From Caulobacteraceae bacterium (GTDB lineage Bacteria; Pseudomonadota; Alphaproteobacteria; Caulobacterales; Caulobacteraceae), in the NCBI GenBank assembly GCA_947441065.1, contig CANESI010000004.1:1-64000 (forward strand): 64,000 bases of DNA. Reading direction: 5' to 3'. Positions 1 through 64,000 of this stretch are shown here, one piece after another. Numbering within the stretch: position 1 is the first letter of the stretch; every line of letters starts with the position of its first letter. Below the pieces are notes generated by a model, which made no database searches, had not been told where the DNA came from, and saw only the letters and a list, made by a program, of their open reading frames with translations. A program made the position numbers and the translations under genes.

Positions 1-485
1 CGCATAAAGGCCCGGCGCTTGACCAGATCGGGAAGGGCCGAGCGGATCTCGCCCTGCATCTGGCGAAGGAGCCCCGCGACCTGCCCAACCCCGGGGGGAA
101 TTCGCGCCTCAATATCAGAGCGAAGAAGGCTGGCCAGCAAGGGGGCAGAGCCGCCCGTGCCTATGGCCGCAACCACCTCTCCGCGATCGATCAAGGCGGG
201 CGTGGTAAAGTCACATTGGGTGGGTCGGTCGACTACATTGACCGGAACTCCGGCCTGCCGAGCGGCTGCCGCCGCCTTCAGACAAAAGGCCTCGTCGGGA
301 TGGGCCACAAAGACCAGAACAGCATGCTGATAGGTATCGGGATCGTAAGCCTGCGAACCCGCGACGATCTGCACCGTCGCAGGTGAATTTTCAAACAACC
401 TGGCCTTGGCAAGGGCCCCTTCGCCCTCGCCAGCTATGATCACCGTCTTGCCCCTAAGGGGGAAAAAGGCGGGAAAGGCATCCAT
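1..485 (-). CDS. Siroheme synthase N-terminal-type protein (precorrin-2 dehydrogenase / sirohydrochlorin ferrochelatase), partial
   Basis: The reading frame on the minus strand starts at ATG 485 and runs off the left window edge, so the C-terminus is missing. The visible part is a Rossmann-type domain of the CysG-N/Met8p family. It begins MDAFPAFFPLRGKTVIIAGEG, and further on has NVVDRPTQCDFTTPA and an AIGTGGSAPLLASLLR stretch that matches the NAD-dependent precorrin-2 dehydrogenase signature. Family members oxidise precorrin-2 to sirohydrochlorin and may insert iron, giving siroheme for sulfite or nitrite reductase. It is divergent from the Ior-type genes, with about 110 bp between the starts. 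Whether a methyltransferase domain follows cannot be seen. Confidence 0.82.
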   Translation of the reverse strand, partial: MDAFPAFFPLRGKTVIIAGEGEGALAKARLFENSPATVQIVAGSQAYDPDTYQHAVLVFVAHPDEAFCLKAAAAARQAGVPVNVVDRPTQCDFTTPALIDRGEVVAAIGTGGSAPLLASLLRSDIEARIPPGVGQVAGLLRQMQGEIRSALPDLVKRRAFM

Positions 486-596
486 ATCTACAAATCCAAT
501 TACAATTTCGGTCGCAGAACCACCTAAGCAGCGTTAAGATCAAATCTTGCGAAGCGCCTATAGTGGCCCTCCATAACATCAGGGAGACGAACGCGT
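486..596. promoter_or_regulatory. Divergent promoter region between siroheme-type gene and iorA-like gene
   Basis: This 111-bp gap separates two divergent start codons, so it must contain promoters for both directions. An AGGGAGA ribosome-binding site at 581-587 lies 9 nt before the ATG at 597. I could not identify a convincing -35/-10 pair or operator by eye. Confidence 0.45.
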
Positions 597-1052
597 ATGT
601 CTATCGCGCTCGAAATTAACGGCAAAACCCTTCAGGTCGAGGCCGAAGCGGATACCCCGCTCCTGTGGGTCCTTCGTGACGAACTAAAGATGACGGGCTC
701 CAAGTTTGGATGCGGCATCGCCCAATGCGGGGCCTGCACGGTCCATGCTGATGGCCAGCCGATCCGCTCGTGCTCGACCCCCATCGAAGCGCTAGCGGGC
801 GTCAAGATCACCACCATTGAAGGCCTTGGCGGCGAGCACGCCTTGCAGGCCGCGTGGGTCAAGCATGACGTGCCACAGTGCGGCTATTGTCAGTCCGGCC
901 AGATCATGGCCGCTGCGGCCCTGTTGGCCAAGACGCCTCGTCCCACCGACGCCGACATTGATGCGGCCATGACTGGCAATGTCTGTCGCTGCGGCGCCTA
1001 TCAACGTATTCGCGCGGCGATCAAAGACGCCGCCACGACCCTGTCGGCATAA
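597..1052 (+). CDS. iorA: (2Fe-2S)-binding subunit of a xanthine-dehydrogenase-family enzyme (IorA-like)
   Basis: This 151-residue protein is the iron-sulfur subunit of a molybdenum hydroxylase, passing electrons from the Mo site. It has the two cluster motifs of the family: a plant-ferredoxin type set (Cys39, Cys44, Cys47, Cys59) and a second set in the helical domain (Cys95, Cys98, Cys130, Cys132 in the [10 protein letters not shown] motif). Length and motif order match the small subunit of isoquinoline 1-oxidoreductase and other two-subunit enzymes that have no FAD subunit. It is followed after 11 bp by the large subunit, so the two form an operon. It has no export signal, so export would depend on the partner. 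The substrate cannot be read from sequence; the ior name is by resemblance. Confidence 0.9.
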
Positions 1053-1063
1053 GGCAGAGCCCC

Positions 1064-3241
1064 ATGAACATTCAATCCAAGCTTTCCGGCGACCGCGCCG
1101 CCCTCGCCCCTACCCGCCGCGACCTCGTGGTCGGTGCCGTCGTCACTGGCAGCGCCCTTCTGGTCGGCTGTTCCCCCTTGGACCTGTTGAATATCGGGGC
1201 CAAAAAGCTTGATTTTGGGGCCTTTGGTCCCTTCATCAAGATCGGTGCCGATGGTGCCGTAACCGTCATTTCCAAACATATTGAGTTTGGCCAAGGCACC
1301 CATGCCGGTCTTGCTGCCATCGTTGCCGAAGAGCTCGATGCCGACTGGAGCACCGTCAAGGTCGAGCAGTCTGCTGCCAACGTAAAGGTCTATGGCAACC
1401 TGCTGATGGGGGCCCAGGGCACCGGGGGTTCGACCGCCATTGCCAATAGCTGGATGCAGCTTCGCAAGGCAGGCGCAGGTGCCCGCGCCATGTTCGTCAA
1501 TGCCGCTGCTGCCAAGTGGGCGGTTCCAGCCTCTGAAATCAGCGTTAAGAGCGGCGTCGTGTCCCACTCATCGGGCAAGAGCGCGTCCTTCGCCGACCTG
1601 CTCGCTGATGCGGGCAAGATCACGCCGCCCGCTGAGCCCGTCTTGAAGGACCCAAAGAGCTTCACCCTGATCGGCACTCAAGCGGTTCGCCGCAAGGACA
1701 GCCAGGTCAAGAGCGACGGTACGGCGGTCTATACCCAAGACATCCATATGCCCGACATGCTGACCGCCATGGTTGCCCATGCGCCGCTGTTTGGGGCCAA
1801 GGTAAAGAGCTTTGACGATACCGAGGCCCTTAAGATCAAGGGCGTGGTCAAGGTCTTTAAGATCAGTTCAGGCGTCGCCGTGGTCGCCGAAAACACTTGG
1901 GCCGCCAAGAAGGGCCGCGACGCTCTTAAGGTGACCTGGGACGATGCGAAGGCGGAAAAGCGCAGTACGGCCGAGATCGTCGAGGAATATAAGAAGATCT
2001 CGGCAGCACGCGAAGGCTCCAAGCCATTTGACGTGCATGGTGATGTCGCCGCAGGCTTTGATGGCGACTTGATCAAGTTCGGGTTCGACTTCCCCTATCT
2101 GTCTCACGCGACGATGGAGCCGATGAACTGTGTCGCGCAGGTCGATGGTCAGAAGGTCAAGCTGACCTATGGCTGCCAAGGCCCGACCATGGACCAAACT
2201 GCCGTCGCCATGGCGCTCGGCGTTCTGCCCGGCGCCGTAGAGATCGAAACCCTGTTCGCTGGCGGATCCTTTGGTCGGCGGGCGAGCCCCTCGGCAGAAT
2301 ATGTCGTCGAATGTGCCCTGATCGCCAAGAAGATCGGCGGCTTCCGCCCCGTGAAACTGGTTTGGGACCGCGAAGACGACATGACGGGCGGACGTTACCG
2401 TCCGATGGTTCGCCATGACCTTGCCATTAAGGTCGGCGCGGATGGCTATCCTGCCGCTTGGCGCCATACCGTCGTCACCCAATCGGTGATGAAGGGTGTG
2501 CCGATGCCGGAAGGCAAGTTCGATGCCTCTGCCGTCGAAGGTGCGCTCGGGTCTCCTTACCTTAAGGCGACCCCCGTCGTTGACGGCCATGTGGCCCTTG
2601 CCGATTCTCCGGTGCCGGTCCTTTGGTGGCGTTCTGTGGGAGCGACCCACACTGCCTTTGTCATGGAACATGTCATCGACCAGTTGGCGGCCAAGGCCAA
2701 GATCGACCCCGTCGACTATCGCCGCGCCCTCTACAAAAAGGCTGGCGCTGACCGTCACTTGGCGGTGTTGGAACTGGCCGTGGCGAAGTCGGGCTGGGGC
2801 TCTGCCCTTCCCGCTGGCACCGCCCGCGGCATTGCCGTCCATGAAAGCTTTGGCTCGGTCGTGGCGGAGGTCGCAGAAGTGACCATGAAGGACGGCGAGC
2901 CTCGCGTTGGCCGCGTGGTCTGCGCCGTCGATTGCGGCATTGCGATCTCACCCAATCAGATCGCCGCGCAGATGGAAGGCGGCATCGTCTATGGCCTGTC
3001 CGCGGCCCTCTATGAGGCGATCACCTTCAAGGATGGCGCGGTCGAGCAACGAAACCTCGATGGCTACCGCGTGCTTCGCCACAATGAAGCGCCGACAGTT
3101 GAGACCCATATTGTGTCATCGGGCGCCAATCCGTCAGGGGTGGGCGAGCCAGGGACCCCGGCCATTGCGCCAGCCATTGCCAACGCCCTGCTGGCTCTAA
3201 CCGGCAAGGCCACGTCAAGTCTGCCCTTCGTTAAGGCCTAA
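1064..3241 (+). CDS. iorB: Molybdopterin-binding subunit of a xanthine-dehydrogenase-family enzyme (IorB-like) with Tat/lipoprotein signal
   Basis: This 725-residue protein is the catalytic Mo subunit of the pair, hydroxylating an N-heterocycle or oxidising an aldehyde. The N-terminus carries a twin-arginine motif (TRRDLVV, Arg18-Arg19), a hydrophobic stretch and a lipobox-like LVGC ending at Cys36, suggesting Tat export of a folded enzyme with lipid anchoring. Family features follow: two aldehyde-oxidase/xanthine-dehydrogenase Mo-binding domains, a FAGGSFGRR motif, and near the C-terminus a [17 protein letters not shown] segment with the Glu expected in the active-site loop. A single-chain enzyme without an FAD subunit usually passes electrons to a cytochrome. 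It ends 4 bp from the converging mocA-like gene. Substrate unknown; isoquinoline or aldehyde oxidation are both possible. Confidence 0.88.
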
Positions 3242-3245
3242 CCAT

Positions 3246-3827
3246 CTAGGCGTCCAAATCGTCCGGGCGATCGATGTCAAAGAGACATCCATCGTCCGGC
3301 GCGGGCACCAAGATCAAACGCTCACCAAGGTCTTTGAGCACGCCGCCGGCCCCTTGGTCGCCCTTCAGCGTCAAGAGTTTGGAAAAGAGGGCGGCTGACA
3401 AAAGGACCGGATGGCCCCGCTTCTTGTCAAATTGTGGGGCGATGGCCTGAACCTGACCGGCGAGAGCCTGAGCCATGGTCTCCATCAACATGATCGGCAC
3501 GCGGGGCATGTCGCCCAAAAAGATATAGGCCCCGGCGCTGTTGGGATCGATGGCCCCTAGCCCTGCCGCCAACGACGCCCCCATGCCCTGCAGATGGTCT
3601 TCGCAATGGACCGTCTCCAGGCGCGGATCGGGCGGCAATAGGGGCAAGATCAGGGGATCACCGCCCCAAACCAAAATCACCTCAGTCACGGGCGCGGCCA
3701 AGGCGGCCTCTAGGGCCCAAAGGATCAAAGGCCTTCCGTTCCAAAGGGCCCGCAGCTTGCCGCCGCCGAACCTGCGCGATTGGCCCGCCGCAAGAATAAG
3801 GGCGCTCAAGGGTTTAGCGGCACTCAC
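3246..3827 (-). CDS. mocA: MocA-like molybdenum cofactor nucleotidyltransferase
   Basis: A 193-residue NTP-transferase-fold protein. The motif LILAAGQSRRFGGGK near the N-terminus is the nucleotide-binding signature of MocA/MobA-type enzymes; a GDMPRVP motif is the usual metal-binding aspartate region. MocA adds CMP to molybdopterin-Mo to make the cytosine dinucleotide form used by many bacterial xanthine-dehydrogenase-family enzymes, which fits the neighbouring Ior-type subunits. An open frame extends upstream to 3899, but I chose the GTG at 3827 because homologues begin just before LILAAG and the upstream residues look non-homologous. Which nucleotide is used (CTP or GTP) cannot be settled by eye. 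Confidence 0.82.
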   Translation of the reverse strand: MSAAKPLSALILAAGQSRRFGGGKLRALWNGRPLILWALEAALAAPVTEVILVWGGDPLILPLLPPDPRLETVHCEDHLQGMGASLAAGLGAIDPNSAGAYIFLGDMPRVPIMLMETMAQALAGQVQAIAPQFDKKRGHPVLLSAALFSKLLTLKGDQGAGGVLKDLGERLILVPAPDDGCLFDIDRPDDLDA

Positions 3828-3922
3828 GCAATCGATCCTCAATATCAAAACAGGCCCAATTCTTCGCTTGAGACTGCGTAAGACTTGGGACAAGAGCAAA
3901 GACAGCCTATGTTGAGCCTATC

Positions 3923-4963
3923 ATGACCCCCTTTGATGTCGCGCACCACTCTAAGCCCGCCAAAACTGGTCCAACCCTGTTCGACGGGTTTGGCCGGACG
4001 GTGCGCTATTTGCGCGTTTCCGTGACAGATCGCTGCGATCTTCGCTGTGTCTATTGCATGGCTGAGCACATGGTTTTCTTGCCCAAGGCCGAGGTCCTAA
4101 CCCTTGAGGAACTGGATCAGATCGCATCGACCTTCGTTGGGCTTGGGGTCAAAAAGCTTCGACTGACGGGTGGCGAGCCCCTCGTGCGCAAGGGCTTTAT
4201 CGGTCTGGTTGAGAACCTGTCTCGGCATCTCAAAAGCGGCGCGCTGGAAGAGTTGACCCTCACCACCAACGGCACACGCTTGGCTCAGTTTGCGAATGAT
4301 CTGGTCCGGTTTGGTGTGAAGCGGATCAATGTGTCCTTAGACACCCTCGACCCTGCCCTCTTTAAAAGTCTGACGCGGGGCGGGGATCTGGCTCAGGTCA
4401 TGGCCGGCCTCGATGCGGCCGATGCAGCAGGCCTCGCCGTGAAGATCAATGTTGTGGCCTTAAAGGACACCAACGAAGACGAAATTCCAAACATGATCTC
4501 TTGGGCCCATGGCCGGGGCTATGACCTAACCCTTATTGAGACCATGCCTCTGGGCGAAACGGGTGAGGACCGGACCTCGCAGTTCCTGTCGCTGGCCAAG
4601 GTTCGTGACACCCTGTCCTCCTTTTGGACCCTGACCGATATTCCTCTGCAGACCGGCGGACCGGCCCGCTATGTTCGGATCGAAGAGACCGGCGGGCGAT
4701 TGGGCCTTATCACCCCCATGTCCCATACCTTTTGCGAAGCCTGTAACCGGGTTCGCCTGACCTGCACCGGTGTTCTGCACACCTGTCTTGGCCATGAGGA
4801 CGAGATGGACCTTCGCGCGGTGCTGCGCGGACCCAATGGCCTTTCCGGCTTAGAAAAGGCGATTAGGCTCGCGATCGCAGGCAAACCAGAGGGCCATGAC
4901 TTCCAGATTAGCGAGGGCTCTTCTCCCACCTTGGCGCGCCACATGTCTCGGACCGGGGGCTAG
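3923..4963 (+). CDS. moaA: GTP 3',8-cyclase MoaA
   Basis: Radical-SAM enzyme for the first step of molybdopterin synthesis, GTP to 3',8-cyclo-GTP. The 346-residue protein has the radical-SAM cysteines Cys38, Cys42 and Cys45 (RCDLRCVYC), the second-cluster cysteines Cys271, Cys274 and Cys288 (C-X2-C-X13-C) and the C-terminal Gly-Gly essential in the family. It opens a tightly packed operon: moaD begins at the base after its stop, and moaE, moaB, moaC and moeA follow with overlaps. All diagnostic residues are present. Confidence 0.96.
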
Positions 4964-5209
4964 GTGTTGGCCCGCGTCCTTCTATTTGGTGCGCTGAGAG
5001 ACCTCGCCGGATGGCGAGAGCAGATTTTTGAGGGCGTCAGCGACCTTGATGGCCTGCGGTCTCACATCGCCCGTCTTTATCCAGATCTTGCTGAAGCCAT
5101 CAGCGGCCCTGGCGTTCAGGTCGCCGTCGATAAGGCGCTGGTTCGTGGCAATGTCAGACTATCGGCCCAAACTGAGGTCGCGTTCTTGCCCCCGATGAGC
5201 GGCGGATAA
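4964..5209 (+). CDS. moaD: Molybdopterin synthase small subunit MoaD
   Basis: An 81-residue ubiquitin-fold sulfur carrier ending in PPMSGG; the terminal Gly-Gly is thiocarboxylated and donates sulfur to precursor Z in the MoaD-MoaE complex. The start is GTG directly abutting the moaA stop, and its TAA overlaps the moaE ATG (TAATG), so translation is probably coupled. No moeB-type adenylyltransferase is in the window, so activation must come from elsewhere. Confidence 0.93.
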   Translation: MLARVLLFGALRDLAGWREQIFEGVSDLDGLRSHIARLYPDLAEAISGPGVQVAVDKALVRGNVRLSAQTEVAFLPPMSGG

Positions 5210-5670
5210 TGTCGGTCACGGTCCAGACTGAAATCTTTGACGCCGGGGCGGCGTTAAGCGCCTTTACGCACGCTCTGCCCGATGCGGGCGGGGTGGTTAG
5301 CTTCACCGGTATTGCGCGCATAGATGGCGGCAAGACCCAGATGCTCGAGCTCGAAGCCTATCTCGGCTTTACCGAGCCTTGGATTGAAGCCCTCGTCGAA
5401 GAGGCCCGGGCCCGCTTTGGCCTCAGCGGTGTCAGGGTCATTCACCGCGTCGGTTCGATCCTGCCCGGTGAGGCCATCGTCTTTGTGGCGACCGCCGCTG
5501 CCCATCGTCGTCAAGCTTTCGAGGGCGCTGATTTTTTGATGGACCATTTGAAAAGCCGTGCGCCCTTTTGGAAAAAAGAGCACGGACCAGACGGTGCCCG
5601 CTGGATCGAGCCGCGCCAAGCTGACTATCAAGACCTAACGCGTTGGACCCGTGACCAAACACCTAAGTAA
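5209..5670 (+). CDS. moaE: Molybdopterin synthase catalytic subunit MoaE
   Basis: A 153-residue subunit that converts precursor Z (cPMP) to molybdopterin using MoaD thiocarboxylate. The conserved stretches are present: GVVSFTGIAR near the N-terminus, VIHRVGSILPGE in the middle and PFWKKE with the catalytic lysine region near the C-terminus. It overlaps moaD by one base, and the stop lies 13 nt before the likely moaB start. Confidence 0.95.
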   Translation: MSVTVQTEIFDAGAALSAFTHALPDAGGVVSFTGIARIDGGKTQMLELEAYLGFTEPWIEALVEEARARFGLSGVRVIHRVGSILPGEAIVFVATAAAHRRQAFEGADFLMDHLKSRAPFWKKEHGPDGARWIEPRQADYQDLTRWTRDQTPK

Positions 5671-5683
5671 GGATGTTATAGCT

Positions 5684-6238
5684 ATGACCACCCTCCCCGC
5701 TGGCTTTGGTGGCCGCATTGATGAGACCTTGACCAAGGTTCCCGTGCGCGTGGCCGTGCTCACCGTCTCTGATACCCGCGACGAGGAAAGCGATAGCTCG
5801 GGCGATCTGTTGGCGATCCGCGTGACGGATGCGGGTCACGTGCTGGCGGGCCGCGCCCTGGTGCCTGATGATCGAAGCGCCATCCGCGCCAAGGTTTTGG
5901 CTTGGGTCGCCTCTGGCGAGGTCGATGCGATTGTCTCGACCGGCGGCACCGGCCTGACAGGCCGCGACGTGACGCCTGAAGCGATCGAGCCGCTGTTTGA
6001 CAAGCGGATCGAAGGGTTTTCGGTCGTCTTTCACATGGTCAGCACCCAGACCGTTGGCCTCTCGACCTTGCAAAGCCGGGCCTTGGCGGGGATCGTCGGC
6101 GGCGTCTTTGTCTTTTGCCTTCCGGGCTCTAATGGCGCGGTCAAGGACGGATGGGACAAGGTTATCGCCGCGCAACTCGATAGCCGTCACAAGCCCTGTA
6201 ATCTGGTCGAACTGATGCCGCGATTGAATGAGCGCTGA
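5684..6238 (+). CDS. moaB: MoaB/Mog-type molybdopterin adenylyltransferase
   Basis: This protein of about 184 residues has the MoCF-biosynthesis fold ([11 protein letters not shown] near the start, [16 protein letters not shown] in the middle, [15 protein letters not shown] near the end). The TGGTG and PGS motifs bind molybdopterin in MoaB, MogA and MoeA. Family members adenylylate molybdopterin before MoeA inserts molybdate; the SDTRDEESD segment is typical of MoaB. The frame is open from 5651 inside moaE, but the ATG at 5684, preceded by TAAGGA at 5668-5673, is the better start. Confidence 0.92.
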
Positions 6239-6746
6239 TCCGATGGCTGACACGCCCGCCCATTCCCTCACCCACATAGATGCCAACGGCCGCGCGCGAA
6301 TGGTTGATGTTTCGCACAAGGCCCAAACCCTGCGCGAGGCCGTGGCTGAGGGGCGCATTCGCATGGCCCCTCAAACCTTGGCACTGGCATTGGCTGGCGG
6401 AGGCCGCAAGGGCGAGGTGATGGCGACCGCAGAGCTGGCTGGCGTAATGGCGGCAAAGCGGACCGCCGATCTGATCCCCCTCTGTCACCCCTTGGCCCTG
6501 TCAAAGGTCGTCGTCGAGGTGAACGAGGTTCCTGGCATTGGATTGGGGGTTGTGGCCCGCGTGCGGACCACGGGGCCAACGGGGGTGGAGATGGAGGCGC
6601 TGACCGCCGTTTCGGTCGCCTGCCTGACGCTCTATGACATGCTGAAGGCTGCCGATAAGGCCATGACCATCGAAGAGGTCCGGCTCATCAGCAAGACCGG
6701 CGGTGCCTCTGGAGATTTCCAGCGGGCACCGGGCGAGGCCTTTTGA
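6228..6746 (+). CDS. moaC: Cyclic pyranopterin monophosphate synthase MoaC
   Basis: Rearranges 3',8-cyclo-GTP (the MoaA product) to cyclic pyranopterin monophosphate. The 172-residue protein contains the MVDVS start motif, [10 protein letters not shown] with the active-site histidine region and [17 protein letters not shown]. It starts at ATG 6228 inside the end of moaB; a second ATG at 6243 is also possible. Its stop overlaps the moeA start as ATGA. Confidence 0.95.
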
Positions 6747-7948
6747 TGAAAAATCTTACGGCTCAAGAGGCGCGCCAACGGATCTTGGCCAAGGCCCGCC
6801 TCATGGGTCCTGAAACCGTCAGCCCCGATCAGGCCTATGGGCGCGTTTTGGCAGAACCGGTTGTGGCGCAGCGTGACCAACCGCCCTTTCGGGCCTCCGC
6901 TATGGACGGCTATGCGCTTTGGGCCGCTGAAGCCCTTGATCACCCGGCCCAACTTCAAGTGATTGGAGAGAGCGCGGCAGGGATGGCCTTTCCGGGCGCG
7001 GTCTTGCCGGGTCAGGCCGTGCGCATCTTTACCGGCGCGCCTGTTCCGGTCGATTGCGACCATGTCGTTATTCAAGAAAATGTGCAGCGTAATGGGGATC
7101 TGGCACTTCTTGGTCCCTTGAGTGGACAGGGTGCAAACATCCGTCCCCAAGGCAGCGACTTTAAAGCGGGCGCGATCCTTCTGGAGGCAGGCGTTAGGCT
7201 TGATGCTTGGCGGCTGTCCTTGGCGGCATCGGCAGGCGCTTCATCTTTGCGGGTTATTCAAAGGCCCCGCGTGGCAGTTTTGTCCACCGGCGACGAGTTG
7301 GTAGAGCCCGGCCAGACCCCTAGTCTCGACCAGATCTATAATTCGGGTAGTCCAGCGGTCTGCGCCCTCTTGGACAGTTGGGGCGCGCAAGCCATTCGCC
7401 TCCATTCAGCCGTCGACGATGCTGAGGCGATTGCAGCGTCGGTTCGTGATCTTGATGTCGATGTGATCGTCACCCTCGGCGGCGCTTCGGTGGGCGATCA
7501 TGATCTGGTCAAGCCCGCCATGGCAAAGCTTGGATTGGAACTTTCGGTCGAGACCATAGCCCTGCGCCCCGGAAAGCCGACCTGGTTTGGAACACTGGCG
7601 GACGGCCGGCTTGTTTTAGGACTTCCGGGCAATCCTGCTTCTGCCCTGGTGTGCGCCGAGCTTTTCCTAAGACCCTTGGTCAATGCCATGCTGGGGCTGG
7701 ACCCCGGGCCCGCCATGGAACAGGCTCGGCTTGCCACGTCCCTGCCCTCAAATGGTCCCCGTGAGCATTGGATGAGAGCGAAACTTGAAAATCGGCAAGG
7801 TGTGACGGTGGCCACCCCCTTCCGTGATCAGGATTCGTCACTGATCAGTGTCTTTGCACAGGCCGACGCCTTGATCTGCCAACCGGCCCAAAGCGGCGGA
7901 CTTGAAGTGGGTTCATTGGTGGAAGTCTTACGACTAAATCGCCTTTGA
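6746..7948 (+). CDS. moeA: Molybdopterin molybdotransferase MoeA
   Basis: Inserts molybdate into adenylylated molybdopterin to form Moco. The 400-residue protein shows the family stretches: FRASAMDGYAL near residue 50, GAPVPVDCDHVVIQE, the AVLSTGDELVEPG and TLGGASVGDHDLV motifs of the MoCF domain, and ALRPGKPTWFG with LGLPGNPASALV. Translation probably starts at ATG 6746 (ATGA overlap with moaC), not the TTG one codon upstream. Its 3' end overlaps the converging xdhC-like gene by 15 bp. Confidence 0.95.
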   Translation: MKNLTAQEARQRILAKARLMGPETVSPDQAYGRVLAEPVVAQRDQPPFRASAMDGYALWAAEALDHPAQLQVIGESAAGMAFPGAVLPGQAVRIFTGAPVPVDCDHVVIQENVQRNGDLALLGPLSGQGANIRPQGSDFKAGAILLEAGVRLDAWRLSLAASAGASSLRVIQRPRVAVLSTGDELVEPGQTPSLDQIYNSGSPAVCALLDSWGAQAIRLHSAVDDAEAIAASVRDLDVDVIVTLGGASVGDHDLVKPAMAKLGLELSVETIALRPGKPTWFGTLADGRLVLGLPGNPASALVCAELFLRPLVNAMLGLDPGPAMEQARLATSLPSNGPREHWMRAKLENRQGVTVATPFRDQDSSLISVFAQADALICQPAQSGGLEVGSLVEVLRLNRL

Positions 7949-9022
7949 GGCCTTCGGCATTCTATTCTGGCGCGTCTGGATCATTTCGCCCAGCACGCTG
8001 ATGGCCACCTCCCAGGGGGCTTTGCCCCCAAGGTCCATGCCAATCGGGGCATGAAGCCGCGCGATCGCGTCGTTCGTAACTCCGGCGGCCTTCAGCGCGG
8101 CGAAACGTTCGGGTAATCGCCGCCGCGCGCCCAAGAGGCCGACATAGGCGGCCGACGACATTAGGGCAGCGATTAGGGCGGGCAGATCTGTCTCTGCGTC
8201 GTGACTTGCGATCGCGACATAGGTCCACGGATCCAACCCAACCTCGTTCAGCGCACTTTGGGGGTCTTGCCGCAAATAGCCCAAGCCAAAAACCGGCGGA
8301 GGAGAAGCTGGCCCCTTTGGACGGTTTAGCCAGGTTTGAAAACCTGCCGTTACGCCAAGACTAGCAATGGCCAAAGCCGTCGGGTCCGAACCAACCACGA
8401 TCAGCCTTGGAGTCGGGTCAAAAGACCGGCCCAAAGAGAAGGGCTTCGAGGTCCAGTGGCACTCGCGCGATGCCGGTCCAAAATCAAAGCGGCGCTTGGT
8501 TCCATCACTGATCCAAACACCTGACTGACGGGTTAGAAAGGCCTGCTCGAGATCATGGGCCGCACCATCGCCAGGCTCAATCCGTTCCAGAAGAATCTCA
8601 ATCTCAGCGCCGCACAGCAGGCGGATATCGGGCCATGGGCTCGACGGCCCATAGACCAGCCTCATTGGCACACCTGAGACCATAACAGCCATGGCGTGAC
8701 GGGTGACATCAGCCTCGACGCAGCCGCCTGACATGAAGCCATGAACCTCTAATGGACCCTTTGACGGCAGGGTGAACACCATCTGGGTGCCCTCAGGACG
8801 CGGGCCGCCGCCCTCAACACGAAAGAGCGTTGCGAGCACAACGGCCTGCCCCTTACCCAAGGCGGCAAACAATGGCCCGCGCATATCCTCTAGCAGCCCA
8901 TAGTCGGGCCATTCAGGCAGTGTCGGATCTGGCTGCGGACCAGACATCTGGGTCATGACAAACGCGCTTTCAACGATAGGACAAATCCTGTCCCAAGAAA
9001 CTGCACCACGATACAGCTTCAT
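7934..9022 (-). CDS. XdhC/CoxI-family Mo-enzyme maturation factor
   Basis: A protein of up to 362 residues with an N-terminal XdhC/CoxI domain (VVLATLFRVEGGGPRPEGTQM, then MSGGCVEADV) and a C-terminal Rossmann-like domain (LIVVGSDPTALAIASLGVTAGF; VGLLGARRR). XdhC proteins bind Moco, help its sulfuration and deliver it to xanthine-dehydrogenase-family enzymes, so the natural client is the Ior-type pair at 597-3241. The start is uncertain: ATG 9022 and ATG 8956 (MTQMSGP) are both weakly supported. It is convergent with moeA and divergent from the aldo/keto reductase-like gene. Confidence 0.87.
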   Translation of the reverse strand: MKLYRGAVSWDRICPIVESAFVMTQMSGPQPDPTLPEWPDYGLLEDMRGPLFAALGKGQAVVLATLFRVEGGGPRPEGTQMVFTLPSKGPLEVHGFMSGGCVEADVTRHAMAVMVSGVPMRLVYGPSSPWPDIRLLCGAEIEILLERIEPGDGAAHDLEQAFLTRQSGVWISDGTKRRFDFGPASRECHWTSKPFSLGRSFDPTPRLIVVGSDPTALAIASLGVTAGFQTWLNRPKGPASPPPVFGLGYLRQDPQSALNEVGLDPWTYVAIASHDAETDLPALIAALMSSAAYVGLLGARRRLPERFAALKAAGVTNDAIARLHAPIGMDLGGKAPWEVAISVLGEMIQTRQNRMPKASKAI

Positions 9023-9081
9023 TAAGCAATCTGGGACTAGTCTGTCTTGATCAATGTCGACAAAGCGACAAACGAGGCCAG

Positions 9082-9963
9082 ATGAGCACTCTGCTTTCCA
9101 AGCTGGGACTGGGCACTGCGCAGTTTAGCGCTGGCCATGGTGGGCCAAACCCACGCGGGCGGCCTTTAGAGGCCGAGGTCAGCGATATTCTCAAAATTGC
9201 GGACCGATCCGGTTTTGGCGTGCTTGATACCGCCGTTTCCTTCGGTCAGGCTGAAGCGCTGGTTGGGGCGCATTTGCCGCGTCCCAATGGTTTTCGAATA
9301 GTCATCAAGACCGCACGATGTGATCGCGGCCCCGACTTTGTCGAGCAAGAGGCTAGAGCCTCCTTGTTGCGGCTTGGAATTCATCAGGCCGATGCGATTA
9401 TGGTGCAACAGGCCGGGGATCTGTTTGGCCCCCACGGTCCGGGACTTTGGCAAAGGCTGTTATCGCTTCGAGAGCAAGGTCTGTTCAAGCATGTGGGCAT
9501 ATCGGTCTATGCCTCGGATGATCCGCTTGGCGTTGCCGAGCGGTTTAAGCCCGACATTATTCAGGTTCCGGCAAGCCTTCTCGACCAGAGGCTACTCATC
9601 GACGGTACCCTCGCGCAGATCCGGCAATTGGGCATCGAGGTTCAACTTCGGTCGATCTTTCTGCAGGGCATTTTGTTTCTTCCACCTGATCGGATGCCCA
9701 ACAGCCTAAAGGCCGCATCTGCACGGCTGTCGCGGATTAGACGCATGATCGCCGAAGGTCGAAGTGATCCCCTGCGGGCAGCCCTTGGCTTTGCACTGTC
9801 ACGGCCGGAAGCCTCATCGGTTATTGTGGGCGTAACTACGGCGGCGGAACTGTCGGCCATTGTCGCGGCGGCGCTCACTCCCCTACCCGATCTTGATTGG
9901 GATGATATGGCTTTAGATGACCCCATTGCGCTTGATTCTGGGCGTTGGGGCGTGGTGGCCTGA
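9082..9963 (+). CDS. Aldo/keto reductase-fold protein with degenerate catalytic residues
   Basis: A 293-residue (beta/alpha)8 protein of the AKR superfamily: LGLGTAQF at the start, LDTAVSFGQAE around residue 50, VIKTA at 73-77 and ASSVIVGVTT near the C-terminus. The usual tetrad is Asp, Tyr, Lys, His. Asp49 and Lys76 are present, but the Tyr position in the DTA..YG motif is Phe54, and the His after the DAxxx strand appears to be Gln109. Normal reductase chemistry is therefore doubtful; it may be a pseudoenzyme or act differently. It is 59 bp from the divergent xdhC-like gene and ends about 100 bp before the repA start. Confidence 0.8.
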   Translation: MSTLLSKLGLGTAQFSAGHGGPNPRGRPLEAEVSDILKIADRSGFGVLDTAVSFGQAEALVGAHLPRPNGFRIVIKTARCDRGPDFVEQEARASLLRLGIHQADAIMVQQAGDLFGPHGPGLWQRLLSLREQGLFKHVGISVYASDDPLGVAERFKPDIIQVPASLLDQRLLIDGTLAQIRQLGIEVQLRSIFLQGILFLPPDRMPNSLKAASARLSRIRRMIAEGRSDPLRAALGFALSRPEASSVIVGVTTAAELSAIVAAALTPLPDLDWDDMALDDPIALDSGRWGVVA

Positions 9964-10021
9964 ACTTTATCCCACCTCGAATACTCCATGCGAGACTCGC
10001 GTACCGACTCAGGATGCAATA

Positions 10022-10036
10022 GGGGTATTGCAGACG
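10022..10036 (+). promoter_or_regulatory. Single iteron-like site upstream of repA (probable operator)
   Basis: GGGGTATTGCAGACG, preceded by TA, matches the iterons downstream of repA and has the same orientation. It sits 31 bp before the repA GTG, a position typical for autoregulatory binding of an iteron-type initiator. Confidence 0.65.
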
Positions 10037-10066
10037 CCTAGAACGTCGATTCGCGAAAGGACGCCC

Positions 10067-11026
10067 GTGAAGGGTCAGGTTGACTTCTTCCTCGATGCTC
10101 TCGTCGACGCTCCGATCAAAGAGGATCGGGCGCTGCTTGAGTTTCCGTTCTTTTCGCTGGCTAAGCGCCCGCGGATGGAGCCGATTGTCTATAGTGACAG
10201 CCGGGTTAGCATTGAGGTTGCGCCAAGCCATAAGGGCGTTGCCACCGTCTGGGACCGTGATGTCCTGATCTATCTCACCTCCCTGATCAATGAGCGGATG
10301 GAACGCGGTGAACCGGTCAGTCGAACGGTCCGCTTTCCGGCCCACGACTTTTTAATCGTGACGCAGCGGGCAAAGCCCGGTCAGGTGGGGGCTAAGGCCT
10401 ATGACGCCTTTCTCGATGCCCTGGAGCGGCTTCGCGGTACGACGGTTAAAACCTCCATTTCAGCCGCCGAGGTCCGCGAGCGACGCGGTTTTGGTTGGAT
10501 CGATAATTTTCGGGTGGTTGAGGTCGAGAAGCCCGGCGGTAAACGCCGCATGAAGGCGGTCGAAGTAACCCTTAATGACTGGACGTTCCGTGCCATCACC
10601 AAGGAGCGGCGTGTCCTCACCGTAAACCGAGACTATTTTCAACTTACCGGTGGCATCGAGCGGCGTCTCTATGAGTTGGCCCGTAAACATTGCGGTGATC
10701 AGGCCAGCTGGTCGATCAGTCTTCCGCGCTTGGCCGAGAAGGTCGGGGTGTCGGGTGAATTGCGCAAGTTCAAGGCCGAGCTCAAAGAGATCATCACCAA
10801 GGACAATCTGCCCGACTATCGCTACGGCCTTGCTCGTGATCCCTCTGGTGAGATGGAAAAGGGCATGAAGGCCGAGGGCTATAGCCTCAAGGGTCTTCGC
10901 AATGACCGGGTTTTGGCGATTGTTACCCCGAAGTTCAAGGTGAAGCCGGGTGCTGACGGCCCCGAACCCGAGGGATCTTTTTCGTTCGCGCTCTTTGATG
11001 ATGATGACGATCTCATTGAAGGCTAG
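10067..11026 (+). CDS. repA: RPA-family plasmid replication initiator
   Basis: A 319-residue initiator of the alphaproteobacterial 'replication initiator protein A' family. Recognisable segments are ALLEFPFFSLAKRPR near the N-terminus, SRTVRFPAHDFLI, FLDALERLRGTTVKTSI, VTLNDWTFRAI and RRLYELARKHCGDQASW, consistent with tandem winged-helix domains that bind iterons. The frame is open from 9917, but an iteron at 10022-10036 falls inside that extension. I chose GTG 10067, which is preceded by AAAGGA at 10056-10061. Iteron arrays lie directly downstream and a ParA/RHH partition operon follows, so this is the initiation protein of the replicon, or of a plasmid integrated in it. The acidic C-terminus (DDDDD) is notable. 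Confidence 0.88.
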   Translation: MKGQVDFFLDALVDAPIKEDRALLEFPFFSLAKRPRMEPIVYSDSRVSIEVAPSHKGVATVWDRDVLIYLTSLINERMERGEPVSRTVRFPAHDFLIVTQRAKPGQVGAKAYDAFLDALERLRGTTVKTSISAAEVRERRGFGWIDNFRVVEVEKPGGKRRMKAVEVTLNDWTFRAITKERRVLTVNRDYFQLTGGIERRLYELARKHCGDQASWSISLPRLAEKVGVSGELRKFKAELKEIITKDNLPDYRYGLARDPSGEMEKGMKAEGYSLKGLRNDRVLAIVTPKFKVKPGADGPEPEGSFSFALFDDDDDLIEG

Positions 11027-11047
11027 ATTTCATTTATCCTACGGTTA

Positions 11048-11177
11048 GGGGTATTGAAGACGGTACCATAGGGGTATCGGCGACGGCGAATTGGGGGTTC
11101 GGGGACGCTTCCATTAGGGGGATCGCCGACGCCGGTTTAGGGGTATTGACGACGCCCTCTTAGGGGTTTCGTGGACG
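11048..11177 (+). repeat. Iteron array 1: six direct repeats, consensus GGGGTATYGNCGACG
   Basis: Copies start at 11048, 11071, 11093, 11117, 11140 and 11163, a pitch of 22-24 bp or about two helical turns. Most are preceded by TA. Positions 1-4 (GGGG) and the terminal GACG are invariant; the centre varies (TATTGAA, TATCGGC, GTTCGGG, GATCGCC, TATTGAC, TTTCGTG). All point the same way, as expected for initiator binding sites on one face of the helix. Confidence 0.85.
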
Positions 11178-11186
11178 GAGTTCTGT

Positions 11187-11200
11187 TGATTCGCGAATCA
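11187..11200. promoter_or_regulatory. 14-bp palindrome with two GANTC sites inside the origin
   Basis: TGATTCGCGAATCA is a perfect palindrome between the two iteron arrays. It contains GATTC and GAATC, both recognition sites of the CcrM methyltransferase that many alphaproteobacteria use to mark replication state. The core GATTCGCGAA recurs near 10048-10057, just before the repA ribosome-binding site. Possible roles are methylation-sensitive control or a second RepA site; neither is proven. Confidence 0.5.
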
Positions 11201-11331
11201 CGAGAAATTTGATGCCAATCGCTCCGTCGGTCTGTCTCGCAGACCCCGTTCAGGATCATTATGGAGCCTGGCTTTGACGCTATAGTGCCCTGCCCTTCGA
11301 GACTTTGGAGATTAAGGGGTGGCCGTTATTC

Positions 11332-11413
11332 GGGGTATCGCCGACGGCTATAAGGGGGATTGCCGACGCTGAGAGCGGGGTATCACCGACGCAGACACGG
11401 GGTATCACCGACG
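11332..11413 (+). repeat. Iteron array 2: four direct repeats, consensus GGGGTATCRCCGACG
   Basis: Copies start at 11332, 11354, 11377 and 11399 with 22-23 bp pitch and the same orientation as array 1. The last two are identical (GGGGTATCACCGACG). Array 2 is better conserved than array 1 and lies next to the AT-rich stretch, so it may be the core origin while array 1 acts in copy control. Confidence 0.85.
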
Positions 11414-11499
11414 AAAAGTGGGTCTTACCTTTTGTATTAATAGGCCTTTTCGTCCGCTTAACGTTCTAACAGATTCAAATAACCTGTTTAACGCCCTCC

Positions 11500-11547
11500 C
11501 CCTCCGTTCGGGCGCGCCATAGAAGCGCGCGCCCAATCGGCGGAGGG
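11500..11547 (-). terminator. Hairpin downstream of the RHH partition gene
   Basis: GGGCGCGC at 11510-11517 pairs with GCGCGCCC at 11527-11534 over a 9-nt loop, and an outer arm CCCTCCG (11500-11506) pairs with CGGAGGG (11541-11547). It begins 7 nt beyond the stop codon of the minus-strand RHH gene, so it probably ends the par transcript and insulates the origin. No clear T-tract follows. Confidence 0.6.
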
Positions 11548-11553
11548 CAGAGA

Positions 11554-11997
11554 TCAAGAACGCTCACGCAAGCGTTTGGCCTTACCCTCTGGCGTTGCCT
11601 TCAAGAGCTCCAGGGCACGTTCGATGACTTCAGCCACGATCCATCCGCGTGTGTCGGCTAGATCGTACACATATTCGATGGTCTCGCGGGTCAGCTTAAC
11701 GTTCAACTGGTGAACACGCCCTGTCTTGGGTCTTGTTCGGCGACGCAGAACCGGTTCAACCGGTGCCGGTTTCGCCTTTACGGGCTTGGCGCGCGCGGGT
11801 TCCTTAACGGGGGCTTCTGGCCGGGCATGGAAGCCTTGTCGCTCTGAGGCCTGTCTCAGGGCATCCGAGAGCGTGGGCGCTTGAGGTGCTGTGGCTGGAC
11901 GCGGGGCAAATCCGCTGAGATCAATGTCTAGATCGCTATCATCATCCAGATCCAGCGCGACGCGGGTCTTTATGGGGGCAGGGGTCTGCTCAGCCAT
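11554..11997 (-). CDS. Ribbon-helix-helix DNA-binding protein, putative ParB-type partner of ParA
   Basis: A 147-residue protein with an acidic, low-complexity N-terminal half (DLDDDSDLDIDLSG) and Pro/Ala/Lys-rich linker, then a C-terminal RHH-like domain of about 50 residues (RVHQLNVKLTRETIEYVYDLAD followed by a helix WIVAEVIERALELL). This matches the small centromere-binding proteins that replace ParB in type Ib partition systems: a flexible arm that stimulates ParA and an RHH dimer that binds DNA repeats. It follows parA by 3 bp on the same strand. The likely target is the TATC-repeat region upstream of parA. Confidence 0.72.
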   Translation of the reverse strand: MAEQTPAPIKTRVALDLDDDSDLDIDLSGFAPRPATAPQAPTLSDALRQASERQGFHARPEAPVKEPARAKPVKAKPAPVEPVLRRRTRPKTGRVHQLNVKLTRETIEYVYDLADTRGWIVAEVIERALELLKATPEGKAKRLRERS

Positions 11998-12000
11998 GGT

Positions 12001-12687
12001 CTATGCCTCCTGGGCTGTTGCGACGGTCGGACGTAGGCGGTTTGTGACGGCCCTCGCAAAATCACTGACATTGGCCAAGGCAGCCGGGAGATTGGACGCT
12101 TGGGCCGATGTTAATCCGCCGACGGTGCCGCCAAACGAGAATATGGCCCGGAAGGCTTCACGCTCTTGGAGGGTGCAGGCCAAGACTGGCAGGCCGGCCG
12201 TTTCAAACTCGTCGCGAATGTGCAGGAAGGTTCTGGGCTGAATGGCTGTACTGACCCGGTTGAAAAACAGGGCAAAGGGCACGGAACGGCCAATGGCCTT
12301 TTCTGTTGAGCGTACAAGCTTCACCGCTCGGGCCGCTTGAGCGGCGTCTAGATGGGAACCCTGAAGTGGGATCAACACTAAATCAGAGCGTGACACCGCA
12401 TAGGAAACGGTTAGCGAGGCTGTGCCCTCAAGGTCGCAAATGACAAAGGTGGACCGCTGGGCCTCCTCTTCTATGACATCAATGACCGTGTCTTGGGTCA
12501 CGTCCCGGATGACCCGCAGGTTTTCAGGGCGCCCGGGGAGCTTCGCCCAAGATGAGACGGGCTGGTTTGGGTCCGCGTCGATCATGGTCACCGGCGCGCC
12601 CATGTCGGCAAGGACGCCGCCGAGCAGAACCGCTGACGTTGTCTTACCCACTCCGCCCTTGGGGCTAACAAATGAGATTACCGGCAT
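12001..12687 (-). CDS. parA: ParA-family partition ATPase
   Basis: A 228-residue P-loop ATPase with the deviant Walker A motif KGGVGKTT at residues 10-17, the MIDADPNQP motif and the ICDLEGTA Walker B region. It lacks the N-terminal DNA-binding extension of type Ia ParA proteins, which fits type Ib, where the small partner protein does the repression. First gene of a two-gene operon with the RHH protein. The phased TATC repeats begin about 38 bp upstream of its start. Role: segregation of the replicon over the nucleoid. Confidence 0.9.
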   Translation of the reverse strand: MPVISFVSPKGGVGKTTSAVLLGGVLADMGAPVTMIDADPNQPVSSWAKLPGRPENLRVIRDVTQDTVIDVIEEEAQRSTFVICDLEGTASLTVSYAVSRSDLVLIPLQGSHLDAAQAARAVKLVRSTEKAIGRSVPFALFFNRVSTAIQPRTFLHIRDEFETAGLPVLACTLQEREAFRAIFSFGGTVGGLTSAQASNLPAALANVSDFARAVTNRLRPTVATAQEA

Positions 12688-12724
12688 AGTGTCTTGTCCT
12701 CGCCCCGTCGGCCTAGATTACCGC

Positions 12725-12911
12725 TATCTTGAGATATCCCAAAGCTATCATAAAATAGCGATGAGGTTGCTCGCGCTAGTTCATGGTTATCTTTTAATTA
12801 TCGTGAGGAAGCAAGGGGATATCTCGATATATCTTTAGCTATCCGTGGATATCTTGAGGATGCCAATTTGGTATCTCTGAATAACCCAAAGATATCCATA
12901 ACGTTGTTATC
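12725..12911. repeat. Helically phased TATC repeats upstream of parA, putative centromere/operator
   Basis: TATC motifs begin at 12725, 12735, 12746, 12788, 12799, 12820, 12830, 12840, 12850, 12872, 12893 and 12908. Apart from the last, the intervals are 10-11 bp or multiples (21, 22, 42), so the motifs lie on one face of the DNA. The tract is much more AT-rich than its surroundings. Its place directly upstream of a parA-RHH operon suggests the site where the RHH protein binds as both centromere complex and repressor. Confidence 0.7.
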
Positions 12912-13086
12912 GTGATTCTCTGGGCCACACAGGCCGTTGGCTCCAAATCCCTCGGAACTTTAAGTGCAGTCTAGGCAGTGGCCGTCAGGGGCGAAACTGA
13001 GCCGATTGGGAGCGGCCCAGTTCGCCAAACCTAGAACGAGTCGGATATGATGACGAATACGGCTTAAAATGCGGGATCACTAAGGC
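12912..13086. other. Non-coding spacer between partition region and carbonic anhydrase gene
   Basis: The gap between parA (start 12687) and the carbonic anhydrase gene (stop 13154) exceeds 300 bp. Its parA-proximal part holds the TATC repeats. In this remaining part I see no convincing coding frame, repeat or tRNA. Confidence 0.5.
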
Positions 13087-13112
13087 CCCTGGCGAGGGTT
13101 TCCCGCCAAGGG
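13087..13112 (-). terminator. Imperfect hairpin downstream of carbonic anhydrase gene
   Basis: CCCTGGCG (13087-13094) pairs with CGCCAAGGG (13104-13112), with one bulged A and a 9-nt loop. It lies about 40 nt downstream of the stop of the minus-strand carbonic anhydrase gene. There is no T-run, so terminator function is only plausible. Confidence 0.4.
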
Positions 13113-13153
13113 CAAGCCAAAACTGCGTTGCAGAGCCTCAAACTGGATGCTTT

Positions 13154-13777
13154 TTAGGGACGTCCGACCATGCGCTTATAGTCGTTAAGGCATCGGACTG
13201 TCGCGCCTAGATCCGTAATCAAACCGTCCTTAAGGGAGTATACCCAGCCGTGAACCGCGATCTTCTGTTCGCGAAGCCATGCGTCCTGAACAAAGACGTC
13301 GGAAGCCACGTTGCGTACTTGCCGCATAACGTTCAACTCGCAGAGCCGGTCCATGCGTGGAGCGCCATCCTCTAGCCCTTCCAACTCGCTGCGGTGCTCA
13401 TCGAATACTTCTCGAATGGGATGGAGCCAGTGATCGATTAGGCCGTGCCGTTGTCCATCCACAGCCGCATGAACCCCACCACAACCGTAGTGACCAACGA
13501 CCATGATGTGTTTTACCTTCAGAACCTCAACGGCATATTGCAGCACGGACAGATAGTTCGCGTCCTGCGGCGGTGCCAGATTGGCCACATTGCGATGGAC
13601 AAAAAGCTCTCCGGGATCGAGCCCAACGATCTCATTGGCAGGGACCCGGCTATCTGAACAACCGATCCAGAGGAACTCCGGGGACTGCTGGGCGGCTAAA
13701 CGCTTGAAGAAGTTTGGATCGACCTCAGTCTTGGCTAAAGACCACGCGCGGTTATTCTCGATAAGATCTTTAACCAT
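13154..13777 (-). CDS. Beta-class carbonic anhydrase
   Basis: A 207-residue zinc enzyme interconverting CO2 and bicarbonate. All ligands and the catalytic dyad are visible: Cys40, Asp42 and Arg44 in CSDSR, and His96 and Cys99 in GHYGCGG. The length is normal for the family. The frame is open upstream to 13834, but ATG 13777 is preceded by a GGAGGAG ribosome-binding site, so I start it there. It may supply bicarbonate to the PEP carboxylase encoded at 28083-30764, though the genes are far apart. Confidence 0.95.
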   Translation of the reverse strand: MVKDLIENNRAWSLAKTEVDPNFFKRLAAQQSPEFLWIGCSDSRVPANEIVGLDPGELFVHRNVANLAPPQDANYLSVLQYAVEVLKVKHIMVVGHYGCGGVHAAVDGQRHGLIDHWLHPIREVFDEHRSELEGLEDGAPRMDRLCELNVMRQVRNVASDVFVQDAWLREQKIAVHGWVYSLKDGLITDLGATVRCLNDYKRMVGRP

Positions 13778-13873
13778 GGAATTAACTCCTCCAACTCTGG
13801 CCTTACCAGATAGTGAGCCAAAAATTGGGCGCAAGGCTTTAGCCTTAACATAACCAACCGGTTCTCACCTTTC

Positions 13874-15898
13874 CTATTGGGTTAGATGGAGGTTGCGAGC
13901 AACCAAGGCGTTGAAGACGTCGCTTAGCCCACTACTACTTGTCGAAATGGCATGACCTGGGGCAGGGGCGCAGGCACTCGCAAGTGCCATAGCCGCAGGA
14001 TCCGTAACATCGACCAAGATGAAATAGACATCGATGCCGTATCTTTCGCGCATCACGTTGCAGGCCGAAAGGGTCATATTGTCCGCAGCCATATTGTTGA
14101 GAACACCCAAATTCGGCGACCGCCAGCAGTTGCCCGCGGCAGATCGCCCCGTATTGGTGCATCCGTAATAGCCCTCATACTGGGTCGGGGCTTCGTTTTT
14201 ACCGTCGGTCAAGATGATCGCGATCTTATGGGTTTGGTTTGAATTGAACGCAGAAGGCGCCTGCTGGTCGCTCAGGCTCCAGAACCGTTTCCAATAGGTG
14301 TTCGGGGACAGGATTCTCAATCCCCAAAGCAGCCCGACATCCGCCTGGGTCCCGCCCGGGACCGGATACATCTCGTCCAGCTTATCCAAAACCTGCTTGC
14401 GGTTACCCGAGAGCGGTAAGATCGAAACAGGGCAGTTGAGGTTTGGGCCTGATATGGGCATTGCCCGCGTCCATGCGTGGGTGGTTTGACGGGTGCTTAG
14501 GTAGTTGGGAAAGGCATCAATCTCCCAACTGCATATTGCCCCCCCCGCATTGAGGTAGTCGCGTTCATTCGGGTCGGACAGGCAGGCAGGTAGGGTCGAC
14601 GATTGAATTGGCCGGTTGCTCGCGTCCCTGGCCGACGAACAGTCGCGGGGGCGGTTGAAGTAGGCGTTAAGCGTCCCGTTGGCGTGAAGTGCGGGGCTTT
14701 GGGTGCAGGAAACAAGTCCCGAATAGACGGTATTTGAACATTGTAAGGCCGCTGAACGATAGCGCGCCGAAAGCCAAGCATGTCCGGAATCCGGGTTAGA
14801 AATCTGCCCTAATGGCGGATTTGCCGCAAAGACCGGCCTATACCGATCCAAAGACCCTAAGGGAACCGGCGGTGGGGGAGGTGGGGGGCTTGGAGGCCCA
14901 GGGGGGCGCGGCGGCCCCGGCGGTACGTCTATATAGGCGGTACAATATGATAGGTTGGACGGGCTTGCGGATGACTCCAGCAGTGCTGCGGGAAAGCGAG
15001 ACGGGGGCGGGGCATCACTAATGGCCTGCGTCACCGTTCCGGAGGCAGAAACCCGAACCTCATTATCTGCAGAGCGGACACATCCGCGCCATCTGGTTGG
15101 GCGCGCCAGATCTAACAGCCGAGCAGATGTTAGAGCGACCGATGCATTACGCGGATCAGCCAACACACTGAGACGGTCGAGGGCAGGGGGCTCAGGGTCC
15201 CGGCCCGACCCCGCAATAGGCGGGGCGCTAGACGGCACTGCGGCTGGGTCGGTGGCTAGAATGGCTTCTGAATTGATATTTACAACCGTTGTCCAAGGCA
15301 CCACCCCGATCTTCACGCGGTCGCCCCCTAAGGCATAGACTTGGTTCACATAGTCCTTGGCCGCTTGGCGCATGAGCGTAAAACGGCCGCCCGTGAACAT
15401 GGAGGAGGTATTATCCAATATGAGGGCAATCTCGACCGGTTTTCCCGCCGAGGTCGCCTCAGCTGAGGCCTTAAAGGGAAGCTCTGCTATATTAAAAAGC
15501 CCGCCAAAAATGTTAGGCGAAGCCCCCGTGACGGTCAGAACCAGCTTACCCGCATTGGCATCGACCGTCTGGGACCAATCAAGATTGTGAATCTGATCGG
15601 CTCGATCCCGTAGCGATAGGTCCAAACTGGCCTGGGCTGCGCGATTGGCTGACGCCATCCGAACGCTGCTATCGCCCAAACTCGTGGCGAAATAAACCTT
15701 TGCGGACGCCAAGACCGCGGTGTCGGTGGCCTCCTGAACAAAGGCCTTGGTTGAAACCAGGCGCCGATAGTCGACGGCTGCGCCTAACGCTAAAGAGATC
15801 GGAATGAGGGAAGCCGCGACAATAATAGCGACATTACCATCGTTCGCGGTCCGGCATTTTGAACCGATTAGAGACAAAAGCCGTGAATTCATGCTCAA
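13874..15898 (-). CDS. TadG-like pilus assembly protein with VWA domain (paralogue 1)
   Basis: A 674-residue membrane-anchored protein. Residues about 21-42 form a hydrophobic helix after a DGNVAIIVA motif, typical of TadE/TadG-type pseudopilin-like N-termini. A von Willebrand A-type region begins near residue 155, with a MIDAS-like DNTSSM at Asp162. The middle carries a long proline run, and the C-terminal half has IILTDGKNEAP, GYYGCT and several cysteines. Such proteins are secreted or cell-surface accessories of Tad/Flp pili, but no other tad gene is in the window. The adjacent gene is a clear paralogue sharing RWRGCVRSA-type and YPVPGG-type motifs, so the pair arose by tandem duplication. 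Confidence 0.75.
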   Translation of the reverse strand: MSMNSRLLSLIGSKCRTANDGNVAIIVAASLIPISLALGAAVDYRRLVSTKAFVQEATDTAVLASAKVYFATSLGDSSVRMASANRAAQASLDLSLRDRADQIHNLDWSQTVDANAGKLVLTVTGASPNIFGGLFNIAELPFKASAEATSAGKPVEIALILDNTSSMFTGGRFTLMRQAAKDYVNQVYALGGDRVKIGVVPWTTVVNINSEAILATDPAAVPSSAPPIAGSGRDPEPPALDRLSVLADPRNASVALTSARLLDLARPTRWRGCVRSADNEVRVSASGTVTQAISDAPPPSRFPAALLESSASPSNLSYCTAYIDVPPGPPRPPGPPSPPPPPPPVPLGSLDRYRPVFAANPPLGQISNPDSGHAWLSARYRSAALQCSNTVYSGLVSCTQSPALHANGTLNAYFNRPRDCSSARDASNRPIQSSTLPACLSDPNERDYLNAGGAICSWEIDAFPNYLSTRQTTHAWTRAMPISGPNLNCPVSILPLSGNRKQVLDKLDEMYPVPGGTQADVGLLWGLRILSPNTYWKRFWSLSDQQAPSAFNSNQTHKIAIILTDGKNEAPTQYEGYYGCTNTGRSAAGNCWRSPNLGVLNNMAADNMTLSACNVMRERYGIDVYFILVDVTDPAAMALASACAPAPGHAISTSSSGLSDVFNALVARNLHLTQ

Positions 15899-15948
15899 TC
15901 TCTATTCTGATCCTGATAAGTAGTTAATGTTATTATTTTGAATATAGA

Positions 15949-17913
15949 CTATCGGCTAGCCGATGATTTAAGCAAATCACTAAAAGACCATTTCAACAAT
16001 AGTTCCATGTCATCACCATTTGTTGAGAGGACGGAGTTTTCATCTCCAGCGCATTGAGCGGCAGAACGTCTCGCTTGCGGATCGGATCCATTGGTCAATA
16101 TGACATAGACCTTGATGCCGTAAGTCTCACGAAGGACTTGGCACGCGGCGAGCGTTAGGGCGTTCAGGCTGGACTCATTTAGGTTTGCAACATTGGCCGA
16201 TCGCCAACATGAGCCGCTACCGCGCCGGTTTTCCCCCGTGCAGCCATAATATCCCTCAAAATCGATGGGCGCTTCATTGCGGCCATCGGTAATGAGCACG
16301 GCGATCTTGCGTCCTCCAGAACCGAAGGCGAATGGCCGCTGCCGGTCAGTGAGACCCCAAAATTGAGTCCAATAGGGACTTGGCGATAGAGTCCGCAGCG
16401 CCCAAGCCAGTCCCACATCCGATTGGCTACCGCCCGGCACAGGATAGAGTTCGTTCAACTTATCAATAATCTGCCGCCGGTTGCTCGATAGGGGAAGGAT
16501 CGCCGCCGGACAGTTGAGGTTAGGGCCCGAAATCGGCCTGTGGGATCGCCCCCAAATGCTAGGCTCGTTCTGCTGGAACGCGTCGACCATCCAAGGACAG
16601 ATTGCTTGGTCCGCCTTAAGATAACCGATCTCGTTAGGATCGGACAAACAGGCGCGATTGATCCCGGTTTGCACAGGATTGTTTGAGGTGCGATCCGTTG
16701 AGCACTTCTGATCTGTGGGCTGAAAGGCGTTTAGGGTACCATTTCGATGTGCCGTTACGACACTCTGGCCCGTCTGATCGAAACATTGGTGGATCGAGTT
16801 GGAGTAGCTCCACCTCACACATTGCCGTACCAGTTGGGCCTTCCGCAGACGGCTAAGGCGTGCATCCCGATCTGAACCAGATCTCGGGAACCTAGCTTGG
16901 GTGGGGCGGCCCACCTCGGTGTTCTCGGGCGGGGCAGGCTGATCGACCGTCTGATAGGCCAAACATTGGCCGACAAAAGGCGTTTGAATGCTTGAGCTCA
17001 ACAGGGCAGCGGGCCAAATGCCGTTGGGTGGTGGTTGGTCATTGATCGGTTTGACGACCGCATTATCCGCATCGGTTTGCACCTCACCATCAGCTGACCG
17101 CACGCAACCTCGCCACTGGGTTGGACGAGAAAGGTCGTTCAAGCGCTCAAGGCTGAGGGGGGTAGTGGGGTCTTGAGGCTCTGCAAGCACGGAAAGCCTG
17201 GATTGTGAGGGTTCGGGGGGCACGCGCCGAGAGCCGGTCGCCAAATAGTCGATATCGCGAGCCGCCGAAGGATCTCCCGGCGCAACAGATTCTGAGTTGA
17301 TATTGACAAGAGCAGCCCAGGGAATGACCGAAATCTTCACACTCGACCCTGCGACGTCCATGAGGTCGTTCACATAATCCTTTGCCGCATGGCGCATGGC
17401 CGTGAACTGATCCAAGTCACCTAACGAGCTGGAGCTGTCGACAATAAGGGCAACCTCGAGAGAGCGACTGGTGGGATCGACGGACGTCGAAACCTTTATG
17501 GGGACGCGCTGGATAAAGGGCAAAGCGCTGAGCGTTGTGGGACTGTCGGCCATAACATCGAGATCAAAGCGTCGTTGAATGGGGTCTGCAGACACCTTCC
17601 ACACGACATTTTCGACCCGATCTTGCGCGCTTTCCCATCCCTGAAGAATCTTGCCGACCTCCTCTTCACTTGCAATCTTTCGCTCCGCCTCGCTGATGTT
17701 GCGAGATGTGAAATAGACCCAGGCTCCTTCGACGGCCGCGCGGTCGGAGATGGTTTGAAGCGTGCCGCGCGCTTCATCATGTTTCTGCAACTGCTGGAAA
17801 CTACCGAAGGCGAAACTTAGGGGTATCACCGACAGGCCAATGACCCAGGTCAGCCCAGTCCGAATCCTGCGCCCACTAAATGGGCCGTTAAGGCTACGGC
17901 CACGACGATCCAA
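15949..17913 (-). CDS. TadG-like pilus assembly protein with VWA domain (paralogue 2)
   Basis: A 654-residue homologue of the neighbouring gene with the same architecture: N-terminal membrane helix (about 20-38), TadE/G-like region, VWA-like region starting VALIVDSSSSL with the MIDAS Asp149, and a C-terminal half with VLITDGRNEAP, GYYGCT and SCWRS. Shared blocks include QWRGCVRSADGEV, LNCPAAILPLS and LYPVPGGSQSDVGLAWAL. It lacks the long proline run. The N-terminus is Arg-rich before the helix, so it is probably a signal-anchor protein facing the periplasm. It is likely co-transcribed with paralogue 1, 50 bp downstream. Biological role unknown. Confidence 0.75.
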   Translation of the reverse strand: MDRRGRSLNGPFSGRRIRTGLTWVIGLSVIPLSFAFGSFQQLQKHDEARGTLQTISDRAAVEGAWVYFTSRNISEAERKIASEEEVGKILQGWESAQDRVENVVWKVSADPIQRRFDLDVMADSPTTLSALPFIQRVPIKVSTSVDPTSRSLEVALIVDSSSSLGDLDQFTAMRHAAKDYVNDLMDVAGSSVKISVIPWAALVNINSESVAPGDPSAARDIDYLATGSRRVPPEPSQSRLSVLAEPQDPTTPLSLERLNDLSRPTQWRGCVRSADGEVQTDADNAVVKPINDQPPPNGIWPAALLSSSIQTPFVGQCLAYQTVDQPAPPENTEVGRPTQARFPRSGSDRDARLSRLRKAQLVRQCVRWSYSNSIHQCFDQTGQSVVTAHRNGTLNAFQPTDQKCSTDRTSNNPVQTGINRACLSDPNEIGYLKADQAICPWMVDAFQQNEPSIWGRSHRPISGPNLNCPAAILPLSSNRRQIIDKLNELYPVPGGSQSDVGLAWALRTLSPSPYWTQFWGLTDRQRPFAFGSGGRKIAVLITDGRNEAPIDFEGYYGCTGENRRGSGSCWRSANVANLNESSLNALTLAACQVLRETYGIKVYVILTNGSDPQARRSAAQCAGDENSVLSTNGDDMELLLKWSFSDLLKSSASR

Positions 17914-18029
17914 AGGTCGCTCCTGCTTGATGATCTTTGGTAGATAGATCAGTTAAGCAGGGAGTGGGTTAAATAAATTTACAACCTATTGATTATAATA
18001 ATCACTACTAATAGATCTAAATCTCGCAT

Positions 18030-18746
18030 TTACAGTAGTTTAAACAATATTTCTCCGACGCCTTCAATGCCAGCCTTTACAGATTCATTCGCTTTAATAG
18101 GTCCGACCCCTTCCGGTGTTCCCGTAAATATCAAATCACCTGCCGCCAAGGTCCAAAGCCGCGAGGCTTGCGCAATAGTTTCTCCAATCGACCAGATCAT
18201 ATCTTCAAGCCGGCCATCTTGCCGTGCCTGCCCCTCCACGCTCAGCCATATTCTCCCTCGAGCCGTGTCCGTTCCATCTTGCGGCAAGGGGCAGTTGGCT
18301 TTGCGGCGAATAGGACTGATGGGCGCTGAAAGATCAAAGCCCTTGGCCGCATCCCAAGGCTGCCCCTTGGCCTTGAAGCCATTTTGAAGATCGCGGCGCG
18401 TGAGGTCCACGCCAACCGCATAGCCATAGACCGCGCCAAGACCCTGTTCGGGGGTAAGGTTTGAGCCGCCGCTCGAAAGGGCCGCAACCAGCTCGACCTC
18501 GTGATGCAGATCTGACGTGGCTGAAGGGTAGGGCACTGTCGCGCACTGGCCGGGAGGGCAGATCACAACTGCATCTGAAGGCTTGGAAAAGAAGAATGGA
18601 AGATCGCGTTCATCAGCCCCCATTTCCCGGGCATGGGCTGCATAGTTACGTCCAACGCAAAGGATCCGGCGAACGGGGAAAAGCGCTGAGGTTCCTTCAA
18701 CAGGAACGGCAGGGCGAGCGGGCGGGGGGAATGCAAAACTGGACAT
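18030..18746 (-). CDS. Fumarylacetoacetate hydrolase family protein
   Basis: A 238-residue FAH-fold enzyme. ILCVGRNYAAHAREMG and FFSKPSDAVV are the typical entry motifs, HHEVELVAAL supplies metal-binding Glu residues and GYAVGVDLTRRDLQ continues the metal site; TLAAGDLIFTGTPEGVGPI closes the domain. Relatives act as acylpyruvate hydrolases, oxaloacetate decarboxylases or maleylpyruvate hydrolases, so the substrate is open. It is alone on its strand between an AT-rich spacer and the divergent ABC transporter operon. Confidence 0.9.
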   Translation of the reverse strand: MSSFAFPPPARPAVPVEGTSALFPVRRILCVGRNYAAHAREMGADERDLPFFFSKPSDAVVICPPGQCATVPYPSATSDLHHEVELVAALSSGGSNLTPEQGLGAVYGYAVGVDLTRRDLQNGFKAKGQPWDAAKGFDLSAPISPIRRKANCPLPQDGTDTARGRIWLSVEGQARQDGRLEDMIWSIGETIAQASRLWTLAAGDLIFTGTPEGVGPIKANESVKAGIEGVGEILFKLL

Positions 18747-18908
18747 GGCACCAGATTAGGGACTTCCGGCGCCCGGTAAAGTCTCAAGAACTATGGGTTA
18801 CGGTTGTTTAACTTGCTTTTCCTGACAGGCCGCCCCCTAAACAACACCTAAGGTGGCGCGAATGTCTTGACTTCAATAGGTCGGGACCGGCCGACAGGAC
18901 CCTTGACC

Positions 18909-19787
18909 ATGTTGATCATCGAGAATTTGAACCACGTCTATCCCAATGGTGCCCATGCCCTGCGGGGTATCGATCTGGTCATCCCCAACGGTATGTTTGG
19001 CCTGCTGGGCCCCAATGGCGCGGGAAAGTCGACCTTGATGCGGACCATTGCGACCTTACAGACCCCCACATCTGGCCATTTGCGCTTTGATCAGATCAAT
19101 GTGCTGGCCAATCCAGAGGCTTTGCGCCGTCAACTTGGGTACCTGCCCCAAGACTTTGGCGTTTATCCCCGCGTGTCGGCCTATGACATGCTCGATCACA
19201 TGGCGGTTCTGAAGGGTGTGACCCAACCGGCCGCGCGTAAGGAGACGGTTGAGGCCCTTCTCAATCAGGTCAATCTCTGGACCGTGCGTCATAAGGCCTT
19301 GGCAGGATTTTCTGGGGGCATGCGCCAGCGCTTTGGCATTGCTCAGGCCCTGATCGGTGACCCTCGCCTAATCATTGTCGACGAGCCAACGGCTGGCCTC
19401 GACCCTGAAGAACGAAACCGGTTCCTCAATCTGTTGGCTGAGATCGGAGAAAATGTCGTCGTCATTCTCTCGACCCATATTGTTGAAGATGTTGCCGACC
19501 TTTGCCCCTCAATGGCCATTTTGGCTGAAGGCCGGATCCTCAGCCAAGGCGCGCCTCTGGGGTTGATTGAGAGCCTCAAGGGGCGGGTTTGGAAAAAGAC
19601 CATCAATCGCCATAATCTCGAGGCGGTCCGAAAGGATCATGAGGTCATCTCAACACGGCTTTTTGCGGGGGCGACGGTCGTACATGTTCTAGCCGATAAC
19701 CAGCCAGGAGACGGTTTTGAACCGGTCTTGGGTGGGTTGGAGGATGTCTATTTCTCTGTCCTATCTGCATCGCGCCGCGTGGCTTGA
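18909..19787 (+). CDS. ABC transporter ATP-binding protein
   Basis: A protein of about 292 residues with Walker A GPNGAGKST, the Q-loop region, signature FSGGMRQRF, Walker B LIIVDEPTAGLDP and switch His (ILSTHIVED). The C-terminal 80 residues are a regulatory extension. The ATG at 18909 (MLIIENLNHVYPNG) follows an AGGA and is preferred over an upstream TTG. It is 16 bp before the permease/peptidase fusion, so the two form one export-type system. Substrate unknown. Confidence 0.92.
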   Translation: MLIIENLNHVYPNGAHALRGIDLVIPNGMFGLLGPNGAGKSTLMRTIATLQTPTSGHLRFDQINVLANPEALRRQLGYLPQDFGVYPRVSAYDMLDHMAVLKGVTQPAARKETVEALLNQVNLWTVRHKALAGFSGGMRQRFGIAQALIGDPRLIIVDEPTAGLDPEERNRFLNLLAEIGENVVVILSTHIVEDVADLCPSMAILAEGRILSQGAPLGLIESLKGRVWKKTINRHNLEAVRKDHEVISTRLFAGATVVHVLADNQPGDGFEPVLGGLEDVYFSVLSASRRVA

Positions 19788-19803
19788 ACCGGGGGTCTGA
19801 TCG

Positions 19804-22800
19804 ATGTTCGGCAAGATTGCGACCTTTGAGTTTCGCTACCAGCTTAGACAGCCGCTGTTCTGGGTGGTGTTCATAGTCCTTTTCCTTCTGACCTTTGGCT
19901 CGGTCACGATCGACCAGATTCAAATTGGGTCTGGAGGCAATGTTCACCGCAATTCGCCGTTTGCGATTGCCCAGACCCACCTGATCCTGTCCCTGTTCTA
20001 CATGTTCGTGACGGCGGCCTTTGTGGCCAATGTGGTTGTTCGCGATGACGAGACCGGATTTGGCCCCATCATCCGGTCGACGAGGGTCACCAAAGCCAAC
20101 TATCTCTTAGGCCGGTTTAGTGGAGGCGTCGCCGCCGCCGCAGTGGCCTATCTAAGTGTTCCACTGGCTTTCTTCCTTGGTTCATTAATGCCTTGGGTAG
20201 ACGGGGAAACCTTGGGACCCAACCGCTTACAGGACTATGGCTTTGCCTATGGGATCTTGGCCCTTCCCGCGCTCCTTTTAACCAGCGCCGTATTCTTTTC
20301 TGTCGCGACGATCACGCGGTCGATGATGGCGACCTATGTCGGTGTTGTCGCGTTCTTCGTTATCTATTTGACGTCCATGACCTTGCTCGACAAGCCTCAG
20401 TTTGAGCAAGGTGCAGCCCTGTTCGAGCCCTTTGGATTGGCGGCCTATGGGCTCGCGACCAAATATTGGACCGCGGCCGACCGCAATCTCTTAACGCCCG
20501 CCCTGAGCGGACTCTTGATGTGGAACAGGCTCTTTAGCCTCGCCCTATCGGCAGGCTTTCTGGCCCTTGCCTATAGTCTTTTTCGGTTTGAAGTCCCTGC
20601 TGCTCGGCGGCCGAAAGGGGGGCGGGCTGAAGGGGCCAACGATCCGGCCCCATTGCCTCGCAGCGGCCCGCTACCAGCTCCAAAATATGATGCCCAGTCG
20701 GGCTGGACCCTGCTCTTGGTTCGGACCCGCTTGGAAATGCGGCAAGTCTTTCTAAGCCCGGCCTATATCGTGCTTTTGGCGCTCGGCGTCGTGAATGCTG
20801 GGGCGTCACTTTGGTATGCCAATGACCTCTATGGTGGGACCATCTATCCCGTCACACGGGTGATGATTTCGACGCTCGAAAACGTCTTCAGCATTATCCC
20901 AATCATTGTCGCGATCTATTATGCGGGTGAGCTGGTCTGGCGCGAACGCGATCGGCGCACGCACGAGATTATTGACGCCACCCCTATCCCGGACTGGGCC
21001 TTCTTTGTGCCCAAGACCCTCGCCATCACCTTGGTGCTGATTTCGACCTTGGTTGTTGGTGTGATGACCGCCGTGGCCTTGCAGGCAATCAAGGGCTATT
21101 TCAATTTTGAGATCGGGAAATATCTGCTTTGGCTGGTTATCCCTGACGCTGTGAGTTTCCTTCTGATCGCAATTCTCGCGGTCTTTTTGCAGACCCTGTC
21201 GCCTCAGAAGTTTGTCGGCTGGGGTCTGATGGTCCTCTATTTGATCTCCAGACAGGTTATGGCGAGTTTGGGTTGGGAGCATCTGCTCTATCGCTACGGC
21301 GGCGCACCCTACGTGCCCTTGTCGGATATGAATGGACAAGGACAGTTCTGGATCGCCAATGGTTGGCTTCGTCTCTACTGGACCGCCTTTGCCCTCATTC
21401 TTTGTGTGCTGTCTTACGCCCTGTGGCGGCGGGGGGTGGATACACGTCTCATGCCGCGACTTCGGCGTCTCGGCGCGCGGTTAAGGGGGACCCCCGGGAT
21501 TATTCTGGGCTCGGCCTTGGCGGTCTTTGTCGCTGCAGGAAGCTATATCTTTATCAACACGAACATCTGGAACAGCTACCGTACCAACCTAGACAACGAA
21601 AAGTGGCGTGCTGCTTACGAAAAGGACCTGCTAGCATTTGAAAAGGTCGCACAGCCGCGCATTTTTGATGTGACCCTTGATGTTGATATTCATCCCCATC
21701 AGCATCGCTTGGTGACCAATGGCGTCTATCGGTTCGAAAACCGTACAGATTCGCCTTTGCGTGAAATGCATGTGCAGTTTAATCGCGACCTTAAGGTCGA
21801 TGCGCTCGCCATTGAGGGCGCTCGGCCCAAAAAGACCTATGAACAGTATAACTATCGGATTTTCAGTTTCGACACGCCCCTGAAACCGGGTGAGAGGCGT
21901 AGCCTGTCCTTCACGACCACCTTGGAACAAAAGGGTTTCAAAAATAGTGGTGCTGACACCAGCCTTGTCGACAATGGCACCTTCATCAATGACCAAGAGA
22001 TAGCACCGGGATTCGGCGTCAGCCGGGCACCACTCCTGACGGATCGCAGCAAACGCCGAAAATATGGTCTGCCCTCTGAGTTGCGGATGGCCAAGCTCGG
22101 CGATGCCGCGTCGCGAGGCTATCACTATCTGCGCCGTGATTCCGATTGGGTCCAAGCCGACATCACGGTCACGACCGACGCCGACCAAACACCAATCGCG
22201 CCGGGCTATCGGGTGTCAGAGAAGCTATCTGAAGGTCGGCGGACGGTTCGGTTCAAGACCGAGGCCCCCATCTTGCAATTTTTCTCGATCCAATCTGCCC
22301 GTTATCAGGTCAAGTCGCAAACCTATCGGGGCGTCGACCTGGCGATCTATTATGATGCGCAACATCCGTGGAACATTGACCGGATGATGCGGGCTATGAG
22401 GCTATCTCTGGACTATTATCAGGCCCAGTTCGGTCCCTATCAGTTCAGACAGGCCCGCATTCTAGAATTTCCGGACTATGCCCAATTTGCGCAGTCCTTT
22501 GCCAACACGATCCCCTATTCCGAAGGCCTAGGGTTCATCGCCAACTATAAGGACCCTGAAAAGATTGATCTCGCCACCTATGTGACCGCCCACGAGTTGG
22601 CGCACCAATGGTGGGCCCATCAGATCATTGGAGCGGATCAACAGGGCTCCACGGTTCTGTCCGAAACCTTGTCGCAATATTCTGCCCTAATGGTCATGGA
22701 AAAGCTCTATGGCCCGGAGAAGATCCGCAAGTTCCTCAAATATGAATTGGATAACTATCTGCGCAGCCGCGGCGCAGAGGTCATCGAAGAACTGCCTTTG

Positions 22801-23385
22801 ATCCGTGTCGAAAACCAGCCCTATATCCACTATCGAAAGGGCGCTCTGGTCATGTACCGCCTAAAGGACGAGATCGGTGAGGCTGCCATCAACCGGGCCC
22901 TTCGCTCGCTCCTAGCAAAATATGCCTTTAAGGCCGCGCCCTATCCGACATCGCTTGATCTTGTGGCGGCCGTGCGGGCCGAGGCTCCATCAGATAAGCA
23001 GGATCTAATTACGGACCTGTTTGAGAAGATCACCGTCTTTGACGTCAAGACCACCAAGGCCGTCGCCGCAAAGCGCAAGGACGGTCAATATGACCTTACC
23101 CTTACCGTCGACGCTAAAAAGTTCAATGCCGATGGGCAGGGCAAGGAAACAGCTGTTCCTATGGCCGAAGCGGTGGATGTTGGGCTCTTTATGGTCAAGC
23201 CAGAGGATAAGGATTTTGATCGATCAAAAGTACTGGCCTTCAAGTCCGTACGCTTGCGGTCGGGCGTTCAGACCATTGTTCTGACGGTTCCGAGCTTGCC
23301 AAAATTCGCGGGCGTCGACCCTTACGCCAAGCTGATTGATCGAAATGCGGATGATAATCTCACTTCGGTGAGCAAATCGGACTGA
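19804..23385 (+). CDS. ABC transporter permease fused to an M1-family aminopeptidase domain
   Basis: A 1193-residue fusion. The N-terminal part (about 1-600) has two blocks of roughly six membrane helices like ABC-2-type permeases, separated by a charged linker near residues 265-300. The C-terminal part (about 620-1190) is an M1 metallopeptidase: HELAH at residues 930-934 gives two zinc histidines and the catalytic Glu931, and Glu954 in the SETLSQY motif is the likely third ligand. The interval is one residue longer than in canonical M1 enzymes, which I believe is normal for this subfamily. With the preceding ATPase it forms a transporter with an attached extracytoplasmic peptidase domain. 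Function not established. Confidence 0.87.
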   Translation: MFGKIATFEFRYQLRQPLFWVVFIVLFLLTFGSVTIDQIQIGSGGNVHRNSPFAIAQTHLILSLFYMFVTAAFVANVVVRDDETGFGPIIRSTRVTKANYLLGRFSGGVAAAAVAYLSVPLAFFLGSLMPWVDGETLGPNRLQDYGFAYGILALPALLLTSAVFFSVATITRSMMATYVGVVAFFVIYLTSMTLLDKPQFEQGAALFEPFGLAAYGLATKYWTAADRNLLTPALSGLLMWNRLFSLALSAGFLALAYSLFRFEVPAARRPKGGRAEGANDPAPLPRSGPLPAPKYDAQSGWTLLLVRTRLEMRQVFLSPAYIVLLALGVVNAGASLWYANDLYGGTIYPVTRVMISTLENVFSIIPIIVAIYYAGELVWRERDRRTHEIIDATPIPDWAFFVPKTLAITLVLISTLVVGVMTAVALQAIKGYFNFEIGKYLLWLVIPDAVSFLLIAILAVFLQTLSPQKFVGWGLMVLYLISRQVMASLGWEHLLYRYGGAPYVPLSDMNGQGQFWIANGWLRLYWTAFALILCVLSYALWRRGVDTRLMPRLRRLGARLRGTPGIILGSALAVFVAAGSYIFINTNIWNSYRTNLDNEKWRAAYEKDLLAFEKVAQPRIFDVTLDVDIHPHQHRLVTNGVYRFENRTDSPLREMHVQFNRDLKVDALAIEGARPKKTYEQYNYRIFSFDTPLKPGERRSLSFTTTLEQKGFKNSGADTSLVDNGTFINDQEIAPGFGVSRAPLLTDRSKRRKYGLPSELRMAKLGDAASRGYHYLRRDSDWVQADITVTTDADQTPIAPGYRVSEKLSEGRRTVRFKTEAPILQFFSIQSARYQVKSQTYRGVDLAIYYDAQHPWNIDRMMRAMRLSLDYYQAQFGPYQFRQARILEFPDYAQFAQSFANTIPYSEGLGFIANYKDPEKIDLATYVTAHELAHQWWAHQIIGADQQGSTVLSETLSQYSALMVMEKLYGPEKIRKFLKYELDNYLRSRGAEVIEELPLIRVENQPYIHYRKGALVMYRLKDEIGEAAINRALRSLLAKYAFKAAPYPTSLDLVAAVRAEAPSDKQDLITDLFEKITVFDVKTTKAVAAKRKDGQYDLTLTVDAKKFNADGQGKETAVPMAEAVDVGLFMVKPEDKDFDRSKVLAFKSVRLRSGVQTIVLTVPSLPKFAGVDPYAKLIDRNADDNLTSVSKSD

Positions 23386-23552
23386 TCTGGTGTGTGCTAT
23401 GCGCTATTTGCCGCAAGTCTAGATGGCGGTGATCGCTTGGCACAGCCCTAGAACGGGTAATAGGGTGTTCCTATATTTCTTGAAGAGTGATGTACCCGAT
23501 ATTGGCATCATGCGCCTTGCCTTGCGGCTTGGCATTTTAAATGAGGGTCGAC

Positions 23553-23870
23553 ATGTCCGCTGAACCAGATGCCACAATACCGCCATCCAGCGTGCCAAAG
23601 GGTGCCCACAAGGCTGACGCTTCAACCGGGCCTGTTACTGAGGCGGCTGTCGCAGACCTGATCAACCGGGTTGAAGCCATGTTTCGTGAGGGCTTGAAGG
23701 CGCTTGGGGCGCAGTCCAAGCCCCTGATCGACAATGCCGAGGACCAACTCGAAGCGGCTCAGAAGGCTGTTTCAGATCAGGTTCGAAATCGGCCCCTGAC
23801 CGCGACGGCGATGGCCTTAGGCGTCGGTGTCGTTATTGGCCTTCTCTTGAGCACTGGACGGCGCAGATGA
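23553..23870 (+). CDS. DUF883/YqjD-type inner membrane protein
   Basis: A protein of about 105 residues (start ATG 23553; an in-frame ATG at 23541 is also possible). It has an amphipathic helical middle rich in Ala, Glu and Lys (around 35-80) and a C-terminal glycine-rich membrane segment (TATAMALGVGVVIGLLL) ending in basic residues. This is the layout of ElaB/YqjD proteins, tail-anchored membrane proteins linked to stationary phase and ribosome binding in E. coli. The stop overlaps the next gene as ATGA, so the pair is co-translated. Confidence 0.72.
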   Translation: MSAEPDATIPPSSVPKGAHKADASTGPVTEAAVADLINRVEAMFREGLKALGAQSKPLIDNAEDQLEAAQKAVSDQVRNRPLTATAMALGVGVVIGLLLSTGRRR

Positions 23871-24262
23871 TCCGAAAGACGGTCATTCAGACCCTCACAA
23901 TGGCCACAGTCGTCGCCGTTTGCGCGGGTATCAGCCTCGTGGCGGCCGCTTTTGGTCTCTTTGTGATGTTACGCAGCCTTTGTGGCGAGGTCACGGCTTA
24001 CGCCATCGTGGCGGGTCTGTTTGCGCTGGTGGCGCTTATCGTTGCACTTGTGGCCAGTCGACCTGGGGCGGCCGAGAAACGACCGGTTCCGGCCCCGCCA
24101 GAGACTTCGCCCATCTTGGCAGCCCTAATGGCCGTCGTGCGCGATAAGCCCTTGGTCAGTGCGGCCGTCGCGGCCGCTGCGGGGATCATCGCGGTACGCA
24201 ATCCGCAGATGATATCCAGTGTGATCGCGGCCTTTCTTCAGGATGCAGAGCCTAAGGACTAG
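23867..24262 (+). CDS. Small membrane protein, partner of DUF883-type protein
   Basis: A 131-residue protein with two hydrophobic segments near residues 12-35 and 43-65 and a third, weaker one near 85-105 (PLVSAAVAAAAGIIAV), joined by a Pro-rich linker. It resembles YqjE/putative-holin-superfamily proteins that commonly follow yqjD-type genes. I cannot assign a function. The start overlaps the preceding stop (ATGA). Confidence 0.65.
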   Translation: MIRKTVIQTLTMATVVAVCAGISLVAAAFGLFVMLRSLCGEVTAYAIVAGLFALVALIVALVASRPGAAEKRPVPAPPETSPILAALMAVVRDKPLVSAAVAAAAGIIAVRNPQMISSVIAAFLQDAEPKD

Positions 24263-24265
24263 GCC

Positions 24266-25198
24266 TTAGGCTTGATTGACTTTGTTGGCCTTAATGACCG
24301 CCGCGCCCCGCGCATCGAGGTCTTTACGGGTGGCATCTAGGCTCAGTGGGCCCCTCAATGTGGCATTGACCTGGTCGATGGCCGCTGCCGCGCCCGGTTT
24401 GCGCGCAAAAAGGTAGCGTAGGGACAGGCGTTCATTGTCCGCCGCATCCGGTTGGGTGCCATGCAGTGTGCAGGCATGCCAAACGGCGGCAAAGCCAGCC
24501 TTGCCGGTTAGAAGCTTTTGGGGTGTATGAACCATGCTCCCGCGCCCATCACTATAGTCCCAGCCTTGCCCATTATGGGTCAGGTCATGGGGGAAAAGGG
24601 TGCCGCCAAAGCTTTGGCTACCTTCGAGTAAGAACAGGGGGGCGTCATGCAAGCCAACGTCATGCAGGTAAACGTAAAGTGTGACAAAATCGGCTTCCCG
24701 GTCCTTGTAGTCGATCAGATCCTGATGAAAATCGATGCCGTAGAAATAGGTAATGTCCCTAAGTTGGGGCCTGACATAGGCGCCAAGATTGTTGACGGGA
24801 TTGCCGGCGATCCTCGCCTTGAGCCAGGCAGGCACGATGCTCGCGGGCACGCCGCAGATGAGCTTTTTCAGTAAGATCTCGTAACCGTCCCCTAGGAGCT
24901 CGGTCATGGCTGATACAATGTCGTGGTCCTGTTCAACGAAGGCCAGATCTGGGCCGAACCGCTCTAAAAGGTTGCGGCCAGGCGCGGGGTTGACGCCGAC
25001 ATATTGCGGATTGGCGTCAAATTCTGCCTCGGTTAGGAACAGATCTTTATCGAAGGTCCGCAATTGGCGAGTTTTTGTCAGCAAGCGCGCGGCCTCAAGG
25101 GGGTCTACACCGCGGTCGAATTGATGATGGCCCCTCGCGATGAAATCATCAACGATGCCATGGCGCTGCCCCATGGAGGGTGTGTTTTGCGCTTGCAT
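24266..25198 (-). CDS. Phytanoyl-CoA dioxygenase (PhyH) family protein
   Basis: A protein of about 310 residues of the Fe(II)/2-oxoglutarate oxygenase superfamily. The HxD iron motif is in IDFHQDLIDY, and a distal His with an Arg for 2-oxoglutarate lies in ACTLHGTQPDAADNERLSLRY. The FLLEGSQSFGGT segment is typical of PhyH proteins. Family members hydroxylate lipids, small metabolites or antibiotics; the substrate here cannot be inferred. The open frame continues to ATG 25225, but the ATG at 25198 follows a GGGGG stretch and is a reasonable start. It is convergent with the small membrane-protein pair. Confidence 0.82.
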   Translation of the reverse strand: MQAQNTPSMGQRHGIVDDFIARGHHQFDRGVDPLEAARLLTKTRQLRTFDKDLFLTEAEFDANPQYVGVNPAPGRNLLERFGPDLAFVEQDHDIVSAMTELLGDGYEILLKKLICGVPASIVPAWLKARIAGNPVNNLGAYVRPQLRDITYFYGIDFHQDLIDYKDREADFVTLYVYLHDVGLHDAPLFLLEGSQSFGGTLFPHDLTHNGQGWDYSDGRGSMVHTPQKLLTGKAGFAAVWHACTLHGTQPDAADNERLSLRYLFARKPGAAAAIDQVNATLRGPLSLDATRKDLDARGAAVIKANKVNQA

Positions 25199-25301
25199 GA
25201 TCAAGGCCCCCAATAAAAAGGTCATTACATAATGACTTGGTTAATAAAGGCTCCATGATCAACCATCGTCTTTAAACCTATGGTTCAAGTGCCGCTTCGC
25301 C

Positions 25302-26591
25302 TTAAAGCCGGTCGCGCAGGGCATACCAGCTAAGCCCTGCCACGAGGGCTGGCCAACGTAAGTGTTTCCCTCCCGGAAAGGGTGGGGCAGGCAGGCGCGA
25401 GAGCAGATCAAGCCCGGTCATTTCGCCAAGGCTCGCATCGGCCAATAGCTTGCCAAAATAGGGCGCGAGCATCACGCCCTGGCCACTATAGCCCGCTGCA
25501 GCGACGACACCGGGCGCGAGGGCTCTCACATAGGGCGTTCGGTTCAGGGTAATACCAAGGCTGCCGCCCCAAGCATGGGTGACCGGCACGTCGGCGAGCC
25601 TTGGATAGACCTTCAGCATGTGCCGGCGCACAAATCTCGCAAGGTCTGAGGGAAATCCGGGCAAATAGTTCTCGCCGCCACCGAACAGCAAACGCCCATC
25701 TGGGGATTTGCGAAAATAGTTTACGACAAAGCGGCTGTCGGAGACGGCAGCATCACTGCGAATGATCTCGTCCGCACGCTCGCCCAAGGGGGCGGTTGCC
25801 AAGATGAAGTTGTTGATCGGCATGACCCGGGCATCGATTGAGGGGGATAGCCCATCAATATAGCCGTCACCGGTCAAGATCAGCCTTTGGCAAATCACCG
25901 TGCCGTGTGGTGTGGTGACCTCCATACCTTTAGCGGTCTTGCGCCAAGATAGGGCCCGCGACCGTTCGAAAATCTGCGCACCACTCCTTATGGCCGCCAG
26001 CCCAAGGCCAAGGGCGAAATTGAGTGGATGAAGATGTCCGCCGCCTTCATCGACCGTTCCTCCGAAATAGGTCTCGCAACCCAGCTCGTGGGCCAGGGCG
26101 TCCCTATCGATCAGGCGGATCTGGTCGTAGCCGTAGCGGCTCGCCATATGGTCACGCCAAGCACGGTCGTGGTCCTCGCCGATCGGTCTATGACGCGCTT
26201 CGATCAGTCCGGGTTTGAGATCACAGGCGATGGCATATTGCGCGATTAGACCATGCAGATGGGCCTTGGCGTCCTGCGCGAGGGTCCAAAGGGCTAAGGC
26301 ATCATCTGGCCCAACCGTCTTTTCAAGCCAGTATTGATCACGCCTTTGACCCGTATGGATCTGGCCACCATTGCGACCCGACGCGCCGGAGCCGACCTGC
26401 GCCTCCTCCAAGACAATCGTGGGAACGCCTTGCTCGGCCAGACGTAGGGCCGCGCCTAGCCCGGTATAGCCCGCACCGATGATGCAGACCTCTGTGCGGT
26501 GTTCGCCCTTCAAGGACGCAAGGTCCGGGAAGGGGTTTGCTGTTTGAGCGTACCAAGAGGTCGTCGGATGGCCTTGGTTGCGCGCTGCCAT
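25302..26591 (-). CDS. FAD-dependent oxidoreductase, gamma-glutamylputrescine oxidase-like
   Basis: A 429-residue DAO-fold flavoprotein with the dinucleotide motif CIIGAGYTGLGAALRLAEQG near residue 34 and SGASGRNGGQIHTGQR, a hallmark of PuuB-type gamma-glutamylputrescine oxidases. The C-terminal part has WGGSLGITLNRTPYV and AAGYSGQGVMLAPY, the second FAD contact. It lies 5 bp downstream of a glutamine-synthetase-like gene in the same operon, which supports a gamma-glutamylated polyamine or amine pathway. The exact amine is unknown. Confidence 0.88.
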   Translation of the reverse strand: MAARNQGHPTTSWYAQTANPFPDLASLKGEHRTEVCIIGAGYTGLGAALRLAEQGVPTIVLEEAQVGSGASGRNGGQIHTGQRRDQYWLEKTVGPDDALALWTLAQDAKAHLHGLIAQYAIACDLKPGLIEARHRPIGEDHDRAWRDHMASRYGYDQIRLIDRDALAHELGCETYFGGTVDEGGGHLHPLNFALGLGLAAIRSGAQIFERSRALSWRKTAKGMEVTTPHGTVICQRLILTGDGYIDGLSPSIDARVMPINNFILATAPLGERADEIIRSDAAVSDSRFVVNYFRKSPDGRLLFGGGENYLPGFPSDLARFVRRHMLKVYPRLADVPVTHAWGGSLGITLNRTPYVRALAPGVVAAAGYSGQGVMLAPYFGKLLADASLGEMTGLDLLSRLPAPPFPGGKHLRWPALVAGLSWYALRDRL

Positions 26592-26596
26592 AGGGA

Positions 26597-28000
26597 TTAG
26601 ACGTTGAGCAGCAGGAATTCCCGCTCCCAGGGGCTAACGGTGCGCATGAAGGCATCATATTCGGCGAGCTTCACCCGCGAATAGGCATCGATGAAGCTGC
26701 CGCCGAGAACATCGCGCAGCGGAACGCAGGAGCTTAGCAATTCCACCGACTCAATCAGGCTGCGCGGCAGTTCAACGCCGCGCAGATTGGCGTCCGTATC
26801 GACCGGCGGCTCAGGCTTGAGGGCTGAGACCATGCCCAAATAGCCTGCGCCCAGAACGGCCGCTATAGCCAGATAGGGATTGGCATCGGATGAGGGAACC
26901 CGGTTCTCGACCCGGCGATTGGCCGCGTCCGAAGGCGGAATGCGAAGACCCGCCGTGCGGTTATCATAGCCCCATTGGGTATTGACCGGCGCGCCGGATT
27001 CTTTGCTGATCCGGCGGTAGGAATTCACATAGGGTGCCAAGATGGCCATGATCGCGGGCATATAGCGCTGTTGACCGGCAATGAAGCTATAGAACAGCTC
27101 TGTTGGCCCCTCGGTGCCCGGGTCAGAAAAGAGGTTCTGGCCTGTCCCAGAATCAATGATCGACTGGTGAATATGCATCGCTGAGCCGGGCTCAGAGGCC
27201 ATCGGTTTGGCCATGAAGGTGGCATAGATCTCGTGCTCCATCGCCGCCTCGCGAATGGTGCGTTTGAACATAAAGACCTGATCGGCCAATTCCAACGCAT
27301 TGCCGTGCCGCAGATTGATCTCCATCTGGGCGACACCGCTCTCGTGGATCAGGGTGTCGATCTCAAGGCCTTGGCGTTCGGAATATTCGTACATGTCCTC
27401 GAACAGGGCATCGAACTCATTGACCGCTGAGATCGAATAGCCCTGACGGCCGGTCTCTGGACGTCCCGACCGGCCCGTTGGCGGTTTGAGGGGATAGTCG
27501 GGGTCGACATTCTTTTCGACCAAGTAAAATTCTAACTCGGGCGCGACAACCGGCTCCCATCCCTTGGCGCGGTAGAGCGACAGCACCCGGCGCAAGACTT
27601 GGCGCGGGCTCTCATCGACGGGACGACCATCAGGATGGAAGGCATCATGAATGACCTGCGCCGTTGGATCTTGGGCCCATGGCACACTGGCGAGGGTCGC
27701 AAAGTCGGGAACAAGAAAGATATCTGTGTCGGCCTGAACCGCGCCAATCAGACCTTCAAGGTCTGGAAAGTCGCCGGTGATGGTCTGATAGAAGACCGAC
27801 ATCGGTAGGTTCATGGTGCCGCCATTGAGGAACTTGCGTACCGGCATGATCTTGCCGCGCGCAACACCGGCAAGATCAGGAACGAAACATTCGATCTCTT
27901 CGATATTTTGACGGGCAAACCATTGGGTTGCCTCTTCAATGGACGCGACTCCGCGCGCGGTCGCGGGGGCGGACTTTCGCTGTTTTGATTTGGGTTTCAT
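26597..28000 (-). CDS. Glutamine synthetase family protein, gamma-glutamylputrescine synthetase-like
   Basis: A 467-residue type I GS-fold ligase. It has IECFVPDLAGVARGK at the N-terminal beta-grasp and, in the catalytic domain, APELEFYLVE, AMHIHQSI and NRRVENRVPSSDANPYL. Length and motifs match PuuA-type enzymes that ligate glutamate to putrescine or other amines, not housekeeping GlnA: the typical adenylylation-loop Tyr context is not evident. It is the first gene of the two-gene operon with the oxidase. Together they would activate and oxidise an amine as a gamma-glutamyl derivative. Confidence 0.87.
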   Translation of the reverse strand: MKPKSKQRKSAPATARGVASIEEATQWFARQNIEEIECFVPDLAGVARGKIMPVRKFLNGGTMNLPMSVFYQTITGDFPDLEGLIGAVQADTDIFLVPDFATLASVPWAQDPTAQVIHDAFHPDGRPVDESPRQVLRRVLSLYRAKGWEPVVAPELEFYLVEKNVDPDYPLKPPTGRSGRPETGRQGYSISAVNEFDALFEDMYEYSERQGLEIDTLIHESGVAQMEINLRHGNALELADQVFMFKRTIREAAMEHEIYATFMAKPMASEPGSAMHIHQSIIDSGTGQNLFSDPGTEGPTELFYSFIAGQQRYMPAIMAILAPYVNSYRRISKESGAPVNTQWGYDNRTAGLRIPPSDAANRRVENRVPSSDANPYLAIAAVLGAGYLGMVSALKPEPPVDTDANLRGVELPRSLIESVELLSSCVPLRDVLGGSFIDAYSRVKLAEYDAFMRTVSPWEREFLLLNV

Positions 28001-28038
28001 GACACTTTATGGGTTGCAAGGGTCAGCCTAACCCAAGG

Positions 28039-28060
28039 TCGCGGTTTTCGCAAACCGCGA
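28039..28060 (-). terminator. Hairpin between ppc and the GS-like gene
   Basis: TCGCGGTTT (28039-28047) and AAACCGCGA (28052-28060) form a perfect 9-bp stem with a TCGC loop. It lies 23 nt downstream of the ppc stop on the minus strand and upstream of the GS-like gene. There is no clear T-tract, so it may be a weak terminator or attenuator. Confidence 0.5.
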
Positions 28061-28082
28061 GCCCTATTTGAACTGCGTCACC

Positions 28083-30764
28083 TTACCCGGTGTTACGCAA
28101 GGCCGCCGCAATGCCATTGAGGGTCAATTGAATGCCAAGCTGTACGGCCTCGCTATTTTCGCCTCGCCGACGCCGGGACAAGAGCTCGATCTGCAATCGG
28201 TTAAGCGGATCAAGGCAGGGCTTTGACAGGGCAATAGAGGCGGCAAGGTCCGGCTGGCTTTGCAACAGGGTTGTCGCGCCTCGAACCTTGAGGATCAGAT
28301 CCTCTGTCGCCTTCCATTCCCTATGGATGACGCCATAGATTCGTTCGGCATGGGCCCGATCTGGGGAAAGGCCGGCATAGGCGCTGGCCATAGCCATATC
28401 GCTTTGGGCTAAGGCGATTTCCATATTGACCAGAAATGTATCCAAAAAGCCCCAGCCCTGAGCCATATCGCTCAGTTGGTCGATGCTGATGTTCGCGGCC
28501 TTGACCCCGGACGCGAAGCCGTACCAACCCGGCAGCATAAACCGCGACTGGGACCAGCTAAAGACCCACGGAATGGCGCGCAGGTCTTCAATCCGGCCCG
28601 ATTTGGTCCGGGAGGCGGGCCGACTGCCGATCTTCAGGTCGATGATTTCGGAGATGGGTGTGGCGGTACGGAAAAAGCCTGCAAAGGCCGGATCTCGATA
28701 GACCAGATCCTGATAGGCTTCGCACGAGGCATCGGTAATGGCACTCATAGCCGGACCAAACCTTGCATCCAGTACTGTAGAGGTCGTGTCGCCGTCTTGG
28801 CGCAAGGTGGCGAGGAACACGGCGGCGCAGGCACTGTCTAGGGATTTACGCGCCGCAACCTCATCACCAAATTTACGCGCGATCATCTCGCCCTGTTCGG
28901 TCACGCGCATGCGCCCGCGCACCGTACCGGCTGGCTGGGCGAGGATGGCGGCAAAGCTCGAACCGCCGCCGCGTCCGACCGATCCGCCGCGGCCGTGAAA
29001 CAGTTGCAGACCCACGCCATGGGCGTCGCAAACCTTGAGAATGTCCGAGGACGACCGGTGCAGTGACCAACGCGAGGCGGTGTAGCCCCCGTCCTTATTG
29101 CTGTCCGAATAGCCCAGCATGACCTCTTGGGTCGCTTTTGGTCCAAGCAAGGACCGCGTAATGGGCAGTTTGAGCCAGCGATCAATGATAGCGGGCGCCG
29201 CTTCAAGGTCGCCAATGGTTTCAAAGAGGGGCGCGACGCCCAGCATGGACCTTGGAGCGGCTCCGCCAAAGAGGAGGCCAGCCTGTTTGAGCAGGACCAA
29301 GGGCTCAAGTATGTCGGAAACGGATGCGGCCTTAGACACCACATAGGCGCCGATGGCTTCTGGACCATAGGCAGACACTGTCTCAGCCGCAGCGTCCAAT
29401 ATCCGAAGCTCACGCTTGGTTTCCGCCGAATAGGACGCAAAGGGCCAGCGCAGGACGCGATCATCAGAGAGCTGTTCAATCAAAAGCTCGATCCTTTGAT
29501 CCTCTGAAAGCTGAAGATAGTCGATCGGGGTTGGCGATTGGGCAAAGAGGTCGGCCATCACCCGTTCATGCACGTCGGAATTCTGGCGAAGATCAAGCGA
29601 CAGGAGGTGAAAGCCGCAGCACTGCACAATCTGCAGCAAGACCTTCAGGGTGGTTCCCACCAACCGCTCACCGCCGTGGGCAATCAGGCTGTCACGAATA
29701 ACCGACAGATCGTGTACCAATTCAGAGACGGCACCGTAGGGCTGAGCCTGGACGGCGGCTTTGGGAGCACCGACAGGAGAGGCCTTTAGTCGCTCAGCGG
29801 TGGCCAGAACCCGGTCGTGAATATAGGTCAGGGCCCTGCGATAGGGCTCGTCGGCGCGGTGAACCGAATGTTGCGCCGAGCGCCTTGCCAATTCCATGAC
29901 CTCATCCGAGACGGGGGCCAAGGTGACCGACAGGGTCAGCTCTGATTCCAGTTGATCTAACTGTTCAAGATACCAAGCGAAAATGACTTGGCCCTGTTCG
30001 GCCAGAGCCAGCCTTAAGGTCACATCATCGACATGTGGATGGCCATCGCGGTCGCCGCCAATCCAAGATCCGAGGCCAACCACCAGAGGGAAGGGGGCTT
30101 GCTCCGGCAAATCACGGTCCCAATCGCCATAGAGCCGAACCAGTGCAGGCAAAATCGCCCGCCGAACAAAGCCCAATGTATTATCGATCTCATCACTGAC
30201 CGTAATCCGGTCCGGGCGATGAAGCCTCGTCTTCCAAAGCAGGGCGACGGCGCGGAACAGTTCGTCCTGCGTCCTAAGATCCAGCGAGCGCGGCAGGCTA
30301 TGGCGGCGCAGGGCCAAGATCCGGGCGACCTCAAACTCGCGGTCGACCACGGAAGCGCGGCGCATTTCCGTCGGGTGCGCGGTCAGGACGGGGGTCAGGC
30401 GCATCTCGTCCAACACCGACTGGATGTCTGTCTCCGATACCCCTTCACGCTCTTTGAGGGCGATGGCCCCGGTCAAGGTCGCAGGAAGGCCGCCCGACTG
30501 GCCATCATCCAACTGCCGACGGCCTGCTACATCTTCGGCAATATTGGTCAGGGTCGATAGGCAGGCCAGCGCCCGAACAAGATAAACGGCCTCATCGGCC
30601 GATAGGCTCGACAGGTCACCGGCCTGGCTCCCTGCATCCCTTGCCTTTTGAACACCCTGCTGACGGGCTTCCCCGTCGAGATAGGCGAGGGCCTCATTGA
30701 ACAGGCGCTCGAGAAGCCGGACGTTTTGCGCCACCCGGCGCGTGGTCGACTCATCGAAGGTCAT
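28083..30764 (-). CDS. ppc: Phosphoenolpyruvate carboxylase
   Basis: An 893-residue anaplerotic enzyme making oxaloacetate from PEP and bicarbonate. The diagnostic motifs are present: LTAHPTEM with the catalytic His, GSWIGGDRDGHP, GYSDSNKDGG, FHGRGGSVGRGGG and the C-terminal Asn-Thr-Gly end. The start ATG 30764 (MTFDESTTRRV) is preceded by AGGAGAG; an upstream in-frame ATG at 30809 lacks such a site. This is normally a core metabolic gene, which makes its presence near a plasmid-type replication module notable. Confidence 0.96.
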   Translation of the reverse strand: MTFDESTTRRVAQNVRLLERLFNEALAYLDGEARQQGVQKARDAGSQAGDLSSLSADEAVYLVRALACLSTLTNIAEDVAGRRQLDDGQSGGLPATLTGAIALKEREGVSETDIQSVLDEMRLTPVLTAHPTEMRRASVVDREFEVARILALRRHSLPRSLDLRTQDELFRAVALLWKTRLHRPDRITVSDEIDNTLGFVRRAILPALVRLYGDWDRDLPEQAPFPLVVGLGSWIGGDRDGHPHVDDVTLRLALAEQGQVIFAWYLEQLDQLESELTLSVTLAPVSDEVMELARRSAQHSVHRADEPYRRALTYIHDRVLATAERLKASPVGAPKAAVQAQPYGAVSELVHDLSVIRDSLIAHGGERLVGTTLKVLLQIVQCCGFHLLSLDLRQNSDVHERVMADLFAQSPTPIDYLQLSEDQRIELLIEQLSDDRVLRWPFASYSAETKRELRILDAAAETVSAYGPEAIGAYVVSKAASVSDILEPLVLLKQAGLLFGGAAPRSMLGVAPLFETIGDLEAAPAIIDRWLKLPITRSLLGPKATQEVMLGYSDSNKDGGYTASRWSLHRSSSDILKVCDAHGVGLQLFHGRGGSVGRGGGSSFAAILAQPAGTVRGRMRVTEQGEMIARKFGDEVAARKSLDSACAAVFLATLRQDGDTTSTVLDARFGPAMSAITDASCEAYQDLVYRDPAFAGFFRTATPISEIIDLKIGSRPASRTKSGRIEDLRAIPWVFSWSQSRFMLPGWYGFASGVKAANISIDQLSDMAQGWGFLDTFLVNMEIALAQSDMAMASAYAGLSPDRAHAERIYGVIHREWKATEDLILKVRGATTLLQSQPDLAASIALSKPCLDPLNRLQIELLSRRRRGENSEAVQLGIQLTLNGIAAALRNTG

Positions 30765-30862
30765 CCTATTGCTCTCCTGTAAGCTTTCGCGCAGCTTAGC
30801 GTAAATCATGTAAAAACCCTTGAACGGGTCAATAGTGGCGTTGCCGATGGGAGATTATGACG

Positions 30863-31351
30863 ATGAACGAGCTTTGGCGCTTGGGAGAAGAGGCCGGTCA
30901 GCGGCTCAAGGATCGCAAACAAACCATCGCGGTCGCGGAATCCTCTTCGGGCGGCCTCCTATCGGCAGCCCTGTTGGCGGTCCCGGGCGCTTCGGCCTAT
31001 TTCCTCAGCGGCGCTGTGGTCTATACCGGCCGGGCGCGGCGCAAGCTTATGGCCCTCGAAGCCGATGCGGTGGAAGGTATGCGCTCCTCCAGTGAGCCCT
31101 ATGCCCTGTTGCTGGCGCGAACCGCTAAGGAGCGGTTTCGTACCGATTGGGGGCTGTCGGAAACCGGGGCGGCCGGCCCAACCGGCAACCCGTACGGCGA
31201 TGCGGCGGGCCATAGCTGTATCGCGGTTAGCGGACCTATAGAGCGGGTCTTAACCCTTGAGACCGCGAGCCCAGATCGACGCGCCAATATGCAGGCCTTT
31301 GCCGAAGAGGCACTGCGGGCCCTGATCGCCGCCTTGGATGCTCAGGCCTAG
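30863..31351 (+). CDS. CinA family protein, nicotinamide-nucleotide amidase domain
   Basis: A protein of about 162 residues corresponding to the stand-alone C-terminal domain of CinA (PncC-like), which deamidates nicotinamide mononucleotide. Family motifs are TIAVAESSSGGLLSAALLAVPGAS and TDWGLSETGAAGPTGNPYG. The GGGAG at 30849-30853 fits ATG 30863 better than the ATG at 30857. It is divergent from ppc with about 100 bp between starts. Confidence 0.87.
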   Translation: MNELWRLGEEAGQRLKDRKQTIAVAESSSGGLLSAALLAVPGASAYFLSGAVVYTGRARRKLMALEADAVEGMRSSSEPYALLLARTAKERFRTDWGLSETGAAGPTGNPYGDAAGHSCIAVSGPIERVLTLETASPDRRANMQAFAEEALRALIAALDAQA

Positions 31352-31353
31352 GG

Positions 31354-31653
31354 TTAGGCCGCGTACTGACCTGCGGGCCGGTCCAGAACCCGCAGGATCT
31401 CGCCTTCGCGTTCGTTCCAGATGATGCTGACCCCTAGGGCGCGGTCCAACTGGTTGCCCAGCGCCGACCGCACCTGAATATCGCCAAGCCGCTTGGGACT
31501 GATCCGCATAAGCGTGCGCCCACAGCCCAGATCTTCATGAAGATCGGCATGGCGCAAGACCGCGTCAATGATCGCGCCCGTTAGGGGTGACTTGACCATG
31601 GCGGGGGTCTTGGCTGGACGATAGGTTGGGGCGAAGCGCTTATAGGGGGCCAT
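31354..31653 (-). CDS. Hypothetical protein
   Basis: A protein of about 99 residues starting at ATG 31653 (MAPYKRFAPTYRP). The N-terminus is basic and Pro-rich; the remainder has a mixed helix/strand pattern (GAIIDAVLRHADL; VSIIWNEREGEILRVLD). I do not recognise the family. It converges with the cinA-like gene 2 bp away and is divergent from the WYL regulator, so that regulator may control it. An open frame extends to 31713 but overlaps the divergent promoter. Confidence 0.55.
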   Translation of the reverse strand: MAPYKRFAPTYRPAKTPAMVKSPLTGAIIDAVLRHADLHEDLGCGRTLMRISPKRLGDIQVRSALGNQLDRALGVSIIWNEREGEILRVLDRPAGQYAA

Positions 31654-31740
31654 GAGGGACTTTCTTGAGGTCACGAGGTTCGGTCTTGACCTTATGGCCG
31701 CCATGTGCGTCAAATTCGGACGTATCTATCGGAGCGTCCC

Positions 31741-32751
31741 ATGCGACATGACAAGGCCCAGAGGCTCTTGACCCTTGCCAGGATGCTGGCCGGAACCGCC
31801 GAAGGCTTGACCCTTGATGAGATGGCGTCCCGGCTAGAGGTCGGGCGGCGCACCGTGGAACGCATGCGCGATGCCGTGCGCGAAGTGTTCCCGCAGATGG
31901 AAGATATTGATGATCCACCCACCCGCCGTTTTCGCATCCCCTCTGGCCTAGACGGTCTATTTCAGGCCCCGACGGCGGAAGAGCTCGCGGCACTTCGAAC
32001 CGCGTCTGAAGCGCTCAGCAGTTCTGGCGCTCAAAATCGGGCGGGTGCCCTCAACACCTTGGAGGCCAAACTGATGGCCTCGATGCGCCCCGGTGTACGC
32101 CGTCGTCTAGCGCCCGATGTAGAAGCCCTGCTTCAGGCCGAAACCATCGCGGTTCAGGCGGGGCCGCGCCCTTTTGAAGAGGATGATGTTCTGGCGCGGG
32201 TGCGCGAGGCCATCAAGTCGATGCGCGCCTTGAGGCTTCGCTATGATGGCGGCAGCACGCCCGGGCGAATGCGCGATGTGGTGCCGTTTGGTCTTTTGTT
32301 TGGCCGCAGCAACTATCTGGTCGCCGCTGAGTTGGTCCCGGGTCAGGCCGTCGGGCCGCCGCGCAATTGGCGGCTCGACCGCATGGGTCAAATCGAGGTC
32401 CTTGATGTGCCCGCCAGCCCGCCTGAAGACTTTTCGTTGCAAGACTATGCTGACCAGAGCTTTGGCATCTATCAGGACGATGTCGAGGATGTAGTCCTTA
32501 AGGTCCTGCCGCACGGCGCTGAAGATGCGCTGCGTTGGCGCTTTCATAGCCACCAGAGCGTCACCCAAAATCATGATGGCTCGGTGACCATTGCCTTTCG
32601 GGCCAGCGGTATGACGGAACTGTCTTGGCACCTGTTCAGTTGGGGCGACAAGATCCGCATTCTTGCGCCTGATCGTCTAAGATCGGTTCTGGCGGATCAG
32701 CTGAAATTGGCGGCGCTCGCCTTAGCACCTGAGAGCGACGTCCGAAATTGA
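31741..32751 (+). CDS. WYL-domain transcriptional regulator
   Basis: A 336-residue regulator with an N-terminal winged helix-turn-helix (LDEMASRLEVGRRTVERMRDA, about 22-45), a central WYL domain with an SM-fold-like strand pattern (ALRLRYDGG, VPFGLLFGRSNYLVAAE, NWRLDRMGQIEVLD) and a C-terminal WCX-like extension. WYL domains sense ligands, often nucleic acids or nucleotides. Start ATG 31741 has a GGAG 6 nt upstream. Likely targets are the divergent hypothetical gene and itself. Confidence 0.87.
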   Translation: MRHDKAQRLLTLARMLAGTAEGLTLDEMASRLEVGRRTVERMRDAVREVFPQMEDIDDPPTRRFRIPSGLDGLFQAPTAEELAALRTASEALSSSGAQNRAGALNTLEAKLMASMRPGVRRRLAPDVEALLQAETIAVQAGPRPFEEDDVLARVREAIKSMRALRLRYDGGSTPGRMRDVVPFGLLFGRSNYLVAAELVPGQAVGPPRNWRLDRMGQIEVLDVPASPPEDFSLQDYADQSFGIYQDDVEDVVLKVLPHGAEDALRWRFHSHQSVTQNHDGSVTIAFRASGMTELSWHLFSWGDKIRILAPDRLRSVLADQLKLAALALAPESDVRN

Positions 32752-32797
32752 CGTAAGGCGCCTTCAAAAGGGAATTCGTTCACACGGAGACCCGATC

Positions 32798-33010
32798 ATG
32801 TTCGACCTCACCCTCAATCGCCCAAGCCTTTCGTCTGATCTTCTGGGTCTTAGCCGTGCCCTCTTCAGTGTTTTGCGCTACGGGGTCGTTTTGCTGGTTT
32901 GGCTCGGCCTCTTTGCCATCCGGCCACGTCTAGCCATCACGGCCTTCAAACATCGGCGGCCCGGCTCACCCATTCCAAGGATGGGCGCTGGCCGCACTAT
33001 TGGCCATTGA
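32798..33010 (+). CDS. Small hypothetical membrane protein
   Basis: A 70-residue frame preceded by GGAG at a suitable distance. A single hydrophobic stretch (VLRYGVVLLVWLGLFAI, about 25-42) is followed by a basic, Pro/Gly-rich tail. It lies between the WYL regulator and the CoA-transferase gene on the same strand. No family recognised; it could be a chance frame. Confidence 0.35.
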   Translation: MFDLTLNRPSLSSDLLGLSRALFSVLRYGVVLLVWLGLFAIRPRLAITAFKHRRPGSPIPRMGAGRTIGH

Positions 33011-33079
33011 GGCTTGCCTATCCTATAGCTGCTTTGGCCCATGACCGAGGTCACCGGTTAAAGCATCAAGGACCTATCT

Positions 33080-34258
33080 ATGAAACGCCCCCTAGCCGGT
33101 GTCCGTATCCTCGCCGTCGAGCTCTATGGGGCGGGGCCCTATGGAACACAGCTGCTGGCCGAACTGGGCGCTGAGGTTGTTAAGATCGAGGCTCCTTCGA
33201 TGGGCGGCGATGTGAGCCGCTCTGTTGGACCCTATTTTTTGGGACAGGGTGACACGGCCTTCTTCCAGACCTTCTCGCGTTCAAAGTCTTCTCTTGCGCT
33301 AGAGCTAAAGACCCCAGAGGGCCGCGCGATCTTTGAAAAGCTCGTCGCGGGCGCCGATGCCGTCGTCAATAATCTGCGCGGCGATAAGCCGGGCAAGCTC
33401 GGTCTGACCTATGAGGATCTAAAGACGATCAAGCCGTCGATCGTTTGTGCCCATCTGTCGGCCTATGGCCGCAACAATAGCCGGGCCAACTGGCCGGGCT
33501 ATGACTATCTGATGCAGGCTGAAACCGGGATGATGAGCCTGACCGGCGAGCCCGATGCACCGCCGACAAGGCTTGGCCTATCGATGGTCGATTTTATGAC
33601 TGGGTCGGTCTTTGCCCTTGGCATTGTTTCGGCGATCTTGAGCGCTCGCAGCACGGGTGAAGGCTGCGACGTGGATGTATCCCTGTTTGACGTTGCCCTC
33701 CACCAGACCTCCTATCCGGCTGTTTGGGCGATGAATGAGGGCTACGAGCCCGAGAGGCTACCGCGCGGTGCCCACCCATCCATAGCGCCGTCACAACTGG
33801 TCAAGACTGCCGATGGCTGGGGCCTATTGATGTGCCAAACACCAAAATTTTGGGACCTGTTCTGCACGCTAACGGGACGGATGGATCTGGCCGCTGATCC
33901 ACGATTTGCCGATATTCCGGCTCGCCGCGCCCATTTGGCCGATTTGACCCAAGCCTTGGACGGCCTCTTCATGACCCGAAAGGCGCAGGACTGGAGCGAT
34001 CTGTTCGCTGGTCAGGTGCCCTTTGCGCCGGTCAAGGATCTGAAGTCCGCTCTAGAGAACCCCTTTGTGGCTGAGGTGGGTATGAGAGACATTGTCGCCC
34101 ATCCGGCCAAGCCTGAAGGTCTGCACATGCTCGCCAGTCCAGTAATGATCAATGGCCAAAGAATGGCTGGCCATCGGGCCCCGACCTTGGGGGAGCAGAC
34201 CCGGGCTATTATGACAGCGCTTTTTGACGATGATGAAAATAGAACCCCGCCGCCGTGA
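33080..34258 (+). CDS. CaiB/BaiF family CoA transferase
   Basis: A 392-residue class III CoA transferase. Motifs are VRILAVELYGAGPYGTQLLAELGAEVVKIE at the N-terminus, SRSKSSLALELKTPEGR and NLRGDKPGKLGL, and YDYLMQAETGMMSLTGEP around residue 140, where the catalytic Asp lies in YDYLMQ. It transfers CoA between carboxylic acids or activates an acid for racemisation or degradation; the acid is unknown. AAGGA lies 7 nt before ATG 33080. Its 3' end overlaps the converging DUF5690-type gene by 50 bp. Confidence 0.92.
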   Translation: MKRPLAGVRILAVELYGAGPYGTQLLAELGAEVVKIEAPSMGGDVSRSVGPYFLGQGDTAFFQTFSRSKSSLALELKTPEGRAIFEKLVAGADAVVNNLRGDKPGKLGLTYEDLKTIKPSIVCAHLSAYGRNNSRANWPGYDYLMQAETGMMSLTGEPDAPPTRLGLSMVDFMTGSVFALGIVSAILSARSTGEGCDVDVSLFDVALHQTSYPAVWAMNEGYEPERLPRGAHPSIAPSQLVKTADGWGLLMCQTPKFWDLFCTLTGRMDLAADPRFADIPARRAHLADLTQALDGLFMTRKAQDWSDLFAGQVPFAPVKDLKSALENPFVAEVGMRDIVAHPAKPEGLHMLASPVMINGQRMAGHRAPTLGEQTRAIMTALFDDDENRTPPP

Positions 34259-35504
34259 CGAGAACCGCGCCAATGATACTGGTCCCATAGGCGGCCTGAA
34301 TAAAGAACTGCAGCCAATCGAGGGTGACGCCGCCGAAATTGCGCCAGAGCAGGAGCGCGACGCTCCCGACATAGCCGGAAGAATCGGCCACATAGATCAA
34401 GAATCCCGCAGTTCCCACCTGTCCGCTCACCGCCACCAGACGGTCGAACAGCATGGCATTGAACGGCGTATAGCTCATATAGAGCCCCGCTCCGGCCAGG
34501 ATCATCCAGGTGAGCGGTGACAGAAGTCCAGATTGAAAGGCCAAGGTCGACAGACCGAGCAGCAAGAAACCTAAGACCACGACGCCGTGGATGACCAGAA
34601 GGGCCTTTAGGTTATCGCGAACCGCCATAACCGCCGCTAGGGCCGCTAATGAGATCACCGCGACCGGGACCTCGCTGGCGGTAAAGACGCTGGCGCTCTT
34701 GCCAAAACCGAGCGCGGTCCAGATTTCAGCAGCGAAATTGTCTCTAAAATCGCGAAAGGCCGTCAGCATCACATAGGACAGCACGAGCAAAATCAGGCCG
34801 GGGGCATATCGGCGAAGAAAGGCTGACCGTTCCGCCCCGTTCATCGGCGCGCGGGTTGTGCGCTGTGCCTCGTCTTCTGCAGACGGCGGCGGCAAGAGGC
34901 TTAGGACCCAGACCGACACCGCCAAAAGCGGCATGAACACCAAGCCCACGGCGGCTGGCATCCAAAAGGCACTGACATGTCCTGACGTCATCATCAGCAC
35001 GCCGATGGATTTGACGACACCGGAGGATAGGATGAAGCTGGAACAGAGCATGGCGCCGAGGACCTCTGAGACTCGGCGACCCTCCATGAAGCCAAAAACC
35101 AATCCGAAGATCATCCCAAGCGGCAAGCCATTGAAAAATAGGGCTGCCACATTCCATGGTGCCGGGACGAGGGCAAAGGCCACCAAGGCGAGCCATGACA
35201 GCCCAATTAGGATTAAGATGGCCCCGGCCCGGCGCAAGGGGTCCATCTCTGCAATGACCTTAATGCCGATCATTTTGGACAGGGCGTAGCCGGCCACCTG
35301 CGCCAAGACGAGGGCGATCTTGTAATCAAGGGTAAAGGACCAGCCGTCGACCATCTCAAAGGTCGCCGCCGAGAACGGCTTGCGAAAGGCGTACATGGAG
35401 AAATAGGCGCAAAAGCCCGCCAGTCCGGCCACCAGGGTAAAAACAATAGGATTGGCTTGAACCAAGCTGCGCCTAATCCGGTCGTTCAGGGTGAGGGTGG
35501 TCAA
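34209..35504 (-). CDS. DUF5690-type MFS-like membrane transporter
   Basis: A 431-residue protein with about 12 hydrophobic segments, a loop of charged residues in the middle (around 215-235) and the N-terminal sequence YFSMYAFRKPFSAATF, reminiscent of organophosphate:phosphate antiporter-like MFS proteins and matching what I know of DUF5690. The start appears to be TTG 35504 with GGAG upstream. It is divergent from the flavin oxidase-phnX operon, so a role in taking up an aminophosphonate is a reasonable guess. Confidence 0.7.
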   Translation of the reverse strand: MTTLTLNDRIRRSLVQANPIVFTLVAGLAGFCAYFSMYAFRKPFSAATFEMVDGWSFTLDYKIALVLAQVAGYALSKMIGIKVIAEMDPLRRAGAILILIGLSWLALVAFALVPAPWNVAALFFNGLPLGMIFGLVFGFMEGRRVSEVLGAMLCSSFILSSGVVKSIGVLMMTSGHVSAFWMPAAVGLVFMPLLAVSVWVLSLLPPPSAEDEAQRTTRAPMNGAERSAFLRRYAPGLILLVLSYVMLTAFRDFRDNFAAEIWTALGFGKSASVFTASEVPVAVISLAALAAVMAVRDNLKALLVIHGVVVLGFLLLGLSTLAFQSGLLSPLTWMILAGAGLYMSYTPFNAMLFDRLVAVSGQVGTAGFLIYVADSSGYVGSVALLLWRNFGGVTLDWLQFFIQAAYGTSIIGAVLVTAAGFYFHHRQKALS

Positions 35505-35672
35505 GTCGAGGTCTCCGGCGAAAGTTTAGGGCGGCGTCTTAAACCGTTCACGCCCTGCCCCCTGTTTTGATTCCATGACAGGCGCGTGGCAGTAGGATTA
35601 GGTTTGTCACAGATCTGAGCTAAAAACAGCGCCTTTAGAATCGTCTCAGCCTTTCGTTTGGAAACTATCTCT

Positions 35673-36809
35673 ATGCCGCGTTCCTATGATCTAGCAGTGG
35701 TTGGCGCAGGGATCGTCGGTCTAGCCTGTGCCTTGGCGGCGGTACGGCGCGGAAAGCGGGTCGTTGTCATTGATCGCGATGCCCAGGCCAATGGGGCCTC
35801 TGTTCGAAATTTTGGGTTCATTACCATCACTGGACAGGAACGCGGCAATATGTGGGCGCGGGCCAAACGCTCGCGTGATGTTTGGGTTGAGGTGGCTGAG
35901 GCCGCCAAGATTGACCTGATCCATCGCGGTCTGGTCATGGCCGTGCGCCGTCCCGAAAGTATGGGCCTGCTCGAAGCCTTTCTTGCGACCGAAATGGGCG
36001 AGGGCTGTGAGATCTTGGACGCAAGGGCGCTTAAGGCCGATCATGGCTATCTGGCCGGTTCTCAGCTCTTGGGCGGCCTTTGGAGTCCCCATGAGGTGCG
36101 GGTCGAATCGCGCCAAGCCATTCCTGCCGTCGCCGCCTGGCTCGCGGAGCGCTATGGTGTAACCTTCATGCGCCAGACGGCCGTCGTCGGTGTCGAAACC
36201 GGCAAGGTCTTTACGAACCAAGGCGTCATTGAGGCGGACTGCGTGGCGGTCTGCCCCGGCGATGATCTGATCAGCCTCTTTCCAGAGCGCGTCGGGGCCT
36301 ACGGGGTCACGCGCTGCAAACTGCAGATGCTTCGACTGGCAGATCCCGGCTTTAGGCTGTCTGGCGCGGTCATGTCCGATCTGGGCCTTGTGCGCTATGC
36401 GGGCTATGCCGCCTTGCCACAGGCTAAAGCTGTGCGCTCCAGACTAGAGGCCGAGCAGGCCGATCAACTGGCCAATGGTATTCACCTGATTGTGGTGCAG
36501 AGCGCCGATGGCAGTTTGGTTGTCGGTGACAGCCACCACTATGGCCCAACGCCCGATCCGTTTGCTTCCGAGGCCGTCGATCAATTGATCCTTGATGAAT
36601 ATGAGGCTGTGTTTGGTCATGCGCCGCCGCCTGTTCGGGAGCGCTGGACGGGAACCTACGCGTCGGCATCGGACCGCACCGTGCTGATTGACCAGCCGTG
36701 CCAAGATATACGCCTCGTCATGGTCACGACCGGGGCGGGGGCTTCCACCGGCTTTGCCTTGGGCGAAGAGGTGGTCAATGAACTGTTTGGCAAGGATAAG
36801 GCCCCATGA
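35673..36809 (+). CDS. TIGR03364-type FAD-dependent oxidoreductase (aminophosphonate oxidase candidate)
   Basis: A 378-residue DAO-fold flavoprotein starting at ATG 35673 (MPRSYDLAVVGAGIVGLACALAA). The dinucleotide motif GAGIVGLA, the segment NGASVRNFGFITITGQ and the C-terminal MVTTGAGASTGFALGEE are characteristic of the TIGR03364 group. That group is known to be syntenic with phosphonatase-type hydrolases and is thought to oxidise aminophosphonates such as 2-aminoethylphosphonate or its N-methyl forms to phosphonoacetaldehyde. Here it overlaps phnX by 4 bp (ATGA), and no PhnW transaminase gene is present, so it probably replaces PhnW. Confidence 0.83.
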   Translation: MPRSYDLAVVGAGIVGLACALAAVRRGKRVVVIDRDAQANGASVRNFGFITITGQERGNMWARAKRSRDVWVEVAEAAKIDLIHRGLVMAVRRPESMGLLEAFLATEMGEGCEILDARALKADHGYLAGSQLLGGLWSPHEVRVESRQAIPAVAAWLAERYGVTFMRQTAVVGVETGKVFTNQGVIEADCVAVCPGDDLISLFPERVGAYGVTRCKLQMLRLADPGFRLSGAVMSDLGLVRYAGYAALPQAKAVRSRLEAEQADQLANGIHLIVVQSADGSLVVGDSHHYGPTPDPFASEAVDQLILDEYEAVFGHAPPPVRERWTGTYASASDRTVLIDQPCQDIRLVMVTTGAGASTGFALGEEVVNELFGKDKAP

Positions 36810-37600
36810 GCCCTCAAGGTTTGAACGACTTTGATCTGGTGATCTTTGACTGGGCCGGGACCATGGTCGACTTTGGGTGCCGGGCCCCTATTGAGGCCTT
36901 GGTTACGGCCTTTGCTCGCCGGGGCGTGGCGCTCGATGAGGCCGCTGCGCGCGTGGATATGGGCAAGGCTAAGGCGGACCATGTCCGGGCTCTGCTGGCG
37001 CGTCCTGATGTGGCGCAGGACTGGCATGCTGCCACAGGTGCCCTGCCGGTCGAGGCCGATGTTGACGCCCTGATGGTCGATCTTGGTCCCTTGATGACAG
37101 AGGCCGCAGGCCGCGCCGCCCAACTGATTCCAGGTGCGGCCAAGGTTGCCGCCGATCTGCGGGCCGCAGGGCTGAAGGTCGCATCATCCACGGGCTATAC
37201 GCGCGACATGATGCAGCCGGTTCTGATCAAAGCCGCAGAGCAAGGTTACGCGCCCGACCATCTGGTCTGCGCCGGAGAAACCCCGCAAGGTAGGCCCTCT
37301 CCCCTCATGGTCTATAAGACCTGTGCGGAATTGGGGGTGTGGCCCCTATCACGCGTCATCAAGGTCGACGACGCCGAGGCCGGTATAGCTGAGGGACGAG
37401 CGGCAGGCTGTTTCACCATCGGTTTGGCAGCCTCTGGCAATGGTATGGGTCTGTCGCTGGAGGCCTATCAGGCCCTCGACCCCACTGATCGCGACGACCG
37501 CCTGGCGAAAGTCCGTGCCAGCCTGATGGCGGCGGGCGCAGATCTGGTTATTGATAGCGTTGATGATTTGATTGGGGCTTTGCAGAATCGAAAGTCCTAA
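36806..37600 (+). CDS. phnX: Phosphonoacetaldehyde hydrolase (phosphonatase) PhnX
   Basis: A 264-residue HAD-family enzyme cleaving phosphonoacetaldehyde to acetaldehyde and phosphate. The nucleophile motif DWAGT starts at Asp15, and the cap domain has MGKAKADHVRAL with Lys56 at the position of the Schiff-base lysine of characterised phosphonatases. VIKVDDAEAGIAEG supplies the acidic magnesium-binding residues. The lysine supports true PhnX and not the phosphonatase-like group. It is translationally coupled to the upstream flavin oxidase. Confidence 0.9.
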   Translation: MSPQGLNDFDLVIFDWAGTMVDFGCRAPIEALVTAFARRGVALDEAAARVDMGKAKADHVRALLARPDVAQDWHAATGALPVEADVDALMVDLGPLMTEAAGRAAQLIPGAAKVAADLRAAGLKVASSTGYTRDMMQPVLIKAAEQGYAPDHLVCAGETPQGRPSPLMVYKTCAELGVWPLSRVIKVDDAEAGIAEGRAAGCFTIGLAASGNGMGLSLEAYQALDPTDRDDRLAKVRASLMAAGADLVIDSVDDLIGALQNRKS

Positions 37601-37640
37601 GCAGTCTGACCCCAGCCGTCTGATGGCCTAGGACCCCTTG

Positions 37641-39008
37641 ATGCCCATTCGAACCTTCCTTGAGCCATCTCGTTCTATAGACATCATCCATGAGACGGAC
37701 GTCTTGGTGGTTGGATCGGGTCCGGGGGGACTTGCTGCCGCCTTGGCCTGTGCCCGCGCAGGCGTTCAAACGACGCTTTTGGAGCGCTATGGCTGTTTTG
37801 GCGGCAATATCACTCAGGTCGGTGTTGAGGGCTTTGCCTGGTATCGCCACCCTCAGACCATCGATAGTGAAGGCATAGGCCGAGAGTTCGAAGAGCGTGC
37901 CAAGACCATGGGCGCGGCCATGCCCGAACCCCAATCGATCAGCCATTCTCTAGACGCTGAAGCCTTTAAATATGTGGCCGACGTTCTGGTCGAGGAGGCT
38001 GGTGTCACGCCGATGCTGCATCGGATGTTTGTCGCCCCCATTATCGAAAATGGTCAGATCCGCGGCATCATTACCGAGAGCAAGGCTGGCCGAGAGGCGA
38101 TCTTTGCCAAACGCGTGATCGATGCGACGGGCGATGCCGATATTGCCGAGCGGGCAGGGGCCTTAACCCATAAGACACCCAAGGCCGAAATGATGTCGGT
38201 CTCGGTCATGTTCTCCATGTGCGGGGTCAACAAGACCCGCTTTATCGAGCAGGTGAAGGCCGATCCCCAGACCTATAAGGATTGGGCAGGCAATGGCGAA
38301 TGGGACATTACGACTGATGGCAAGGAGGACGATATGTTCTCTCCGTTCCTGCGCAAGCCCTTCAAAAAGGCCCTTGAGGCGGGGCTCTTGCCGCCCAACC
38401 TGGCGACTATTGCTGGAACCTGGGGCACAGTGTCGGATCAGGGCGACCTGACCTATTTGAATATGGTGCACCTCTATCTGGATGGCACAGATCCGGACGA
38501 CTTGACCATCGGCGAGATCGGCGGGCGCAAGCAGGCCATGCAGGCGGTTGAGGCGCTCAAACATTTTATGCCCGGATGTGAGGACGCGAAGCTCCGCAAC
38601 TTCGGCATGACCCTTGGCATCCGCGATACCCGCAAGATCGATGCGGCCTACAATATGACAGGCGAAGATGTGCGCGGTGAAGCGCGTTTCGATGATTCCA
38701 TCGGCATATTTCCGGAATTTATCGACGGCTATGGGCTGTTGATCCTGCCGACCACAGGCCGGTATTTTCATGTGCCCTATCGCTCGATGGTCCCTAAGGG
38801 GGTCGGGCGTCTGTTGGTCACGGGCCGGGCCATCGGCGGAGACAAGATCAGTCATGCCGCCGTGCGCAACATGATGTGCTGCGCGGTCGCAGGGCAGGGC
38901 GCGGGCGTTGCGGCGGCCATTTCCATCAAGACAGGCCAAGACTTTGACAGCCTCGACATAGGGCTTGTCCAAGCCGAACTGCGCCGTCAGGGCGCGAGGA
39001 TTGCGTAA
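37641..39008 (+). CDS. FAD-dependent oxidoreductase (FAD_oxidored family)
   Basis: A 455-residue flavoprotein with an N-terminal DVLVVGSGPGGLAAALACARAG motif, then LLERYGCFGGNITQVGVEG, the usual second FAD contact of the PF12831-type family, and VIDATGDADIAERAG. The C-terminal region has LLVTGRAIGGDKISHAAVRNM. Family members oxidise diverse organic substrates; the role here is unknown. It lies 40 bp after phnX and 1 bp before an MFS gene on the same strand, so it could belong to the phosphonate module or to a separate uptake-oxidation unit. The start is ATG 37641, not the preceding TTG. Confidence 0.85.
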   Translation: MPIRTFLEPSRSIDIIHETDVLVVGSGPGGLAAALACARAGVQTTLLERYGCFGGNITQVGVEGFAWYRHPQTIDSEGIGREFEERAKTMGAAMPEPQSISHSLDAEAFKYVADVLVEEAGVTPMLHRMFVAPIIENGQIRGIITESKAGREAIFAKRVIDATGDADIAERAGALTHKTPKAEMMSVSVMFSMCGVNKTRFIEQVKADPQTYKDWAGNGEWDITTDGKEDDMFSPFLRKPFKKALEAGLLPPNLATIAGTWGTVSDQGDLTYLNMVHLYLDGTDPDDLTIGEIGGRKQAMQAVEALKHFMPGCEDAKLRNFGMTLGIRDTRKIDAAYNMTGEDVRGEARFDDSIGIFPEFIDGYGLLILPTTGRYFHVPYRSMVPKGVGRLLVTGRAIGGDKISHAAVRNMMCCAVAGQGAGVAAAISIKTGQDFDSLDIGLVQAELRRQGARIA

Positions 39009-39009
39009 G

Positions 39010-40266
39010 ATGACCAAGAGCTCAACGCCGCCCTGGCTGATCCTCGTTTTGGCCAGCATCGCCATTGCGGGGAACTATTATGCCTATGACGCCATAGGAC
39101 CGGTGGCCGATCTTTTGCGGTCTCAACGGGGTCTTAGTCAGACGGACATCGGGCTGCTCAACGCCGTCTATAGTTTACCGAACATCCCGCTGGCCTTGGT
39201 CGGCGGCCTTATAATCGATCGCGTTGGTGCGGCAAGGGCGGCCTTTGGTGCCGCCACCCTATGCTTTTTGGGTGCACTCTTGACCGCTGTCGGGGAACCC
39301 TACGCCGTCATGGTCACCGGACGGTTGATTTTCGGCGTGGGTGAGGCGACGCTTCTCATCGCGCTTTTGGCAGCCCTGGCCCAGTGGTTTTCATTCGGGG
39401 CTGCAGCCCTGGCCATGTCGCTCTTTTTCAGTTTCGCCCGCGTTGGCTCCTATATGGCCGATGTTTCACCGCGCTGGGCAGCGCCCCTTTATGAGCAGGG
39501 CTGGCAGCCTCCCCTTTTTTTAGCGGCAGGACTAACGGGCGTCAGCCTGATCGCCGCGCTGATCTTTATGTTGGTCGACAAGGGACGGACCCAAGCAAAG
39601 AGCCAGGCCTTAGAGCCCATTACAGTGAAGTCCTTGGTCGGGTTTGACCGATCATTTTGGTACATACTGGGGCTCAATGTGCTGTTTGCCTCGGTCTTTT
39701 TCCCGTTCCGCTCGACCTTCGCGATCGTCTATTTCCAAGACGCCAAGAATCTGAGCTTGGCCGATGCGGGCCTCCTCAATAGCTGGGTCTTTTTCGCAGC
39801 GATCTTTGCCACGCCCCTGTTTGGATTGGCGGCTGACAGGTTTGGGAATCGCACCTTGCTCTTGACCATGGGCGCGATGCTAATGCCCGTGACCTTCTTT
39901 ATCTTGGGCGCGACCGACCTTAGCCTTTGGATCTCGACCGTTTTGATGGGGATCAGTTTCTCGGTCATTCCTGCCGTCATTTGGCCCGCGACCGCCATGT
40001 TGGTCGAGCCTAAGCGCTTAGGCACAGCTTTTGGCGTGATCAATGTGCTGCAAAATCTTTGCCTGTTCGCCTGTAACTATCTGGCCGGCTGGCTCAATGA
40101 TGCCAACAATGCCGGAGCGGCCAATCCGGCTGGCTATGGGCCAATGCTGCAGATGTTCGGGGGCTTGAGCCTGCTGGCGCTCGTCTCGACCCTTGCCCTT
40201 TGGCGACGCGAGCAGGGACCGCATAGCCGCGGCCTTGATAGGCCCGCAATCAACAGATCGGCCTAA
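39010..40266 (+). CDS. MFS transporter
   Basis: A 418-residue permease with about 12 predicted membrane segments. MFS loop motifs are visible (GGLIIDRVGAARAAFGAA after helix 2 and FGLAADRFGNRTLLL after helix 8), and RLIFGVGEATLLIA in helix 4. It starts at ATG 39010, one base after the stop of the FAD oxidoreductase, suggesting shared transcription and a substrate handled by that enzyme. The C-terminus overlaps the converging HPP gene by 4 bp. Confidence 0.88.
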   Translation: MTKSSTPPWLILVLASIAIAGNYYAYDAIGPVADLLRSQRGLSQTDIGLLNAVYSLPNIPLALVGGLIIDRVGAARAAFGAATLCFLGALLTAVGEPYAVMVTGRLIFGVGEATLLIALLAALAQWFSFGAAALAMSLFFSFARVGSYMADVSPRWAAPLYEQGWQPPLFLAAGLTGVSLIAALIFMLVDKGRTQAKSQALEPITVKSLVGFDRSFWYILGLNVLFASVFFPFRSTFAIVYFQDAKNLSLADAGLLNSWVFFAAIFATPLFGLAADRFGNRTLLLTMGAMLMPVTFFILGATDLSLWISTVLMGISFSVIPAVIWPATAMLVEPKRLGTAFGVINVLQNLCLFACNYLAGWLNDANNAGAANPAGYGPMLQMFGGLSLLALVSTLALWRREQGPHSRGLDRPAINRSA

Positions 40267-40964
40267 TGGTTTTTGTTTTTGGCTTGCGCGCGAGCCACCA
40301 GGCTTTGGTAGAGACCCTCCAGATCTTCGCGGCTGATATCCAGCGCCTCGCCATATTGGGTGAGCACAAGATCAATATCCTCGGGCGCTAGGCTTAAGGC
40401 TGGCGAGATGGGCTGAGCCTGCGGATGGGCGACATGGGGGAACGACCGGCCCGTGAGGTTGTTATAGATCAGCGCGCTCGCCGTCAGCAGAACTGAGTTC
40501 AAAAGTACCGGAACGAGCGCGAAGCCATATCCCATCTCTGCAATTTTAGGCCCGCCCAGAACCGCAATGAGGGCAATGGCCCCGCTTGGCGGATGGACGC
40601 AGCGAAAAACGGTCATGACGCCGAAGGATAGGGCGACCGCCAAGGGTGCGGCGACAAGTGCTGTGCCAATGAGCTGAGCGATCGTGACGCCGACCAGAGC
40701 GGCGACCAGATGGCCACCGATCACCGGCCAAGGCTGGGCGAGTGGACTGGCTGGCACTGCGAACAGAAGAATAGCAGAGGCCCCCATGGGCGCGATCAGC
40801 AAGGGCGCGTCGGCTATGCCGCTGACGGCCAAGGTGCTGATCAGCGCAGTTATGCCAATGCCGCAGAATATGCCAAGGCTGGCCCTAAATCGGTCTAGAT
40901 AACCGGTGCCCCACGGATGGGGAATGAAGCTTTTGAACCACACGTTGATGGGGTTAGAGTTCAT
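40263..40964 (-). CDS. HPP family membrane protein
   Basis: A 233-residue integral membrane protein with four to five hydrophobic segments. The family name motif is present as CVHPPSGAIAL at about residues 120-130, along with APMGASAILLFAVPASPLAQP. Plant and cyanobacterial HPP proteins have been linked to nitrite transport; bacterial roles are poorly known. The C-terminal cytoplasmic tail (LSLAPEDIDLVLTQYGEAL) is helical. It seems transcribed alone. Confidence 0.88.
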   Translation of the reverse strand: MNSNPINVWFKSFIPHPWGTGYLDRFRASLGIFCGIGITALISTLAVSGIADAPLLIAPMGASAILLFAVPASPLAQPWPVIGGHLVAALVGVTIAQLIGTALVAAPLAVALSFGVMTVFRCVHPPSGAIALIAVLGGPKIAEMGYGFALVPVLLNSVLLTASALIYNNLTGRSFPHVAHPQAQPISPALSLAPEDIDLVLTQYGEALDISREDLEGLYQSLVARAQAKNKNH

Positions 40965-41033
40965 GATGGATAACGGCCTTTGAGAAGTGTTGGGGCCTAA
41001 GGTGTGGATGGCTCCCCTAAACTCAGGGCTTCA

Positions 41034-41594
41034 TCAATTCCAGTAACCGGTGTCCTCAGCCAGAGCATAATAGTCGTCTCGTGTAATGCCGACCAAAATC
41101 TTGTCCCAGAACTGGCCTTTTCGATAGTGCCACCGGCGCTGACGACCCTCGACCGTCCAGCCACACTTGCCGACATAGAGGGCGAGCGAGGCCTCGTTAT
41201 AGGCAATGATGTCAGTATCTAATCGCTCTAGCCCCAGTTCATCGAAGGCGTAGCGCATAATGGCCATGACCGTATCGCGGCCATAACCCATTCGGCGGAC
41301 ATCCGCAGTGCCCAAGGCTATGCCGTGGAATGCGTTGCGGTTTTTCCAGTCTAACGACACCAGATTGGCGGTTCCAATTGGAATGCCTGCGTCCCGGGTT
41401 TCAATGACGAACCGTTGGTTTGTGCTGTCTGTCTGCAGCTTTTCAAACCAGCTGCGGGTTGATGCAAGGCTAGAGGGAAAAAGCCATCCCCCTAGGAGAG
41501 ACCACAGTTCCGCATCGTTGGCCCACTGATGAAGCAGAGCGAGGTCTGATTCCTCGACGGCTCTAAGGCAAACCTTTAAGCCCATAATACTCAT
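41034..41594 (-). CDS. GNAT family N-acetyltransferase
   Basis: A 186-residue RimJ/RimL-type acetyltransferase: KVCLRAVEESDLALLHQW at the N-terminus, GIALGTADVRRMGYGRDTVMAIMRYAF as the acetyl-CoA-binding region, and ERLDTDIIAYNEASLALYVGKCGWTVEG, typical of the family C-terminus. The chosen ATG (41594) overlaps the stop of the methyltransferase gene (ATGA). It is last in a four-gene minus-strand operon and probably acetylates an amino group on a sugar or a protein. Confidence 0.87.
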   Translation of the reverse strand: MSIMGLKVCLRAVEESDLALLHQWANDAELWSLLGGWLFPSSLASTRSWFEKLQTDSTNQRFVIETRDAGIPIGTANLVSLDWKNRNAFHGIALGTADVRRMGYGRDTVMAIMRYAFDELGLERLDTDIIAYNEASLALYVGKCGWTVEGRQRRWHYRKGQFWDKILVGITRDDYYALAEDTGYWN

Positions 41595-42346
41595 GGTTTT
41601 TTGCCTGCCACGACATAGATGCTCGCGCACGAGGCGGGGGTTTCGCGGCCCAACTGATAGCAACCTTCCATGAAGGCGTCGTTGATGAGGTCGCCTCCCA
41701 TTAGCGCATTGAACTGAAAATTCGCTAACGGTTTAAACACAATGCCGCCCGTATCAATGGCAGTAAGTTTCGCGCCCAACACATCGCGTAGAAGGGTATC
41801 TTGCCGATAGACCCTGCGATGGCCGGCGGCGATATCATCTGCGCTGAGCGCTTCTAGGTGGCTCAATATGCCCATCTTTACGGCGATCCGCCGAGAGGGC
41901 GCTTCGGCATTGGGGACTACAACATAGAGCCGACCGTTCGGGGTGAGGAGCTCTCCCAGTTTGGTAATGACTCCGATCGGATCAATGACGTGTTCTAGGA
42001 CATGTGAGAAAATGATCGTTTCGAACCGTTTGTCGGTTTCGAAGTCCTCGATCAGGGCTTGGACAAATGTCGCGCGATCAGCATATTTGTCCCGGGTGTG
42101 GTTAAGGAACTCGGGAGTGGGTTCAATAACTGTGAGGTCATTAAATCGCTCCAACAAGAGCCCGGTTTGCTCGCCGTGGGCACAGCCGACTTGAAGGCAA
42201 GGCCCTTCACGGAAATAGGGTTCAAGGGTGCGCATCATGAAGGTTCGCATAGCAGCGTCAAAGGGTGCCGCGCCTTCGCCGTAAGAGGCTATTACGGCGC
42301 GGAGCCGTTTGTTTTCTTCATAGGGGTTCTGGCCATTAGCCATCAT
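41591..42346 (-). CDS. Class I SAM-dependent methyltransferase
   Basis: A 251-residue methyltransferase with the SAM-binding motif LQVGCAHGEQTGLLLERF near residues 50-67, LTVIEPTPEF for the acidic ribose ligand and IIFSHVLEHVIDPIGVI, typical of the Methyltransf_23/11 group. Its start and stop overlap the neighbouring PhyH and GNAT genes (ATGA). Probably modifies a glycan or small molecule made by this cluster. Confidence 0.87.
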   Translation of the reverse strand: MMANGQNPYEENKRLRAVIASYGEGAAPFDAAMRTFMMRTLEPYFREGPCLQVGCAHGEQTGLLLERFNDLTVIEPTPEFLNHTRDKYADRATFVQALIEDFETDKRFETIIFSHVLEHVIDPIGVITKLGELLTPNGRLYVVVPNAEAPSRRIAVKMGILSHLEALSADDIAAGHRRVYRQDTLLRDVLGAKLTAIDTGGIVFKPLANFQFNALMGGDLINDAFMEGCYQLGRETPASCASIYVVAGKKP

Positions 42347-43134
42347 CTTTGATCCTGTTTGAAGGTCCAGCGCTCAGGCGGTTGATAATATTCGTCTAGG
42401 CTTGAAGCGACGCGTGCATCATACCCCAACAGTTGGCGCGCTAAGGGCGATAGATGCGCCTCGGCATCCGGTCTAAGGAAACGAGGCCAGTCCATTTGTG
42501 GCTTCATGAAGGGGCGGCCAAAACAGAGGGTGAGTGCCTTGCGAGGCCTGTCACTCTTATTGGGCGCGGCGGCATGTACGACCAGACTGCTGAACAGCAA
42601 AATATCGCCCGCCTTTCCTTCTATCTGTTTTGCCTCTGTCTTGAACGCGTCGTTGGTTGGCATAGCCTCCTTCAGATGGGAGCCTGTCATCAGCAAGGTC
42701 GCGCCGTTCTGAGCGGTAAAGTCATCAAGCATGACGAGCATGTTCAGCGATAGAGGATAGTCGGCCGTCCAAGCGCGAACATCCCGATGCGGCTTGAGCG
42801 TATAGGCAGAGCCGCCGGGCGGATGCAGTGTGGCCCCAAAATTGAGCAAGATATATTTGCCGCCGAAATAATGCATGATCACATCGGCTAAGGGCAAATC
42901 GGCGATGAATTGGTCTAGGCTGGTGTCATCCCCCAGGACATGATGGGCCGCGCCCTCCATCCCCCTGTCGACACCATTGCGAACTTGGATAGCGCGGCGG
43001 CGCTCATAGACCTGATCGCAGTCTTTGCGCAGGGCCTCTAATTGCTGGGAGCCTAAGAGATTATGAAAATGGTAGAGGCCATCACTTGCCATGGCTTTAT
43101 CAAACCCTGCGACATCAAAAGGCGGCTGGATCAT
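42343..43134 (-). CDS. Phytanoyl-CoA dioxygenase (PhyH) family protein
   Basis: A protein of about 263 residues with the HxD iron motif in LKPHRDVRAW and a distal His in VHAAAPNKSDRPRKALTLCF. Fe(II)/2-oxoglutarate oxygenase fold. The start is ambiguous: GTG 43143 sits very close to an AAGGAG, while ATG 43134 has a longer gap. It sits between a methyltransferase-fusion gene and another methyltransferase with tight coupling, so it likely hydroxylates a cluster intermediate. Confidence 0.85.
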   Translation of the reverse strand: MIQPPFDVAGFDKAMASDGLYHFHNLLGSQQLEALRKDCDQVYERRRAIQVRNGVDRGMEGAAHHVLGDDTSLDQFIADLPLADVIMHYFGGKYILLNFGATLHPPGGSAYTLKPHRDVRAWTADYPLSLNMLVMLDDFTAQNGATLLMTGSHLKEAMPTNDAFKTEAKQIEGKAGDILLFSSLVVHAAAPNKSDRPRKALTLCFGRPFMKPQMDWPRFLRPDAEAHLSPLARQLLGYDARVASSLDEYYQPPERWTFKQDQR

Positions 43135-43151
43135 GGATTTCACAGTCTCCT

Positions 43152-44219
43152 TTAGGCGGCCAATTTGATGAAGAGGGCGGTGCCCATGACGAAACTCAGA
43201 TCGATCAGATGTCCATTCTGTTCAAGATAGGCATCTCCTACGCGCATCGGCCCGTCTCCAAATGCCCAGACATAGTCGTCAAATATGATCCAACCCCCGG
43301 GCTTCACCAAAGGACACCACAGTCGCGCGTCTGTTGAGACCTGTTCCAAGGAATGGTTGCCGTCAATGTGCAGGATAGAGATCGACCCCGTATAACGGGT
43401 TTCGCCAAATGTCTCATTAGCAACCCGAAAGCCTGCTTCATACACAGTGGCAGCAGCCTCAGACGTTGCGCGGCAATAGTTTAAATCGCCCTTACTGAGC
43501 GGGGCGAGGTTCATCTGAAAGATGTTGAAGGCGTGCTCGGTGTCCATCCGTGCACTGGCGTCATCGAGTACCTTGACCCCTTGGTCTAGGCGATCGCTTT
43601 GCCACGGGTCGACGCAGAGAACTGAGCCGACAGAATAGTGCTGGGAAAGCAGGGTGAAAAGTGCGGCGGACCTGCCCCACCACGACCCGATTTCGACAAT
43701 GTCACCCTCAACAGCGTGGCGCATGACCTCGAACAGGGCGTCAATTTTATCCATGTCGGTCATACCCGGAATGGTGTCGATTAGACGAATATAGCCCGCA
43801 CGAACCAGAGGTGGAGGACGTCGCGCTCCTCCGCTAAGGCCGAACCATTGGCTGTCCGTTGCCATCTGGGCTTTGGTGAGCGCCTTGCGATAGACCTCTT
43901 CAGTCCGCAGAAGGGGGTTGGGGGCGATCAGACGAACGTTCGGGGCAATCTTTGGCAAAAGCTCCGCCAACACAGAGCTTGTTACCTCGTGAGGCGAATA
44001 GATCGTCGATATCTGGTGCTCCAACACGACTTGGGTCAGGCGTTCTACGAAATTCACATGATGCACATAGGGTAGATGCTCCCAGACGTCATAGCTGCCG
44101 GCCGCCGGGTCATAGCTTAATGCCGATGCGCCTAGGACGCGGTAGCCGCTTGCACGTACCTCATCGCGGATCCGTTGAGATTCAGGTAGCCCGCCTGGAA
44201 AAATCAAGACAGAGTGGGA
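43152..44219 (-). CDS. Fusion of a preATP-grasp-like N-terminus with a SAM methyltransferase domain
   Basis: A protein of about 355 residues. The first 110 or so (SVLIFPGGLPESQRIRDEV; ISTIYSPHEVTSSVLAEL; RLIAPNPLLRTEEVYRKALTK) resemble the Rossmann-like preATP-grasp domain of carboxylate-amine ligases, but no ATP-grasp core follows. A Methyltransf_24-type domain begins near residue 180 (EGDIVEIGSWWGRSAALFTLL) and continues to LHIDGNHSLEQV and GGWIIFDDYVW. It is first in the four-gene operon. The start ATG 44219 (MSHSVLIF) is preferred over the upstream ATG at 44240. The role is probably in surface-glycan decoration. Confidence 0.75.
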   Translation of the reverse strand, partial: SHSVLIFPGGLPESQRIRDEVRASGYRVLGASALSYDPAAGSYDVWEHLPYVHHVNFVERLTQVVLEHQISTIYSPHEVTSSVLAELLPKIAPNVRLIAPNPLLRTEEVYRKALTKAQMATDSQWFGLSGGARRPPPLVRAGYIRLIDTIPGMTDMDKIDALFEVMRHAVEGDIVEIGSWWGRSAALFTLLSQHYSVGSVLCVDPWQSDRLDQGVKVLDDASARMDTEHAFNIFQMNLAPLSKGDLNYCRATSEAAATVYEAGFRVANETFGETRYTGSISILHIDGNHSLEQVSTDARLWCPLVKPGGWIIFDDYVWAFGDGPMRVGDAYLEQNGHLIDLSFVMGTALFIKLAA

Positions 44220-44358
44220 CATCTGTTTGGCGCACCTCAAAAATACGTTTGTAGATTAGGATCATCTGTAACGCAGGTCCATCACGATAAGCCCGCCATG
44301 AAAATTCGGTCTGGAGCAGTCGGCGTCGGTGGGGCTAGGCAAGGAATTGAGAGTGATT

Positions 44359-45381
44359 ATGACCGCCATTGGCAGTGTGTTTCCAATGCCGTTGGATGTG
44401 CCAAACGACCGGATCGACAATAGCATTTGGCAAGGTTGGACGGCGGGCTGGAGCTATGTCAGTTCCTATAGCTCTGCCCGCTCGGCTTTGGCCGCGCTCC
44501 TGCGCTTTAAAGGGACCCAGAGAATTTGGCTGCCGGATTTCTGTTGTCCTGCGCTCGTAGAGGCGGCGGGGGCAGTCGAGATCGGCTGGTACGCGACAAC
44601 CCCCGAACTTGATGTGTCATTGGCAAGCTTGGTGCCGTCCCTTCGGCCCGGTGATGCGGTTCTGGCCATAGACTATTTTGGCCGTGCCCCACGCTCTGAG
44701 TTTCTCGATCTTGTGAGCGCCCAGCGTGACGTCTTGTGGATCGAAGATCGCGCCCACGCCCTGAACCCGGGCCTGCCCGCTTGGGGCGATATCGTGCTCT
44801 ACAGCCCTCGCAAGATTCTAGGGGTGGGGGATGGAGGGCTGATGGTCAGTCAGTCGCCCTTGCCCGATCCCTCTTCCACCCCAACTGCGCCCCTCCCCAT
44901 CGCGCAAAGTCAAAGGCAGCGGGACCCGGACGGTTTGAGACCCGACCGATGGTTCCCAGCCTTCAGGACCCAAGAGGCCGCCTTCTGCGTGGATGACGGA
45001 AGGATGAGCGATCTGACGAAAACGGTGCTTGAGCGCGCCGACGCGGCCGCGATCTCGGCCCGTCGTCAATCCAATGCTAGGCTTCTTGTCGCGGCCCTAG
45101 AAGACTTGGCCCTTTGGCCCACCGATCCCATCGACTATGCACCGCTCGCCTTTCCCATCTGCGTGGCTGACCGTGATGGGCTGGCGCAGGCATTGGCGGA
45201 GCAAAGAATCTACTGCGCGAAACATTGGACAGACCTGCCCAACGACCCCGCCCACTTTCCCGCCGCTCATAGCCTGTCGGCGCATATCCTGTCGCTACCC
45301 TGTGACCAGAGATATGATGAGCGCGACATGGACCGGATTGTGACTGCGATCCGCGCCCTTCACGCCAAGGGCGCGCGATAG
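44359..45381 (+). CDS. DegT/DnrJ/EryC1/StrS-like PLP-dependent protein
   Basis: A protein of about 340 residues of fold-type I. The PLP lysine lies in VLYSPRKILGVGDGGL, and an upstream DYFGRAP and ALDEDRAHAL-type stretch (IEDRAHALNPG) carries the cofactor Asp region. The protein is shorter and more divergent than typical sugar aminotransferases. It is the only plus-strand gene in the cluster and converges with the FemAB-like gene, overlapping by 22 bp. The function could be a sugar aminotransferase or a dehydratase-like variant. Confidence 0.78.
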   Translation: MTAIGSVFPMPLDVPNDRIDNSIWQGWTAGWSYVSSYSSARSALAALLRFKGTQRIWLPDFCCPALVEAAGAVEIGWYATTPELDVSLASLVPSLRPGDAVLAIDYFGRAPRSEFLDLVSAQRDVLWIEDRAHALNPGLPAWGDIVLYSPRKILGVGDGGLMVSQSPLPDPSSTPTAPLPIAQSQRQRDPDGLRPDRWFPAFRTQEAAFCVDDGRMSDLTKTVLERADAAAISARRQSNARLLVAALEDLALWPTDPIDYAPLAFPICVADRDGLAQALAEQRIYCAKHWTDLPNDPAHFPAAHSLSAHILSLPCDQRYDERDMDRIVTAIRALHAKGAR

Positions 45382-46247
45382 GCCGGGAAATATTCAGTTG
45401 AGTTGGCTTTTGGGCTGAGTTGTCGATATCGGTCTTTGTTCAGTATGGCTCCATAGATGAAGCTAGTGACTTGGTCATTCGCAAAACCGCTTTTGAAATT
45501 GGCTAAGCCGCCTGCCCCATCGCCAACGCCTGCTCCGCCGCCAAGGTTCAGGACCTGTCCTGAGAAATGAGAAATGGCTGCGTCGTAAAGGGCATAGCTT
45601 GCTCCATTGGCATAGCCGTCGGTACTGACCGCCAGTAGGTGGTTGGAGCACACACCCTCCCACGGATACCAAAGGTTCATCCCGACCAGCGAATTGTCCA
45701 TCCAGGCGGCAAAGGTCACCAGAGCTCTATCGCCTGCTAGAACCTCGAAATAGGCCGAGGAAAAGGCTGCCACGCCACTAATATCGCGGCGCTCAATCAG
45801 TCGCTCATAAAGGGCCGACCACTGTGGCAAGTGGTCTTGCAAAGCGACAACCTCGATCCGGCATCGTCGATGTCCCCTTCGAATGCGATCGCGATGATGC
45901 TTGGTCGGTTCGTAGGTACGCGTTCTCTGGTCGACCAGATAGTGGGTCTTGAAGGGACGGCAAACGTTAAAATGCTCTGCGGCTTGCGCCCGACTTGGCC
46001 CTACTAGCGGATCCGGAATCAGTACTGCACTGACCAGGCCCGAAGCCGCCAGCCGCTTCAGGCCGCCAGAAAGATCGCAATCGGCTGGGAGGGGGCAATA
46101 GGGATAAGGTCCTGTCGCATCATAGACCCCGGCAGACTGCTCTACAGAGCGGCGTAGCAGGTGGGTCTTCCACTCGGGAATATCGATGATCCCGTCTTTA
46201 CCGCCTAAGCCACCGGCATAGGCCTCGGTGCCGTAAAGATGCCGCAT
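45360..46247 (-). CDS. FemAB/BioF2-like GNAT acyltransferase
   Basis: A 295-residue protein with the pattern of FemAB-related GNAT enzymes: KTHYLVDQRTRTYEPTKHHRDRIRRGHRR in the middle (aligned with the 'R..IR.A' segment of this family), ALVTFAAWMDNSLVGMNLWY and a C-terminal LNLGGGAGVGDGAGGLANFKSGF loop. Relatives transfer amino-acyl or acyl groups to peptidoglycan or glycans. It is 8 bp downstream of the DegT aminotransferase in the same operon, so it may acylate the amino sugar formed by it. Confidence 0.75.
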   Translation of the reverse strand: MRHLYGTEAYAGGLGGKDGIIDIPEWKTHLLRRSVEQSAGVYDATGPYPYCPLPADCDLSGGLKRLAASGLVSAVLIPDPLVGPSRAQAAEHFNVCRPFKTHYLVDQRTRTYEPTKHHRDRIRRGHRRCRIEVVALQDHLPQWSALYERLIERRDISGVAAFSSAYFEVLAGDRALVTFAAWMDNSLVGMNLWYPWEGVCSNHLLAVSTDGYANGASYALYDAAISHFSGQVLNLGGGAGVGDGAGGLANFKSGFANDQVTSFIYGAILNKDRYRQLSPKANSTEYFPAYRAPLA

Positions 46248-46255
46248 AACGTTCC

Positions 46256-47410
46256 CTAAGCCCCGCGCCCGTAGGCCTCACGGATCGCCGTCGCGACACG
46301 GGTTATATCCGCCTCGGTCATCGCTAGCCAGAAGGGCAGGCCAAGCGTCGTGTGGGCCAGGTGCTCGGTGACGGGCAGGGCGGTCTTGGGATAGTCGCTA
46401 AAGGCGCGGCTCATATGACAGCCCGCGCCCCACCATTGCCGGGTCTCAATCCCCTGCTGCAACAGGTGCTTGGCCATGGCTACACTGGACCCCTTGGCCA
46501 GCGTCACCACACAGACACTCGAGATCCAATCTGTGCCCCAGCCCTCTTGAAACTGCACGCCGGGCAAAGAGGCCAGCGCCGTCCGATAGAGCTGCGCGCG
46601 CGCCATCCACTGGCCCCGATCCGACGGCCAGCGATCCAACGCCGCCATCCCTACCGCACCGGAAAACTCACTCAGCTTGGCATTGGTCGCGACCATCTTG
46701 GCCTCGCGATCGCCAAAGAAGCCAAAGCTGGTCATCTGGCGCACCCGCATGACCAGCGCCCTATCCAGATGGGCCAGATAGCCGCCCTCACCAATGCCCA
46801 GCGCCTTGGTCGCATGCAGGCTGATCACCGTCGGCAAGGGGCAGGCGTCCACCGCATCAAAGGCCGCCGCCGCGTCGACAATCACCTCAATGCCGGTCTG
46901 ATCGCGAAACTGGCACCAGCCCTCGAGCGCGGGCATATGACCATGGGGTGCCACGACGATCAGGGAACTGACCGGCCCGGGTGCCTGATCGAGTAACGCT
47001 AGCACCCTCTGCGGGTCGAGCGCGCCGGTCTGCGGATCAACATCAACGAACCACGGAACCAGACCGGCTTGGATCACCGCATGGGCTGTCGCAACAAAGG
47101 TCCAAGAGGGGATGATACAGAGGCTTCCCGCCGCCAACCCCATCGCCTGCAGCGTCAAGGTGATCAGCTGCGTCGCATTGGAGCCCGTCGTCACATGCGC
47201 CCCCGGACCCAGACGCTCGGCCAGCCTCTGTTCAAGACCGAGGATCATCGGTCCGAAATTGGAATACCAGCTAGAAGCGTCAACCGCCTCCAGGTAGGGC
47301 TTTAAGGCCTGCACTGTCGGCAACATCGGACGGGCGACGGGCAGGGTGGGTAGGCATGGGGGCGAGGCCGCTAGCGGCACTGCGGCTCTGGGGCGTTTGA
47401 AGTCCATCAT
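46256..47410 (-). CDS. DegT/DnrJ/EryC1/StrS family aminotransferase
   Basis: A protein of about 384 residues. Motifs are SSWYSNFGPMILGLEQRLAE, VTTGSNATQLITLTLQAMG and IIPSWTFVATAHAV, typical of sugar 3- or 4-aminotransferases; DAAAAFDA provides the PLP-pyridine Asp and HATKALGIGEGG contains the Schiff-base Lys. It probably aminates a nucleotide ketosugar for a surface polysaccharide. The start is ATG 47410, preceded by GGGAGGG; the upstream frame to 47446 has no such site. A 12-bp inverted repeat lies just upstream. Confidence 0.88.
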   Translation of the reverse strand: MMDFKRPRAAVPLAASPPCLPTLPVARPMLPTVQALKPYLEAVDASSWYSNFGPMILGLEQRLAERLGPGAHVTTGSNATQLITLTLQAMGLAAGSLCIIPSWTFVATAHAVIQAGLVPWFVDVDPQTGALDPQRVLALLDQAPGPVSSLIVVAPHGHMPALEGWCQFRDQTGIEVIVDAAAAFDAVDACPLPTVISLHATKALGIGEGGYLAHLDRALVMRVRQMTSFGFFGDREAKMVATNAKLSEFSGAVGMAALDRWPSDRGQWMARAQLYRTALASLPGVQFQEGWGTDWISSVCVVTLAKGSSVAMAKHLLQQGIETRQWWGAGCHMSRAFSDYPKTALPVTEHLAHTTLGLPFWLAMTEADITRVATAIREAYGRGA

Positions 47411-47430
47411 TGGATTCGCCCTCCCATTCG

Positions 47431-47466
47431 TCGCAGCCCTTCCCAATCCAGAGTGAAGGGCTGCGA
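47431..47466. promoter_or_regulatory. 12-bp perfect inverted repeat upstream of the DegT-type gene
   Basis: TCGCAGCCCTTC (47431-47442) and GAAGGGCTGCGA (47455-47466) form a perfect 12-bp stem with a 12-nt loop. It lies immediately upstream of the GGGAGGG ribosome-binding site of the minus-strand aminotransferase gene and about 240 nt beyond the stop of the glycosyltransferase-like gene. It could be a terminator, an attenuator or an operator. Confidence 0.55.
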
Positions 47467-47706
47467 ACAGCGTCCCTGGCTCCTATCGCCCGACTCTCTT
47501 AAGACACAGATCATAAACCTATTCATGAATCACTAAAGCTCTGAACTGGGGCATGCGCAAAGGTCTCCGTAACTCCCTTTGGCAAAAGAGCGTCCTGTAC
47601 ACGCGATAATTTCGTGTCCCCATGACCTCTCCTAGATTTTTAAAGCTGATAAAAGTATGACCATAGCTATAGGCGCACATAATAAACTTAATTATAAAAT
47701 TTCTTG
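47467..47706. other. Spacer at the edge of the AT-rich segment
   Basis: No coding frame, tRNA or repeat is evident. Base composition shifts here from GC-rich (left) to strongly AT-rich (right), marking the border of the likely imported glycosyltransferase-like gene. Confidence 0.5.
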
Positions 47707-49161
47707 TTACTGGCCATATATTTTATTTATACTTATTGGCAATCGATTTTCATATCGCTCGTGTGCAATATTTATCAGATATTGTAAATCATCTCGGAAA
47801 TTGTTTGGTTCAGCGTAAATATTCAAGTAAGACTTTTGTTCCTCACGCCACTTTCTGCGTAGGGCGGGACTGTCGATCAATTCTTGAAGTTTTTTAAAAT
47901 ACTCGTGCACGCCGTTTTGTCGGTGCGCATGTGGTGCCAGTGCCATCGTATCCCCGAAATCGCCTCGACCAAGAAATACGGCTCCCGAATCTATCGCAAT
48001 CGCGGCTGACATACCTCCCCCAGCTCTGAATGAGTTCACGAATATGTCTACGTTTTCCATTAGACTGGGGAGGTCAGTATCATAAGGGATGTGAACAAAT
48101 TGACGTCCCAAGACACTATTAAACGTGTCTATCCAGTAGTCTTGAAGTGGACCTATGGCCAGCCAATGAACTTTGGGATTATTAATTATGATTGGGCATA
48201 GACCGTCGATGAATTCTTCGGTTATTTCCGTTCCTAGGCGGTTTCCAACCGAAGTCAATATTATGTCATCTAAACCAAACCCGAATTCGGTCTTCGATCG
48301 GATCTTATTGGCTTTTGGGATAAAAATGGGTGCGCTTTTTATATATTTGTAATTCTCAATATAATGCTTTGGCGCCCCCGTTCTCGACCATAGGGACTCT
48401 ATGTATTCGACATCGTGATTGTACCAGTATACGTCTGCGTATTGAACTGGTGCTATGTGACCTGTTGTAAACATTATTGTTGGGCCAAATAAAGACATCA
48501 TACCGATCTGGACCGAAAGATGGGGTTCGCACCAAAAATGGTATGTATACGGCCCATTTCGGATTGCAATTTCAAGCCAATTTGGTTCGCTTTCTATATT
48601 TATATAATTGATTTTTATGTTGTTATCACAAACTTCGTCGGCATATGATTTGATATCAGGAGTCATTTTTCCGGTATAAAACACGTCTATTCTGGTGGTT
48701 TCCTCATAAGAATTTAGAGCTCTTATATAGTCAAAAGCCCCTCTCGTGGGTGAGTGTAATAGATGTACGATCTGACCAACGAACACTGCGTGACGGTTCT
48801 TTGTGCGATTACTGTGCTCAAGGGGAATATTTGTGAAGCTTGACGCTACCTTGAACAGCGCACTTCTCGCAACTTTTGATAAATCAGCCTTATTTTGGTC
48901 CGATAAATTCAAGTCGCTCCACCAATCTAAGTTCATCAAACCACTAAGGAGATGAATTTTTACTAATTCATCGAGATTTGATATTCGAATTTGCTCTATT
49001 ATTGTTTCTGGTAATGCCTCTAGTTCAATTTTTTCGAACACTGCCAAATCGAGATTATTTGAGAGTTCGATTATAATGTTTATTACACTGTCTTTGTAAT
49101 TTGGTTGGCATGTGGTTACTAAATATTCAAAAATATGCATTTTGTTCTCCGAAATCATCAA
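47707..49161 (-). CDS. Glycosyltransferase-like protein (GT-B type suspected), AT-rich
   Basis: A 484-residue protein. The N-terminal 100 residues are helical and look like an accessory domain. From about residue 115 the pattern suggests a GT-B-fold glycosyltransferase: AVFVGQIVHLLHSPTRGAFDYIRAL, DDIILTSVGNRLGTEITEEFIDGL (the GT4-like start of the C-terminal domain), VHWLAIGPLQDYW and NVDIFVNSFRAGGGMSAAIAIDSGAVFLGRGDFGD, where the donor site would lie. The gene is visibly AT-rich (two sampled 60-base lines have about 28% and 42% GC), unlike all its neighbours, which suggests recent horizontal transfer. Donor and acceptor unknown. It probably sits at the head of the glycan cluster. Confidence 0.68.
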   Translation of the reverse strand: MMISENKMHIFEYLVTTCQPNYKDSVINIIIELSNNLDLAVFEKIELEALPETIIEQIRISNLDELVKIHLLSGLMNLDWWSDLNLSDQNKADLSKVARSALFKVASSFTNIPLEHSNRTKNRHAVFVGQIVHLLHSPTRGAFDYIRALNSYEETTRIDVFYTGKMTPDIKSYADEVCDNNIKINYINIESEPNWLEIAIRNGPYTYHFWCEPHLSVQIGMMSLFGPTIMFTTGHIAPVQYADVYWYNHDVEYIESLWSRTGAPKHYIENYKYIKSAPIFIPKANKIRSKTEFGFGLDDIILTSVGNRLGTEITEEFIDGLCPIIINNPKVHWLAIGPLQDYWIDTFNSVLGRQFVHIPYDTDLPSLMENVDIFVNSFRAGGGMSAAIAIDSGAVFLGRGDFGDTMALAPHAHRQNGVHEYFKKLQELIDSPALRRKWREEQKSYLNIYAEPNNFRDDLQYLINIAHERYENRLPISINKIYGQ

Positions 49162-49365
49162 AAATAAGTCGCCCGCGCGTGGTTTGGAGCGTTATTAATT
49201 AGCATAATTCTAAATTTATAGTTAATTTATATTAACTCAGTTCAATGCCGTCCAACTGGTTCGCGCTTAATGCTATTGCGCAGGTTGATGCCGATATCGA
49301 GATTCCAGATGGTTAGCGCTAGCCAGACGCGGCAATCCAATAGCCCACACTCAACCGGCTGAAGG
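49162..49365. promoter_or_regulatory. AT-rich upstream region of the glycosyltransferase-like gene
   Basis: The stretch 49185-49240 is dominated by A and T (for example TTAATTTATATTAA at 49222-49235) and should contain the promoter of the minus-strand glycosyltransferase-like gene. The rest, towards the sugar kinase stop, has normal GC content and no gene I can support. Confidence 0.4.
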
Positions 49366-50274
49366 TCACGATGGGTACATGTCCGATACAACGGGATCTA
49401 ACGCTGGAATCGCCCCGCGCCGCATGATCGTCCATCCTGCCAGTATGTGACCTTGAAGGGCCGCTGCACTTGGTATTGCCCCCTTTGTACGGGCATCCAG
49501 ATAACCTGCGTTGAAGGCATCGCCAGCGCCGCTGGTATCGACGGGGGACAGGCGTTCTGGTGGTGGCAAGAGGGTGCCATCGGGCAGGCGGCAACCCTGC
49601 GCGCCGAGCTTCACGATGACCTCGTCCGCACCACAGCGTTGCCAGTGCGCGGCGACTGCATCTGCGCTCGTTTCGCCGGACAGAAGCGTCTCATCGTCCA
49701 GGGTTGGCAGCCCAATATCGGCGCAGGCGATGGCTTGATCGCGCGCATCAATCGCCGTGGCGACATCGGGCCATAGGCGCGGCCGATAGTTGCCATCAAA
49801 GGCCACCTTGCCGCCGCGTGCGCGGACGCGGGCGCAGAGGGCAAAGAGGGCCTGTCTGGCCTCTGGTGGAAGTATAGCGAGGCTGATGAGCGAATAGGCT
49901 AGGAGGTCCGCGACTTCGGCCTCTTTCAGCGCCGCTTCGATCCCCTGAGCTGTGAAAAGCCCTCGCGCCGCGCTGTTCTCTCGCCAATAGAAGAAGCTAC
50001 GCTCTCCGGCGTTATCGGTTCTGATGGCATAGAGCCCGGGATTTTTGGTCGGGTCGGTCAGAACAAGACTGGTGTCTATGCCCTCCGCGCGCCAACGGTT
50101 GCGCAGTTCATCGCTGAAGGGATCGCTGCCCAAGGCCGTCAGATAGGCGACATTGTGTCCCGACCGGGCCAGATGAATCGCCATATTGACCGTATCGCCC
50201 CCATGGCCAAGCTGCCAGCCATCAGCGGCCTGTGAAAGCTCGAGCATGGCTTCGCCAATCAGAACAATTCTCAT
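49366..50274 (-). CDS. PfkB family carbohydrate kinase (2-keto-3-deoxygluconate kinase-like)
   Basis: A protein of about 302 residues with the ribokinase fold. RIVLIGEAMLELS opens the protein, GGDTVNMAIHLARSG is PfkB signature 1, and DTSGAGDAFNAGYLDAR contains the catalytic Asp and anion hole of signature 2. GERSFFYWRENSAARGLF resembles KdgK-type enzymes acting on 2-keto-3-deoxygluconate. The start ATG 50274 is chosen because homologues begin at RIVLIGE; the frame stays open to 50382. No other sugar-acid gene is adjacent. Confidence 0.87.
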   Translation of the reverse strand: MRIVLIGEAMLELSQAADGWQLGHGGDTVNMAIHLARSGHNVAYLTALGSDPFSDELRNRWRAEGIDTSLVLTDPTKNPGLYAIRTDNAGERSFFYWRENSAARGLFTAQGIEAALKEAEVADLLAYSLISLAILPPEARQALFALCARVRARGGKVAFDGNYRPRLWPDVATAIDARDQAIACADIGLPTLDDETLLSGETSADAVAAHWQRCGADEVIVKLGAQGCRLPDGTLLPPPERLSPVDTSGAGDAFNAGYLDARTKGAIPSAAALQGHILAGWTIMRRGAIPALDPVVSDMYPS

Positions 50275-50492
50275 AGGGTCCATTCCCATGGCTGGGTAAG
50301 CGCCACCCAGCATTTCCCGCAAGATAGGCCTATGGGGCGATCGGATCGGCGTCAATCGTCCAGCCACGACCAGCAAGCCCACTATTCACGCCGTCAGCGA
50401 CCCGCGTAATCCTAGGCTGGTCATGGGCATGAAGGCGTGGTTTTCTATCACCAGATGGGTAAGACCCAACAGAGTCACACCAGCCGGAGACA

Positions 50493-50996
50493 ATGGACAT
50501 GGCCTTTCAGAAAACACTTCTCGCCCTTTGCATCGCGGCTGGGTTGGCCATTGTCGGTGGCGGTGTCAGTGCTGCTGAGCAGAAGGCAAAGGCGCCGACC
50601 ACACCTGGGGGCAAGGCGGCCTATACGCGCCAAGAAAACTTCAAACAGCAAGGTGCAGTCTTTAAGGCCATTCGCGACGAGCTCAAGAAAGATGCCCCCA
50701 GTATGGCGCTCATTTCAACCAGTGCCGTCAAGCTGAAGAACTCGGCCGATGCCTTGCCAACCTGGTTCCCAAAGGGAAGCGGCCCTGAGTCAAAATATGC
50801 GACCGATGCCAAGCCTGAGGTCTGGACCGACCCTGTGAAGTTCGCGTCTGCGGTTAAACGGTTGCAGGTTGAGGCCACCAAATTTCAGACGATCGCGGCG
50901 AGCGGTGACATTGGGGCGATGAGGGCCCAATCCCAAGCCGTTGGCGGCACCTGTAAGGGCTGTCACGACAGTTTCCGGGTTCCTGAAGAGAAATAG
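50493..50996 (+). CDS. Cytochrome c' (class II cytochrome c)
   Basis: A 167-residue periplasmic haem protein. A signal peptide is evident (LLALCIAAGLAIVGGGVSAAE, cleavage after about residue 28). The mature part is a four-helix bundle with the haem motif CKGCH (Cys154, Cys157, His158) very near the C-terminus, the hallmark of cytochrome c'. Likely roles are NO binding or electron transfer. It is 9 bp upstream of a b-type cytochrome gene, so the two form an operon. Confidence 0.92.
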   Translation: MDMAFQKTLLALCIAAGLAIVGGGVSAAEQKAKAPTTPGGKAAYTRQENFKQQGAVFKAIRDELKKDAPSMALISTSAVKLKNSADALPTWFPKGSGPESKYATDAKPEVWTDPVKFASAVKRLQVEATKFQTIAASGDIGAMRAQSQAVGGTCKGCHDSFRVPEEK

Positions 50997-51005
50997 GGTC
51001 TCTTT

Positions 51006-51689
51006 ATGGCTGGTGAGCGTTTGGACACCCCCAAGGTGCGCGCAAAGCTCTGGGATGGGCCAACGCGCATTGTCCATTGGGCCTTGGTCATCCTCATGGG
51101 CTTCGCCTGGTGGTCGGTTGAGGCCAACCAAACCGAGTGGCACCTTTGGGCGGGCTATGGGATCTTGGGTCTCATCCTCTTTCGGCTGATCTGGGGCTTT
51201 GCCGGATCCGCAAGCGCCCGGTTTACGAGCTTCGTCAAAGGTCCAATCACGACCCTTGCCTATGCCAAGACCCTGTCACGGCGTTCGGCGGGTGATATGG
51301 CTGGGCACAATCCGCTGGGCGGCTGGAGCGTCGTGGCCATCTTGGCGGCGATCCTCAGCCAAGTGGTCACAGGCCTATTTGCTGTCGATGTTGACGGGCT
51401 AGAGTCAGGACCCCTGTCTGATCGGGTCAGCTTTGAAACGGGCCGCCTGTTTTCCAAGTGGCATGATCTCAGCTTTACAGCGATCAAGCTGCTGGTGGTG
51501 CTGCATCTGAGCGCTATTGCCTTCTACGCCCTCCATAAACGCGCCAATCTGATCATGCCGATGATCACAGGCTACAAGTCTTTTGAGACCGATCCAAAGC
51601 TTCGCTTTGCCCCCTTGTGGCTCGCTGCCCTTGGTGCGGGTGCGGCAGCAGCAGTGACCTGGTGGGTTATGAAGGGCCTAAGGCTCTAA
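51006..51689 (+). CDS. Cytochrome b (cytochrome b561/Ni-Fe-hydrogenase b-type family)
   Basis: A 227-residue protein with four to five membrane helices. RIVHWALVILMGFAWW places a haem His in the first helix; WHLWAGYGILGLILFRLIWGF, a further segment ending LLVVLHLSAIAFY and HDLSFTAIKLL hold other candidate axial histidines. Such proteins pair with a periplasmic c-type cytochrome, here the cytochrome c' encoded just upstream, and transfer electrons from the quinone pool. Confidence 0.9.
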   Translation: MAGERLDTPKVRAKLWDGPTRIVHWALVILMGFAWWSVEANQTEWHLWAGYGILGLILFRLIWGFAGSASARFTSFVKGPITTLAYAKTLSRRSAGDMAGHNPLGGWSVVAILAAILSQVVTGLFAVDVDGLESGPLSDRVSFETGRLFSKWHDLSFTAIKLLVVLHLSAIAFYALHKRANLIMPMITGYKSFETDPKLRFAPLWLAALGAGAAAAVTWWVMKGLRL

Positions 51690-51756
51690 TTCTATCGGCC
51701 AAGCTGATAATTTCAGGGTGACGGCCACCCCCACTTTGCGGCATAAGCAGGCCAGC

Positions 51757-51832
51757 GCCGGTTTAGCTCAGTTGGTAGAGCGCCAGTTTTGTAAACTGGA
51801 TGTCGCGGGTTCGATTCCTGCAACCGGCACCA
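51757..51832 (+). tRNA. tRNA-Thr (anticodon UGU)
   Basis: A complete 76-nt tRNA with encoded CCA. The 7-bp acceptor stem GCCGGTT/AACCGGC, 4-bp D stem GCTC/GAGC, anticodon stem CCAGT/ACTGG and T stem GCGGG/CCTGC all pair. The anticodon TGT at 51790-51792 reads ACA (and ACG by wobble). In a typical alphaproteobacterial set this is an essential tRNA. Confidence 0.97.
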
Positions 51833-51991
51833 TTTCCCCATGTTCCGATGAATTGTTCGAATCTACGCCCTTTTGGAGGGTGCTCGGCTATGACGGGATG
51901 GATATGGCCTTGCTTTATCAATCACATTTTGACGCCAACTGATCGATATAGTGGGATTTATCGATCATGACGCGAAACTGGCAGGACCCTG

Positions 51992-52153
51992 ATTGACCCG
52001 ATTATCGATGGGCTTAGCGCTGACAACTATCGCACCATCTCGGGGGCGACGTCCGCGACAGCCACGCGGGACTTGGCGGATCTGGTCGAAAGGAGCGCCT
52101 TGCGCAGCACTGGCGAGCGCAAAGGAACCCGATATTGGTTGACTGTTACCTGA
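51992..52153 (+). pseudogene. Remnant of a Fic-family protein (C-terminal winged-helix part)
   Basis: Translating from 51992 gives about 53 residues ending at TGA 52151-52153, including NYRTISGATSATATRDLADLVERSALRSTGERKGTRYWL. That is the C-terminal helix-turn-helix typical of many Fic/DOC proteins (the ...ATATRDL.DLVE.G pattern). No Fic domain or start codon is present upstream; the frame is interrupted. It lies 160 bp downstream of tRNA-Thr and may be debris of an old insertion. Confidence 0.65.
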
Positions 52154-52201
52154 AAAGTGGTTTTAGCCGCCAACCGATATCCGATTGGCGGCCAAGCCGG
52201 T

Positions 52202-55200
52202 CTAAAAGGACTTACGAACGCTCATGTACCAGTAGCGTGAATAGGGCTGATAGACCGAGCCCAGATAGCCGTTGGACGACAGGGGCGGTTTCTCGTCGGT
52301 CAGGTTCCGCACGCCGATCTTGAGGCTGCTATTGGCCAAAAGGCCCTTATCGAACTCCACCTGACCATAGAGATTGGCGGTGATCCGCGAGTCGATCACC
52401 CAAGGCGAACCAACCGAATCCAGCAGGCCGGTATCATCAACCGGCGAGATATATTGGGTGAAGGCCCCGACGGTGAACGGGTTCAGGCTCCAGGTGAGAG
52501 ACGAGCTCCACTTCCACTCGGGCTTACCATTTTGGCGCACCAGATTGCCGCCGCCCGTGATGGTCGTGCCGGCATTGATCTGGCCCGCGGCTCGCGCTGC
52601 CAAGAGGGCGGCGATGGGCGGGGAGGGGCTTTGGTAAAACTTCAGCAGATTGGCCGCAGTGACCTGAACGCTGAAATCACCATAACGGGTGCCGCGCAGT
52701 CTCCAGTTCAAGGCATAGTCAACGCCGCGGGCCTCTTGTGGTAGCAGGTTGACATACTGATCCTTGACATAAAGCACGGTGCCCACAGGTGTGAGGCCCG
52801 TACCGACAAAGGCGGTGATGTCATCGGCGGTTGGATTGGCACGAACCACGTTCGGGTTGGTGCCACCGGTCAGGCGCGCCTGATAGTCGGCGATCAGCGC
52901 ATTGCCTTCACCGAAGAGGCCGACAATGCCTTCCTGCTTCACGTCCCAATAGTCGGCGGTGATGGTGAAGCGGCCAAACTCAGACGGAATGAACTTTGGC
53001 TCTAGCACCAGGCCGTAGCCGTAGGTTTCAGAATCTTCGGGTTGAAGGTCGGGGTTACCGGCCCGCTGCGCCGAAACGCTCAAGGAGCGCGAGCAGTTGC
53101 TGAAGCTGGCAATACGCTTGGCGCGCAGATCGGCTTCACAACGCACCCAATCGGTCCGGTTGTTGGCACGCGTGACGACCGTGGCATTGATCTGTTCTAG
53201 GTTCGGGGCCTTGAAGCCCTGAGCCCAAGATCCGCGCATGCGAACCCCATCAAACAGGTCCCACGCCATCGCAACCTTCGGCTTAGCCACATTGCCAAGG
53301 TCGCTATAGTCCTCAAAGCGCCCGGCGAGCTGGAGCTCGACATTGCGGGCCAGCGGCACACCCATTTCGGGCGAGATCACAGGCACCGCAAACTCGATAT
53401 AGGCTGATGAAACCTTGCGTTGGCCCTTCGTGTCCGGAGACGTACTGGTGCCGACCAGATCGCTACCATAGGCCACCTTAGTGACCGAGTTGGTATAGGT
53501 GATGGTGCCGTCGACGCGGGCGTCTCGGTCATCCTTTTGGGTTTCACGGCGATATTCAAGACCAGCCGCCACACCGACCGAGCCGCCGGGAAGGGCAAAG
53601 AGGTCAGCCTTGGAGACCCGGAAATCGGCCGAGCCCAAGGTGCTGGTGCTTTCACGAGAGGTGCGGACGCGAATGGCATCAAGGGCGGTCTTGTTGCTGA
53701 CTGCACCATCGCCAAGGCTAGGCCGTGCGACATTGCCACCATTGAAAGGATTGTAGGCATCGGCGGTCGACAGGCCGATCTGCTGTTGCAGCGCCGTGGC
53801 GCTGATACCATCAGAAATATCCTTGGCCTTGGCTTGCGAATAGAAGGCCGCGCTTTCCCACTTAAAGCCAAAACGCTCGCCCTTCAGGCCAATCAAGAAA
53901 CGGCTCTGGTTGTTTTCAACATCCACGCGCGACGGCCCAACATCGGCAAAGGCATAGCTGGTCAGCGTAACGGCGACGCCGCCAACTGGCGCTGTGGTGC
54001 CCGCGATCCGATTTGGATTGGCTACGCCGTTAAGCGTCGTTGGACCAAAGGGATTATAAAAGCTGGTCACCGGCGCGGTGATGACTTGGGCGGAGGTGGT
54101 GGCGACGGGGGCCTGCAAAGAGGAGGTCTTGGCGTTGTAAAAGCCAACCTCCGTAAAGGCCGTGATCTGGTCTGTGACCTGATAGTTGCCGGTCACGAAG
54201 ATGTTGGTCCGCTTGACTTCCGGCATGACCGACAGGCCAAGGGCGGAATTGTCAAAGCGCAGATTGCGGTCATCGCCCGAGGTGGCTGGTGCGCCGCTCT
54301 GAAGGCAGATGCCATTGCCTAGACCAACCAAGCAGCCAGGATTGGTCGTGGGCTGGATGTGGAAGGCCCCGCCGGTGCTGGTAATCAGGCTGGTACCGAC
54401 CCGAACAGATGATGCAGCGGTAAAGCTGCCCCAAGGGGTGGTGGTTGACCGTCCATCGACAGATGCGGCCCCGTCAAATCGGGTTCCAGCAAAGAGGGCG
54501 CGACGATCAGCGGAGGAGGTGAAGTCTTGGTTGGTCGATTTGAGCGCTGTACGCTCATTATAGTTGAAAAAGGCGGTCAGATTACCCCGGTCGAAATTAC
54601 GACCCCAAAGGCCGTTGACGCTAGTCTCCGACATGTCGGTGCCTTCAGCCGAGCCATATTGAGCCTCGACCTGAAGACCTTCAAAATTGGACTTCAGAAC
54701 CGTATTGACCACACCGGCCACCGCGTCTGCGCCATAGATGGCGGCGGCACCATCACGCAGCACTTCGAGGCGCTTCAGACCGGTCGTGGGGATGGCGTTG
54801 GTATTGTAGGTCAAGGTGGGAACCAGGCTCAGGCCATCGGCTTGGCTGGTGGGGTGGTTGACCACGCGGCGGCCATTTAGCAGCACCAGCGTATTGCCCG
54901 AGCCCAGATTGCGCAGGTTCACTGAACCAATATCGCCGCGCGCAGAGTTGCTGCTGCCGGGCAGGTAGGAAGAGTTATAGTTGACGTCGCCCATCTGTGG
55001 GATCGAACGGAACAGATCATCGCCGGAAACGGCGGCAATGGCCTTGATCTGCTCGTCACCGATGACCGAAACGGGCAAGGCTGCGGTGAGCTTGGCACCT
55101 TCAATGCGCGAGCCAACAACAATGATTTCGTCGATCGGGGCCGATTTAACCTCTTGTGCGAGCGCGGCATGGCTCCAGCCAGTACAGATCGCGGTCGTCG

Positions 55201-55243
55201 CAAAAATGATGGCGCGCAGATTTGCGCTTGGCGTGTAAGTCAT
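52202..55243 (-). CDS. TonB-dependent receptor
   Basis: A 1013-residue outer-membrane receptor. A signal peptide (about 1-29, ending AALAQ) is followed by a TonB-box-like IDEIIVVGSRI and a plug domain (VSVIGDEQIKAIAAVSGDDLFRSIPQ; NTLVLLNGRRVVNH; LKRLEVLRDGAAAIYGADAVAGVVN). The rest is a beta-barrel ending YWYMSVRKSF with a terminal Phe. The size is typical for receptors of the Sphingomonas/Caulobacter lineage. It is 99 bp downstream of a secreted amidohydrolase gene on the same strand, suggesting that substrate import and hydrolysis are linked. The ligand is unknown. Confidence 0.93.
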   Translation of the reverse strand: MTYTPSANLRAIIFATTAICTGWSHAALAQEVKSAPIDEIIVVGSRIEGAKLTAALPVSVIGDEQIKAIAAVSGDDLFRSIPQMGDVNYNSSYLPGSSNSARGDIGSVNLRNLGSGNTLVLLNGRRVVNHPTSQADGLSLVPTLTYNTNAIPTTGLKRLEVLRDGAAAIYGADAVAGVVNTVLKSNFEGLQVEAQYGSAEGTDMSETSVNGLWGRNFDRGNLTAFFNYNERTALKSTNQDFTSSADRRALFAGTRFDGAASVDGRSTTTPWGSFTAASSVRVGTSLITSTGGAFHIQPTTNPGCLVGLGNGICLQSGAPATSGDDRNLRFDNSALGLSVMPEVKRTNIFVTGNYQVTDQITAFTEVGFYNAKTSSLQAPVATTSAQVITAPVTSFYNPFGPTTLNGVANPNRIAGTTAPVGGVAVTLTSYAFADVGPSRVDVENNQSRFLIGLKGERFGFKWESAAFYSQAKAKDISDGISATALQQQIGLSTADAYNPFNGGNVARPSLGDGAVSNKTALDAIRVRTSRESTSTLGSADFRVSKADLFALPGGSVGVAAGLEYRRETQKDDRDARVDGTITYTNSVTKVAYGSDLVGTSTSPDTKGQRKVSSAYIEFAVPVISPEMGVPLARNVELQLAGRFEDYSDLGNVAKPKVAMAWDLFDGVRMRGSWAQGFKAPNLEQINATVVTRANNRTDWVRCEADLRAKRIASFSNCSRSLSVSAQRAGNPDLQPEDSETYGYGLVLEPKFIPSEFGRFTITADYWDVKQEGIVGLFGEGNALIADYQARLTGGTNPNVVRANPTADDITAFVGTGLTPVGTVLYVKDQYVNLLPQEARGVDYALNWRLRGTRYGDFSVQVTAANLLKFYQSPSPPIAALLAARAAGQINAGTTITGGGNLVRQNGKPEWKWSSSLTWSLNPFTVGAFTQYISPVDDTGLLDSVGSPWVIDSRITANLYGQVEFDKGLLANSSLKIGVRNLTDEKPPLSSNGYLGSVYQPYSRYWYMSVRKSF

Positions 55244-55342
55244 AGTGATCCCCTGAAAGTCACGTGGTCTATGTTGCGATCTGCCCCCTCGGCACTCGCA
55301 CTGTCGCGATTTTGTCGCAAAATACCGCGATATCGGTCGATA

Positions 55343-57112
55343 TCAATAAAAAGTCACATTATCGAGTTCAAACCAGACCTTCTGCCCGGCAGGGCGCATT
55401 GCGGTGATTTGCAGGGCAGTGATGTCATCACCGGTCCAGGCTGAGCGGCCCTTGAGGGCTGAAAAAGGCACCTTGATGGTGCGCCACTGCGCGTTGGCCG
55501 TAATTGTCTCGTTCCAACTACCGCCGGTCCCGTCAAATTCAACACTATAGGCCCCTTGACCTCGAAGATCGATTTGAACGCCGGTAAAGCCACGAATATC
55601 CATCGGCTGCACGGCACCGCGCGACAGGGGCAAGGTAACTCCCGCAACGGGAGCGGCTTTGACCGACATTCGTGCCGAAACATTGAGACCATTTCCGCCG
55701 TCGGGACGGGCAAAGACTTGGCTGACTGATACGGTTCGATCCATGCCGCCATCAAACTCGTCCGTACGCAGCGTGTCCAACTGCGTGCGGCCATCTTGGC
55801 GCTCGAAATCATCGATCAGAGGCTTGGTGAGTTTTACCGCGCTAAGGGTCTTGGCCATATTGGCGACCATGGGCGGTGCTCCGGTGCCATAGACTAAGCG
55901 ACCATCGAGAAACACGCGGTCGATCTTGCGAACATCTGAAATGACGTTCCAAGGCTCGCCCTTGATCAGCACCAGATCGGCCCGCATTCCGGGCGCAATG
56001 ACGCCGCGATCGGCAGACTGGCCGATCAGGCGGGCGCTGGCGGATGTGCCTGCAACCAAGGCTTCGGTCGGGGTCAGGCCCGCGCGGACCAAGAGTTCCA
56101 TCTCCCTAAGGGTTGAAACGCCATGCGGCGTTGCGGGCATACCCGCATCTGTTCCAAGGCCGATGGTCACGCCCGCATCGTGCAAAATCTTGACGTTAGC
56201 CAATGCGATTTCAAACTTTTTGAAGGACTGCACAGAGCGCGGATCCTTCGCATCTGCTGCCGTTTGCCCAAACTTTGTCGGCTCATAGACCGCCAGGGTC
56301 GGGGTAATGCTGGTTCCCCCCGCCTTGATCGCGGCGACAGACGCCGGGTCTAAAAGACGGTCCTGAATAGCGTGGGTAATCACGTTCACCTTGGCCTTGC
56401 CGGCTACAGCGCCCCGGTCGGCGGTGACTGTGTGGGTCAGGACCTTGAGATTGTATTTGTGGGCCGTTTCGACGACCGCCGACAGGGTGGTAACGTCCAT
56501 GCTGGTATTGTCTGGTGCCACGCCATAGCGCCACCCATCGGCAAAGGTCTTGATGAGGTCCGGTCGATAGGGGATCAGGCTCTCTACAGCCAAGCGCGCG
56601 GCATCTGGCGTATTGACCCATTTGGTGGTTGCGGTATCGGCCCAGTCTGCACCGTGGCCTCCCGGGGTTGAAATTCGGGCGGCAAAGTTGACGTGCGGGG
56701 CTTCTATGGCCGCGAGCCAAGCCCGGCGCGGCGCGTAGGACTCAGGGGCCGCGTGGAAATCATCCACTGTGGTGACGCCAGATGAGAGGTAGGCCTCAGC
56801 AATTTGAGGTGTGGTGGACGGCACGCCTGCGGGCGTCCAGTGGGTGTGAAGGTCAATAAAGCCGGGCAGAAGGGCTTGGCCCTCGGCCTTGATAATGTCG
56901 GCTCCGCGCGGGGCCTTAACATTGGGTCCAACCGCTGCAATCTTGCCATCGGTGATGATCACATTGGCCTTGAAGGGCGCTGCTCCGGTTCCATCAAACA
57001 CACTCGCGCCCATTATCGCGATGGTATGAGAAGGGACGGGCGCTGCCGCTGAGGACAAGAGAGCCAGAGCGGTGACCAGGGCGAGGCTGGATCGGTTCAA
57101 CAGGCGTGACAT
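55343..57112 (-). CDS. Secreted amidohydrolase with C-terminal CIA30-like domain
   Basis: A 589-residue protein with a signal peptide (cleavage around residue 24). The amidohydrolase core has FIDLHTHWTP (metal-binding HxH), VLTHTVTADRGAV and NVITHAIQDR, and IGLGTDAGMPATPHG with the conserved Asp. Residues about 425-589 (LIDDFERQDGRTQLDTLRT to KVWFELDNVTFY) resemble a CIA30/galactose-binding beta-sandwich that may bind sugars or anchor the enzyme. The substrate may be a cyclic amide, imide or peptide. The adjacent TonB receptor probably imports the same compound. Confidence 0.85.
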   Translation of the reverse strand: MSRLLNRSSLALVTALALLSSAAAPVPSHTIAIMGASVFDGTGAAPFKANVIITDGKIAAVGPNVKAPRGADIIKAEGQALLPGFIDLHTHWTPAGVPSTTPQIAEAYLSSGVTTVDDFHAAPESYAPRRAWLAAIEAPHVNFAARISTPGGHGADWADTATTKWVNTPDAARLAVESLIPYRPDLIKTFADGWRYGVAPDNTSMDVTTLSAVVETAHKYNLKVLTHTVTADRGAVAGKAKVNVITHAIQDRLLDPASVAAIKAGGTSITPTLAVYEPTKFGQTAADAKDPRSVQSFKKFEIALANVKILHDAGVTIGLGTDAGMPATPHGVSTLREMELLVRAGLTPTEALVAGTSASARLIGQSADRGVIAPGMRADLVLIKGEPWNVISDVRKIDRVFLDGRLVYGTGAPPMVANMAKTLSAVKLTKPLIDDFERQDGRTQLDTLRTDEFDGGMDRTVSVSQVFARPDGGNGLNVSARMSVKAAPVAGVTLPLSRGAVQPMDIRGFTGVQIDLRGQGAYSVEFDGTGGSWNETITANAQWRTIKVPFSALKGRSAWTGDDITALQITAMRPAGQKVWFELDNVTFY

Positions 57113-57396
57113 TCAGGAGGACCTTCATCATTCTAGGCGACGGTTTCGTCATTGCCCGTCAAGGCTGGCTTTCACCTTGAACGAAATCCAGTGCAGAGAG
57201 CAAATCTAATCGAAGTGTGATTGCCCACTGAATGGAACATTCAAACCCTTTGGCCATTGGCCAAAGACAGCGCACTTGAAGGGTGCCGTCGATATCCTAG
57301 CCAGTTACTGTCCCCCGCCTCAGATGGCGAGACTGACTTGATAACCATCCATTTTGTGCATAGTTTACCTACATTGTATTACGCAAGGGACCGGTC

Positions 57397-57666
57397 ATGG
57401 GTGTCATCACTCGTTTGAAGAAGTCGGGCAATAGCCAAGCCTTCCACGTGCCCAAGGCATTTGCCGCGGCGCACAATCTGGATATCTCGGCCCGGTTCTC
57501 GATGGAGTACAAGGCCGGAAAGATCATCATAGAAGCTCTGCCCGAAGTGGCTGATGATGCCCATAATGAGAGCGCCATGGTCGAAATGATGCTCGCGGAC
57601 TTTACGCCCGAAAATGCCAACAAAGACCTTTTGAGAGGTCCGGCTAGGGGTAAGGAACTGGTTTGA
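57397..57666 (+). CDS. mazE: MazE/AbrB-type antitoxin
   Basis: An 89-residue antitoxin. The N-terminal swapped-hairpin AbrB domain is clear (VITRLKKSGNSQAFHVPKAFAAAHNL), and the C-terminal tail (about 50-89) is acidic and probably unfolded until it wraps the toxin. It overlaps the toxin gene by 4 bp, so synthesis is coupled; MazE-type proteins repress their own operon. Confidence 0.85.
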   Translation: MGVITRLKKSGNSQAFHVPKAFAAAHNLDISARFSMEYKAGKIIIEALPEVADDAHNESAMVEMMLADFTPENANKDLLRGPARGKELV

Positions 57667-58043
57667 CCGAAGCCGACGACACCTACTTGCCGGACGAGGG
57701 TCACATCGTACTGATGAATTTCGGCCCGGTTGAGGGTCATGAACAGGATGATGAGCGCCCCGGAATCGTTCTTTCCTCTAAGGCGTTCAACAAATCGGAT
57801 CTTATGCTGTGTGTTCCGATGACGACGAAGGGCAAGGGATTTGCGTGGGAAGTCGCCATCAAGTCCTATCAGGCCGACAAGAACAGCGTGGCAATCACGA
57901 CCCAGATCAATTGCATGGACTGGCGGGCCCGCGGTGCCAAATATCTAGGCAAGGTCACTCAGGCGGAGCTATTTCATGTTCGCCATAATGTGAAGCTCTT
58001 CGTGGGCCACACACCAGCGGGTTACAAGCCGACCGCGAAGTGA
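57663..58043 (+). CDS. mazF: MazF/PemK-type endoribonuclease toxin
   Basis: A 126-residue toxin of the CcdB/PemK fold. GHIVLMNFGPVEGHEQDDERPGIVLSS gives the RP-containing active-site region, and MLCVPMTTKGKGFAWEV the conserved 'CP.T' strand. ITTQINCMDWRARGAKYLGKV follows the pattern of MazF. The start is TTG 57663 overlapping the antitoxin stop, a rare start codon that would keep toxin yield low. Cleaves mRNA when the antitoxin is degraded. Confidence 0.85.
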   Translation: MTEADDTYLPDEGHIVLMNFGPVEGHEQDDERPGIVLSSKAFNKSDLMLCVPMTTKGKGFAWEVAIKSYQADKNSVAITTQINCMDWRARGAKYLGKVTQAELFHVRHNVKLFVGHTPAGYKPTAK

Positions 58044-58072
58044 ACAATGGCGGCTTATGAAGGCCTAAAACA

Positions 58073-58103
58073 GCCGCCCGCATCTGATCCAAATGCGGGC
58101 GGC
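58073..58103. terminator. Bidirectional hairpin between mazF and the nitroreductase gene
   Basis: GCCGCCCGCAT (58073-58083) and ATGCGGGCGGC (58093-58103) form a perfect 11-bp GC-rich stem with a 9-nt loop. It lies between two convergent stops. Read on the minus strand the hairpin is followed by TGTTTT, so it should work best for the nitroreductase transcript. Confidence 0.78.
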
Positions 58104-58125
58104 AGGGTTTGTAGGCTGTTTAGAA

Positions 58126-58773
58126 TTAAGCGACTTCAGTGATGAACTGATCGCGTGGGCGGCGGACCTTTTCAAGATTGACCAGCCAGTCGCCTTCAGG
58201 TTGGCGATAGCCCAGCGGTAGGATCACAACACTGCGCAGGCCGCGTGCGCCGAGGTTCAAGATCTCATCAAGCGCATTGCCATCGAACCCCTCCATCGGG
58301 GTGCTATCCACCTCTTCGAAAGCCGCTGCGATCATCGCGGCCGATAGGCCGATATAGGCTTGGCGGGCGGCATGTTGGAAATTGGCTTCGGCGGTCCGTG
58401 TCGGATAGGTGGCCAGCAGCATCTGCCGATAGTTCTCCCAGCCCTCGTTCTTAAAGCCGCGAACCTCGTTGGTCAGATCAAACATGTGGTTGATGCGCTC
58501 TGGCGTATAGTTGTCCCAAGCGGCGAAGACGAGCAGGTGCGATCCCTCCGTAACCTGAGCCTGGTTCCAAGCGATCGGTTGAATGCGCGCGCGCACCTCG
58601 GCGCTGGTGACCACAATAATCTCATAGGGCTGCAGGCCGCTCGAGGTGGGGGCCAAGCGGGCCGCCTCGAGAATGCGCTCGACCTTGTCTTGTGACACGG
58701 TCTTGGAAGGGTCCATCTTTTTGGTGGCGTAACGCCAATTGAGACTATCGATTACCGGGGAGGGCGTGGTCAT
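58126..58773 (-). CDS. Nitroreductase family protein
   Basis: A 215-residue FMN enzyme. RYATKKMDPSKTVSQDKVERILEAARLAPTSSGLQPYEIIVV is the N-terminal FMN-binding signature, and a VSDRxxQxG-like region with GYRQPEGDWLVNLEKVR completes the fold at the C-terminus. Family enzymes reduce nitro compounds, quinones or flavins with NAD(P)H, and the small size is typical of the NfsB-like dihydropteridine-reductase group. It is alone in its transcript. Confidence 0.9.
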   Translation of the reverse strand: MTTPSPVIDSLNWRYATKKMDPSKTVSQDKVERILEAARLAPTSSGLQPYEIIVVTSAEVRARIQPIAWNQAQVTEGSHLLVFAAWDNYTPERINHMFDLTNEVRGFKNEGWENYRQMLLATYPTRTAEANFQHAARQAYIGLSAAMIAAAFEEVDSTPMEGFDGNALDEILNLGARGLRSVVILPLGYRQPEGDWLVNLEKVRRPRDQFITEVA

Positions 58774-58901
58774 GGTGGCGGCTTTATCCTGGAGAAGAGA
58801 TGACGGGTTGGACAGGCCAGATCAGGCCCTAGGTGATCGCAGGCCTATAGCACCGGTTATCAAAATCGTCCGCTAGAGAAGCGAAAGCGCCAACGGAATT
58901 T

Positions 58902-60695
58902 CTAAAGGCGGCGGCCTATCGCATCAATTTCGAACCGCGATACGAGGGTCATGAGATTGTCGGCCTCGCTGCGCAGCGAGTGTCCCGCTGCGGTACTTTC
59001 CTCAACCATGGCTGCATTTTGCTGGGTCATGCGATCCATCTCATTGACGGCAGTATTGACCTGCAAAAGACCGGCAGCCTGCTCTTGAGCCGAGGTTGCG
59101 ATCTGCGTCACCACGCCATTGATGGTCGCGACCTGTTCGGCGATGCGGCTCAGGGCTTGGCCGGTTTGTCCCACAAGGGCCACGCCTTCGCTGACCTGCC
59201 GACCGCTGGCCGAGATGAGGATTTTGATTTCTTTGGCGGCGTCGGCGGAGCGTTGGGCGAGGGCGCGGACCTCAGAGGCCACGACCGCAAAACCGCGTCC
59301 CGCATCACCAGCGCGCGCGGCTTCGACACCCGCATTGAGCGCCAAGAGGTTGGTTTGGAAGGCGATCTCGTCGATCACCCCGATAATTTGACTGATCTGG
59401 TTTGCGGACTTCTGGATCTGGCCCATCGATGTGACAGCCGCTTGGACGACGTCGCTGGACTCTTCGGCATCCTTCTTGGCCTTGGCAACCGTGTCTCTCG
59501 CCCGCTCGGCACCCGCCGCTGTTTGGCGGACCGTAGAGGTGATTTCGCTTAAGGCAGCGGCGGTCTGCTCAAGGCTCGCGGCCTGTTGCTCAGTGCGTCT
59601 TGCCAGATCGTCTGAGGCTTGAGCGATCTCGCTGGTGCCATTGCGGATGATGCCACTGCTGGCCGCGATGTCTGCGATAGCGTCCTGCATCTGGGAGACC
59701 GCGCTGTTAAAGTCGGACTGCAGCTTTTCATATTCAGGAGCAACCGGGTCGCTCAGCCGGGCGGTGAGGTTGCCATCGGCAAGCCGCAACAGTTCATCGC
59801 CCATGGCTTGAACAAGCTGTTGTTGATCATGGTTGGCCGCCTCGAAATTGCGCTCCAAGGCCTTGAGCTTATTGTCCAGCTCCTGCTGGAACGCAGCAGC
59901 CTCGGCCTCAAGGCGGGCCCGTTGAATACCACTTTCCTTAAAGGCTAGGACAGAGACCGCCATCTTGCCGACCTCGTCCTTGCGCCCCACGCCGGGCACC
60001 GTGACCTGATGGTCTCCGCCGGCTAATCGTTGCATCACTGCGGCCATGGATAGGATCGGTTGGGCAACGCCTCGCACGACCGTAAGGAATGCAAAGATGA
60101 AGGTGATGATGGTCGCGACCGCGAGTATCCCGATCAGTAGGGTCGCTAGTTTGGCCGCAGCATCGGCTGAAGCACCCTCTTCTTTAGAGACGCGCATCTG
60201 CAGTTCGGTCAGTTTGCTGACCTTGTCTGTAACCGGATCGATGACGCCGTACATCTCTTGCGTCGTAAAGGTTTCCAGAGCGGCTTGGTCTTGCGTCTTG
60301 AGGATCTGGGTTAGGCGCTCTACGGCGCGATCAGCCGGGACCATCGCCGACTGGGCGCTGGCGACCAAGATCTTTTCTTCGGGTGTTAGGAAGGTCCCCG
60401 TATAGGCTTTCCAGTTGGAATGGATGGACCCGTTGGCCGCCTCAACATAATTCAGGCCCTCCTGCCAACTGATCTGACCGGTTCGTGTCTTCCAGGCTGT
60501 GTCGACAATGTTGATGGCGTAGAGATCACTCACCGTTTTCAAGTTTTGCATCGGAACGACACGGTCTTGAATGATGGTATCAATCTTGCCCGTGGCATGG
60601 GTCATCGACAAGTAACCGGTAATGCCAATGACCGCCGCCATTACCACTAGAGCAAAAACAGCAGTGACCAGCCTTGCTTGAATAGATTGCAGCAC
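58902..60695 (-). CDS. Methyl-accepting chemotaxis protein
   Basis: A 597-residue chemoreceptor. Membrane helix 1 (about 8-30), a periplasmic helical sensor of the 4HB type (about 31-185), helix 2 (about 186-208), a HAMP region, a second HAMP-like stretch (around 290-345) and a signalling domain whose tip is EIAFQTNLLALNAGVEAARAG. It ends EIDAIGRRL with no CheB/CheR-binding pentapeptide. No che genes are nearby, so it would feed a distant array. Two HAMP-like units are slightly unusual. Confidence 0.93.
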   Translation of the reverse strand: MLQSIQARLVTAVFALVVMAAVIGITGYLSMTHATGKIDTIIQDRVVPMQNLKTVSDLYAINIVDTAWKTRTGQISWQEGLNYVEAANGSIHSNWKAYTGTFLTPEEKILVASAQSAMVPADRAVERLTQILKTQDQAALETFTTQEMYGVIDPVTDKVSKLTELQMRVSKEEGASADAAAKLATLLIGILAVATIITFIFAFLTVVRGVAQPILSMAAVMQRLAGGDHQVTVPGVGRKDEVGKMAVSVLAFKESGIQRARLEAEAAAFQQELDNKLKALERNFEAANHDQQQLVQAMGDELLRLADGNLTARLSDPVAPEYEKLQSDFNSAVSQMQDAIADIAASSGIIRNGTSEIAQASDDLARRTEQQAASLEQTAAALSEITSTVRQTAAGAERARDTVAKAKKDAEESSDVVQAAVTSMGQIQKSANQISQIIGVIDEIAFQTNLLALNAGVEAARAGDAGRGFAVVASEVRALAQRSADAAKEIKILISASGRQVSEGVALVGQTGQALSRIAEQVATINGVVTQIATSAQEQAAGLLQVNTAVNEMDRMTQQNAAMVEESTAAGHSLRSEADNLMTLVSRFEIDAIGRRL

Positions 60696-60715
60696 CGAAT
60701 ACCCCCAACAGTTAA

Positions 60716-60731
60716 GTTAGTCATCACTAAC
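60716..60731. promoter_or_regulatory. Short inverted repeat in the chemoreceptor promoter
   Basis: GTTAGTCATCACTAAC has 6-bp arms GTTAGT/ACTAAC around a 4-nt centre, 20 bp upstream of the chemoreceptor start. It may be an operator or a chance palindrome. Confidence 0.35.
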
Positions 60732-60772
60732 ATAAAACCCATTGCCAAGGTGTTACAGCGGTGCCGCCTCGC

Positions 60773-61954
60773 CTAAGCGGCTGCGAGGCCGGGAATGTCG
60801 TGGAGTGCGGGGTCCAGGCCCGCGCCCATCATGTCGATGAAGTTGTCGCGATAGAACCGACGTTTGACGCGTTCGTTCACGCCCACAAGGCTATCATTGA
60901 ACCGCTTCAGGGGGTTGCGACCGCCTTCGACATGGGGAAAATCCGATGAGAAGAGGATCATCTCTTCGCCTGAATTTTCAATGATCCAACGCGTATCCTC
61001 ATGGGGATAGGGCGTCACGCGCAGTTGGCGGCGCAAGATCTCGCTTGGTTTTCCCGATAGGGTCTGCAGCCGCTCTTCCTTGCCGAAGGCCGCGACGCCA
61101 GAGTCCAAGAACTTCATCAGGCTCGGAAGCCATGAGGCCCCCAATTCAATGGCGCCGAATTTTAGACGCGGAAAGCGGTCAAACACGCCGTCAATGACGA
61201 GCGCTGATAGGGTCTGCCAGACGCTGAGGGGAATGGACATGAAGCTCAGTGAGGTGAAGTTCTCATCGCCGCCGTGGAAGTCTTTGACGTAGGGCAGGCC
61301 ATTTTCCAGATAGGCATTTTGCATCTTCTCCTCGCCGCCCACGTGGAAAAGGATCGGCACGCCGGCCTCTTGAGCCACGGCCCAGAGGGCATCCAGCTCG
61401 CGGTGACTGGGTGAAAATCCAGGGGGATGGCGGGACGGGATCATCAAGGCCTTGGCCCCAAGGCGCAGGGCTTCGAGTGCGATCTGAGGTGCGCGGGCCC
61501 GGTCAATCAGTGGCACATAGCCGGTGGCCAGCAGGCGGCGATCGACAGAGCAAAATTCGGTCATCATGCGATTGTGGGCGCGCGCCGCTTCAATCGACAG
61601 CTCAATCTCGCCCCTCTGTTCGAGGCCGAAATTGCTCAGGCAGGCCGTTGTAAAAACAAGTTGCGAGGCAAAGCCCAGATGATCGAGGGCGGCCACCCGA
61701 TCCTGGCTGCGAAAGGATCCCAGCGCCGCGTGGTTTTTGCGAAGAAGGATATTGGCCTCGGCACCAGCTCGAAATTCGGGATCCTCATGTTGGGCGGCCG
61801 CATTGGCGAAATATTCAAACAGCTTACTTTCAGCGCCCGTCTTTTCGATAAAGGCTGCCCGATATTTCGGATCAATGAAGCTGTTGAGCGCGCCCGGCAG
61901 CTCCATAATGTGGCTGTCAGCGTCGTGGATGGTCTGTCCTTCGACATAGGCCAT
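60773..61954 (-). CDS. Amidohydrolase family protein (ACMSD-type)
   Basis: A 393-residue TIM-barrel hydrolase of the amidohydrolase-2 family. DADSHIMELPG near the N-terminus carries the expected Asp and His ligands, PILFHVGGEE an active-site His, and FSSDFPHVEGGRNPLKRF the conserved Asp-Phe-Pro-His motif. Family members decarboxylate or hydrolyse aromatic and cyclic acids. It is transcribed divergently from the PHP-domain gene. The substrate is unknown. Confidence 0.87.
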   Translation of the reverse strand: MAYVEGQTIHDADSHIMELPGALNSFIDPKYRAAFIEKTGAESKLFEYFANAAAQHEDPEFRAGAEANILLRKNHAALGSFRSQDRVAALDHLGFASQLVFTTACLSNFGLEQRGEIELSIEAARAHNRMMTEFCSVDRRLLATGYVPLIDRARAPQIALEALRLGAKALMIPSRHPPGFSPSHRELDALWAVAQEAGVPILFHVGGEEKMQNAYLENGLPYVKDFHGGDENFTSLSFMSIPLSVWQTLSALVIDGVFDRFPRLKFGAIELGASWLPSLMKFLDSGVAAFGKEERLQTLSGKPSEILRRQLRVTPYPHEDTRWIIENSGEEMILFSSDFPHVEGGRNPLKRFNDSLVGVNERVKRRFYRDNFIDMMGAGLDPALHDIPGLAAA

Positions 61955-62165
61955 GGTTAGCCTCCCTCGCGGCTCGTTCGATTTTTTCTATTGCGAACTA
62001 TTCGTGCCCTATCGTCAAGGACCCTTGGGGCGTTGCGGCTATCTGGGATGGTCGTGTGCACTTGGGTCCAATTCGGGCCCTTTTAAGTGGCGACCCCTAG
62101 ATCAATGTCACAAGACCAACGCACCTTGCTGCTAGTTTGGGCGCAAAGAAACCGGAGCTGTAGCG

Positions 62166-63740
62166 ATGCGCGATCTGAGTGCGACGAGGGCGAGAAATCA
62201 TTTTCCATGGACGACCTCCGCAAGGGGAAATCTGTGCCAGGTCGCGTTGATAGGTGCCCTTTTGGGTTTAGGCCTTTCTGGAAACGCCAGTGGACATGGT
62301 CGCCACCCAGCGCCCAAGCCAAGCGCGGTCCAAACGCCTGCACCGAAACAAGACAGCAGGACTGGACCAAGATGGCTTGCAGGAGACCATCATATTCACA
62401 GCCGCTATAGTGTGGGCTTAGATATGAAAACGACGCCGCCGAGCCCGGTTCTGGGCAGCGATGCGGTCTATCCGATTACAACCAACGCAGCGATGGCGCG
62501 GCGTTTTGGCCTCAGTTGGATGGTTGCGACAGACCACGGCGGACCAAACCATAGCAAAATCAACCATGATTATGCCTACCCAGAGCTTCTTCAATCGCGC
62601 GCTGCGGTGCCAGAGGTCATTCAGTTTTTTGGGATGGAGCTAAATAGTCCCGCCGCGGACCATAGTAGCGTGATTATCCCTTACGGGGCCGACGAGGCCG
62701 AACGGCTGCGTGACATCGAGTTTAAGTTTGATTCCCGGGAGATATTTCCAAGCGCAGAGGCGCGCAATCAAGAATCTGCCATGGTTTCAGCACTTGAGTT
62801 TATGAACAGGCAGACTCCTAAGCCCGTTCTGTTCGCCCATCACCCATCGCGATCAGCGACTGGAATTGGTGAGTATGGATTAACGACCCCCCAAGAGCTT
62901 CGCAGCTGGAATGACGTCGCGCCCCAGGTTGCAATTGGAATGGAAGGCGCGCCAGGCCACCAGGCTGGCAGTTTGACCCGTCCAAAGCTTGGGCTGGCTG
63001 CAGCGCCCGGCACCGCACCAAGGGAAAATGCTCGCGGCAGTTATAACAGAAGCCCAACCCTAGGCGGGTTTGACCAGATGACGGCCCAAGTTGGCGGCCT
63101 TTGGGACTCTCTATTGGGCGAGGGGCGGCGATGGTGGATAACGGCCACCTCGGATTCCCACGTCCATTACAGCGAAGGGGGTACCGATTTTTGGCCCGGA
63201 GAATATTCAAAAACCTATGTGTTCGCAGACAAAAAGCCGGAATCGATTATCTCAAGCCTTCGAGCCGGCAAGATCTTTGTCACCACAGGCGACTTGATTT
63301 CCGAGCTTGATGTCTCCGTTAAAGCCGTTGGTTCGAGCACTCGGGCAACGATGGGCGAGACCCTAAGATCCAAAATCGGCGCCGACATAGAGGTGACCAT
63401 TCGCTTTTTGGACGACAAGGGTCATGAAGGCAAAACCCTCAACCCGCTTGTTTCACGCGTCGATTTGATCAGGGGTGAGGTCACAGGGCCAGTAGCTGAT
63501 AAGGCGGTGGACCGAAATCCAACAACGCGTGTTGAAGCGCGGTTTACACCAAACAACTGGTCCAAAGTTGGCGATCATACGGTCATCACATACCGCATCC
63601 GAAATGTGACCAAAAATGAGTATATCCGCGTTCGAGGAACCAATACGGATGAACTGGAGCCGCAGCCAGATCCCAAAGGTGAAGATCCTTGGAGCGATCT
63701 TTGGTTCTACTCAAACCCGATCTTCATATCGGTGAGATGA
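62166..63740 (+). CDS. CehA/McbA-type PHP-domain metallophosphoesterase-like protein
   Basis: A 524-residue protein, probably exported: residues about 28-45 are hydrophobic (LCQVALIGALLGLGLSGNASG). The PHP domain has WLAGDHHIHSRYSVGL with the HxH metal pair near residue 92, ATDHGGPNHSKI and DSHVHYSEGGTDFW, typical of the CehA/McbA family named for carbaryl hydrolases. The C-terminal third (about 370-524) is a beta-rich module. The reaction may be hydrolysis of a phosphoester, amide or carbamate; the actual substrate cannot be read. Confidence 0.82.
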   Translation: MRDLSATRARNHFPWTTSARGNLCQVALIGALLGLGLSGNASGHGRHPAPKPSAVQTPAPKQDSRTGPRWLAGDHHIHSRYSVGLDMKTTPPSPVLGSDAVYPITTNAAMARRFGLSWMVATDHGGPNHSKINHDYAYPELLQSRAAVPEVIQFFGMELNSPAADHSSVIIPYGADEAERLRDIEFKFDSREIFPSAEARNQESAMVSALEFMNRQTPKPVLFAHHPSRSATGIGEYGLTTPQELRSWNDVAPQVAIGMEGAPGHQAGSLTRPKLGLAAAPGTAPRENARGSYNRSPTLGGFDQMTAQVGGLWDSLLGEGRRWWITATSDSHVHYSEGGTDFWPGEYSKTYVFADKKPESIISSLRAGKIFVTTGDLISELDVSVKAVGSSTRATMGETLRSKIGADIEVTIRFLDDKGHEGKTLNPLVSRVDLIRGEVTGPVADKAVDRNPTTRVEARFTPNNWSKVGDHTVITYRIRNVTKNEYIRVRGTNTDELEPQPDPKGEDPWSDLWFYSNPIFISVR

Positions 63741-63779
63741 GTTAGTCTCAAATCAGGAGCAACTTGCTCGCCTCGCGCT

Positions 63780-64000
63780 TCACCCAATCTTTTTGGGATT
63801 GTAGGGGTTGGTGGCGGTGCAGCGGCCCATAGCGATGGCTTGGGCCTGAGCTTGCGAGGCCGCATCGGTAAAGTTGGGCAGAACATAGAGATCGCGCTTG
63901 GCAATGGCCTCAAACACCATGTCTGAGAGGTCTTTTGCAGGCAGGCCATGATCGACGGCTCTGCGCATAAACTGCTCTAGCGCGTTCAAGGTCGGGTTCT
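63780..64000 (-). CDS. Short-chain dehydrogenase/reductase family protein, C-terminal fragment
   Basis: The visible 70-odd residues on the minus strand are the end of a protein that begins beyond the right window edge. The segment DMVFEAIAKRDLYVLPNF followed by a short tail is typical of the C-terminal helix of SDR proteins, and the GLPAKDLSDMVFEAI pattern is common in them. No catalytic residues are visible, so function is inferred from this end only. Confidence 0.6.
   Translation of the reverse strand, partial: NPTLNALEQFMRRAVDHGLPAKDLSDMVFEAIAKRDLYVLPNFTDAASQAQAQAIAMGRCTATNPYNPKKIG

Follow-up and report, generated by a model that had tools for sequence, protein, structure and literature searches.

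Genes and repeat arrays of the replication and partition module

The window, i.e., the whole 64,000-nucleotide stretch of Caulobacteraceae DNA that was analyzed, carries a module comprising a replication gene, repA, an array of iterons, the partition genes parB and parA, and a tract of short phased repeats upstream of parA. The repA gene (positions 9917 to 11026, forward strand) codes for an RPA-family replication initiator (PF10134, E = 3e-75) and is convergent with parAB. The space separating repA from parB holds an array (positions 11045 to 11413, forward strand), split into two blocks, of approximately ten copies of the sequence GGGGTATYGnCGACG with a pitch of 22 to 24 bp. This array is kept in the genus and likely represents the origin iterons of RepA in an RPA-type replicon. 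The presence of these separate iterons beside repA indicates that the replication and partition arrays of the module are distinct.

The parA gene (positions 12001 to 12687, reverse strand) encodes a 228-aa ATPase with a deviant Walker A motif (PKGGVGKTT, beginning at residue 9) and without an N-terminal DNA-binding domain, in line with the definition of type Ib ParAs used here (about 190 to 310 aa, deviant Walker A, no N-terminal DNA-binding domain). The protein scores above the cutoffs of the VirC1 (PF07015) and CbiA (PF01656) profiles; its match to the ParA_partition profile (NF041546, E = 2e-32) is below the cutoff of that profile. The nearest solved structure is that of ParF from TP228 (4dzz, E = 1e-15), and the match to CbiA, VirC1, and ParF spans the full length of the protein. 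The parB gene (positions 11554 to 11997, reverse strand) starts 3 bp past the parA stop codon, so that the two genes form an operon with a small parB directly downstream of parA, as is characteristic of type Ib systems. Its 147-aa product is slightly above the range of 46 to 131 aa given for type Ib ParBs (PMC3235114).

Relatives of this ParB carry the annotation “stability/partitioning determinant.” The window's own protein has no match in Pfam, and no ParB family was obtained from Pfam, NCBIfam, or PHROGs. The protein consists of a disordered N-terminal part and a C-terminal part with a beta-alpha-alpha pattern like that of ribbon-helix-helix (RHH) proteins. An alignment of 30 relatives contains a conserved C-terminal strand, TGR-x-x-Q-x-N-x-K, followed by two likely helices, as well as a nearly invariant arginine, Arg12, near the N terminus. 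The RHH_1 profile weakly matches 11 of these 30 family members (best E, 0.004), and hhalign aligned the family with CopG-type RHH proteins over the RHH stretch with an E of 0.003 but a probability of 11.5%. AlphaFold modeling of ParB (five close homologues) gave a mean pLDDT of 56 and a pTM of 0.18, values too low to judge the fold by, and the hits of an hmmsearch of ParB against the PDB, mainly designed helical proteins, were dismissed as chance matches. Given the weak RHH_1 matches, the low-probability CopG alignment, and the lack of a Pfam hit for the protein itself, ParB is no more firmly than probably an RHH protein. The original prediction had placed the tract directly upstream of a parA-RHH operon; the parA-parB operon is indeed there, 35 bp away, while its RHH component is a probable one.

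On the other side, the partition tract adjoins a gene for a carbonic anhydrase-like protein (positions 13154 to 13834), a neighbor more suggestive of a secondary or chromid-like replicon than of a small plasmid. Positions 13874 to 15898 and 15949 to 17913 encode adjacent, paralogous large proteins resembling those of the Tad-pilus/von Willebrand type, with an N-terminal membrane anchor.

Phased repeats upstream of parA

The tetranucleotide TATC starts at positions 12725, 12735, 12746, 12788, 12799, 12820, 12830, 12840, 12850, 12872, 12893, and 12908 of the forward strand, i.e., with start-to-start steps of 10, 11, 42, 11, 21, 10, 10, 10, 22, 21, and 15 bp. This recount bore out the original prediction, which had listed twelve such sites at positions 12725 to 12911, spaced by 10 to 11 bp or multiples thereof except for the last, in an AT-rich tract (38% GC, compared to 58% for the window). 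TATC is strongly overrepresented: the local 220 bp contain 12 copies, whereas 2,000 dinucleotide shuffles of this sequence had 3.0 on average and 8 at most, and nowhere else in the window does a 187-bp segment hold a separate TATC cluster of equal density. The predicted 10.5-bp periodicity was recovered with a phase resultant (R) of 0.81, or 0.97 without the last site (position 12908), which lies off the grid; the respective values at 7 bp and 8 bp are 0.30 and 0.17. The phasing is significant both for periods of 10 to 11 bp (P = 1.5e-4) and for all periods from 5 to 25 bp (P = 4.5e-4). A motif-free sliding-window scan found the strongest 10- to 12-bp signal of the window in the iteron array rather than in the parA tract, because the iterons repeat at two helical turns.

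As judged from the congeneric tracts described below, the repeat unit is not the tetramer TATC as such but a (quasi-)palindromic hexamer, GATATC/GATAGC. Among the 55 GATA sites of the six congeneric tracts, read in the orientation of parA, 20 belong to GATATC, 10 to GATAGC, and 6 to GATAAC. In an alignment anchored on GATA, information next appears two bases further along, where C prevails (37 of 50), which makes the unit a hexamer and TATC its portion on the opposite strand. So defined, the candidate parS centromere and parA operator occupies positions 12723 to 12911 (reverse strand) and consists of GATATC/GATAGC-like cores in steps of 10 to 11 bp (10.5 bp), with perfect cores at positions 12723, 12733, 12744, 12818, 12838, 12848, and 12891 and degenerate ones in between. 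The 42-bp gap in the TATC series is partly occupied by degenerate cores that keep to the grid, such as ACTAGC, which precedes the parA ATG by 93 bp. Another degenerate core in this gap, GCTATT, 72 bp before the ATG, is GCTATC in three relatives; the first five bases of this GCTATY core are invariant in four genomes.

Conservation within the genus

Among the seven genomes of the genus that were examined, five contigs besides the window's own (L003, L004, L005, L006, and L028) bear parA and its upstream region; parB is also present on four of these, and the contig ends at the locus in L028. The tracts of L003, L004, and L005 align with that of the window without gaps, and the conserved columns of these four tracts recur with a period of 10.65 bp, at a power that none of 5,000 permutations reached. 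In the diverged tracts of L006 and L028, the sites are shifted but mostly remain at multiples of 10.5 bp. The best period is 10.50 to 10.55 bp in all six tracts, including that of the window (P of at most 0.005 for each). Loss of phase in close relatives had been named in advance as grounds for discarding the centromere hypothesis; with the phase kept in all five congeneric genomes that have the locus, the hypothesis survives this test. In L028 and L006, the most diverged tracts, the promoter-proximal cores shift from GATATC toward the CTAGC type with a similar spacing (e.g., CAGCTAGCCCGGCCTAGCTCCACCTAGCTAAAGCTAGC in L028).

Distribution of the ParA family and its upstream repeats

Plasmids that encode the same ParA are found in Hyphomicrobiales, Acetobacteraceae, Azospirillaceae, Sphingomonadaceae, Burkholderiales, and Pseudomonas, and genomic loci with this ParA are also found in the window's own family and class. 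Relatives of this ParA were absent from the viral collection searched, and only distant ones were detected in the phage collection. The family was sampled with 50 nonredundant loci from alpha-, beta-, and gammaproteobacteria, including Caulobacteraceae replicons of ∼1 Mb; parB adjoins parA in nearly all of them.

The pooled autocorrelation of the regions upstream of parA in these 50 loci peaks at 11 bp (z = 35), 22 bp (z = 21), and 33 bp (z = 10.5), and a second series of distances comprises 7, 18, 29, and 40 bp. A common AGCT-centered 11-bp grid for GATAGC and GCTATC was considered and dropped, as the 7-, 18-, and 29-bp distances persisted. Individually, 26 of the 50 loci are in phase at p < 0.01, compared to 6 of 50 at out-of-phase control distances; the other 24 do not reach this level. 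Some loci, most of them distant, have no significant signal. GMTAKC cores occur at 10.5 per kb upstream of parA and at 1.6 per kb elsewhere in the same loci, and are absent from several loci of the family. GATAGC is the commonest core in many loci, including Cupriavidus and Burkholderia plasmids; one Pseudomonas plasmid has GATATC and GAATTC cores.

Most of the family has a pitch of ∼11 bp; it is 12 bp in one case (the same Pseudomonas plasmid) and 10/11 bp in the window's genus. Since it varies among 10.5, 11, and 12 bp, the spacing of the units is conserved more than strict helical phase, and the exact helical phasing that the original prediction had emphasized is not what the family conserves. 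Phased tracts upstream of parA are found together with different Rep proteins, so the pattern goes with par and not with rep. Three ∼1-Mb replicons from another Caulobacteraceae genus (L095, L096, and L097, on G108:C2, G088:C2, and G042:C2, respectively) carry the same parAB genes with an RPA-type repA beside them and an 11-bp tract; these appear to be chromids that rely on a type Ib system for partition.

Function of the tract

Very probably, the tract combines two roles, parS centromere and operator of parA, in a type Ib partition system that is of the pTAR kind and resides on a plasmid or chromid of the RPA type in a Caulobacteraceae bacterium. The candidate centromere of the original prediction is supported by the conserved phased array upstream of a type Ib-like operon, the family-wide pitch of ∼11 bp, and the separate iterons; its attribution to an RHH/ParA system carries the reservation about ParB made above.

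Several other roles of the tract have to be weighed. The module also contains repA, at a distance of 1.7 kb from the tract, iterons are a feature of RPA replicons, and TATC also occurs inside the iterons of the window; on these grounds, the tract could be taken to belong to the replication origin and to consist of iterons for the RPA-family RepA. Such a role is very unlikely: an oriV in the parA tract was rejected because a distinct array that resembles origin iterons, the one at positions 11045 to 11413 with its 22- to 24-bp pitch, adjoins repA, and phased tracts precede parA also on plasmids with other Rep proteins. The tract directly precedes parA, where the promoter must be, and the operator and centromere of type Ib systems can be separate, as are OF and parH of TP228 (PMC5016525), so the repeats might only mediate autorepression of parAB, the true centromere being elsewhere. 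This is improbable, as ∼190 bp with at least 12 sites is far beyond the needs of repression, no second cluster of paired cores was found anywhere in the genome, and type Ib centromeres are usually found upstream of the operon (PMC5016525).

It is also conceivable that the repeats do not bind ParB and that their AT-rich steps, phased at 10.5 bp as is needed for curvature, specify a DNA bend or a site for a nucleoid protein. The tract is AT-rich indeed, but its conserved positions fall on the hexamers GATATC/GATAGC, including their G and C residues, and not on A-tracts, and the cores of the relatives with a pitch of 11 or 12 bp drift out of helical phase, which leaves this explanation with hardly any probability.

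As a centromere and operator, the tract would be occupied by ParB dimers, one per quasi-palindromic core and helical turn, which would thereby line up along a single face of the DNA and form a short array. This array would cover the parA promoter and repress the operon, and would also mark the replicon. The flexible N termini of ParB, with Arg12, could then engage ParA on the nucleoid and stimulate its ATPase activity, which would move the replicon copies apart. ATPase-stimulating arginine fingers are known in other ParBs, and Arg12 is a candidate for such a finger.

Comparison with known partition systems

The partition system described here is of a widespread, already known kind; the regularity of its repeats across the family may not have been stated before. 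Among type Ib systems, parFGH of TP228 resembles it in that ParF is nearest to the window's ParA, and differs in its pitch of ∼8 bp and its ACTC boxes, in contrast to the one-turn spacing and GATAKC cores seen here; ParG and the window's ParB share no detectable sequence similarity.

Another close likeness is to parABS of the Agrobacterium plasmid pTAR, also of type Ib. That system likewise has a short ParA and a small ParB encoded downstream in one operon, with repeats upstream of parA that act as both centromere and operator. Its parS is reported to have palindromes of 7 bp, spaced by about 10 bp, in front of parA. The approximately one-turn spacing would thus be shared with the 10.5 bp of the window and the 11 bp of most family loci; the repeat spacing of pTAR is not quoted in the literature searched. 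The likeness rests on this reported spacing and on the repeat distances of 7, 11, 18, and 29 bp upstream of parA in Agrobacterium plasmids of the same ParA/ParB family, relatives that were retrieved with ParA as well as with ParB. The core and pitch, GATATC/GATAGC at 10/11 bp here, differ from those of pTAR. PMC3235114 and PMC2666795 cite Kalnin et al. 2000 on the pTAR system.

The original prediction held that sites one helical turn apart, when recognized by an RHH protein, might not have been described before; this is probably wrong, as the RHH protein ParR binds repeats of 10 to 11 bp and the parS of pTAR is similar. The ParR iterons of plasmid R1 are 11 bp. In the type II parMRC systems of R1 and pSK41, the operon is preceded by tandem repeats of ∼10 bp to which dimers of the RHH protein ParR bind (PMC5016525); the motor there is the actin-like ParM, whereas here it is a Walker ParA. 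The type Ib delta-omega-parS system of pSM19035 is similar in its short repeats that are also the operators of promoters; its ParB, which does not spread, is an RHH protein (PMC9499535), as that of the window probably is. It differs in that its repeats are contiguous 7-bp heptads, at least four of which are needed without gaps (PMC9499535), whereas the units of the window are 10 to 11 bp apart, with some turns degenerate (R of 0.30 at 7 bp and 0.81 at 10.5 bp).

Structural modeling of type Ib partition has drawn mainly on the 7-bp arrays of pSM19035 and the tetramer-box arrays of TP228. Judging from the loci compared here, spacing by one turn would be the norm in a large ParA/ParB group whose replicons extend to megabase second chromosomes. 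GATAKC-like cores every 10 to 12 bp before parA provide a sequence signature by which such centromeres could be located. The natural variants with a pitch of 10.5, 11, and 12 bp could serve to separate helical phase from protein-protein spacing. A bolder and rather doubtful generalization is that a broad class of type Ib systems, from plasmids to the ∼1-Mb Caulobacteraceae chromids, offers one RHH-ParB site per ∼10.5 to 12 bp, with the geometry of the resulting one-faced or slowly twisting array setting how ParA is engaged, unlike in the contiguous 7-bp arrays of the best-studied type Ib systems.
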